The notes under the pieces were generated by a model, which was not told the origin of the DNA, made no database searches, and saw only the letters and a list, made by a program, of their open reading frames with translations. Of a stretch of 38,173 nucleotides of DNA, positions 1 through 38,173 are shown one piece after another. Source of the stretch: Vicinamibacterales bacterium (GTDB taxonomy: Bacteria; Acidobacteriota; Vicinamibacteria; Vicinamibacterales; UBA8438); the NCBI GenBank assembly GCA_029940535.1, contig JAPYUM010000017.1, positions 20,448 through 58,620 of the forward strand, in the 5' to 3' direction. The stretch's first letter is position 1; each line of letters opens with the position of its first letter. The position numbers were made by a program, and so were the translations under genes.

Positions 1-947
1 GTCATCTCTTCCGCTTCCGCCTCGTAGGTCAGGAGCACCCGGTGCCGAAGCACGTCGAGACCGATGGAGCGGACATCTTCCGGCGTCACATACCCCCGTC
101 GCTTCAGGAACGCATGCGCCCGGGCCGCCTTGGCGAGACTGATCGTGGCGCGCGGTGACGCGCCGAACGCGATCAGGTCGGCCAGGTCGCCCAGATTGTG
201 CGCTTTCGGCTCCCGGGTGGCGAACACCAGTTCCACGATGTATTGCTCGACCTGCGGATCCATGTAGATCGTCTGGACCGCCTCGCGGGCTCGAAGAATT
301 TCCTCGGGCTCCACCACGGCGGCCACCGCGGGGGCGGAACCGGCCGACATCCGGCGCATGATCTCCATCTCCTCCTCTTTAGTGGGGTAGCCGACGGAAA
401 GCTTGAGCATGAACCGATCGATCTGGGCTTCCGGCAGTGGGTAGGTGCCTTCCTGTTCGATTGGGTTCTGGGTAGCCAGCACGAGAAACGGTGAGTCCAG
501 CGGGTAGGTGGTGTCGCTGATGGTGACCGTGCGTTCCTGCATCGCTTCGAGCAGCGCCGACTGCACCTTGGCTGGCGAGCGGTTGATTTCGTCGGCCAGG
601 ATGATGTTTGCGAAAATCGGACCTTTGCGCGTTTTGAACTCCGAGTGCTGGGGGTCGTAGATCAGCGTGCCCAGCAGGTCAGCCGGCAACAGATCGGGGG
701 TGAACTGAATCCGCCGGAAGGTCGTGTTGACTGCGCTGGCGAGGGTGTGGACGGTCAACGTCTTGGCCAGACCAGGCACGCCTTCCATCAGCACGTGTCC
801 GTCGGCGAGCAGTCCGATCAGCAGCCGCTCGATCATGTAGTGCTGGCCGACGATGACCTTGCCCACCTCGTCGAGCAGGCGCGTGACAAAGGCGCTTTCA
901 GTGTGGATGCGCTGCTGAATCGCTTCGATGTCGTGATGAATGGGCAT
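1..947 (-). CDS. MoxR-family AAA+ ATPase (3' end off the window)
   Basis: This is a cytoplasmic AAA+ chaperone-type ATPase of the MoxR family; such proteins act with VWA or DUF58 partners in maturation of enzymes or envelope complexes. The frame is open from an ATG at 947 to the window edge, giving 315 codons without a stop, so the C-terminus is missing. Visible motifs are the MoxR-type Walker A GVPGLAKT (residues 56-63), a Walker B ILADEINRSPAKVQ near residue 115, and the sensor region LATQNPIEQEGTYPLPEAQ followed by DRFM. The partners usually lie downstream of moxR, which here would be beyond base 1, so they cannot be checked. It is divergent from the gene at 1186 across a 238-bp gap in which I see no clear promoter. 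The family call is very safe; the specific substrate is unknown. Confidence 0.95.
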   Translation of the reverse strand, partial: MPIHHDIEAIQQRIHTESAFVTRLLDEVGKVIVGQHYMIERLLIGLLADGHVLMEGVPGLAKTLTVHTLASAVNTTFRRIQFTPDLLPADLLGTLIYDPQHSEFKTRKGPIFANIILADEINRSPAKVQSALLEAMQERTVTISDTTYPLDSPFLVLATQNPIEQEGTYPLPEAQIDRFMLKLSVGYPTKEEEMEIMRRMSAGSAPAVAAVVEPEEILRAREAVQTIYMDPQVEQYIVELVFATREPKAHNLGDLADLIAFGASPRATISLAKAARAHAFLKRRGYVTPEDVRSIGLDVLRHRVLLTYEAEAEEM

Positions 948-1185
948 GGTGTCGAGTGCGTGTCCTTTCGCTCCGCGGGCCGAGGTGTTGACCAGTCCGG
1001 TCCACCCAGCCCTACATTTTACGGGTGTTGGGGGGCCGACCCCAAGAGGTTCAGACGCCAACGGCGACGAGATAGCCGGTTCACACCTCCGTGGCTCCGG
1101 CAGAGCCCGATGGTCTGGCCGCGGCGGACGCATGGCCCGGTGTTAGAGTGAGGCGGTTCACCCGATTCTCCTGTGAGGTGCCCGA

Positions 1186-2121
1186 GTGCCACCCAGATCT
1201 GCCCGTACCCTCTGTCTTGCCGCGACGCTGATCGTGGTCTGGATCGATGATCCTGCCGCGGAGTCCGCCAATGCCAACCCGGTCCTCCCCCGTCAGACGC
1301 GGGAGCAGGCGGAGACTCTTCGCCAGGCCGTGCGGGATGTCGAGGGCGAGCGGGTGCGTCTGGAGGCGATCCGGGCCGCCGATCGGTATCTAGAGACCTG
1401 GAACACGCGCGACCCCGTGGCCTGGGCCACATCGCTGCATTTTCCGCATGTCCGACCTGGGCCGGGGCGTTTCCGCCTGACTCGTACGCCAGAGGAGTAC
1501 ACACGGGGCGTGAACTTCGAACGCACCATCGGAACCGGATGGCATCGCTCGCAGTGGGACTCCTACGACGTGTTTCAAACGGGGCCCGCGAAGGCACACG
1601 TAGCCGGACTCTACTCACGCTACAACGTGGATGGCGAGCGGATTCGCCGCACCGTCATAACCTACATCGTGACCCGGCAGGGTGACCACTGGGGGATTCA
1701 GGCGCGGTTCGCGGCCGGGTCCGCTGACGTGGCAGACCCTCAACGTGCCGCGGCGCGGGCTAACGCGCTGGCGGCGGTCGACGCCTACTTCGAGGCACTC
1801 GACGATCCAACCGACATCGAGGCGTGGGCGTTGACCCTGAACTATCCGCATGTGCGTGTCGCCGACGGTACGGTCGAGCTGTGGGAGACCGCCGAGGACT
1901 ACATCGACGGATTGCAGGGTGGGCGTCTGCGGACCTGGGCCGGCACCCGGCTCGACTGGGCCGAGCCGGTGCAGGTCGGCACTGGCGGTGTCAACGTGGC
2001 CGTGCGTTACAGCCGGCTGAATCCGGTGGGCGACACGCTTTCCAGCTACGAAGCCGTCTACCTGGTGACCAACCGCGACGGCCACGTCGGGATTCAGGCC
2101 CGATCAACCTTCGCCCCGTAG
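1186..2121 (+). CDS. Exported tandem NTF2-like (SnoaL-like) domain protein
   Basis: This is a 311-residue protein with an N-terminal hydrophobic signal segment (about residues 6-26), so probably periplasmic. It starts at a GTG preceded by GAGGT six bases upstream. The mature part is an internal duplication: both halves carry an alpha-helix with a YLETWNTRDPVAWATSL-like or YFEALDDPTDIEAWALTL-like pattern followed by a YPHVR or FPHVR turn, then EEY or EDY, a Trp/Asp strand and a final GIQAR strand (near residues 180 and 303). That layout is typical of NTF2-like cone folds, which can be enzymes or ligand-binding scaffolds. No catalytic residues could be assigned with confidence. It ends 27 bp before the PQQ dehydrogenase on the same strand, so the two are probably co-transcribed and may share a substrate. 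Function is unassigned; the domain call is by pattern only. Confidence 0.8.
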   Translation: MPPRSARTLCLAATLIVVWIDDPAAESANANPVLPRQTREQAETLRQAVRDVEGERVRLEAIRAADRYLETWNTRDPVAWATSLHFPHVRPGPGRFRLTRTPEEYTRGVNFERTIGTGWHRSQWDSYDVFQTGPAKAHVAGLYSRYNVDGERIRRTVITYIVTRQGDHWGIQARFAAGSADVADPQRAAARANALAAVDAYFEALDDPTDIEAWALTLNYPHVRVADGTVELWETAEDYIDGLQGGRLRTWAGTRLDWAEPVQVGTGGVNVAVRYSRLNPVGDTLSSYEAVYLVTNRDGHVGIQARSTFAP

Positions 2122-2148
2122 GTTTCCTCATCCCCTCGAGTCTTGATT

Positions 2149-4257
2149 ATGTCCGAGCATCCGTACGAACGAGCCCCCGCGCGACCGCATCGCCTGATGC
2201 GGTTTGGGCTGGCGGTTTGGTGGGCCGTTGGGCTGAGCGCCGCCGGCTCGGCCTCCGGGCAGACAGGGGGCACGTTCACCCAGGCGCAGGGAGCGGCCGG
2301 ACGTGCCGTCTACGAGCAGTCCTGCGCGAGCTGCCACATGACGGACCTCAGTGGCGCGTTCGAGGCGCCCGAACTGGCGGGTCCAAACTTTACCCGGGCG
2401 TGGGGCACGAGGCCGGTCGGCGAGCTGCTGGACCTGATCAAGGTCTCGATGCCGCCCGGGCAAGGCGGCTCCCTCTCCGACGACGCCTATGCCAACCTGG
2501 CCGCGTACATCCTGCAAGCCAACGGGTCGGCGCTGAATCCCGGGGGCGCTGCCAACCCGGCCGTCACCGTCGCGGCGCAGAACGGCGGGTCGTCTCCGCC
2601 CGCGCCCACCTCGACTTTCGCCGACATCGAGACCTTCGTGCCGGTGAGCGAGGCGACGCTGCTGGACCCGGACCCGGGTGACTGGCTCATGTATCGCCGG
2701 ACCTACGACGGGTGGGGCTACAGCCCGCTCGACCAGATCAACCGCGACAACGTGCAGGCGCTCTCGCTGGCCTGGGTCTGGTCCATGCCGGACGGAACCA
2801 ATCAGCCGACCCCGCTGGTGCGCGACGGTGTGCTCTATCTGGCCAATCCCGGCAACGTGATTCAGGCGCTCGAGGCCGACACCGGGACACTGTTGTGGGA
2901 ATATCGACGCCCGTTGCCTGAGGGCCTGCGGACCGGGTCCGTCCGCAATCTGGCCATCTTCGAGGAAAAGCTGTTCCTCGCGTCCAGAGACGCCTACCTC
3001 GTGGCCCTCGATGCCCGGACCGGATCGGTCGTGTGGGAAACCCAGATTGCCGACTACCAACTGGGCTACACGAACTCGGCCGGACCCCTGGTGGTCGAGG
3101 GTACGGTGATCAATGCGATCAATGGGTGTACGCGGTTCCAGCCGGAGAGCTGCTTCATCACCGGGCACGATGCGCGCACGGGCGAGGAGCGTTGGAGGAC
3201 CTTGACCATCGCGCAGCCGGGAACCCCGGGCGGCGACACCTGGGGTGACCTGTCACTGACGCTGCGCGGCGGCGGCGACTCCTGGATCACGGGCAGCTAC
3301 GACCCGGAGCTGGGTCTGGTCTACTGGCCGGTCGCGCAGGCGAAGCCGTGGGTGCCGGCGAGTCGCGGCCTCACCGTGCACGACGCGGCGCTCTACACCA
3401 ACGCCACGCTGGCGCTGGACCCAGACGACGGCTCCATTACCTGGTACTTCCAGCATGTCCCGGGCGAAGCGCTCGACCTGGATGAAGCATTCGAGAAAGT
3501 GCTGGTCGATGACCGCGACGGTCGGCAAGCCTTGTTCACGATCGGCAAGAGCGGCGTGCTCTGGAAACTGGACCGGGAGACCGGTGCGTTTCTCGGCCAC
3601 ACCGAGACCGTGTATCAGAACGTGTTCGATCGTATCGATCCGGACACCGGCGCCATCACGTACCGGCAGGACATCGCCGAGGCCGGCATTGGCGACTGGG
3701 TGTCGGTCTGTCCGAGCACGGCGGGTGGTCACAACTGGCAGGCTATGGCCTACAGCCCCGAGACCCGCCTGCTGGTGATCCCGCTGAGTCAGAGTTGTGA
3801 CGAGATGGCGGGGCGGGAGGTGTCGCTGGTGCAGGGGTCGGGGGGCACGCAGGCCGATCGCAAGTGGTTCGAAATGCCGGGGACGGACGGCAACTTGGGC
3901 AAGCTGGCCGCGTACGACGTCGACACGCTCGAAGAACGCTGGAGCATCGAGCAGCGGGCGGCGCTACTGACCGCGTCGCTGACCACGGCTGGGGGGCTGG
4001 TCTTTACGGGCGATGTCGACCGGTACTTCCGCGCGCTGGATGTGGAGACTGGGAACTTGCTCTGGGAGACCCGGCTCGGTACCTCTGTGCAGGGGTTCCC
4101 CGTCGCCTTCCAGGCGGGGGGCGAACAGTTCATTGCCGTCACGGCGGGCGTCGGTGGCGGCAGCCCCCGCCGGATCCCCGCGCTCCTCAGCCCTGAGATC
4201 CATCATCCACCCAACGGCAATGCGTTGTATGTGTTCAAGCTGTCGTCCCGTCGCTGA
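2149..4257 (+). CDS. PQQ-dependent dehydrogenase with N-terminal cytochrome c domain
   Basis: This 702-residue periplasmic quinoprotein is predicted to oxidise an alcohol or polyol with pyrroloquinoline quinone, passing electrons to its own heme. A signal segment (about residues 18-37) is followed by a cytochrome c domain with one CASCH heme site (59-63) and later Met-rich turns. An eight-bladed PQQ propeller follows, with repeated tryptophan-docking strands such as [20 protein letters not shown] and [15 protein letters not shown]...ESCF cysteine pair and the segment GGDTWGDLS match this family. The domain order heme-then-propeller is the reverse of classical quinohemoprotein alcohol dehydrogenases, where heme is C-terminal, but is common in environmental relatives. 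An ATG at 2197 is an alternative start; neither has a good ribosome site. The substrate cannot be told from sequence. It follows the NTF2-like gene by 27 bp and converges with the gene at 4267. Confidence 0.92.
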
Positions 4258-4264
4258 CGACGGG
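4247..4264. terminator. Hairpin between convergent genes
   Basis: CCCGTCG, four loop bases and CGACGGG form a perfect 7-bp stem. The TGA stop of the PQQ dehydrogenase (4255-4257) lies in the loop, and the stop of the convergent gene begins three bases beyond the stem. The symmetrical position suggests a bidirectional terminator, but neither strand shows a T-tract, so this is an inference. Confidence 0.35.
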
Positions 4265-4266
4265 CG

Positions 4267-5190
4267 TTACGAACTCCTTCGGTCCAGGAACCGCTCGGTC
4301 AAGGAACGCCGTTCCCGGGAGAACTGCTTGGCCGCGGCGCGCAGGTAGGGCTCCAACTGACCGCTCCAGTAGGCGACGACGCCGTCGCGGCGGATCTCCC
4401 CCAGCGTCTCACGATAGTGATCGAGCAAGGTGCCGGCGAACATCTCTCCGGTGCTCTTCGCCGCGGTGGCGGCACTCAGGGACAGCCAGCGCGCGCCGTC
4501 GGGCAACGCACCCAGCGCCGACACCGCCATCATGGACGACATCTGAAACACCGACCGCTGTTGCGTCGCCGCTTCGGCCCGAAGCTCTCGCCATCCGTCC
4601 CACAAACGGTCGGCGGCGGGCATTCGCTCAGGCGGGATCTTGCGCACGCGTTCCTCGATCTCACGCCACTCCCGCCGCAGGCCGGCCACGTCCAGTGGCG
4701 GCGCATTTACGGCGTCGGCCGCTCGACCAGACGCCTGTTCCAGCCCGGCCAGGATCTGGTCCACGGTCTCGAACTCCGTGTCAGGATCGAGCAGGCCTTC
4801 TTCTTTCAGCGAGCCCGCGATCTCTCGGATCAGCGTGCGCCCGGCGCCGGACACGTCGGCCAGCGCCGCCAGCACCCATACGGGCGACGCCCGAAACGCC
4901 AGGATGCCGGCCATCTCGATGACATTGCCCGCCGCGCGACGCCGTAGGAACTCCCGGCCGAGCGGTGCCTCCTCTGGGAACGTCCCATCTACCTCCCCCA
5001 CCGTCTCGATGAGAAAACGCAGCGTGCCTTCGACTATGTTGCGGTAGAGGCTGGTGCGCCGGAGGGCCGATGGGAGCGCGGCATCGCTCAGTTCGCGGAG
5101 GAGGCCGGCGCTGGCGACAGAGGCGGATCGAAGCGTGCGCTCGGGAAGCGACAGGAGATAGCGGTCGAGCCGGCCAATGGGCGGAGGCAT
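4267..5190 (-). CDS. Unknown helical protein downstream of haloacid dehalogenase
   Basis: This is a 307-residue protein I do not recognise. It has no signal peptide and is predicted mostly alpha-helical, rich in Arg, Ala, Leu and Glu. A moderately hydrophobic Ala/Ser/Met-rich segment around residues 215-245 (MSSMMAVSALGALP) could be a buried helix or a weak membrane association. A charged stretch around 165-205 could form a coiled coil. It begins 13 bp after the haloacid dehalogenase stop on the same strand, so the pair is probably one transcript, but the start has no convincing ribosome site. Nothing in the sequence points to a catalytic role. The frame is well filled with coding-like composition, so it is very likely a real gene. 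Confidence 0.75.
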   Translation of the reverse strand: MPPPIGRLDRYLLSLPERTLRSASVASAGLLRELSDAALPSALRRTSLYRNIVEGTLRFLIETVGEVDGTFPEEAPLGREFLRRRAAGNVIEMAGILAFRASPVWVLAALADVSGAGRTLIREIAGSLKEEGLLDPDTEFETVDQILAGLEQASGRAADAVNAPPLDVAGLRREWREIEERVRKIPPERMPAADRLWDGWRELRAEAATQQRSVFQMSSMMAVSALGALPDGARWLSLSAATAAKSTGEMFAGTLLDHYRETLGEIRRDGVVAYWSGQLEPYLRAAAKQFSRERRSLTERFLDRRSS

Positions 5191-5203
5191 GGTGCCGGGT
5201 CAG

Positions 5204-5989
5204 TTATCCTCGGACCAAGGGCGGCAGGTCGGTGATCGCCGACACGACCCGATCTGCCGCGAACCCGAGTTCCTCGGGTGGTTCCGCGGCGTTGCGTTGG
5301 ATCCAGAAGGTGGTCAGCCCGGCCGAGGCCGCGCCATTGATGTCCCAGGAATTCGACGAGACGAATCCCAGCCCCGTCCGACCCACCTCCAGCCTCTCCA
5401 GCCCCAGCTGATACACCCGCGGGCTGACTTTAAAAATCTTGACGTCTTCGACGCTGATGATCGCATCGAGCAGGGTATCGATCCCCGCGCTGGCGGCCGC
5501 CGCCTGCAGCATCCGTGGCTCGCCGTTCGACAGGATGGCGAGCTTGACCCCCTGGCTCTTCAGCGATTCCAGGCCTGGTCTCACATCGGGAAACGCAGCC
5601 AGGGTGAGGTAGGCCTCCATCAGCCGGTCGCGCCGCGCCGCGGTGAGATCGAGTTCCAGGCTCTTCGCTGCATACGAGAGGGCGTCCTGGGTGACCTGCC
5701 AGAAGTCCTTGTGCCGTCCCATGAGGCTGCGGAGCAGGCTGTACTGGAGTTGCTTGACGCGCCAGACCTGGGCGAGCGCCCTGCCATCGCCGGGGAACAG
5801 TTCCTCACACAGCGCCGTCACCGAGAAGACGTCGAACAGCGTTCCGTACGCATCGAAGGCGAAGGCCTCGATGCGCCCCAGCCGATCTGCCGGCTGGGCT
5901 GCGACGGCGGCGGCGATCGCCCGTGCCGGCGAGACGGTGGCCGCGGTGGCCACGCAGGCTCTGATGAAGTCCCTTCGTTCGGTTCTCAT
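5204..5989 (-). CDS. Tat-targeted L-2-haloacid dehalogenase (HAD type II)
   Basis: This 261-residue enzyme is predicted to hydrolyse L-2-haloalkanoic acids to 2-hydroxy acids (HAD superfamily, type II dehalogenase). It carries the nucleophile motif DAYGTLFDV (Asp46), then LSNGEP with its Ser/Asn, the Lys-containing segment VKIFKVSPRVY, and SSNSWDINGA with the Ser-Asn-Asp trio. Together these match the full active-site set of the family. The unusual part is the N-terminus: ERRDFIRACVATAATV is a twin-arginine signal, so the enzyme should be exported folded, whereas characterised members are cytoplasmic. The family is usually about 225-235 residues, and the extra length here is the leader. It is divergent from the plus-strand genes at 6489 and is followed 13 bp later by the unknown gene at 4267-5190. 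Confidence 0.92.
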   Translation of the reverse strand: MRTERRDFIRACVATAATVSPARAIAAAVAAQPADRLGRIEAFAFDAYGTLFDVFSVTALCEELFPGDGRALAQVWRVKQLQYSLLRSLMGRHKDFWQVTQDALSYAAKSLELDLTAARRDRLMEAYLTLAAFPDVRPGLESLKSQGVKLAILSNGEPRMLQAAAASAGIDTLLDAIISVEDVKIFKVSPRVYQLGLERLEVGRTGLGFVSSNSWDINGAASAGLTTFWIQRNAAEPPEELGFAADRVVSAITDLPPLVRG

Positions 5990-6474
5990 GTATGAGGATG
6001 GTGACGGCTACCAGCCCCCCTTCGCGGCGTTCGCGGGGTGTGAGAATGGCCAGAATGCCTCGGACGACACCTTGCATCTCCGGCGCGGGAGCCGCTGATA
6101 TGGGCGCGTGCTTGTCGGTGACAGCCTGGGTCGCCATGGAGTCACTCTGGGCATGGCCGGGACAAGGTTTCTGGCTCGCGTCTGAAATCCGCCGCCAGCG
6201 AATTCTACGCGGTGGTCACTGACAGTTCACCATTATTGTCACCGCGGCGACCGCGCCAGAGCAACCGTGTGGGCAGAGAGCCGCCTCGACGACGAGCAAC
6301 CCGTCGACCCGTTCGGGCACGCGGGGCGCCGCGTGCGCCCTGCCGTGCCGTCACCGTCGGCACGGGTTCCCGACGGCTCTCTTGCGGCGCGACCCGGCTC
6401 TTTGAGCGCCGAGCCTTGTAGTGGATCTGACAGCGAATGGGGTGTCTAATAGCGCCTGTCGCTCTTCGTTTCCC
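5990..6474. other. Intergenic region between divergent genes
   Basis: About 490 bp lie between the divergent dehalogenase and DHDPS-family genes. Short open frames occur on both strands but none has a plausible ribosome site or recognisable protein pattern. The only structure I see is an inverted repeat, CGCGGTG at 6208-6214 with CACCGCG at 6240-6246, enclosing an AT-richer loop. It could be part of a control region or an old terminator; the evidence is weak. Confidence 0.4.
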
Positions 6475-6488
6475 AGAGGAGAATTCTC

Positions 6489-7478
6489 ATGCCAGATCCA
6501 CGACTCACCGTGACCCGGCGAGAGTGCCTGACCGCGCTTGCCGCCACCGCGATGTTCCCCGCGCTGCGCGCCCGCGCCGCCGAGGGGAAGTCGATGCGTG
6601 GGGCATTCATGATTCTGAGCACCCCGTACGAGGCCGGCGGCGCGGTCGACTACGAGGGGCTGGCGAAGCAGGTGGTCTTCTGTGACCAGTGCGGAATCGA
6701 AGGACTGGTCTGGCCGCAGAACTCCAGCGAGCAGCGTTATCTGAGCCAGGAGGAACGGCTCCGCGGGTTCGAGGTGCTGGCGAAGGCCGCTAGGGGCCGC
6801 GCGCCGGCGTTGGTGCTCGGCGTGCAGGCGGATGACACGCCCGGGATGCTGGCGTATGCGGAGCAAGCCGAAGCCCTTGAGCCAGACGCGATGATCGCGA
6901 TTCCGCCGACCACGGCGACCTCGTTGGATCAATTTCGCAGCTACTACGCGGCGCTGTGCGATGTGACCGACCGGCCGATTTTCGTGCAGACCAGCGGGGG
7001 GCCGGACATCGAATTGACCATCGATTTCTTGGTGTCGCTGGCCAGGGAATTCCCCCAATGCGGCTATGTCAAGGAAGAGTATCCGCCCGTCCAGCAGCGG
7101 ATGCTGGAGCTGGCCAAGCACCGTCCCGACCCGATCAAGAGTATTCTCGGCGCCAACTTCGGACGCGGGTGGGCCTATGAGATGCGGCTCGGCACCGACG
7201 GGGTGATGACGGGCGGCGTGATGTACGCCGACATCTATGCCGGTCTGTGGGATCTGCACCAGGAGGGTCGCCCCGACGAGGTTCGCGACCTGTACGGCAA
7301 GTTGCTGTTGATGCTCAATCTCGACAGCTTGATTCCTGGAGTCCGGCTCTACGTCCTGCGGAAGCGAGGGCTGTTCAAGACTGTCGTGTCGCGCCGCGGT
7401 GAATACCGTTTTACGCGGCTCCAGATCGATGAAATCGAGCACCGTTTCGCCGCCCTGGAACCGTACCTGCGCGGGTGA
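6489..7478 (+). CDS. Exported DHDPS/NAL-family class I aldolase-lyase
   Basis: This 329-residue protein belongs to the dihydrodipicolinate synthase/N-acetylneuraminate lyase family, which cleave or condense 2-keto acids through a Schiff base. The TIM-barrel start FMILSTPYEAGGAVDYEGL, the GIEGLVWP loop and the Schiff-base lysine in GYVKEEYPP (Lys195) are visible. The usual tyrosine strand reads IFVQTSGG, so the catalytic Tyr of the canonical YN motif is replaced and the reaction is probably not lysine biosynthesis. The leader VTRRECLTALAATAM is a twin-arginine signal, suggesting periplasmic location. A strong AGAGGAGA (6475-6482) sets the ATG. A second PQQ dehydrogenase follows after 109 bp on the same strand, so the two may act in one catabolic route. 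The true substrate is unknown. Confidence 0.88.
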   Translation: MPDPRLTVTRRECLTALAATAMFPALRARAAEGKSMRGAFMILSTPYEAGGAVDYEGLAKQVVFCDQCGIEGLVWPQNSSEQRYLSQEERLRGFEVLAKAARGRAPALVLGVQADDTPGMLAYAEQAEALEPDAMIAIPPTTATSLDQFRSYYAALCDVTDRPIFVQTSGGPDIELTIDFLVSLAREFPQCGYVKEEYPPVQQRMLELAKHRPDPIKSILGANFGRGWAYEMRLGTDGVMTGGVMYADIYAGLWDLHQEGRPDEVRDLYGKLLLMLNLDSLIPGVRLYVLRKRGLFKTVVSRRGEYRFTRLQIDEIEHRFAALEPYLRG

Positions 7479-7587
7479 ACCCATCCGAGCGTCGAGCCGT
7501 TGGGAAGGCGACTGGACATGACTCGGTGGCCGAGTACGGTCGCCCGTCGAGACTGCGGCCCGTGTGTGTCGCGAAAGAGGAGAACCG

Positions 7588-9699
7588 ATGAGACGAGTGG
7601 CGCGGTTGGCGTGTGTTCTCGCGTTCGGTGTCCTGCTGGCGTTCCCGACTCCGGGCCTGGCCCAGGGACCGGGAACCGAAGACGGGCAGTGGACCTATCT
7701 CGGTGGCGATGCGTGGCACACTCGCTACACGCCGGCCGACCAGATCGATGCGTCGAATTTTGAAGAACTGAAACTGGCGTGGCAGTGGGACGCGTCCAGC
7801 TTCGGCGCGAGCACGGCGCGCGCGACCGGGTCCTATATCGACGGCAAGCTGATCACCGTCGCGGGTGACCGTCGCCACGTCGTGGCGCTCAACCCGTCGT
7901 CCGGTGAGATGCTCTGGAGCTTCACCGAGCCGAACACCCATCGATGGGAATATTCGATGCGGGCGGGCTACGGGAAGGGTATCGCCTATGCGGAGATCGA
8001 TGGCCGCGGCGTGGTCTATCTCTCGACCCCTGGCTTCTTCCTGCATGCGCTGGACGCCGACACGGGCGTGCCACTCGAAAATTGGGGACGACCGGTGCCG
8101 ATTCCAGGCTTCCGCGAGTCCGGCACGGTGGACATGGTCGAGGATCTAATCGCCGACTGGGGCCCCTGGATCAGCATGGACCGGCCCTACGACGCCAACC
8201 AGGGCATCCCGCAGGAGATCGGATACATCACCAGTTCCTCGCCGCCGATCGTGGTCAACGATGTGGTGGTGGTGGGTAACTCGGCCGAACAGGGCTACAA
8301 CCAGACCCGGGTCGACAATGTGCCCGGCGACATCCTGGGATACGACGCGCGGACGGGGGAACACCTGTGGAAGTTCCACGTCATTCCGCGCCCGGGTCAA
8401 GTCGGACACGAGACCTGGGAGAACGACGCCTGGCAGTGGACGGGCGATGTGTCCTCCTGGGCGCCGATGTCCTCAGACCCGGAACTGGGACTGGTCTACA
8501 TCGTGACCAACGGCGCCACCATCGACTACTACGGCGGATTCCACCCAGGCGACAATCTGTTCAGCACCAGCATGATTGCGCTGGACGTCAAGACCGGCGA
8601 GCGGAAGTGGCACTTCCAGATGGTGCATCACGACATTTGGAACTACGACACCCCGACCGCCCCGGTGCTGATGGACGTCACCGTGGACGGTCGCAAGGTC
8701 AAAGGGGTCTTCCAGGCGACCAAGCAGGCCTTTCTCTATGCGCTGAACCGAGAGACCGGCGAGCCGATCTGGCCGATGGAAGAGCGGCCGGTCCCGCAGT
8801 CGAACGTGCCGGGCGAGCAGTTGGCGGCTACCCAACCGTTCCCCACGAAACCGGCCCCGTACGACTTGCAGGGGCGGACCGAGGACCACCTGATCGATTA
8901 CACGCCCGAGCTGAGACAGCGTGCACTCGAAGTGGCCCGGGCCGGGAACTTCTTCGCGCCCCTCTTCAATCCACCGACGCATGTGGGGAACGAACAGGGG
9001 GCCGGCCCCGCGCGGGTCTGCCCGGGTGGCACCGGCGGTACAAATATCACCGGCCCGGCGGTGGGCGACCCGGTGGCGGGAGTCATGTTCATCACCTCCC
9101 ACAGCGGCTGTGGGCGCCTGTCGGTCGCCCCGGCGATCGGATCCAACCTGGACGGCGACCACCAGACCGGCACCACCTACTCGGACTTTTCACGCGCCAC
9201 TGGCGGTGCCGGCGGAGGCCGCGGTGGTCGGGGCGGCCGCGGTGGTCGCGGAGCCAACCCGGAGAGCCTCGACGGTTTGTCGATCTGGAAGGGCCCGGTC
9301 GGTCGCATCACCGCTATCGACATGAACACCGGTGAGCATCTCTGGGTGATTCCGAACGGTGATGCGCCGGAGGCACAGCAGGAGATGCTGCGCAACCACC
9401 CGCTCCTGCAAGGGGTCCCCGATGCGCCCACGAATCCGGGTCGTGGGGGCCACGCCGTGATGACCGTCACGCCCAACCTCCTGCTGGCGTCGGGCCAAAC
9501 GAGTGACAACAACTGGAACCTGTTCGCCATCGACAAGCGCACCGGAGAACGGGTCGGTGCCATCGAGATTCCCGGTCCCACCCGCTACGGGTTGTCGAGT
9601 TGGGTGCACGAAGGTGAGCAGCACGTAGTCGTCCAGCTCAATGACGGGCTTGCGGCGTTCGCCATCAACCCGGTGAGCGCGGGAGGCCGGGCTCACTGA
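7588..9699 (+). CDS. PQQ-binding beta-propeller dehydrogenase with Gly/Arg-rich loop
   Basis: This 703-residue periplasmic quinoprotein has a signal peptide of about 22 residues ending at GLAQG. AGAGGAGA at 7576-7583 fixes the ATG at 7588 rather than an upstream in-frame codon at 7564. Propeller strands include [35 protein letters not shown] and [19 protein letters not shown], with the metal/PQQ-side motif WNYDTPTAP. No CxxCH is present, so unlike the first PQQ enzyme it lacks its own heme and must hand electrons to a separate acceptor. Residues 539-555 form a low-complexity run of Gly with Arg at every third position, probably a flexible surface loop. The enzyme resembles membrane-free glucose/alcohol dehydrogenase-like proteins of the same superfamily; the substrate is not assignable. 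Confidence 0.9.
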
Positions 9700-9709
9700 C
9701 GGGCGGAGT

Positions 9710-10093
9710 ATGGAGCGTCGACCGTACTTCTTGCTCGGCGACCTCGTCAGCAACACCGCCGTCGGCGGGCTCGTCGCCCTCGTGGTGGCGTCCGTCGTCG
9801 GCGAGACTTGGCCGATGGCGCTGGCCATGGTGCTGGGGATGCTGGTCGGCGACTTCGTGGCGCTGCCGGCCGCGGTCGGGCTCTCGGTCTTGTTCGGCGC
9901 GATGGAGCTGATGCTGCCGGTGATGCTCACCGGCATGTTGTCCGGTATGGTCGTCGGGATGCGGGCCGCCAGCGGCCCGATGTCGACCGGCGCCGCCGTC
10001 GCGCTCGGTGCCGCTCTGGGGCTGCTGGCTCTGCTGGCGACCTACGGTCTCAACGCCTATATCCAGGGGCAACATCACCCGCGGGCCTCGTGA
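9710..10093 (+). CDS. Small integral membrane protein, unknown function
   Basis: This 127-residue protein is almost entirely hydrophobic, with about four transmembrane segments (roughly 12-30, 35-55, 57-78 and 93-115). It is rich in Met, Gly and Ala, with a run of methionines around the middle (MELMLPVMLTGMLSGMVVGM). No conserved charged residue pairs or transporter signatures are seen. It starts 10 bp after the PQQ dehydrogenase stop, with GGAG very close to the ATG, and precedes the methyltransferase by 34 bp, so an operon of three is likely. The Met-rich centre could hint at metal handling, but that is speculation; I do not recognise a family. Confidence 0.75.
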   Translation: MERRPYFLLGDLVSNTAVGGLVALVVASVVGETWPMALAMVLGMLVGDFVALPAAVGLSVLFGAMELMLPVMLTGMLSGMVVGMRAASGPMSTGAAVALGAALGLLALLATYGLNAYIQGQHHPRAS

Positions 10094-10127
10094 GTACGGC
10101 ACGGGTCCTAAGAGAGCGTCCGTTCTG

Positions 10128-10736
10128 ATGGATATCGCCACCCAACGAAAGTGGGACAACGCGGTCCGGGGCTATGACCTGATGAACGGGTTCGGGCCCG
10201 AGCGTCGCTGGGAGCCCTGGAAACGGCAGTTGTTCTCACACATGGCCGGCAACGTGCTGTTCCTGGCCATCGGCACCGGCCAAGATATCCAGTTTTTCCC
10301 GCCCGGTCGCCGTATCACCGGCATCGACATCAGCGAGCGTATGCTCGACCAGGCTCGACCCCGGGCGGAGCAGTACGACGGAGACCTTGAGCTCCGCCAT
10401 CTCGACGTGCACGACCTCGACTACCCGAAGGCGACCTTCGACCAGGCGTTCACCTCCTGCACGTTCTGTTCAGTGCCGGACCCGGTCGATGGTCTACGCG
10501 CTTTGGGTCGCGTACTGAAGCCCGGCGGGGCGCTTGGCATGTTCGAACACACCGGCAGCTGTTTTTTTCCGTTCAGCCTGATGCTCGATTTGATGACTCC
10601 GCTGACCCGCAGGCTGGGCCCCGAGTTGAACCGGAATACGTCGGACAACGTACGGCGGGCGGGGTTCGTGGATGTGGAGGTCGAGCCGGTGTATCTCGAC
10701 GTCGTGAAGATCATCCGGGCGCGACGCCCTGACTGA
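10128..10736 (+). CDS. Class I SAM-dependent methyltransferase (UbiE/PmtA-like)
   Basis: This 202-residue Rossmann-fold methyltransferase has motif I read as LFLAIGTGQDIQFFP, the acidic loop GIDISERML that binds the SAM ribose, motif II region LDVHDLDYP, and the post-II segment LKPGGALGMFEH. The N-terminus YDLMNGFGPERRWEPWKRQLF resembles UbiE and phosphatidylethanolamine N-methyltransferase-like proteins acting on membrane lipids or quinones. Upstream in-frame codons exist as far as 10008 but would overlap the membrane-protein gene, and ATG 10128 gives the normal family length. The membrane-protein neighbour fits a membrane-associated substrate, but the substrate itself is unknown. The SAM-methyltransferase call is safe. 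Confidence 0.9.
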   Translation: MDIATQRKWDNAVRGYDLMNGFGPERRWEPWKRQLFSHMAGNVLFLAIGTGQDIQFFPPGRRITGIDISERMLDQARPRAEQYDGDLELRHLDVHDLDYPKATFDQAFTSCTFCSVPDPVDGLRALGRVLKPGGALGMFEHTGSCFFPFSLMLDLMTPLTRRLGPELNRNTSDNVRRAGFVDVEVEPVYLDVVKIIRARRPD

Positions 10737-10816
10737 CCGCGCAGCCTGCCACGAATTCGCGACTGGTTCTACCCGCCTCTGTGGTGCGGGCCTGGCCGCC
10801 GACCTGCCGGCTGTAC

Positions 10817-11071
10817 TCAGTCAGCGATGAAGCCCGCGAGACGGCGGGCCCCCGCGACGAACTTCTCGCGAAGGGAGTTCAGGGCATCGGTCACCGGGGC
10901 CGCCTGTTGGTCCAGCTTCTCCAGCTCGTCGACCGCCTCGCGGGCGCGCGCAGCAAGCTGTTGAGGCGCGGCGTCGAGGTCGATAGGCACGTCACCGCCT
11001 CCGGCAACAAACCCGATGCCCGCCGCGACGGTCGCGATACCGACGTACTTGATGAGTCGAGTGAGGCGCAT
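10817..11071 (-). CDS. Small exported or membrane-anchored protein, unknown
   Basis: This is an 84-residue open frame whose N-terminus (RLIKYVGIATVAAGIGFVAGG) looks like a signal or single membrane anchor. A helical, Ala/Gln/Glu/Arg-rich tail follows with heptad-like spacing (LAARAREAVDELEKLDQQ), compatible with a short coiled coil. It is downstream of the ADOP permease on the same strand, 82 bp after its end. The ribosome site is weak. It is probably real because the protein has an organised two-part layout, but I do not recognise a family. Confidence 0.55.
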   Translation of the reverse strand: MRLTRLIKYVGIATVAAGIGFVAGGGDVPIDLDAAPQQLAARAREAVDELEKLDQQAAPVTDALNSLREKFVAGARRLAGFIAD

Positions 11072-11153
11072 GGTAGTACTCTGGGGCAGTCGGATCGTCT
11101 ATCGGCCGTTCGCTCCCCGAGCGTGAACGGCGCCGCGACAAGATCCGGCTCGG

Positions 11154-13634
11154 CTAGTCCACCCGCAGCGCAATCATCGGATCCACGCGCATCGTCCGAC
11201 GTGCGGGAATCAGACAGGCGAACAGCGCCGCACCCAGCAGCACGAGCGACACCACGAGGAACGTCGATGGGTCGGTGGGCGCGGTCTCGTACAGCAGATT
11301 GGCGAGCACGCGGCTCAGCGCGGTGGCACCGGCCAGCCCGAGAATCAAGCCGAGCACGACCATGGTCAGGCCCTGGCGCAACACCATGCCGACGAGGCTG
11401 GTCGGCGGCGCGCCAAGCGCCAGCCGCACGCCGAATTCGCGAGTGCGCTGGCTCACCGACGTGGCGATGACCCCGGCGATGCCGGTGATCGTGATCAGCA
11501 GCGCCAGCCCGGCGAACAGCGCCAGCAGCGTCATGGTCAGACGCCTCGTCACGAGCGTGTCGCTGACGGTCTGGGCCAAGGTGCTGAAGCGTTCCACGGG
11601 TTGGTCAGGGTCGACGGCGTGCACCGCCTCGCGCACCTCCGTGGCGAGCGACAACGGGTCCATCCGCGCCCGCACCAGGATGCGGGTGGCACCCGAGACC
11701 TGGAGAAACGGGCGATAGAGCGCGTCCGGGGGAGCGCTCTCGAGCCCGTCATGCCGCACGTCACCGACGACGCCGACAATCGTGAGCCAGTCCTCGCCGC
11801 CGTTGAGCGTCACGCGCTGGCCGACCGGGTCGGCGGCCTGCCAGTGGCGCTCGGCCAGCGAGCGGCTGATGATCGCCACGCCGGGGCCCTCGTCATCATC
11901 CAGATTGGTGAACGTCCGGCCAGCGAGTGCGGCAATCCCGATGGTCTCGAAATATTTCGGACTGGCCACGCGCACGTCGAGACGGGGTCGCAGGTCCGGG
12001 TCTTCGTGTTCGCGGCCCTCGATATCGAAGGCTTGTTGCTGCGCCGGTTGCCCATCGAGCGGGACGTCGCTGGCCGCCGCCGCCGACAGCACTCCGGGCC
12101 GACTCTCGATGCGATCGAGCACACCGGTGAAGAGCTGCCGCCGACTGTCGGGCGTGCGGTATTTCGACCAGTTGGGAAACACCTCGGCGGTCAGGACGTT
12201 CTCCGGATTGAACCCCGGGTCGACCTGCTGCAGCTTGTAGAAGCTGGTCAACAGGAGGCCGGCGCCAATCAACAGCATGAAGGACACGGCGACCTGCGCC
12301 ACCGTCAGGCCCTGGCGAAACCAGTGCCGGCTAGCGCTGTCGGTGCTTTGGCCGCTCCCTTCCTTCAGTGCGGTGGACACGCTGCCTCGAGCCGAGAGCG
12401 CCGGAACGAGTCCGAAGGCGAGCCCGGTCGCGACGGACACGATGAGGGTAAAGACCAGTACCCACCCGTCGAGTGCGATCTGGCTGGTTCGCGGCGTCAA
12501 CAGCCCGGCGAATGATACGAGCAGGTCGAGCCCGGCCCAGGCGAGGACAAGCCCCAACGTCCCTCCGGCGAGTCCCAGCAGCGTGGTTTCGGTGAGTAGT
12601 TGCGTCACGATGCGGCCTCGACCCGCGCCGAGGGCGGAGCGCAGCGCCAGCTCCCGCTCTCGTCCGGTCATCCGGGCCAGTGTGAGGTTGGCGACATTGG
12701 CGCAGGCGATGAGTAGTACGAGCCCGGTGGTGCCAAGCAGAATCAACAACATGGGCCGAGCGTTGCTGGTCAACTCGTCCGCGAGCGGAGTGGTGACGGC
12801 GCTGTAGCCGGAGCCCGGTTCATACACGTCCGGGAAATCCTGTCCGAGCCGCCCCGCCACGGTGGCCAGATCAGCGCCGAACTGCTGGGTGTCGACCCCG
12901 TCACGCAAGCGCCCAAAGGCGACCATGCCACGAAACGCGGTGCGGTCTTCATGCATCCGCGCCTCCCCACGCGCCCGGAAGGGACACGCGGACGTCGGCA
13001 TGTACACGTCGTTGTCGCGTGGATACTGCGGAATCGGAGGCAACACCCCGACCACGGTGTGCGGTCGGTCGTTCATCTCGAACACGGCGCCGACAATGTC
13101 CGGGTCTCCACCGAAACGTTGCTGCCAGTAGGGGTAGCTCAGCACCAGCACCGCTTCGGCCCCCAGGTCGTCGTCGGTGTCGACGAACGACCGCCCGAAG
13201 AGCGGCTGCACGCCAAGCACGTCGAAGAAGTTGGCGGAGACGACGCCGGTCAGCACGCGGTCCGGTTCGCCGCGGTTGAGCAACGTGAACGCCATGCCGT
13301 GATACTCGACAAACCCGTCCAAGCTCTCGAGTTGATCCCGGTAGTCGATGATTTCCTTGACCGAGAAGGGGATGTTGTCCGCACCCGCCCCGGGCGCCTG
13401 TTGCCGGGCCAGCACCAGTTCGTGTCCATCCTGATAGGGAAGCGGCCGGAGCAGCACGCCATTGACCACGCTGAAAATTGCGGTGTTGGCGCCGATACCC
13501 AGCGCCAGCGTGGCCAGGACCAGCAGACTGTAGCCGGGATGGTGCCACAGGTTGCGCGCCCCGTACCGGATGTCTCGGAGGATGGTGTCGGCCAGCCGAG
13601 GCTGGTCTGTGCGTGGATGGTTGGCGCGGCCCAT
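11154..13634 (-). CDS. ADOP-family ABC-type permease (MacB/FtsX-like)
   Basis: This 826-residue protein has the signature start of acidobacterial duplicated orphan permeases: DIRYGARNLWHHPGYSLLV, then LALGIGANTAIFSVVNG and VLLRPLPY. A large periplasmic MacB-type domain (about residues 60-260) is followed by membrane segments with NVANLTLARMTGRERELALRSALGAG, a second periplasmic domain, and a second FtsX core ending in RTREFGVRLALGAPP and ARRTMRVDPMIALRVD. The protein is therefore an internal duplication of an FtsX permease unit. Members usually lack an adjacent ATPase, and none is next to this gene. The role is probably mechanotransmission or export of peptides, lipids or drugs in the envelope, with an unlinked ATPase. 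The long family name suggests lineage, which I use in the summary. Confidence 0.93.
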   Translation of the reverse strand: MGRANHPRTDQPRLADTILRDIRYGARNLWHHPGYSLLVLATLALGIGANTAIFSVVNGVLLRPLPYQDGHELVLARQQAPGAGADNIPFSVKEIIDYRDQLESLDGFVEYHGMAFTLLNRGEPDRVLTGVVSANFFDVLGVQPLFGRSFVDTDDDLGAEAVLVLSYPYWQQRFGGDPDIVGAVFEMNDRPHTVVGVLPPIPQYPRDNDVYMPTSACPFRARGEARMHEDRTAFRGMVAFGRLRDGVDTQQFGADLATVAGRLGQDFPDVYEPGSGYSAVTTPLADELTSNARPMLLILLGTTGLVLLIACANVANLTLARMTGRERELALRSALGAGRGRIVTQLLTETTLLGLAGGTLGLVLAWAGLDLLVSFAGLLTPRTSQIALDGWVLVFTLIVSVATGLAFGLVPALSARGSVSTALKEGSGQSTDSASRHWFRQGLTVAQVAVSFMLLIGAGLLLTSFYKLQQVDPGFNPENVLTAEVFPNWSKYRTPDSRRQLFTGVLDRIESRPGVLSAAAASDVPLDGQPAQQQAFDIEGREHEDPDLRPRLDVRVASPKYFETIGIAALAGRTFTNLDDDEGPGVAIISRSLAERHWQAADPVGQRVTLNGGEDWLTIVGVVGDVRHDGLESAPPDALYRPFLQVSGATRILVRARMDPLSLATEVREAVHAVDPDQPVERFSTLAQTVSDTLVTRRLTMTLLALFAGLALLITITGIAGVIATSVSQRTREFGVRLALGAPPTSLVGMVLRQGLTMVVLGLILGLAGATALSRVLANLLYETAPTDPSTFLVVSLVLLGAALFACLIPARRTMRVDPMIALRVD

Positions 13635-13669
13635 GCCTGATTATGTCCTCCGCGGCGACGAAGAACACT

Positions 13670-13705
13670 GGTTTTCCGACGAGGCGTCCGCGTGGACGGC
13701 GTTGC
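13670..13705 (+). repeat. Partial third copy of the 107-bp hairpin element
   Basis: This 36-bp stretch begins GGTTTTCC and continues with CGAGGCGTCCGC and ACGGCGTTGC, matching in order the left arm and first inner segment of the full copies at 19263 and 21102, with small indels. The conserved central part and the right arm are absent. The flank just before it, CGACGAAGAAC, also appears (reverse-complemented) just beyond the right arm of the copy at 21102. It lies 36 bp upstream of the ADOP permease start. Confidence 0.5.
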
Positions 13706-13711
13706 AGGCGA

Positions 13712-13800
13712 GGCGCGCGACAATGCGCGCCCCGCGGCGGCGGAGTGGGGCACTCGGGGTCCCCGCGGAGCCACCGCGTGGGGTTCGGGGCGCAGCCCCG
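13712..13800. other. Hairpin-rich intergenic stretch, possible terminator
   Basis: Two perfect hairpins sit here: GGCGCGC/GCGCGCC with a 6-base loop (13712-13731) and CGGGGC/GCCCCG with a 3-base loop (13786-13800). The second begins 8 bp past the stop of the PEGA-domain gene on the minus strand, so it could end that transcript. There is no T-tract on that strand, so a terminator role is tentative. Confidence 0.3.
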
Positions 13801-13807
13801 TCTTAAA

Positions 13808-14671
13808 TCAGTTGCCGGGGGTGGCGTCGGCGTTCAAATGCACGACCTGTCCCGGGAGAATCTCGACCCGGTGGGCGCTCTGGTTCCCGGTGTCCGAGTT
13901 TGTGAGGTTGACAACATAGGCGCCGGGCCGCAAGACCAATTCCTTGTCGCCGGTGCCGCCCCTGGTGGTGCGTACCGGCCGGGTGCCGACCCGGACCTCG
14001 ACCTCTTCCCTGGACGTCACGACCAGCGACCCCGGGAAAATCGCCTCGCTGAACAGCGTGCGATGTCCAGGAAGGACCCGCACCGTCCGTCGCACTTCCC
14101 CGAGCGGGCTCGAGAGCAACAGCTCGTGTCGCCCCGCGGTTAGCACCAGTTGCACCGGGGTGATCCCTCGTGGCTCCCCGTCCACAGACACTTCAATTTC
14201 GGATGGTGTCGAGGTCACAGCGAGCTGTCCCACCAGCGGGGCCGGCCCGGGCGCCGTCCGGGCGACCGGAACCTCCGTCCAGAACAACAACTCGAGGACG
14301 TTGGCCGCCTGGTCCTGGAGCCCCGCCGGGGTCCAGATTCTGACGCTGGCCACCAGGGCCACCGCCAGCAGCAACAAGAGCGATGGCCGTCGAGCGCGCT
14401 GCTCGGTGAGGGCCGGCACCTCGGGAGCCCCCGGTTCATCGGTCGTCGTGAACGTCCAGTCGTCCTTGATCGGACGTCGACTCGACGAGTCGTCCGTGGC
14501 CAACGAGTCAGGCTCGACGACGCCTCCCGGCTTACCGCGAGCGTTCTCCAACCGGTCGACCTTTAGCCGTATCCCGTTCTGTCTCGGTTTCCGAGATACT
14601 TTCGGCGGCGGGGGGGCGACCCTGACGTCCGAGGGGGACTGTGGCACCGGCTGTTGGTCTAGCTCTCCCAT
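13808..14671 (-). CDS. PEGA-domain single-pass membrane protein
   Basis: This is a 287-residue protein. Residues 1-95 are polar, Pro- and Arg-rich and probably cytoplasmic and disordered. Residues about 96-112 (RRPSLLLLLAVALVASV) form one membrane segment. Outside the membrane, a PEGA domain (about 145-215) is recognisable from LAVTSTPSEIEVSVDGEPRG followed by TPVQLVLTAGRHELLL, with a second related strand set (SLVVTSREEVEVRVG) to about 275. PEGA domains are surface or periplasmic beta modules often found after kinase domains; no kinase is present here. The frame is open up to 14959, but AAGGAA five bases before ATG 14671 supports the shorter form. Its neighbours do not suggest a pathway. Confidence 0.82.
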   Translation of the reverse strand: MGELDQQPVPQSPSDVRVAPPPPKVSRKPRQNGIRLKVDRLENARGKPGGVVEPDSLATDDSSSRRPIKDDWTFTTTDEPGAPEVPALTEQRARRPSLLLLLAVALVASVRIWTPAGLQDQAANVLELLFWTEVPVARTAPGPAPLVGQLAVTSTPSEIEVSVDGEPRGITPVQLVLTAGRHELLLSSPLGEVRRTVRVLPGHRTLFSEAIFPGSLVVTSREEVEVRVGTRPVRTTRGGTGDKELVLRPGAYVVNLTNSDTGNQSAHRVEILPGQVVHLNADATPGN

Positions 14672-14676
14672 GGGGG

Positions 14677-14682
14677 TTCCTT
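14677..14682 (-). promoter_or_regulatory. Ribosome binding site deciding the PEGA-protein start
   Basis: On the minus strand AAGGAA stands five bases before the ATG at 14671. It selects this start over in-frame codons as far up as 14959, whose products begin with a stretch lacking any recognisable protein pattern. Confidence 0.6.
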
Positions 14683-14863
14683 GCACGACGCGGAAGGCGT
14701 CCGGCCCTCGTTGACCTTCAAGTACCGTACCGCCATACGCGGGTACCGCGAAGGACCGGAACAGCGCGCAAATCTGCGCATGGCTCGCGGTTTGGCCCCT
14801 GTGGTCGGATGACGCGGTGGGGAGGCCGATTACCATTTCGTCGAGCCCGACGACGATCTTGAC

Positions 14864-14881
14864 GCTAGTGTCCCGTCTCAG
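14864..14881 (-). repeat. 18-bp repeat, copy in divergent promoter region
   Basis: Read on the minus strand this is CTGAGACGGGACACTAGC, identical to 21239-21256 on the plus strand. It lies in the 309-bp gap (14672-14980) between the divergent PEGA and M28 peptidase genes, about 100 bp before the peptidase start. I see no other clear signal in that gap. Confidence 0.6.
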
Positions 14882-14980
14882 ACGATACCGGTGAAAAGCA
14901 CGCGGGCCGGGACGGCGTCGTGTAAGGATCACGAGATTGTCACGCACCACGTTCACCATGGGTTGCCAGGAGCAGAGTTG

Positions 14981-16582
14981 ATGTCACTGAGGTTGCGAGT
15001 GTTGGTGTTGGCGAGCGGGCTGATTGTCTCCAACGGCGCGACCGCAAGATTCGTGGCCGCTCAGCCGGTGGATCAGGCCACGCTGGCCGCCATTAGGGAC
15101 GAAGGCTTGTCTCGTTCCGAGGCCATGGATCATGTCAGCTGGTTGAGCGACGTGTACGGTCCGCGCGTCACCGGCACCCCGGCCATCGAGGATGCCCGTC
15201 GCTGGGCGATGGAACGGTTGCGCGCCTGGCGGCTGACCGACGTGCACGAGGAACGTTTTGCCTTCGGCCAGGGATGGTCACTGCGGCGGTTCCACGCACA
15301 CATGATCGAGCCGCAGGTGATGCCCCTGATCGGGTATCCGCGGTCCTGGTCGTCGAGTACCGACGGGACCGTGACCGCCGAGGTGGTGCGGACCGACATC
15401 AGCACCCCCGCCGACCTCGAGACATACCGCGGCACCCTGCGCGGCAAGATCGTGTTGCCCCAACCGGCCCGCGAGGTCCCGATGTTGGAAGGCGATGTGG
15501 TGCTGCGGATGAGCGACGCGCAGCTCGCGGACGCCGCGAGGACTCAGGTGCCGCCGGCGCTGGCCGGCCCACGTCCACGTCGCGCCGGCCCGTCATTCAC
15601 GGCTCAGCTCCAGCAGTTCTACGTGGAAGAGGGAGTGGTCGCCGTGCTCGATCGTGGTAGCGACGCGGTCACGATGGGCGCCGGTTCCGGGCTGCCGTAT
15701 CAGACCCAGCGGACCGATGGCGGGACGATCTTCGTCGGCGGCGGCGGACCTCGGAACGAGGAGGCCGGCAGCCTGGTGCCCGCGGTCACCCTGGCCGTTG
15801 AACACTACAACCGGATGGTGCGGATTCTGGACAAGGGACTGGGGGTGCAGGTGGAGCTGCACGTCGAGGCGCAGTTCCATCCGGAAACGGTCGCGACAGA
15901 CGCGATGAATGCGTTCAACCTGTTGGCCGAGATTCCAGGGACCGATCTGGCCGACGAAGTGGTGATGATCGGTGCGCACTTCGATACGACCCATGCCGGG
16001 ACCGGTGCCACCGACAACGCGGCCGGGGTCGCCGCGATGATGGAAGCGATGCGCATCTTGCAGGTCGTCGGGGCCCGTCCGCGACGGACGGTCCGATTGG
16101 CGCTGTGGGGCGCCGAGGAACAAGGGCTGCTGGGGTCACGCGAGTATGTCCGGCGTCATTTTGGTGACAGGGCCACGATGACCCTCAGGCCGGCGCACGA
16201 AAAGCTGTCTGGATACTTCAACATCGATAATGGTGCCGGCCGGTTGCGGGGCGTCTGGTTGCAGGAGAACTATGCGGTCGCACCGGTCTTCAACGAGTGG
16301 ATCGCGTCGATGCGCGACCTCGGCGTGACCACGCTTGGGCCGCGGCGGGTCTCCGGCACCGACCATGTCTCGTTCGACGCCATCGGCCTGCCGGCGTTCC
16401 AGTTCATCCAAGATCGGTTGGAGTACAACTCGCGGACCCATCACTCGAACATGGATGTTGTCGATCGGGTCCAACGAGGCGACGTGATCCAGATGGCCGT
16501 GGTCGTCGCGACGTTTGCGTACAACACCGCCATGCGCGACGAGCGTCTGCCTCGCAAACCGTTGCCGCGGGTGGAGCCGTAA
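14981..16582 (+). CDS. Exported M28-family zinc metallopeptidase
   Basis: This 533-residue secreted aminopeptidase/carboxypeptidase-like enzyme has a signal peptide (about residues 1-25) and a protease-associated-type region in its first half. A di-zinc M28 catalytic domain follows in the second half. Visible metal and catalytic residues are GAHFDTTHAGTGATDNAAG (first His is residue 333; the Asp in TDN bridges), WGAEEQGLLGS with the Glu pair, and the C-terminal GTDHVSFDAIGLP with its His. AGGAG at 14968-14972 supports the ATG at 14981 over a GTG at 14891. It has a paralogue at 28084-29682 of almost equal length, sharing the ending LPRKPLP. An MFS carrier follows after 22 bp, which might take up its products. 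Confidence 0.93.
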   Translation: MSLRLRVLVLASGLIVSNGATARFVAAQPVDQATLAAIRDEGLSRSEAMDHVSWLSDVYGPRVTGTPAIEDARRWAMERLRAWRLTDVHEERFAFGQGWSLRRFHAHMIEPQVMPLIGYPRSWSSSTDGTVTAEVVRTDISTPADLETYRGTLRGKIVLPQPAREVPMLEGDVVLRMSDAQLADAARTQVPPALAGPRPRRAGPSFTAQLQQFYVEEGVVAVLDRGSDAVTMGAGSGLPYQTQRTDGGTIFVGGGGPRNEEAGSLVPAVTLAVEHYNRMVRILDKGLGVQVELHVEAQFHPETVATDAMNAFNLLAEIPGTDLADEVVMIGAHFDTTHAGTGATDNAAGVAAMMEAMRILQVVGARPRRTVRLALWGAEEQGLLGSREYVRRHFGDRATMTLRPAHEKLSGYFNIDNGAGRLRGVWLQENYAVAPVFNEWIASMRDLGVTTLGPRRVSGTDHVSFDAIGLPAFQFIQDRLEYNSRTHHSNMDVVDRVQRGDVIQMAVVVATFAYNTAMRDERLPRKPLPRVEP

Positions 16583-16604
16583 CCCAGTTCGGCATCCTCT
16601 TGCC

Positions 16605-17852
16605 ATGCGTCCGCGCTTGTTCTACGGATGGGTCATCGTGCTCGTCGCCGGGCTGTGCTATGGGCTCGGCATGTCGCCGGTCTATTACAGCTGGGGCATC
16701 TTTGCGCCACGCCTGGTCGCTGACCTCGGCGTCGATCGTGGCGAGGTGGGCGGAGTCTTCGGGCTCTTCAGCGTGGTGTATCAGTGTGTCGGTGTCCTCG
16801 TGGGCTTGGCGATCGTGCGGTTCGGCCTTCGCGGCGTGATGGCGGCGGGTTTCTGCCTGACGGCGGCCGGCTTCCTGTTCCTCAGCCGGGCGGAAACCGT
16901 CTTCGACTGCTACGTCGGGTTCTCACTGCTGGGAGGCATGGGCATCGGGTTCTCGACGATCGTCCCGGCTCAGACGCTGGGACAGAACTGGTTCCTGCGC
17001 CGCCGGGCGCTGGTGCTCGGTATCATCTTCGCGTCCGGCGGTATCGTCGGCCGCCTGGTGGCGCCGGTCGACGCCTGGGTGCTGCAAAACTACGACTGGC
17101 GAACCGGTTGGACCGCGATCGCCGCGCTGTCGGTGGCGCTGGCGGTGCTCGCGGGCGTCTTCGTGCGAGAAACCCCCGAGACGGTCGGACAAGAACGAGA
17201 CGGTGGGAAACCGGACCGGTCGCGGGACGTCAACGCCGATGGGATGGCGGCGGTCGCCGACCAGTGGACGGCGGCACAGGCGATTCGCACCCCGCAGTTC
17301 GCGCTGATGATTGTGTGCGGCGTCGCGTACGCGGTGCCCTACAACACCGCGGCCGCGCACCTCACGTTGCATCTGACCGATCTCGGACACGCCGAAGCGG
17401 GAGCCATCGGTTTCGTGGGGACGATGGTACTGGTGTCCATCGGCGGCCGTCTGATGGGCGCCATCGGCGATTGGGTTCCGCCACAGTGGGCCCTGGCGGT
17501 GGCCCTGACCCTCGAAGGGCTCGGCGCCGGCGGGCTGCTCCTGGCCGCCGATAGCACGATGGCGTTGGCGGCGGTTTCACTGATTGGCGTGGGGTTCGGT
17601 CTGGCCTACATCAGCATTCCGGTCGTGTTCTCCCACTTCTTCGGTCGCCGGGCGTTCTCCGTGACGGCCGGGGTCCGGATGACGATCACGGGGGTGGTCG
17701 CCGGCCTGGGTCCTTGGTTGGCTGGACTCGCTTTCGATGCCACCGGCAGCTATGCCGCGCCGTTCATAGGGCTGATGCTCGTGGGCCTCGTCGGCGCTGG
17801 ATGCGCGGCCGCGCTTCGGCACCCTGGACCACCGCCGTCGGCCATGTCTTGA
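16605..17852 (+). CDS. MFS transporter, monocarboxylate/OFA-like
   Basis: This is a 415-residue, 12-helix major facilitator. The start RLFYGWVIVLVAGLCYG is typical of the oxalate/formate antiporter and monocarboxylate porter branch. The loop between helices 2 and 3 carries the GLAIVRFGLRG form, and a hydrophilic central loop (about residues 195-222) separates the halves. The second half starts at RTPQFALMIVCGVAYAVPYN. An in-frame codon at 16515 would extend into the upstream peptidase gene, so the ATG at 16605 is chosen. It follows the M28 peptidase by 22 bp and is probably co-transcribed. The substrate is likely a small organic acid by family; it could equally be a peptide degradation product. 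Confidence 0.9.
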   Translation: MRPRLFYGWVIVLVAGLCYGLGMSPVYYSWGIFAPRLVADLGVDRGEVGGVFGLFSVVYQCVGVLVGLAIVRFGLRGVMAAGFCLTAAGFLFLSRAETVFDCYVGFSLLGGMGIGFSTIVPAQTLGQNWFLRRRALVLGIIFASGGIVGRLVAPVDAWVLQNYDWRTGWTAIAALSVALAVLAGVFVRETPETVGQERDGGKPDRSRDVNADGMAAVADQWTAAQAIRTPQFALMIVCGVAYAVPYNTAAAHLTLHLTDLGHAEAGAIGFVGTMVLVSIGGRLMGAIGDWVPPQWALAVALTLEGLGAGGLLLAADSTMALAAVSLIGVGFGLAYISIPVVFSHFFGRRAFSVTAGVRMTITGVVAGLGPWLAGLAFDATGSYAAPFIGLMLVGLVGAGCAAALRHPGPPPSAMS

Positions 17853-17919
17853 CGCTGGGTCGGGAGGGCATGCTCGAAGAAACCTGGTCGCGCGAAGACC
17901 GTTCGAGGTCTAACGGCGC

Positions 17920-18557
17920 ATATCGCCAGATACGATCACCTGGCTGTGGCTCGTTGGCGGCATCATCCTTCTCGCGAGCGAGCTGTTTCTTCCGGGCCTG
18001 GTCGCGATGTTCCTCGGCCTGAGCGCCATGGTGGTGGCCCTCTTGCGCTGGCTGGGTGTCATCGACCGCGTGGCCTATCGGCAGGAGCGTCGCGAGCAGG
18101 TGATCGATATCCCGCCGCAAAGCTGTATTACCAAGGACAACAACCAGGTCGGCGTCGATGGGCTCGTCTTCTTGAAGGTCGTCGACACATACAAGGCCAG
18201 CGACAGAGCCGGATCGACAAGTCCGAAGGCCTCAAGATGCAGGTGGTCAACCAATCGGAAGGGGAAATGCAGCGCCGGATCAACGAGGCGGAGGGAAGGG
18301 CGGACGCGATCAAGACGATCGGGAACGCGACCGCGGCATCGATCGAGACCGTGGCGGCAGCCATCTCGGTCAGCGGCTGAGCCGACGCGGTGCGGCTGCG
18401 CCTCAGCCAGGAGTATCTGCGCAGCCTTGGTCACCTGGCCGATCCAAAGACCAGAGTCGTGCTGCCGGCGGATCTGTCCAAGGTCGAAGACGTCCTGGCC
18501 TCGCTGGGACTGTCCCATCGAGACGAGCCGACAGGACGGGCGAACTCATCGACGTGA
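17920..18557 (+). pseudogene. Decayed NfeD/SPFH (stomatin-like) composite
   Basis: Translating from the ATA at 17920 gives ISPDTITWLWLVGGIILL, then ASELFLPGLVAMFLGLSAM, the membrane N-terminus of an NfeD protein with its start codon apparently lost. It runs directly into RQERREQVIDIPPQSCITKD and VGVDGLVFLKVVDTYKAS, an SPFH-domain strand set of QmcA/stomatin type. At about 18205 the frame shifts and most of the SPFH domain is missing. The reading resumes with EGEMQRRINEAEGRADAIK and ATAASIETVAAAISVSG, where TGA (18378-18380) stands in place of the usual Gly codon. The same frame then continues with ADAVRLRLSQEYLRSLGHL and VVLPADLSKVEDVLASLGL to a TGA at 18555. So at least two deletions and one nonsense change have hit an nfeD-SPFH pair. 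Confidence 0.85.
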
Positions 18558-18627
18558 GCGCTTGCGATGCCCGCCCTAAAACCGAGGTAAGCTGACCCTT
18601 CTGACGTGGACAGAGGAGACCTGAACC

Positions 18628-19251
18628 ATGACGACACGGACCTGGACCGGCCTTGCGAGTGTGCTGCCGCTACTGTTCGTCGCCTGCGGCGGTGATGCGC
18701 CTGGGCCAGCACCGTCGACGCAGCCGATTGAAGAGCGCGCGGGGGCCAGAGACGTGCAGGCCAGCGGGGCGGACTTACCGATCATCGCGCCCGATGACGT
18801 CCAGAAGAGCCAGAGCGGCGCGGTCTTCCAGCGCGTGGCGAACACCGACATCGAGGTGGTCTACGACCGTCCCGTGGCCCGAGGCCGCGAGCTGTTCGGC
18901 GGGATCGTGGCCCTGGACGAGGTGTGGAATCCGGGGGCGAACGATGCGACCGCGATCTCGTTCAGTCGCGACGTGACGGTCAATGGAGAAGCGCTGGCGG
19001 CCGGCCGGTACTCGCTATGGGCCATTCCTGGCGCCGGGGACTGGACCGTCATCTTCAGCACGGCGGCCGACGTGTATCACACGCCGTACCCCGGCGAGGA
19101 ACACGATGCGGTGCGTCTCACCATCACCCCGCGCCGCGGCGACCACGTGGAGACGCTGGCGTACTACTTCCCGATGGTCGAGGAGAAGGACACCGAGCTG
19201 GTTCTGCACTGGGGCGAGACCATAGTCCCAATGATGATTACCGTCCCCTAG
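18628..19251 (+). CDS. DUF2911 lipoprotein
   Basis: This 207-residue protein has a short leader and a lipobox-like LLFVAC, with Cys near residue 20, so it is probably a membrane-anchored lipoprotein. After a Pro/Ala-rich linker the DUF2911 domain is seen: VVYDRPVARGRELFGGIVAL, VWNPGANDATAISFSRDVTV, GEALAAGRYSLWAIPG, WTVIFSTAADVYHTPYP and a final VLHWGETIVPMMI strand. DUF2911 is common in Bacteroidota and Acidobacteriota and has no known biochemical role. AGAGGAG at 18611-18617 fixes the ATG. The 107-bp hairpin element begins 11 bp after its stop and could serve as its 3' end. Confidence 0.9.
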   Translation: MTTRTWTGLASVLPLLFVACGGDAPGPAPSTQPIEERAGARDVQASGADLPIIAPDDVQKSQSGAVFQRVANTDIEVVYDRPVARGRELFGGIVALDEVWNPGANDATAISFSRDVTVNGEALAAGRYSLWAIPGAGDWTVIFSTAADVYHTPYPGEEHDAVRLTITPRRGDHVETLAYYFPMVEEKDTELVLHWGETIVPMMITVP

Positions 19252-19262
19252 TTTCCCGGCGA

Positions 19263-19369
19263 GGTTTTCCTGGCGAGGCGCCCGCCTGGCGGCGTTGCTT
19301 CCTCGGTCACATGCCGCCTGCATGCTCCCTCGTCGCGCCTTGCCAGGCGAACGCCTCGCCAGGAAAACC
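19263..19369 (+). repeat. 107-bp hairpin element, copy 1
   Basis: The arms GGTTTTCCTGGCGAGGCG (19263-19280) and CGCCTCGCCAGGAAAACC (19352-19369) are perfect inverted repeats of 18 bp. After a two-base mismatch the pairing resumes for about seven more pairs (19283-19289 with 19343-19349). The centre is identical to copy 2 over 57 bp. A degenerate echo of the left arm, TTTCCCGGCGAGG, sits just before it at 19253-19265. It fills the gap between the DUF2911 gene and the amidase, whose start is 11 bp beyond the right arm. Confidence 0.9.
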
Positions 19370-19379
19370 AGCGTCATCG

Positions 19380-21128
19380 ATGGATGAAACCAAGTTGGAG
19401 AATGAACAGGGAACTGCCGTGAGCTCTGATACTCGACGCACCGACAATCCCACTCGGGTCACCCGCCGCGACTTCTTATGGTCGTCGGCGGCAGTCGGGA
19501 GCGCGGCGGCGATCGCCGGGCCGATCGCCTGCGCGCCGCCGGGCCCGCCCGACGCCGATCCGGTGCGTGAGGGTGTCGACGCCGTCGACGATTTTCCGCT
19601 CGAGGAGATGACTGTCGACGCGCTGCAGGAGGCGATGGCGAGTGGTGAGTGGACCGCCCGCTCGATCACCGAGGCGTATCTCGCGCGTATCGAACAAGTC
19701 AACCTCGAAGGCCCGGCGCTTCGAGCCGTCATCGAGACGAATCCGGACGTCGAGATTCTTGCCGCCGAGCTGGATCGCGAGCGGGGAGGATCGGGACCAC
19801 GGGGCCCGCTTCACGGGGTGCCGATCGTTCTCAAGGACAACATCGACACGGGCGATCGCATGACCACCACCGCCGGGTCGCTGGCGCTCGAGGGCTGGGT
19901 GCCGCCACGGGACTCCGCCGTCGCCGCCAAGCTGCGGGCCGCCGGGGCGGTGCTGCTGGGCAAGGCCAATCTGAGCGAATGGGCGAACTTCCGGTCCACT
20001 CGGTCGTCGAGCGGATGGAGCGGCCGGGGCGGTCAGTGTCGGAACCCCTACGTGCTCGACCGCAATCCGTGCGGCTCGAGTTCCGGGTCCGGGGTGGCCG
20101 TGTCGGCCAACCTGGCCGCAGTCGCTATCGGGACTGAAACCGACGGGTCGATCGTCTGCCCCTCGACGGCCAACGGCATCGTCGGTATCAAGCCGACGGT
20201 CGGGTTGGTCAGCCGCGCCGGCGTGATCCCGATCTCGCACACACAGGATACGGCGGGACCGATGGCACGCACGGTGCGAGACGCGGCCATCGTCCTCGGC
20301 GTATTGGCCGGAACGGATCCGAATGACCCGGCCACCGCCGACAGCGACACTCGCGGGCTGGTCGACTACACGCCGTTCCTCGACGCGGACGGTCTGCGCG
20401 GCATGCGCATTGGCGTGGCGCGTCGATTTCTAGGTTTCCACGCGGTGGTGGACCAGGTGGTCGAATCCGCCATCGCGGCCATGCAGTCGGCCGGCGCCGT
20501 GATCGTCGACCCGGTCGATCTTCGACCGATCGGTGGGTCGTCGCCAGGCGAGTTCACCACCCTGGGGGCGGCGGAGACGCAGGTCCTGATGTACGAGTTC
20601 AAGGCCGGACTGAACGCCTATCTCGCTCGCCGTGGCGCAGACGCGGAAGTCCGTTCGTTGGCGGACCTTATCGCGTTCAACGAGCGGAACGCCGAGACGG
20701 AGATGCCGTACTTTGGCCAGGAGCGGCTACTCGAGGCGGAGACAAAAGGACCGCTCACCGAACCGAGGTATCTGGCCGCGCTCGCGGCGTCTAGCCGGTT
20801 GTCGAGGGCCGAGGGCATCGATCGCACGATGGACGAGCACCGGCTCGACGCCATCATTGGCCCGACGGGAGGGCCCGCGTGGGTCACCGACCTCGTCAAC
20901 GGCGATCACTTCGGCGGCAGCAGCTCCCAGTATCCGGCGGCGTCCGGCTACCCCAACATCACGGTCCCCGCGGGAGACGTCCATGGCCTGCCAGTCGGTC
21001 TCTCCTTCTTCGGCCGCGCCTGGAGCGAACCGACCCTGATTCGTATCGCCTATGGGTTCGAACAGACCGTGCAGGCCCGCCTCGTGCCGCGCTTCCTCCC
21101 GCGGTTTCCTGCCGAGGCGTCCGCCTGA
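19380..21128 (+). CDS. Tat-targeted amidase-signature family hydrolase
   Basis: This 582-residue enzyme hydrolyses amide bonds with a Ser-cisSer-Lys triad. The lysine is in VLKDNIDTGDRMTTTAGS (Lys152), the cis-serine in CGSSSGSGVAVS (about Ser233) and the nucleophile in TETDGSIVCPS (Ser257). The leader VTRRDFLWSSAAVGSAAAIAG is a twin-arginine signal with a following cysteine (IACAPP) that could be lipidated, so it acts outside the cytoplasm. A GTG at 19419 is an alternative start; the ribosome site for either is poor. The last residues, about RFPAEASA, and the TGA are encoded by hairpin element copy 2, so the original C-terminus has probably been replaced. The gene is bracketed by direct copies of that element. 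The substrate is unknown. Confidence 0.92.
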   Translation: MDETKLENEQGTAVSSDTRRTDNPTRVTRRDFLWSSAAVGSAAAIAGPIACAPPGPPDADPVREGVDAVDDFPLEEMTVDALQEAMASGEWTARSITEAYLARIEQVNLEGPALRAVIETNPDVEILAAELDRERGGSGPRGPLHGVPIVLKDNIDTGDRMTTTAGSLALEGWVPPRDSAVAAKLRAAGAVLLGKANLSEWANFRSTRSSSGWSGRGGQCRNPYVLDRNPCGSSSGSGVAVSANLAAVAIGTETDGSIVCPSTANGIVGIKPTVGLVSRAGVIPISHTQDTAGPMARTVRDAAIVLGVLAGTDPNDPATADSDTRGLVDYTPFLDADGLRGMRIGVARRFLGFHAVVDQVVESAIAAMQSAGAVIVDPVDLRPIGGSSPGEFTTLGAAETQVLMYEFKAGLNAYLARRGADAEVRSLADLIAFNERNAETEMPYFGQERLLEAETKGPLTEPRYLAALAASSRLSRAEGIDRTMDEHRLDAIIGPTGGPAWVTDLVNGDHFGGSSSQYPAASGYPNITVPAGDVHGLPVGLSFFGRAWSEPTLIRIAYGFEQTVQARLVPRFLPRFPAEASA

Positions 21129-21208
21129 CGGCGTTGCTTCCTCGGTCACATGCCGCCTGCATGCTCCCTCGTCGCGCCTTGCCAGCCGAACGCCTCGGCA
21201 GGAAACCG
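21102..21208 (+). repeat. 107-bp hairpin element, copy 2
   Basis: The arms CGGTTTCCTGCCGAGGCGT (21102-21120) and ACGCCTCGGCAGGAAACCG (21190-21208) are perfect 19-bp inverted repeats. Compared with copy 1 it has the same length and nine base differences. Six of these form three matched pairs in the stem (positions 1/107, 3/105 and 11/97), each keeping the base pair. Bases 28-84 are identical in both copies. The left arm is translated as the amidase C-terminus, and the single difference at element position 27 (G in copy 1, A here) completes the amidase TGA stop. Confidence 0.92.
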
Positions 21209-21238
21209 TTCTTCGTCGTGTTTTGGCACTCTCTTGGC

Positions 21239-21256
21239 CTGAGACGGGACACTAGC
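21239..21256 (+). repeat. 18-bp repeat, copy beside hairpin element
   Basis: CTGAGACGGGACACTAGC is identical to the minus-strand copy at 14864-14881. Here it is framed by CTTGGCC (21233-21239) and GGCCAAG (21258-21264), a perfect inverted repeat that the other copy lacks. It lies 30 bp beyond hairpin element copy 2. Confidence 0.6.
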
Positions 21257-21317
21257 TGGCCAAGCGGCCGGCAGCCCAAGGTCTGGGAGACAGGCAAGGC
21301 GTTGCGTTCGAACAACG

Positions 21318-21542
21318 CTACTCGTCGCGGAGTGCGACCGTCGGGTCGACCTTGGTCGCCCGAATGGACGGGATGTACGAGGCCAGGAGCGACGCCGCAA
21401 GCAGGATCAGCGGCGCGGTGACGAGCACGAGTGGTTCGACGGTGGCCAGCATGGCGCGGCCGGCGTCCTCATCAGACACCCGAAGCTGCAACGTCATGGC
21501 ACTCTCGAAGTGCTGCCCCAGCGGCACGGAGACGTGGGGCCT
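21318..21542 (-). pseudogene. C-terminal fragment of an ADOP/FtsX permease
   Basis: This minus-strand frame begins right after a TGA at 21543-21545 and ends with LVTAPLILLAASLLASYIPS then IRATKVDPTVALRDE, the characteristic last membrane helix and tail of MacB/FtsX permeases of the ADOP type. Compare the intact neighbour's ARRTMRVDPMIALRVD. Only about 70 of some 800 residues remain and there is no ribosome site, so it is an orphan remnant and not a gene. Confidence 0.75.
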
Positions 21543-21893
21543 TCAAATCTTGTGACCACTGTCAGTCCGTCATTTTCTTGCGGCGCGTAGTACGGGCCTG
21601 CGGTCGACAGAATTAGGGCCGCCATCCGCCCTGACCAGGACACCGAGTACCGCCGATTCGACAGTCCCGCTCAAGGACCGAATATCTACTGCTCGGATCG
21701 ACCATTCACGGATGCCTGCAGTGGAGCAAGCCGCGTCGTCGACAGATCTGGGATCTGACCTCGGCCCGCTCCTTCGACCTGCTCAGTCATCGCCGTGTTC
21801 GCGCGATTGCCCGATTGTTCGATTCAGGGGCGTGACCAATGTCCTTGCGGATGCCACCCTCGGCCTTCTGTCGCATGCGACGGAGCGCAGTCT
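21543..21893. other. Low-GC stretch without a recognised gene
   Basis: About 350 bp follow the minus-strand cassette. The only coding-like piece is a short minus-strand open frame, 21921 to a TGA at 21787, which reads FDRAEIETALRRMRQKAEGG then IRKDIGHAPESNNRAIARTR. It overlaps the end of the gene at 21894-22187 in another frame, has no good start codon and may be the shifted tail of a once longer protein. A plus-strand frame at 21712-21984 looks non-coding. I see no RNA gene. Confidence 0.4.
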
Positions 21894-22187
21894 CTATTTC
21901 GGCCCGATCAAATGGACGAGGTCAACCAATCGTCGGGGTCGTACGAAGATGAGGCTGAGGCTCTTCAGTTCCTTCAAGTATTGACGGCCGACCGGTGAGA
22001 CTTCGTAGTTCCGCAATTCAGCCGAGGATACGATCTCCTTCGGCACGAGTAGACCCACACGATGCAAGTCTTCAATCGTCAGATCGCCGAACCGCGCCAG
22101 ATCGCCAATTTCGACGTGACCTGATTTGTCGTGAGTAGCACAAACTTCGTCTCGGTGGACAAAGAACTCTACTTCAAGACAACTCAT
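21894..22187 (-). CDS. Small winged-helix-like protein, second gene of unknown cassette
   Basis: This 97-residue protein starts at an ATG inside the last codons of the upstream gene (14-bp overlap), so translation is probably coupled. The middle reads as a winged helix: GDLARFGDLTIEDLHRVGLL, then a two-strand wing ELRNYEVSPVGRQYLKELKS. The YEVSPVGRQYL piece closely resembles the wing and last helix of PadR/MarR-like or type III-associated wHTH modules. No transmembrane segment or signal is present. By my count the 300 bp at 21901-22200 are about 53% GC against about 70% in a sample of the SelD operon, which suggests foreign origin. It could be a regulator or an adaptor of its partner. The family is not recognised and the wHTH call is by pattern. 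Confidence 0.65.
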   Translation of the reverse strand: MSCLEVEFFVHRDEVCATHDKSGHVEIGDLARFGDLTIEDLHRVGLLVPKEIVSSAELRNYEVSPVGRQYLKELKSLSLIFVRPRRLVDLVHLIGPK

Positions 22188-22848
22188 CGCTCGATGCTGT
22201 ATCACTGTCCAGCGGTGGACCCAGCGCGGGGTGCGCCGTGGCCGCAATCGCCGCGGCCGCCGCGAGCTTGTGCTTGGCTTGCCAAGGTGGCCCGACCGAC
22301 CGCCCCATCGCGGACAGGAAAGCGTCGATGTCCTCGCGGCCGAGCACCGCTGCCGCCTCGCGAGACACGCGCTCGCGGTCGTACCAATGCACCGACCAGC
22401 CGCGCGCCTCGGCTGCGTCTGCCAGGGCTTCGCGATACATGACGGAGTCGGCGACAGTCTGCGCGCGATTGTCAGCGATTCGCTCCTCGGTTGTTGGCGG
22501 AAGCTCCGGGCAGACGCGGATCGCGATACTCGCGATTGCCAGGGGTACCGCCGCGGCCAGCGCTGCGAGGCCATCGCGGGCGCCGTGCGTGGCGGACTCT
22601 CGCACGCGTTCGACCAGCGCCACGGCGTCAGCGAGCGAAAGTGCCCGAGCTCCCGGCGTGTTGAGGTAACGTCCTACCGCCCACGATCCTTCGTGGTGAT
22701 GCGGGTGCGTCGGCAGATCGTGATCGGTGAGGTCGATGCGCCGGCGATCGAGGAACTCGCCCCCCACCGTGACGGTGACGAGCACCGCCGAGTTACTGTG
22801 CTCGGCGACGCCGACGGTAGCGGCTTGCTGCGCTTGGCCTCTCGCCAC
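22174..22848 (-). CDS. Conserved-looking cytoplasmic protein of unknown function, GTG start
   Basis: This 224-residue protein begins at GTG 22848, set by a very strong AGGAGGAGG two bases upstream; the open frame extends to 22938 but that part has no ribosome site. The N-terminal strands VGVAEHSNSAVLVTVTVGG and EFLDRRRIDLTDHDLPTHP then HHHEGSWAVGRYLN have the look of a nuclease-type alpha/beta fold. Further on are IRVCPELPPTTEERIADNR, ADSVMYREALADAAEARGW, SVHWYDRERV and MGRSVGPPWQAKHKLAAAAA. A GVAE...DRRRIDL opening followed by a C-terminal W.VHWYDRE strand could be an RNase H-like arrangement, but no complete acidic triad is obvious. It feels like a conserved hypothetical family seen in many phyla; I cannot name it. 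Its stop overlaps the start of the wHTH-like gene. Confidence 0.8.
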   Translation of the reverse strand: MARGQAQQAATVGVAEHSNSAVLVTVTVGGEFLDRRRIDLTDHDLPTHPHHHEGSWAVGRYLNTPGARALSLADAVALVERVRESATHGARDGLAALAAAVPLAIASIAIRVCPELPPTTEERIADNRAQTVADSVMYREALADAAEARGWSVHWYDRERVSREAAAVLGREDIDAFLSAMGRSVGPPWQAKHKLAAAAAIAATAHPALGPPLDSDTASSDELS

Positions 22849-22850
22849 GT

Positions 22851-22859
22851 CCTCCTCCT
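22851..22859 (-). promoter_or_regulatory. Strong ribosome binding site before GTG 22848
   Basis: AGGAGGAGG on the minus strand stands two bases from the GTG, with its first AGGAG at the usual distance of six. It decides the start of the unknown 224-residue protein. Confidence 0.8.
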
Positions 22860-23089
22860 GCGGGGACACACCCCTGCGGTTGACGCCGTCGCTCACTCTC
22901 GTCCGCGATGCCGGCATTGGCCCAGGATGCCGCGTCATCTTCCAGGGAGCGCACGGCGCGACACTCGATTCAGACCGGCACCAACCACGACGGCAGCTGG
23001 TGCGCGCCGCAGCTGCTTCTGTGGCCTCGCAGGCTCACTGTGATTGCGTTGGGCTAATGGGCACCGCTCCGTCAGACTCGACCGAGCAT

Positions 23090-23923
23090 TCAGCGCCGCT
23101 CAGATACAGCATACCGTTCGACTCCGTGCGCTGAGTCGGTGTCGACGTCTGAGATCACTTTCCAGCCGGTCCCTTCGACGTACTCGGGTAGGTCTTCGCT
23201 TCGCACAGCGGACTTCCACGGTTCTGCGATGAGGCGGGTCAGGAACGAGAGCAGCACGCGTTCACCCGGAATCGCGTGTGAGAACACGAACCGGCTTCCG
23301 GGCGATGTGCAGGTGGCCGCGTCCGACAGCAGTCCTCGCACCTCATCGTCTGTCAGGTACTGGAAGAGGCCCTCTGCCAGGAGCACCGAAGGCACCGAGG
23401 ATTGCCAGCGAGCGTCCTCCGACAAGACCTTCGAGAGGGCCTGCTTGCCGAGATCGGCCGCGATTTGGATCATGTTCGCCGGTTGACCCTCGAGGGCGAT
23501 TCCTCTGGCCTTCGCCGCAGACGTCGCGGGATGGTCGACCTCGAAGAACTGGATCTGGCTGTGTTGCGGGGCGAGTCTCAGGCAAAGGGTGTCAAACCCG
23601 GCGCCCACTACCAGCACCTGTCCTGCTCCCTGCTTGATCGCGGCCTCCACCTGCTGCTGCATGAAGATCTTGCGGTGACCGAAGCCCTCGAACTGCCCCG
23701 GCACCATGCGATCCTGGATCTGGTAGACGCGGATCATCCACGGTCGCTTGGACATCCGCATCAAGCGCGGGCCGTAGCCGGGTGACCCCGAGGCCAGGAG
23801 GAGTCGTTCGCTCACGTCCACAAGGCCGGGAGGAAGCCGATACTCCCAGTCGTCCTTGACGCTCAACGTGACCAGGGCAAGCGCCACCTTGAGAGCCGTC
23901 TGGCTCATTCGCCCCTGCTTCAT
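23090..23923 (-). CDS. LCM-type SAM-dependent methyltransferase
   Basis: This 277-residue protein belongs to the leucine-carboxyl-methyltransferase-like group of class I methyltransferases, whose bacterial members often act in polyketide or other small-molecule modification. Visible are the N-terminal SQTALKVALALVTL, a helix with MIRVYQIQDRM, motif I VLVVGAGFDTLCLRL, the acidic EVDHPATSAAK that binds SAM ribose, and LLAEGLFQYLTDDEVRGLL characteristic of the family. Length is normal. ATG 23923 is used; the ATG at 23908 has a slightly better ribosome site. It lies in the accessory patch next to an IS91 remnant and has no biosynthetic neighbours, so it is probably an acquired orphan. The substrate is unknown. 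Confidence 0.88.
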   Translation of the reverse strand: MKQGRMSQTALKVALALVTLSVKDDWEYRLPPGLVDVSERLLLASGSPGYGPRLMRMSKRPWMIRVYQIQDRMVPGQFEGFGHRKIFMQQQVEAAIKQGAGQVLVVGAGFDTLCLRLAPQHSQIQFFEVDHPATSAAKARGIALEGQPANMIQIAADLGKQALSKVLSEDARWQSSVPSVLLAEGLFQYLTDDEVRGLLSDAATCTSPGSRFVFSHAIPGERVLLSFLTRLIAEPWKSAVRSEDLPEYVEGTGWKVISDVDTDSAHGVERYAVSERR

Positions 23924-24015
23924 GGTTGATAGCCCGGAAGATTTCTCAAGTAAGGAGAGGACTCACGGTCTCGACGCACAATGTCTGGTGCGACGGACCG
24001 GCGCCAGCGGACCAG

Positions 24016-24180
24016 CGGTCTCTGGGCGAATTGATGCACCGGAGCTTCGGGATCGACGTGCTCGAGTGTCCGCGGCACCGCGGACGCTTCCGGCTGATCG
24101 CCGTGATTGAAGACCCGGCGGTGGTCACGCGCCTCGTGCGCCATCTGGGCCTGTCGACCCAGATCCCCGAAGCGCGCGCC
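24016..24180 (+). pseudogene. IS91-type transposase C-terminal remnant
   Basis: The frame reads SLGELMHRSFGIDVLECPRH, then RGRFRLIAVIEDPAVVTRLV and RHLGLSTQIPEARA. This is the conserved C-terminal block of IS91/ISCR-like rolling-circle (Y2) transposases, normally with CPRCGGR. Here the second Cys of the CxxC is His and the next Gly is Arg. The catalytic Tyr region and all upstream sequence are missing, and the frame before it is occupied by the start of the methyltransferase on the other strand. It marks an old insertion in this patch; no terminal sequences could be recognised. Confidence 0.75.
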
Positions 24181-24302
24181 CACCGCCAGCTGTTTTCCCC
24201 TGACTCTGTCGCTGCCCATCGGTCCCGCAGTCCCCCCTCGACGGCCGCTCGCGTGGGCGAGGGCCGAACCGCCAGTCGTGCGCGTGCCGGCTGCCTAATT
24301 GC

Positions 24303-25553
24303 TTACTCGACCAAGGCTGAGGAATGGGCGAGGACGAGCGAGGAACCTGCCGCCGTGGCGTCGTAGTAGGAGACGAATCGCTTCGTCTCCACGGCATCGT
24401 ACTCGCCCAGGTTCTGAGCCCACCGGTACCCAATCGGCTGGTAGCGTAGTTCGGCCTCGATCATCAGCGACCCGGCGGCGTCCGGCGAATCCACGACATA
24501 CCGGACGCGGTCTCCGCCGGCCAGGAAGTCGGGGTCGGCATCGGCCCGCCCGCGGACCGCAATGTCGTCGGATGCGGTGGTCTTGTCGAAACCCCGCGGC
24601 AGCAGCCGGTTGTCCTTGACGTAGCGCGCCCCTCTGAGCAGGCCGGTGGTGACGACGCCGTCGGCGTCAGTCATGACCGACTCGTAGATCTGCACTTCGT
24701 CGGCCGCGCGAATCTCCTGGTAGTGGCGCTCGTAGACGGTCGCGTCGGCGTCATTGTCGTTGCCGGCGATCGCGCCGTCTGGCGCAACGGCGCCCGACTC
24801 GAAGACGGTCCGCCCACTGGCGTCGCGGATCGTGACGTGGAGCCACACACGGCGCGACGGGTAGCCGGTCGGTAGCTTGTGGCCGACCCCGCTGGTCACC
24901 GACACGGCGAATTCGATCCCGGCGGCGGTTCTCGCGGTCGTGGTGATGTCGACCGAGGCGGTGTCGGTCTGGAGCTGCCGCTCGGTCGCCCGCGCCGCCG
25001 CCTCGAGTTCCTGCGGGGGCACCGTGACGCCCAGATCGGCACGATACCGGTTGAGCATCCGCAGCATGAAGAAGTTGCCACCAAGGAACGTGTGGCGACC
25101 GAGCCGCTCTCTGGGCTCACCGACCACCGACGTGATGGGGGTAGGTTCCGTGACGGCCGGCATGTGACACGCCTGACAGCTCTGGTCTTCGCGGAACGCG
25201 CTGTGCTGCCATTCCAGATACGGCACCTGCTCGGGCAGCGTGCCGACCACCCGACTCTCGTCCTCGATTGCCGCGGTGTGCATGGGATGGTCGATGGTCT
25301 CTCGTCTGACTGCGCCCTGCCAGTACGGGTCGCGCGCCGACTGGGCCATCATCGAGGCGCGCCAGTTGACCCCGATCGACACGTTCTCGCCAGTGGGTGT
25401 GGTCAGCCCGTTGTGACAGGCCACGCACTCGTACGAGGTCTGGAACGATGGACCACCACGGTCGCCCCGGTCGGTCTGGGGCGCGGTCTGCGCCCGCACC
25501 TCCGCCGGTCCGGCTTGGACCAGCAGCAGGAGTCCCACCGCGCCCGTCGCCAT
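24303..25553 (-). CDS. Exported diheme cytochrome-like protein
   Basis: This 416-residue periplasmic protein has a leader (about residues 1-22) and two c-type heme sites, CVACH (43-47) and CQACH (126-130). Further His-containing segments (HPMHTAA, WQHSAF, GRHTFLGGNF) are candidates for distal ligands. The second half is a beta-rich domain with GVGHKLPTGYPSRRVWLHV followed by TIRDASGRTVFESG. That pattern is seen in multiheme-associated proteins of Acidobacteriota and Planctomycetes. It probably takes part in periplasmic electron transfer or heme-dependent catalysis. An in-frame GTG at 25610 would extend into the inverted repeat at 25594-25634, so the ATG at 25553 is preferred. It follows the S9 peptidase gene by 77 bp on the same strand. 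Confidence 0.82.
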   Translation of the reverse strand: MATGAVGLLLLVQAGPAEVRAQTAPQTDRGDRGGPSFQTSYECVACHNGLTTPTGENVSIGVNWRASMMAQSARDPYWQGAVRRETIDHPMHTAAIEDESRVVGTLPEQVPYLEWQHSAFREDQSCQACHMPAVTEPTPITSVVGEPRERLGRHTFLGGNFFMLRMLNRYRADLGVTVPPQELEAAARATERQLQTDTASVDITTTARTAAGIEFAVSVTSGVGHKLPTGYPSRRVWLHVTIRDASGRTVFESGAVAPDGAIAGNDNDADATVYERHYQEIRAADEVQIYESVMTDADGVVTTGLLRGARYVKDNRLLPRGFDKTTASDDIAVRGRADADPDFLAGGDRVRYVVDSPDAAGSLMIEAELRYQPIGYRWAQNLGEYDAVETKRFVSYYDATAAGSSLVLAHSSALVE

Positions 25554-25593
25554 CGCCGCCCGTGGGCCCGCCGAATGGCCGAATCCTACCGCG

Positions 25594-25634
25594 GTAGCAA
25601 CGGCTGGCACTGCTAACGCGGGGGCCGTTGCTAC
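25594..25634. terminator. Inverted repeat at the S9 peptidase 3' end
   Basis: GTAGCAACGGC (25594-25604) and GCCGTTGCTAC (25624-25634) are perfect 11-bp arms around a 19-bp loop. The TAG stop of the S9 peptidase is inside the right arm. It may be a terminator or attenuator between the peptidase and the diheme gene; no T-tract follows, so this is tentative. Confidence 0.4.
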
Positions 25635-28072
25635 TGAACCCCCGTGCCACCCGCAGGTTTCAGATACGCATTCGCCCAGTTCAGCATCTCGGCCACGGTG
25701 TGTAGCACCGATTCGCGCGCGGCGTAGCCATGAGACTCGTGGGGCAACGTTATGTAGCGCACAGTCGCGCCATGTCCTTTGAGCGCCATGTACATCCGCG
25801 CCGACTGAATCGGGAACGTCCCTGAGTTGTTGTCCGCTTCGCCGTGAATCAACAGGATCGGTTCGTTGATCTTGTCGGCATGGAAGAACGGCGACATCGC
25901 CGCGTAGATGTCGGTGGCTTCCCAGAAGGTTCGGCGTTCGTTCTGGAACCCGAAGGGCGTGAGAGATCGGTTGTAGGCGCCGCTTCGGGCGATACCCATC
26001 TGGAACAGGTCTGAGTGCGCCAGCAAGTTGGCGGTCATGAAGGCGCCGTAACTATGCCCCCCGATGCCGATGGTGTCGGGGCTGGTGACGCCGAGGTCGA
26101 CCACGGCGTCGACGGCGGCCTCGGCACTTGCCACGAGCTGTTCGATGTAGGTGTTGTTGGCGGTCTCACCCGCGCCGATGATCGGCATCGTCGGCCCATC
26201 GAACACCGCGAAGCCCTGGGTGAGCAGCAGCAGGTGTGACGCGCCGCGAATGGCGGTGAACCGGTTGTCTGATCCGCTTACCTGCCCGGCTAACGTGGGG
26301 TCGACGAACTCGCGGGGATACGCCCACATGACCATCGGGACGCGTTGCCCCTCCTGGTAGCCGGGTGGGAGATAGAGCGTGCCGGAGAGTTGAACGCCGT
26401 CGGCACGCTCATACTTGACGAGTTGCTTGCTGATGCCGGTGAGTTGCGGCGCCGGGTCGACCACACTGGTAATGGCGCTGGGCGCGCCGGCGGTCCCGCC
26501 GGACAGGTCGCGGACGTAGTAGTTGGGCGGCTCGGTGCGACTCTCCCGACGCGTCAGGATCGACGTCGCGTCGTCGGACAGCAAGGCACTCACCGTTTCG
26601 TAGGCGTCGTCGTTACTCTGAAACAGCCGCTCGGTTTCGAACGTGTCGAGGTCGAGGCGGTCCAGAAAAGGGCGGTCGCCTACCGGTGACGCACCGGCGC
26701 CAGTCAGATAGATGGCATTGCCAGTCTGCCGGATGACGCGCCCCCCGGGGCGCGGGGCGGTCAGCGGCTGGCCGGTATCTCCATATCGGTCTTCGCTGCT
26801 CCGGTCCCACAGCAGTCGTGGCTCGCGGTTACCTGCCAGCATCCAGGTTCGGGTCCACCGGGTGGGGCGGTCGCGCTCGGTGAGGAGCGTGGCCCCGCCC
26901 TCCGTCCACCTGAGGCCGCCAAACCGGAACTCGGTGCGGGCCAGCTCGGTTGGTTCGGCGTTGAACGGCGCGCTCAGCGACAGCACCCGGTCTCGATGAT
27001 CGACCGTGCGCTTGGGGTCGCCGCCGTCTTGCGCCTCGACCCAGGTCAGGGTGTGCGCCTCGGTCAGGTTCCAGCCATACGATCTCGGCCCGGTCGGCAC
27101 CCCACCGATCGGGACCGCGTCGGCCAGTGGAATCCGGGCCACCTGCGCGACCACTTCACCGCTGCCGTTTCGAATCGTGACGTCCTTCGGGAAACTGCGG
27201 GCGGTGACCAGCCAGGAGAACGGTCGTTCCACCTCGACCATCAGGAAGTACTGGCCGCTCGGCGAGGCGCTGACCTGCTGGTAGAGCCCCGGCGGGCCGA
27301 TCGCGGTGCGGCGGCCGGTGGCCAGGTCGATGGTGCCAACCTGGGTCGTGAAGAAATATTCGAAAAGCGCTTCGTCGTGCGCGTTGCCCAGCAGGTCCTG
27401 ATAGGTCCGGATGGGCGCGGCGCCGCCGCCGTGCGACTGCACGTTCGGTTGCGCCGGAACGTCAGGTGCGTCGGGTGGCGCCCCGCGGGCCGACGCCTTG
27501 AACCGGCAGACGACCGTGGCATTGTCATCGAGCCAGTTGCACGGGTTGCCCCAGACCGCATTGATGGAGGTATCGCTGAGCGGCCGGGCCTGACCGGTCG
27601 ACACTTCCATCATCCACGCCTCGATGCCGTTGTAGCGGGTCAGCAAGAAGAGCAGCCGCGACCCGTCCGGCGAAAACGTGGGCGAGCCGAGCGAGGTCTC
27701 GCGCGGCGCGTCGAACGCGTGCTCCGTCCCATCACTGATGTTGCGGATGGTGATACGGCTCAGTCCCGGCGTCGTGTGCGGGCCGTTCGTGCGTGGGTTG
27801 ACGCGATATCCGGCCAGACGCAACATCGGCTCCGCCAACTCACTCAGCGACGGCATGCTCGGTCGGGTCAAGATGGCCATCGTCTCCCCGGTGGGGCTGA
27901 CCACCGCGGGCGGAATCGGTGACGCATCGAGAATGTCCACGATCGCCTGCGGGGGGGTCAGATACCCCGTGTCCGGCTGCGCCTGGGCCGCCGGCGCTTC
28001 GACAAGCAGCGCTGCGGCGACCGCGATGACCACGGCGAAGGGCACGACACGGGCCTGCGGGATGTCTCGCAT
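25631..28072 (-). CDS. Exported S9 prolyl oligopeptidase-family peptidase
   Basis: This 813-residue secreted serine peptidase has a signal peptide of about 32 residues ending near APAAQAQ. A WD40/TolB-like beta-propeller (about residues 60-520, with SPDGSRLLFLL) comes before an alpha/beta hydrolase domain carrying the nucleophile in GIGGHSYGAF (Ser674), the acid in LLIHGEADNN and the His in LPHESHGY. It cleaves peptides, often after proline. The open frame continues upstream to 28693 but inside the M28 gene; AGGAG at 28081-28085 and the signal peptide select ATG 28072. That ribosome site overlaps the M28 stop codon, 11 bp apart, so the two peptidases are co-translated. It may act with the M28 enzyme on peptides in the periplasm. 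Confidence 0.94.
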   Translation of the reverse strand: MRDIPQARVVPFAVVIAVAAALLVEAPAAQAQPDTGYLTPPQAIVDILDASPIPPAVVSPTGETMAILTRPSMPSLSELAEPMLRLAGYRVNPRTNGPHTTPGLSRITIRNISDGTEHAFDAPRETSLGSPTFSPDGSRLLFLLTRYNGIEAWMMEVSTGQARPLSDTSINAVWGNPCNWLDDNATVVCRFKASARGAPPDAPDVPAQPNVQSHGGGAAPIRTYQDLLGNAHDEALFEYFFTTQVGTIDLATGRRTAIGPPGLYQQVSASPSGQYFLMVEVERPFSWLVTARSFPKDVTIRNGSGEVVAQVARIPLADAVPIGGVPTGPRSYGWNLTEAHTLTWVEAQDGGDPKRTVDHRDRVLSLSAPFNAEPTELARTEFRFGGLRWTEGGATLLTERDRPTRWTRTWMLAGNREPRLLWDRSSEDRYGDTGQPLTAPRPGGRVIRQTGNAIYLTGAGASPVGDRPFLDRLDLDTFETERLFQSNDDAYETVSALLSDDATSILTRRESRTEPPNYYVRDLSGGTAGAPSAITSVVDPAPQLTGISKQLVKYERADGVQLSGTLYLPPGYQEGQRVPMVMWAYPREFVDPTLAGQVSGSDNRFTAIRGASHLLLLTQGFAVFDGPTMPIIGAGETANNTYIEQLVASAEAAVDAVVDLGVTSPDTIGIGGHSYGAFMTANLLAHSDLFQMGIARSGAYNRSLTPFGFQNERRTFWEATDIYAAMSPFFHADKINEPILLIHGEADNNSGTFPIQSARMYMALKGHGATVRYITLPHESHGYAARESVLHTVAEMLNWANAYLKPAGGTGVQ

Positions 28073-28083
28073 GATGCGAACTC

Positions 28084-29682
28084 CTATCGTCCCCGACCTT
28101 CGGTGGAAGGCTGGGGCAACGGTTTTCGAGGCAAGAGCGCCTCCCGGTTGGCGGCGTGATAGACGAACGAGGCGACGATGACCGCGTTCTTCATCAGGTC
28201 GGCCGGTTGGGCCCGCTCGTAGAGATCCAGGTTCGTATGGTGCGTGCGTGTTCTGTACTCCACCGGGTCTTGGATGAACTGGAACCCCGGCAGCCCGATG
28301 GCGTCGAACGCCAGGTGGTCGGTGCCGCCCGTGTTGCGGATCGCGAGCGTGGTCATCCCCAGATTGGCCACCGGCTCCATCCAGGCGTCGAACACCGGGG
28401 CGATCGCTTCGTTGCCCTGCAGATACACGCCGCGAATGAGTCCGGTGCCGTTGTCCACGTTGAAGTAGCCGGACAGACGGTCGTGTGGCGGCGTCAGCTC
28501 CATCGTCCTGACATTGCCGAAATGACTCGCCACATAGGCCCGCGACCCCAGCAGGCCGTTTTCTTCGCCGGTCCACAGGGCGATGCGGACCGTCCGTCGC
28601 ATCGGCAGACCGATGGCCTTGAGGATGCGCATCGCTTCCATCATCACGGCTGAGCCGGCGGCGTTGTCGGTGGCGCCGGTGCCGGTGTGCCATGAATCGA
28701 AATGCGCCCCGAGCATGACCACTTCATCGGCCTTGTCGGTGCCGGGGATTTCGGCGATGAGGTTGAACGCGTCCAGCGTGTCGGTGTGGAACGTGTTCTC
28801 AACCTGGAACTCGAGGGTGACCGGAATGTCTTTGTCGAGGGTGCGAGCGATGCGGCCATAGTGCTCCGTCTGGAGCACGATCTGGGGCGCCACGGGCGCG
28901 GCGTCCGGGCTGCGCGATCCGCCGCTCTGCACCCACACGGCGCCGGTTTCACCGCCTCCAGTGGCTGGGTTTGGTCCCGGTTGGATCAGTGCCGCGACAC
29001 CTTCTTCGAGAAAGAACGCCATCCGCCGTTGTGGAAATTCGCGGTCGCGCGTGGGTCCGCGTCCGCGTCGGTTGCGTCGCACGCGGGTCGGCTGCTGGGC
29101 CAGCGCCGCCAGTTCCGCCTCAGTGTAGCGTTGGGCCGGAGCCTCGAACAGCGCGGGGGCGTCAGGCACCGCGGCGGTGAGCACGAATTTGCCCGCCAGT
29201 TGTCCCCGATACCGGTCGAAGTCCGCGTCGGTCGCGATCGTGACGCGCACGGCCTCCGCGGTCACCGTACCGTCCAGGCCTGGTGTCCAGGCTTTGGGAT
29301 AGCCGACCAACGGGTAGGCTTGCGGCTCGAGCGCGTGGGCGTAGAAGCGGTCATTGGTCCACCCCGGACCGAACTCACCCCACACCTCGTGGGCGATGTT
29401 GCTGAGCCCCCACTCGCGAAACTGCCCGCTGGCGTAGTCGGCCGCCGCTTGCAGGTTTGGTGAGCCGGTCAGCCGGGGGCCATACACGTCCGTCAGCCAG
29501 CTCATCACGTCCATGATCTGCGAGCGGTCCAACCCCTCTCGCTTGATCAGGAACACGGCGTTCAAGTCGACCGGCTCGCCCGCCTGGCCAAACACCGGCG
29601 TGGGTGCCGCCAGGGCCAGTCCGGTCAGCATGGTGAGCACGACGAGCGCGTGCATGTTCCGGTGTGAACGCGGGTGAGACAC
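28084..29682 (-). CDS. Exported M28-family zinc metallopeptidase (second paralogue)
   Basis: This 532-residue enzyme has a signal peptide after a GTG start (ALVVLTMLTGLALAAPTP) and the same layout as the peptidase at 14981. Its M28 motifs are GAHFDSWHTGTGATDNAAG, WTGEENGLLGS, GYFNVDNGTG and NTGGTDHLAFDAIGLP. The GTG is set by AAGGAGG at 29687-29693; an in-frame ATG upstream at 29817 has none. The C-terminus (LLPRKPLPQP) matches its paralogue, so the two arose by duplication. It heads a minus-strand operon with the S9 peptidase (11-bp gap) and then the diheme protein, a plausible peptide-breakdown unit. Confidence 0.93.
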   Translation of the reverse strand: MSHPRSHRNMHALVVLTMLTGLALAAPTPVFGQAGEPVDLNAVFLIKREGLDRSQIMDVMSWLTDVYGPRLTGSPNLQAAADYASGQFREWGLSNIAHEVWGEFGPGWTNDRFYAHALEPQAYPLVGYPKAWTPGLDGTVTAEAVRVTIATDADFDRYRGQLAGKFVLTAAVPDAPALFEAPAQRYTEAELAALAQQPTRVRRNRRGRGPTRDREFPQRRMAFFLEEGVAALIQPGPNPATGGGETGAVWVQSGGSRSPDAAPVAPQIVLQTEHYGRIARTLDKDIPVTLEFQVENTFHTDTLDAFNLIAEIPGTDKADEVVMLGAHFDSWHTGTGATDNAAGSAVMMEAMRILKAIGLPMRRTVRIALWTGEENGLLGSRAYVASHFGNVRTMELTPPHDRLSGYFNVDNGTGLIRGVYLQGNEAIAPVFDAWMEPVANLGMTTLAIRNTGGTDHLAFDAIGLPGFQFIQDPVEYRTRTHHTNLDLYERAQPADLMKNAVIVASFVYHAANREALLPRKPLPQPSTEGRGR

Positions 29683-29686
29683 GCCG

Positions 29687-29693
29687 CCTCCTT
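29687..29693 (-). promoter_or_regulatory. Ribosome binding site before GTG 29682
   Basis: AAGGAGG on the minus strand, four bases before GTG 29682, is a full match to the anti-SD and selects this start for the M28 peptidase. Confidence 0.75.
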
Positions 29694-29718
29694 TGTCGTG
29701 TTCTTTGCACCGGCCGGG

Positions 29719-29736
29719 GCGGGTCCAAAGACCCGC
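29719..29736. other. Perfect hairpin in divergent promoter region
   Basis: GCGGGTC, four loop bases CAAA and GACCCGC form a 7-bp stem, 37 bp upstream of the M28 start and 140 bp upstream of the phosphatase gene. It may be a 5' leader hairpin or an operator of the divergent pair. Confidence 0.35.
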
Positions 29737-29843
29737 GGCTACGAAAGACGACACCCCATCGTCACGGCCGGGTCGCGAGCCTACTGTATCCCTGTCGTCG
29801 GACCCGGCCAAGCACACGACCCGGCGGCTGACGACCGAGTGGG

Positions 29844-29849
29844 TATAAT
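29844..29849 (+). promoter_or_regulatory. Candidate -10 box of the phosphatase/SelD operon
   Basis: TATAAT, a perfect sigma-70 -10 hexamer in a GC-rich background, lies 27 bp before the ATG at 29877 and is preceded by TGGG. No good -35 hexamer is at the right distance, so it may act as a near extended -10 promoter with a short leader. Confidence 0.45.
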
Positions 29850-29876
29850 CACAGGCCTCGGGGGCTGGGCTACCCT

Positions 29877-30353
29877 ATGAGCACCGTCACACATGTACTG
29901 TTTGTCTGCGCCGGGAACATCTGCCGGAGCCCGATGGCCGAGGTGCTGTTCGCGAATCTGGCGAAGTCGGAACCGGCGATGGCCGATGTGGAGATCGGTT
30001 CCGCCGGCACCATCGCGATGAACGGCAACCTGCCCAACGCCGATTCGGTCGAAGCACTCCGGCGTGCGTGTGGGCTGGAACTCGCCACGCACCGCGCGCG
30101 ACGGCTGTCCCGACGTTTCACCGCTGACCTCGTGCTGACGATGGACCGCGAGACCGAACGCGAGGCCAAGGCAATGAACCTTCCCGGTCGGGTCGAAATG
30201 CTTGGCGACTATGTCGGCACCGGTGAAGAAGTGGGAGACCCGTACGCAAGGTCGCGCCGACACCACGACGAAACGGTCACCCAGATCGAGCGCCTGGTGC
30301 CGCTGGTGCTCGCCCGATTTGTCGCCGAAGCCGCTCCTGCCCCTACACCGTGA
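29877..30353 (+). CDS. Low-molecular-weight protein-tyrosine phosphatase
   Basis: This 158-residue cytoplasmic phosphatase has the P-loop VCAGNICRSPMAE (catalytic Cys11, Arg17) and the general-acid loop DPYARSRRHHDE (Asp121). Length and motif order are those of the LMW-PTP family, which acts on phosphotyrosine proteins, often of exopolysaccharide export systems, or is arsenate reductase-like. The cysteine pair of arsenate reductases (ArsC) near residues 80-90 is absent, so a phosphatase role is favoured. It is the first gene of a tight operon: an aminotransferase begins 7 bp later and overlaps a SelD fusion. The link between the three is not obvious. Confidence 0.93.
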   Translation: MSTVTHVLFVCAGNICRSPMAEVLFANLAKSEPAMADVEIGSAGTIAMNGNLPNADSVEALRRACGLELATHRARRLSRRFTADLVLTMDRETEREAKAMNLPGRVEMLGDYVGTGEEVGDPYARSRRHHDETVTQIERLVPLVLARFVAEAAPAPTP

Positions 30354-30360
30354 CCCGCCG

Positions 30361-31527
30361 ATGTTCTCGGCACGCGTTCCCGGAGTCGGATCGAATCGGG
30401 TGGCCCGGGTGCTGGCCGCCCAGCGAGCGAAGGGCCGCCCGCTCGACGATCTGACAGCGTCGAACCCGACCCAGGTCGGGCTGTCGTATCCGCCGGGCCT
30501 TCTCCAGTCGCTGGCCGACCCCGACGCGTTGCGTTACCAGCCGGCGCCGTTCGGGTTGCCAGCCGCGCGTGAAGCGGTGGCGGCATATCTGGTGGCTCGG
30601 GGCGTCTCGGTGTCTCCCGACCGGGTCGTCCTGACCGCCAGTACGAGCGATGCCTACGCCCTCCTGTTCAAACTGCTCTGCGACCCGGCCGACGTCGTTC
30701 TGGTGCCGCAGCCGAGCTATCCGCTGTTCGAGCATCTCACTCGGTTGGACGGCGTCGTCGCCAGCCCGTATTTGCTGGAGTATCACGGGCGCTGGGAACT
30801 GAGCCTCGAGAGCGTGAGGCGGGCGGTCGAGCCGCGCGCCAGGGCGATCTTGCTGGTGAATCCGAACAATCCGACCGGTTCCTTCGTGCGTCCGGCCGAG
30901 CTCGAGGTGGTCCGCGAGATCGCTGTCCGGCACGAGCTCGCGCTCATCAGTGACGAGGTCTTCGACCTCTATCCGTTCGACGACCTGGCGACCGGGTCGC
31001 CCGGCGCCCTGGTCGGCGAGCCGGAGGCGCTCACGTTCACGCTCGGGGGACTGTCCAAGTCGGCGCTCCTGCCCCAGTTGAAGCTCGGGTGGATCCTGGT
31101 CGGCGGGCCCGATCCGACCGTGCGGCGCGCGCTCGACCGACTCGAGTTCATCACCGATACGTACCTGTCGGTGGCCACACCGGTGCAGTGCGCCCTCCCC
31201 GCGCTGTTGGAGGGCACGCGCCCGCTGGCGGCCCGGGTGCGCGATCGGGTCCGGTCCAACGTCGCGAAGTTGCGCCGGCTCGTGAAACAGTTCCCCGCGT
31301 GCCAGGTCCTGCACGCGGAGGCCGGGTGGTACGCTGTCGTGCAGGTGCCGGCGGTCCGTTCCGAGGAAGCGCTGGTCATCGAGCTGATTGAGAAAGACGG
31401 CGTCCTGACGCATCCCGGCTACTTCTTCGACTTCCCCCGCGAGGCATTTCTGGTGGTGAGCCTGTTACCGGAACCTGAGCCATTCGGCGCCGCCATGACC
31501 CGCGTGCTGGCCCGAGCCTCTGGATGA
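30361..31527 (+). CDS. PLP-dependent aminotransferase, class I/II
   Basis: This 388-residue enzyme of the aspartate-aminotransferase fold carries LVNPNNPTGSFVRP, the ISDEVFDLYPF loop with the Asp that binds the PLP nitrogen, and the Schiff-base lysine in GGLSKSALLPQLKLGW (Lys233). The N-terminal part DLTASNPTQVGLSYP is typical of alanine- or tyrosine-like aminotransferases. ATG 30361 is used because earlier in-frame codons lie inside the phosphatase gene. Its TGA overlaps the ATG of the SelD fusion by four bases (ATGA), a sign of translational coupling. The amino donor and acceptor are unknown; a role in selenium or sulfur amino-acid handling is possible but only from context. Confidence 0.92.
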   Translation: MFSARVPGVGSNRVARVLAAQRAKGRPLDDLTASNPTQVGLSYPPGLLQSLADPDALRYQPAPFGLPAAREAVAAYLVARGVSVSPDRVVLTASTSDAYALLFKLLCDPADVVLVPQPSYPLFEHLTRLDGVVASPYLLEYHGRWELSLESVRRAVEPRARAILLVNPNNPTGSFVRPAELEVVREIAVRHELALISDEVFDLYPFDDLATGSPGALVGEPEALTFTLGGLSKSALLPQLKLGWILVGGPDPTVRRALDRLEFITDTYLSVATPVQCALPALLEGTRPLAARVRDRVRSNVAKLRRLVKQFPACQVLHAEAGWYAVVQVPAVRSEEALVIELIEKDGVLTHPGYFFDFPREAFLVVSLLPEPEPFGAAMTRVLARASG

Positions 31528-33818
31528 ACGACCAGCCTGTCCCGATCGTGAAGGACCTCGTCTTGATCGGCGGGGGACACACGCACGTCGGCGTACTCAA
31601 GCGGTTCGGGATGCGCCCGGTCCCCGGGGTGAGACTCACCCTGATCACGCGCGATGTGCATACCCCGTATTCCGGCATGCTCCCCGGCTTGGTGTCAGGT
31701 CACTACGACTTCGACGACGTCCATATCGACCTGGCGCCGCTCAGTCGGTTTGCGGGGGCTCGATTGTTCCACCAATCGGTGATGGGGCTCGACCTGGATC
31801 GCCGGCTCGTTCTGTGCGAGGGGCGTCCGCCGGTGCCCTACGACCTGTTGTCGATCAATATCGGTTCGACGCCATCGTTCGGCGGCGTACCGGGGGCGGC
31901 CGAGGTGGTGGTGCCGGTGAAGCCGATCAGCCGGTTCGTACCGCGGTGGGATCGGATCCGGGCGCGGGTGGCGGCCTCCGACGGGCGGATGCGGGTCGGG
32001 GTGGTCGGAGCCGGAGCCGGTGGCGTGGAGCTCATCCTGGCCGTGGACTACGCGCTGCGGCACGCCGGTCAAGCGGCTGGGCGGCCGACCGACACGGTAG
32101 AGCTGCATCTGTTCGGTGCCAGTGACACCATCCTGTCCACCCACAACCGGGGCATGCGCCGGCGGCTCGAGCGGATCTTGCGCGAGCGGGGGGTGCAGCT
32201 CCATCTGGGGCAGACCGTGGCCGCGGTGGCGGAGGGGCAGGTTTCGCTGGCCGATGGCGGCACCGTGGCACTCGACGAAATTCTCTGGGTTACCCAGGCC
32301 GGCGCGGCGCCGTGGTTGGCCGGGTCGGGCCTGGACGTCGATGAGCGAGGATTCGTGCGCGTCGACGACACCCTGCAGTCACGTTCTCATCCGCGCGTGT
32401 TCGCGGCCGGCGATGTCGCGGCGGTGGTCAACCACCCACGCGAGAAAGCGGGCGTGTTCGCCGTGCGACAGGGGCCGCCCCTGGCCGACAACCTGCGGCG
32501 GGCGCTGTTGGGTCGGTCTCTTCGGCCGTTTCGTCCCCAACGACGGTTTCTGACCCTGGTGTCGACCGGAGGGCGGCATGCGGTCGGGTCGCGCGGCTGG
32601 TGGTCCTTCGAGGGCGATGCCGTCTGGCGATGGAAAGACTGGATCGACCGCCGGTTCATGACCCTGTATGCCGACTTGCCAGCGATGCCCGAGGCCACCG
32701 CGCCGACGATCGACCCGGGTCTGGCCGCACCCGAGGTCCTGCGAGAGATTTCGACCGCCGCGATGCGGTGTGGCGGCTGCGGCTCGAAGGTCGGCGCCAC
32801 CCCGCTCGGTCGGGTGCTCGAGCAGTTGCAACCGGTGCGGCGCGATGATGTCCTGATCGGGCTCGATGCGCCGGATGATGCGGCCGTCGTCACGGTGCCG
32901 CCGGGCAAGGTGCTGGTCCGTACGGTGGATGCCTTCCGCGCCATCGTCGACGACCCGTTTGTGTTCGGTCAGATTACAGCGAATCATTGCCTGGGCGACA
33001 TCTTCGCGATGGGGGCCGAGGCCCAGACCGCGCTGGCGGTCGCGACCGTGCCCTTCGGACTCGACCAGAAAGTCGAAGACACCTTGGTGCAATTGCTCTC
33101 GGGTGCGGTGCAGGTGCTCAACGAGGCCGGGGCCGCGTTGGTGGGCGGGCACACCAGCGAGGGCGCGGACCTGTCGCTCGGGCTTTCCCTGACCGGCCTG
33201 GCCGACCGTGACGCGGTGTTGCGCAAGGGGGGCCTGCGACCGGGCGACCGGCTCGTGCTGACAAAGGGCATCGGTATCGGCACGTTGTTCGCGGCGGAGA
33301 TGCGGATGCGGGCGAAGGGCCGATGGATTGACGGGGCGATTGCCGCCATGCGGCAGTCGAGCCGGGAGGCGGCCGCCGCGCTACGCCGCCATGCCGCCAG
33401 TGCGTGCACCGATGTCACCGGCTTCGGGCTGCTCGGGCATCTGGTCGAAATGACCCGCGCGTCGAACGTGGATGTGCGGCTCGACCTGGCGGCGGTGCCG
33501 GTGCTCGATGGCGCGCTCGAGACCAGTGCGGCCGGGTTCCTCAGCTCGCTCCATCCGCACAACGTGCGGTTACGGCGCGCCGTGGCGGACGTAGACCGTG
33601 CAAGCGCCGACCCTCGATACCCGCTGCTCTACGATCCCCAGACCGCCGGCGGGCTCCTGGCCGGCGTCCCATCCGACCGGGTCGATGCCTGTGTCGATGA
33701 GCTCCGCGCCCGTGGCTACCAGCACGCGGCCATCATCGGGACCGTCGAGCCCCGTGGCGCCAGTCAGCCACGCGATTCCATTGGTGACAACGACGCTCCG
33801 ATCCGCATCGACCGATGA
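31524..33818 (+). CDS. selD: FAD oxidoreductase-selenide, water dikinase fusion
   Basis: This 764-residue fusion has an NDH-2-like pyridine-nucleotide/FAD domain (about residues 9-370: LVLIGGGHTHVGVLKRF, VGVVGAGAGGVELILAV, VFAAGDVAAV). A complete SelD follows (about 411-755), making selenophosphate from selenide and ATP. SelD shows MRCGGCGSKVG with Cys419 and Lys422 as the catalytic pair, and Cys replaces selenocysteine. It continues with DDAAVVTV, TANHCLGDIFAMGA, GGHTSEGADLSLGL and TDVTGFGLLGHL. Such fusions are known in some cyanobacteria and other phyla, and the oxidoreductase half is thought to help supply reduced selenium. SelA, SelB and a tRNA-Sec gene are not seen in this window, so the selenophosphate may serve tRNA selenouridine or elements elsewhere in the genome. 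The aminotransferase upstream overlaps by 4 bp. Confidence 0.94.
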   Translation: MNDQPVPIVKDLVLIGGGHTHVGVLKRFGMRPVPGVRLTLITRDVHTPYSGMLPGLVSGHYDFDDVHIDLAPLSRFAGARLFHQSVMGLDLDRRLVLCEGRPPVPYDLLSINIGSTPSFGGVPGAAEVVVPVKPISRFVPRWDRIRARVAASDGRMRVGVVGAGAGGVELILAVDYALRHAGQAAGRPTDTVELHLFGASDTILSTHNRGMRRRLERILRERGVQLHLGQTVAAVAEGQVSLADGGTVALDEILWVTQAGAAPWLAGSGLDVDERGFVRVDDTLQSRSHPRVFAAGDVAAVVNHPREKAGVFAVRQGPPLADNLRRALLGRSLRPFRPQRRFLTLVSTGGRHAVGSRGWWSFEGDAVWRWKDWIDRRFMTLYADLPAMPEATAPTIDPGLAAPEVLREISTAAMRCGGCGSKVGATPLGRVLEQLQPVRRDDVLIGLDAPDDAAVVTVPPGKVLVRTVDAFRAIVDDPFVFGQITANHCLGDIFAMGAEAQTALAVATVPFGLDQKVEDTLVQLLSGAVQVLNEAGAALVGGHTSEGADLSLGLSLTGLADRDAVLRKGGLRPGDRLVLTKGIGIGTLFAAEMRMRAKGRWIDGAIAAMRQSSREAAAALRRHAASACTDVTGFGLLGHLVEMTRASNVDVRLDLAAVPVLDGALETSAAGFLSSLHPHNVRLRRAVADVDRASADPRYPLLYDPQTAGGLLAGVPSDRVDACVDELRARGYQHAAIIGTVEPRGASQPRDSIGDNDAPIRIDR

Positions 33819-34404
33819 CTCGCGTGAGCGCGCTCTGGACGGGGGGCACACGCAAGGAGCCACGATGTGGATGACCACCGTCGAGGAAGACACGCAACGG
33901 ACCCCCAACTGTGCGAGCCGCCTCGACGCTGACGGATAGATGGCGTTGGCGACGACAGGACGGATTAGGCCACCCCCGTTAACGTAAGACCCGTTGTCCG
34001 ACTCGTCCGCCGAATCGGGGTCCTGGCCCAATCCTTTCAGACTGACCGGGGCTCGACTGACGGCTGCGGTCAAGGTCGACAGCCCACGGACGCGTACCTC
34101 CAGGGTGCTGACGCCAGAGGCGAGAGGAGTCAGGCGGGTTCGGCGGCGGCGAAGAGGTCGGCGACCGGCGTCGGGGGCGTGCGGGCCGGTCGCGTCCGCG
34201 CAAGATAGCACTCAGTGTGTTTGTCGCCTGCACAACTACGAATCGGGAGGTGGGGCGCCGTGCGCATCGTCGATCTCGAGACCGGCGCTGTTTCCCCAGT
34301 CATCGGCACGGACGCGGCCCAGCACGTCTGACTGCGTGCACACGTCCGCGCAGAGTCGCCTGCCACCGCACGACATCTCCAGGATGGCGGAAGTCGTGCG
34401 CTAT
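33819..34404. other. Region without a clear gene
   Basis: About 600 bp separate the SelD fusion from the M23 lipoprotein. The open frames on both strands are Arg/Ser/Pro-rich shadows without ribosome sites, apart from the tiny frame at 34260-34331. I looked for a tRNA-Sec-like structure near selD and found none. The stretch may hold remnants too decayed to name. Confidence 0.45.
34260..34331 (+). CDS. Tiny open frame with strong ribosome site
   Basis: GTG 34260 stands eight bases after GGGAGGT and opens a 23-codon frame reading RIVDLETGAVSPVIGTDAAQ and ending at TGA 34329. The peptide looks like the start of a longer protein, and the following bases stay coding-like in another frame, so it may be the head of a broken gene instead of a true small protein. 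No family is recognised. Confidence 0.3.
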   Translation: MRIVDLETGAVSPVIGTDAAQHV

Positions 34405-34419
34405 GAGTGTGTTACACTC
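34405..34419. promoter_or_regulatory. Palindrome before the M23 lipoprotein
   Basis: GAGTGT and ACACTC flank three bases, a perfect 6-bp dyad just upstream of the gene, overlapping a TACACT that resembles a -10 box. It could be an operator or part of the promoter; the -35 region is not recognisable. Confidence 0.35.
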
Positions 34420-34445
34420 CGAAGCTTATGTTTGAATGTCTGCGT

Positions 34446-35720
34446 ATGCACTCGTCGATCCGCTCGCTCCGACTCGGTGTCGGCGTGGCTGTCGGCGCAG
34501 CCGCGAGTCTGGCTGGGTGTGGATTTGAAGAGCCGCCGCTGCCCGATCCGACCGGTGGCCCCGACGTCTACCTCGTGCCTGATACGCGGGTCGTCGAAGA
34601 CGAGATACCTCGCAACGCCACGTTCGCTGGGCTCCTGGCCGCGCACGACATGCCGAACGATGTCGCCTACGCCTTCGTCGAGGCGATGCGTCCGGTGTTC
34701 GATCCCACCGATTTGCAACGTGGACACGCCTACCGCATGGTCTACGACACGGACGGCGATTTCCGTCGGTTCGAGTACCACGTGGACGACGACCAGTTCC
34801 TGCAGGTCGCGAGTGGCGGGACCCCGTCGGTGTTCAATGCGGCGCTCGTCGACTACCAGAAACGGCGCGAACAGGTCGCCATGCACGGCGAGATCGACAG
34901 TGAGAACAACTCGCTCTTCGCCGCGATGGTGGCCGGGGGCGGCGATGCCCAGGTTGCGGTCGACATGGCCCAGGTCTTCAGCGGTGAGATCGATTTCAAC
35001 ACCGAACTGCGGCAGGGCGACCATTTCTCGGTGCTCTACGAGCAGTTCGTGCGTGACGAGGTCCACGTGACCTCGGGGGACGTCCTGGCGGCGACGTTCG
35101 TGAATGACGGCAGACAAGTGACCGGGTTCCGATTCGAGGTGCCAGGCGAGGCCCCGGCGTATTTCGACACCACGGGTCGCTCGATGAAGCGTCAGTTTCT
35201 CTCCTCGCCGTTCCGGTTCGAGCCACGAGTGACTTCGCGGTTTTCGTATCGACGCCTACATCCGGTACTCGGCACCAATCGAGCGCATCTTGGCGTCGAC
35301 TACGGAGCGCCGACCGGTACCCCGGTCATCGCGGTGTCGAAGGGCCGGGTGGTGTCGGCCGCGCGTAGCGGCGGGTCGGGCAACATGGTGCGGCTGCGTC
35401 ACACCAACGGGTACGAAACCTACTACCTGCATCTGTCGCGATTCGCGAAAGGGATGCGCCGGGGCGCGGCGGTGGCGCAGGGGCAGGTTGTCGGGTATGT
35501 CGGTTCGACCGGTTTGGCGACAGGCCCACACCTCGACTACCGACTGCGGAAGAACGGCACCTTCGTCAACCCGCTGACCGAGCGGAAGAATCTGCCGCCC
35601 GGCGATCCGGTGCCAGACGCGCATATGACCGCGTTCGAGCAGGTGCGGGACGGGGCGATGGCGAAGCTCACCGGTCGTCCGGCCCCTCGAGACGAAGGCC
35701 TGCTGAACGCGAACAACTAG
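34446..35720 (+). CDS. M23-family peptidase lipoprotein (OapA-like)
   Basis: This 424-residue envelope protein begins with a short leader ending in the lipobox SLAGC, so it is probably a lipoprotein. An N-terminal region (about 60-240, with LLAAHDMPNDVAYAFVEAM and ELRQGDHFSVLYEQ) resembles the OapA/Csd3-type inhibitory domain. The LytM/M23 peptidase domain follows, with Zn site HLGVDYG (His281, Asp285), His329 in YLHLSRF and GPHLDYRL (His362). At the second Zn-ligand His of the usual HxH the sequence has Asp364. It is predicted to cut peptidoglycan cross-links, or to regulate an amidase if inactive. Start ATG 34428 is also possible and adds six residues; neither has a good ribosome site. Confidence 0.9.
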   Translation: MHSSIRSLRLGVGVAVGAAASLAGCGFEEPPLPDPTGGPDVYLVPDTRVVEDEIPRNATFAGLLAAHDMPNDVAYAFVEAMRPVFDPTDLQRGHAYRMVYDTDGDFRRFEYHVDDDQFLQVASGGTPSVFNAALVDYQKRREQVAMHGEIDSENNSLFAAMVAGGGDAQVAVDMAQVFSGEIDFNTELRQGDHFSVLYEQFVRDEVHVTSGDVLAATFVNDGRQVTGFRFEVPGEAPAYFDTTGRSMKRQFLSSPFRFEPRVTSRFSYRRLHPVLGTNRAHLGVDYGAPTGTPVIAVSKGRVVSAARSGGSGNMVRLRHTNGYETYYLHLSRFAKGMRRGAAVAQGQVVGYVGSTGLATGPHLDYRLRKNGTFVNPLTERKNLPPGDPVPDAHMTAFEQVRDGAMAKLTGRPAPRDEGLLNANN

Positions 35721-35829
35721 CACGGTCGCCGCGTAGATCCGCTCGCGGGCCTCCGCGTCCGGTGCCGTCGACATGACAGGTCCCACCCGGTCGCCCGCAT
35801 GATTGTCACCTCGTAACAGAAGGTCTCCG

Positions 35830-37065
35830 ATGGCAGTTGTTCGTCCGTTCCGCGCACTCCGACCGGAACCACACGCGGCCGCGGCCGTGGCCGCGGTCCC
35901 CTACGACGTGGTCAACACCGAAGAAGCGCGCGCGCTGGCCGGTGGTGCTCCGCTGAGCTTTCTTCACGTGACCCGTCCGGAGATCGATCTCGACCCGAAT
36001 GTCGACGCGCACGATGCCAGCGTGTACGACACCGCGCGCACGAACCTGGCTCGGCTTCGCGAGACCGCGCCGCTCGTGGTCGAGACACAGCCCGCGTTGT
36101 ATGTCTACCGTCTGAAGGACGGTGACCACACGCAGGTTGGGGTGGCTGCCTGTTTCTCGCTCGACGAGTACGACAACGGGACCATCAAGAAGCACGAGCG
36201 GACGCGTCCCGACAAGGAAGACGATCGCACCAGGCACATGGTGACGATTGAGGCGCAGACCGGCGTCGTGTTTCTGACCTACCGCCAGACGTCCGACATT
36301 GATGCCGCCGTTGGTCAGATCTGTGGCACGGAGTCGCTCTTTGACTTCGTGGCGCCGGACGGCGTTGAGCACACGCTCTGGCGCGCGACCGCCGCGAGCA
36401 CCGCCGGATTGGTTGAGCGGTTCGCGGCGGTACCAGCCTTGTATATCGCCGACGGTCACCATCGGGCCGCCAGCGCCGCCCGTGCTCGGCGCGAACTTGC
36501 GGGGGCCGCAGCGGACGCTGAGCCTGATGACCACGAGCGGGACTACGTGCTGGCCGTTGCGTTTCCCGACCACCAGACCCGAATTCTTCCCTACAACCGG
36601 ACCGTGTCTGACCTGGCCGGGGCCACGTCGACGCAGTTTCTCGAGCGGGTGTCTTCCCGGCTCGTGGTCGAGCCGACCAGCAACACCACGCCGGCCAAGG
36701 GAGCCGCGTCGATGTATCTGGATGGCCGCTGGTATCGTCTGGCCTTGTCGGACCGTGCACCGAAGGCCGGCGTGGACCCGGTCGGTTTGCTGGATGTGTC
36801 TCTATTACAAGACCAGGTGCTGGGGCCGGTGCTCGACGTCGCCGACATTCGCACCGACCCACGCGTGCGTTTCGTGGGCGGGATCCGCGGCCCGGCCGAA
36901 CTGGTGCGCCTGGTCGATTCCGGACACGCGGCGGTCGCCTTCTCGATGTCGGCGGTCACCGTGGCGGAACTGCTGGCGATCGCCGACGCCGACGCCATCA
37001 TGGCGCCCAAGTCCACCTGGTTCGAGCCCAAGTTGCGCGACGGGCTTCTCACGCATCTGATCTGA
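35830..37065 (+). CDS. DUF1015 family protein
   Basis: This 411-residue cytoplasmic protein has the typical DUF1015 opening VVRPFRALRPEPHAAAAVAAV followed by PYDVVNTEEARALA. It also has LYVYRLKDGDHTQVGVAACF, KKHERTRPDKEDDRTRHM and YIADGHHRAASA (a His/Asp-rich motif suggesting a nucleotide or metal role). The C-terminal MAPKSTWFEPKLRDGLLTHL is also typical. The family is widespread and often adjacent to serA or serC, as here: SerC follows after 3 bp. That linkage suggests a role in serine metabolism, perhaps a SerK-like kinase, although this is from context. AAGG seven bases before ATG 35830 supports the start. Confidence 0.94.
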   Translation: MAVVRPFRALRPEPHAAAAVAAVPYDVVNTEEARALAGGAPLSFLHVTRPEIDLDPNVDAHDASVYDTARTNLARLRETAPLVVETQPALYVYRLKDGDHTQVGVAACFSLDEYDNGTIKKHERTRPDKEDDRTRHMVTIEAQTGVVFLTYRQTSDIDAAVGQICGTESLFDFVAPDGVEHTLWRATAASTAGLVERFAAVPALYIADGHHRAASAARARRELAGAAADAEPDDHERDYVLAVAFPDHQTRILPYNRTVSDLAGATSTQFLERVSSRLVVEPTSNTTPAKGAASMYLDGRWYRLALSDRAPKAGVDPVGLLDVSLLQDQVLGPVLDVADIRTDPRVRFVGGIRGPAELVRLVDSGHAAVAFSMSAVTVAELLAIADADAIMAPKSTWFEPKLRDGLLTHLI

Positions 37066-37068
37066 CCC

Positions 37069-38166
37069 ATGTCTTCTACCCCTACGCATCGTGTGTTCAA
37101 TTTCAGCGCCGGGCCGGCGGTCTTGCCGGAGCCGGTGCTTCAAGAGGCGCAGCGTGACCTGGTCGCCTTGCCCGGGGTCGGCATGTCGATCCTGGAAATC
37201 AGCCACCGGTCGGCCGTCTTCGATGGAGTGCTGGAGCGAGCTGAGGCCGACCTGCGGACTCTGACGGGTCTTGGTGACGACCACCATGTGCTCTTTCTCC
37301 AAGGGGGCGCGAGTCAGCAGTTCGCGATGGTGCCGATGAATCTGCTGCCCGCTGACGGGGTCGCGGACTACATTGTCACCGGGAGCTGGGCCAAGAAGGC
37401 GGCGGTGGAAGCCGAGAAGTTTGGCCGGGTCAACGTCTGTGCCACCACGGAGGCGGATGCGTTTACCCGGGTGCCGTCCTCCGATGAGCTGCACCCGACG
37501 CCCAGCGCGGCGTATGCCCATCTGACATCCAACAACACCATTGTGGGGACCCAGTGGCCGACGCTGCCGGAGGTGGGCGACGCCCCGCTGGTAGTCGATG
37601 CGTCCTCTGATCTCCTGTGCCGCCCGATCGACGCGAATCGGTGCGGGCTGGTCTACGCCGGGGCGCAGAAGAACTTGGGCCCCGCCGGTCTGACGGTGGT
37701 GATGGTCCGCAATGATCTGACGGAGCGCGCGCCCGAGTCCATTCCAACCATGTTGCGCTACGCGGTCGCCGCCAAGCATGGGTCTCGGTACAACACGCCG
37801 CCGGTGTTCGCGATCTATCTGTTCGGCCTCGTCATGCGATGGCTGCGCGACATGGGCGGGCTCAGCGCGATGGAGACGCGCAACCGTCGGAAGGCCGGTG
37901 TGCTGTATGACGCCATCGACCGGACTGGCTTCTACCGCGGCACCGCACATCCCGGCAGCCGCTCGCTGATGAACGTCACGTTTAGGCTGCCCTCCGAAGC
38001 ACTCGAACAACAGTTCGTCACCGAGGCCGCCGCCGCCGGGCTCTCGGGCTTGAAGGGGCACCGTTCGGTCGGCGGACAGCGCGCCTCGATCTACAACGCC
38101 TTCCCGGAGGCCGGCGTTACCGCGCTGGTTGACTTCATGGTCGAGTTCGAGCGCGTCCACGGCTAG
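37069..38166 (+). CDS. serC: Phosphoserine aminotransferase
   Basis: This 365-residue PLP enzyme converts 3-phosphohydroxypyruvate and glutamate to phosphoserine and 2-oxoglutarate in serine biosynthesis; it can also serve pyridoxal synthesis. It shows FNFSAGPAVLPEPVL, GMSILEISHRSAVF, LFLQGGASQQFAMVPMNLL, the Schiff-base lysine in YAGAQKNLGPAG (Lys201) and SRYNTPPVFAIYLFGLVM, in the order and length of SerC. The stop is seven bases from the window edge. It is co-transcribed with DUF1015 (3-bp gap). The orientation places any serA beyond the right edge. Confidence 0.96.
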   Translation: MSSTPTHRVFNFSAGPAVLPEPVLQEAQRDLVALPGVGMSILEISHRSAVFDGVLERAEADLRTLTGLGDDHHVLFLQGGASQQFAMVPMNLLPADGVADYIVTGSWAKKAAVEAEKFGRVNVCATTEADAFTRVPSSDELHPTPSAAYAHLTSNNTIVGTQWPTLPEVGDAPLVVDASSDLLCRPIDANRCGLVYAGAQKNLGPAGLTVVMVRNDLTERAPESIPTMLRYAVAAKHGSRYNTPPVFAIYLFGLVMRWLRDMGGLSAMETRNRRKAGVLYDAIDRTGFYRGTAHPGSRSLMNVTFRLPSEALEQQFVTEAAAAGLSGLKGHRSVGGQRASIYNAFPEAGVTALVDFMVEFERVHG

Positions 38167-38173
38167 GGTTTCT

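Follow-up and report, generated by a model that had tools for sequence, protein, structure and literature searches.

A high-copy, probably mobile hairpin element with a core common to several bacterial phyla, at the stop codons of a Vicinamibacterales bacterium

The window, a stretch of 38,173 nucleotides from a Vicinamibacterales bacterium, carries two copies of a hairpin element, one at the end of a DUF2911 gene and the other at the end of an amidase gene (Table 1). The amidase label, given earlier in a sequence-only reading of the same DNA, is right (PF01425, E 2e-89 in a profile search). Copy 2 has replaced the native C-terminus of the amidase (its last codons) and provides the TGA stop. 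The two copies are each 107 bp long and identical at 98 of 107 positions, with compensated pairs at 1/107, 3/105 and 11/97; our re-alignment agrees with that reading in all of this, and it places the nine mismatches at element positions 1, 3, 11, 19, 27, 85, 97, 105 and 107. The 57-bp centre that it described as unchanged is indeed invariant between the copies, and we refine it into a core of about 50 nt plus an inner helix. The doubled left foot of insertion 1 is also present at the orthologous insertion in a relative (G003, L212), a partial duplication found in two species.

Table 1. Coordinates of the two hairpin copies, their parts and the neighbouring genes in the window.
Feature	Positions	Strand	Basis or remark
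DUF2911 gene	18628..19251	+	ends at insertion 1
CTAG, left edge of insertion 1	19248..19251		TAG serves as the DUF2911 stop codon
Additional partial left foot TTTCCCGGCGA	19252..19262		comparison with the orthologous site
Hairpin copy 1	19263..19369	- (folding strand is minus)	BLAST, alignment, covariance-model matches
Conserved core, copy 1	19292..19341	-	minus strand AAGGCGCGACGAGGGAGC...GTGACCGAGGAAGCAACGC; common to other phyla
Amidase gene	19419..21128	+	stop TGA 21126-21128, inside copy 2
Hairpin copy 2	21102..21208	-	BLAST, alignment, covariance-model matches
Conserved core, copy 2	21131..21180	-	sequence; core common to other phyla
5' tail of copy 2	21209..21236	-	related to terminal repeat TAGCAGGNTGCTGAAAAACG of IS5-type (DUF772) insertion sequences

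The element is not confined to this locus. The genome of the window (G000) is a draft of 4.83 Mb in 228 contigs, in which BLAST with copy 1 gives at least 40 scored full-length matches, and a covariance model built from 29 local (G000) copies, R1, finds at least 143 copies. The whole-genome search for which the sequence-only reading had called thus reveals a dispersed family, the opposite of a core limited to two copies with arms that do not covary elsewhere. The element is present in 28 of 40 genomes from the genus, family and order of the window, with 1 to at least 95 copies in the carriers. At site 1 both G000 and G003 carry the element; the site is empty in G004, where GTCCCGTAG is directly followed by GGCCAG, and G001 seems to keep a remnant. 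At site 2, G000 alone carries the element, and G001 to G004 all have the empty site. Filled and empty orthologues are thus found at both sites, a comparison also proposed earlier, and because their patterns differ, the two insertions are independent and the amidase, which had been taken for a potential cassette, is not one. Other insertions of G000 are missing from G003. That two direct copies lie 1.8 kb apart would agree with a simple local duplication around the amidase, an explanation that the genome-wide copy number and the different phylogenetic ages of the two insertions leave with a negligible probability.

Read on the minus strand of the window, a complete local element consists of C-TA, a GCAGGNTGCTGAAAAACGnCCGAG tail of about 27 nt, a hairpin GGTTTTC...core...GAAAACC, and TA-G. 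The hairpin measures about 107-160 bp and has neither a transposase gene nor an ORF that is conserved from copy to copy; a small ORF in the core was rejected as a candidate since it is not conserved between sub-families. The tail occurs 42 times in G000 at three or fewer mismatches (a reversed control pattern, 0 times) and is attached to 43 of the 101 local copies, many copies having other 5' flanks. Some local copies have the core missing, or swapped for a C-rich hairpin. At three G000 loci (L289, L297 and L304) an additional C-rich hairpin, GCGCCCCGCCCGGCCGGGCGGGG, sits in the apical loop. The core itself, about 50 nt, is AAGGCGCGACGAGG...GACCGAGG(A)AGCAACGC, and it can be drawn as 5'-GC GA C GA GG GA GC-3' over 5'-GC GA CC GA G GA GC-3', a putative arrangement in which three tandem G·A/A·G motifs are framed by Watson-Crick pairs. 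Distant members, when folded, give the same three-tandem-G·A shape. The predicted fold gains support from the local copies because the single pair between two of the G·A motifs swaps between G-C (65 copies) and C-G (32 copies). The third G·A motif is degenerate in the local sub-family.

The stems covary strongly. Of the 36 pairs compared over 29 local copies, 12 have changed on both sides with pairing retained. Across the 101 local copies the stems contain 364 G·T cells versus 32 A·C cells, with the six or so most frequent G·T column pairs accounting for most of the wobble excess. A double-strand process would yield G·T and A·C equally, which identifies the minus strand of the window as the one that folds. 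For 39 selected arm-distinct copies, we analysed the apical stem and the inner helix, which lay outside the core search pattern used to find these copies. There are 123 two-sided changes, versus 31.5±4.4 in shuffled data, and 92% of cells are paired, versus 29-39% when one side is slid; covariation in these 39 copies is above chance, as expected of a structured RNA. Considered alone, the arms fold better on the local folding strand in 33 of 45 copies with distinct arms (p=0.002); folding with own arms gives -71.6 kcal/mol versus -50.0 with arms exchanged between copies. The covariance model and stem check suggested earlier therefore find strong covariation, both locally and in the 39 copies. 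No Rfam model matches the element, and the sub-threshold microRNA matches reflect chance hairpin similarity. Quasipalindrome correction in replication, a known process, could in principle produce the symmetry by itself and leave the fold free of selection, and arms that are near-perfect inside each copy yet differ from copy to copy are what it would give. It does not account for wobbles kept on one strand at fixed positions or for a non-palindromic core that is identical across phyla, and as the sole cause we find it very improbable. Selection on the hairpin together with a sequence-specific core, which the sequence-only reading had suggested, is supported by the covariation, the one-strand wobbles and the conservation of the core across phyla.

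The reach of the core was determined with an exact pattern of 29 fixed bases with gaps, searched in named genomes, and at least 111 stretches contain it. They come from records labelled Acidobacteria (Vicinamibacterales, Bryobacterales, Thermoanaerobaculia), Myxococcota (Myxococcales, Nannocystineae, Kofleriaceae, Sandaracinaceae), Verrucomicrobia, Gemmatimonadetes, Elusimicrobia and Nitrospinota, and from one Flavobacteriales bin; these records are mostly metagenome bins, and misbinning is possible for single records. Several groups have multiple copies with group-specific arms, wholly different from group to group and paired within each copy. A model of the wider family (R2) matches in 28 of 199 Acidobacteriota genomes, about a seventh. 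The phages, plasmids and viral contigs searched contain no match to the element.

Target duplications are visible in recently active sub-families with near-identical copies, other than that of the window. In a myxobacterial genome (G040), 8 of 11 copies have 3-bp (TNA) direct repeats and none has 4-bp repeats. About half of the copies have direct repeats in two other genomes, of 3 bp (TAA/TTA) in G218 and of 4 bp (CTAG, CTAA, TTAG; YTAR type) in G152, in a tabulation that counts palindromic copies mostly twice. As both 3-bp and 4-bp repeats are found, the elements that share this core follow at least two target-duplication rules. In G218 (L489-L491), a second sub-family with near-identical copies (TAG|TCCTCTGGAAACGTGAT...) occurs beside the GGGCCC sub-family, so that two arm types have been recently active side by side.

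The ends of the elements point to candidate movers. Terminal inverted repeats are present at both ends of the elements of G152, G218, G040 and G010, and the sub-family of the window has an insertion-sequence-like end on its 5' tail side only; for its other end, GGAAAACCTAG, no match is seen among the insertion sequences found. In G008, a 1.46-kb insertion sequence starts with the end TAGCAGCCCGTGGTGAAA and encodes a transposase with DUF772 and DDE domains, most similar to IS1182; the palindromic elements of G010 and other relatives share this end. G001, which belongs to the genus of the window, has an insertion sequence of the IS5 family (275 bits to NF033581, above the cut-off) whose ends, TCTAGCAGGCTGCGGAAAAAC and GTTTTTCAGCAGCCTGCTAGA, are the local tail sequence. 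Two element end types thus match terminal repeats of DUF772 (IS5/IS1182-like) insertion sequences. The core is absent from these insertion sequences, and the only core near a DUF772 gene is in the G009/B71T1B8 genome, about 1 kb from the match. Neither G000 nor G003, both with many copies, has a DUF772 gene; draft genomes often drop repeated genes. The gene is also missing from 8 of 12 other core-bearing genomes, for which reason we dropped DUF772 as a universal mover and propose it for Vicinamibacterales only. For G040 and G218 we find no autonomous insertion sequence with matching ends.

Other movers were considered and rejected. A group II intron or retroelement derivative is rejected because five copy-rich genomes (G000, G003, G016, G018, G022) have no reverse transcriptase; reverse transcriptase and Y1_Tnp/RAYT genes alike are unlinked to copy number. 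Inspection rejects an integron attC (no paired AAC/GTT boxes, 28-bp arms, dispersed copies). No conserved neighbour gene emerges as an autonomous partner, and the large ORF clusters overlap the element itself. The idea of a REP/REPIN-like element, which would be moved by a RAYT (a Y1 HUH transposase) recognising the folded single strand, had been raised from the sequence, and it fits both the preferential folding of one strand and a terminal TAG that often supplies stop codons, as GTAG REPs do for neighbouring genes (PMC3733652). The RAYT check that came with the idea finds no core near any of 20 Y1_Tnp loci and no RAYT flanked by the element, and five copy-rich genomes (G003, G016, G010, G014, G021) have no Y1_Tnp gene. 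Together with the existence of target duplications, the absence of a GTAG tag and a length far above the 20-40 bp of a REP palindrome, this makes a RAYT origin rather improbable.

Many copies sit on stop codons. Where a gene reads into the 3' side of a local copy, the junction itself forms a TAG stop in 41 of 61 cases, for which GTAG REPs offer a precedent (PMC3733652); over all local copies, 48 of 101 abut exactly the stop of an open frame of at least 210 nt. In other phyla many copies are likewise on TAG, TGA or TAA stops. This placement is partly expected, because many CTAG sites outside genes are already stops: in 1.09 Mb of G003, called with a home-made gene caller, 127 of 370 such sites are stop codons. 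In our reading, target preference and purifying selection together account for the placement, and part of the excess is real. An orientation bias at stop codons, 10 to 1 at first, became 18 versus 10 when a defined 5' end was required, and we do not claim it. Of the 797 stops called in G003 stretches L223-L282, 349 are TAG, which is high for a GC-rich genome and possibly linked to the TAG preference of the element.

One could instead see here a host-maintained RNA element at mRNA 3' ends, kept mainly by selection for stability or termination and mobile only in the distant past. The strong covariation and strand bias speak for it, as do the many copies directly past stops, often between convergent genes. 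Its patchy occurrence (0 to at least 95 copies among relatives, 28 of 199 genomes in the phylum) and the lack of a conserved neighbour gene weigh against it; where a gene abuts the 3' end of the element, moreover, the mRNA carries the less stable strand, and no intrinsic terminator is found in the element. We regard this explanation as unlikely.

A non-autonomous, MITE-like mobile hairpin is the reading that we prefer, with a probability of about 0.68; the high copy number, the empty sites and the absence of a transposase gene agree with the MITE-like dispersed family suggested earlier. DUF772 transposases would move the element in trans via its ends; the shared ends are the same type of evidence as that which assigned RUP of Streptococcus pneumoniae to IS630-Spn1 (PMC2229807). 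TA-containing targets and purifying selection would leave most surviving copies on or just past stops. Since the core stays constant while the arms and the type of target duplication change, it may act in a folded form, as RNA or as single-stranded DNA. As a weak guess, it could be a stable RNA feature at mRNA 3' ends, and the tandem G·A motifs might allow a long hairpin to be tolerated or provide a binding site for a widespread factor. More tentatively than for mobility itself, and at clearly less than even odds, the core, with its three stacked tandem G·A motifs, may be an independent structured RNA or single-stranded DNA module that crosses phyla by capture between the ends of unrelated insertion sequences that differ in their target rules. 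It would then be conserved for a role in its own spread or in the control of 3' ends at the stop codons on which it lands.

Several known systems resemble the MITE-like element in part. RUP, which is 107 bp long and moved in trans by IS630-Spn1 (PMC2229807), is likewise a short high-copy hairpin MITE with a TA-containing target and a mobilisation deduced from ends shared with an insertion sequence; unlike our element, it is limited to pneumococcus, and neither a cross-phylum core nor strand-specific covariation has been reported for it. ERIC and Correia/NEMIS (PMC2229807) are also mainly intergenic palindromic repeats of 100-200 bp with stable RNA hairpins, but they have other sequences, hosts and target and no core common to phyla. 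GTAG REPs, REPINs and RAYTs (PMC3733652, PMC3116915) share palindromes, end-derived TAG stops and single-strand folding, whereas our element lacks a RAYT link and a GTAG tag and has target duplications and a much longer stem. IS5/IS1182-like DUF772 insertion sequences (NF033581, NF033551) share terminal repeats and a CTAG/YTAR-type target; unlike the element, they encode a transposase and have no core. The best reading is a cross-phylum variant of bacterial MITEs, in which a structured core is carried by elements with different transposition systems.

MITE interiors are usually regarded as dispensable and lineage-specific. Here the interior is constant across phyla, the ends that should be recognised by a transposase vary, and constraint on the fold is specific to one strand. 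The unusual feature is a structured core common to phyla and to elements with different ends and target rules, and it raises a testable question, what reads the core. This family, absent from Rfam, occurs in about a seventh of the sampled Acidobacteriota genomes and sits on stop codons; a genome-wide effect on mRNA 3' ends in these little-studied bacteria is therefore probable.

Two further arrangements of copies are seen. At six G000 loci (L016, L056, L007, L010, L004, L013), the hairpin is part of mosaics with another dispersed repeat, AGACGGGGCTGCGCCCCGAACCCC...GCGGGGACCCCGAGTGCCCCACTCCGCGG...GCGCGCACGTGCGCGCC. Tandem or half-overlapping copies in the same orientation, at L061 (G002:C1021), L004, L014, L027 and L120, suggest repeated insertion at one place, or slippage.
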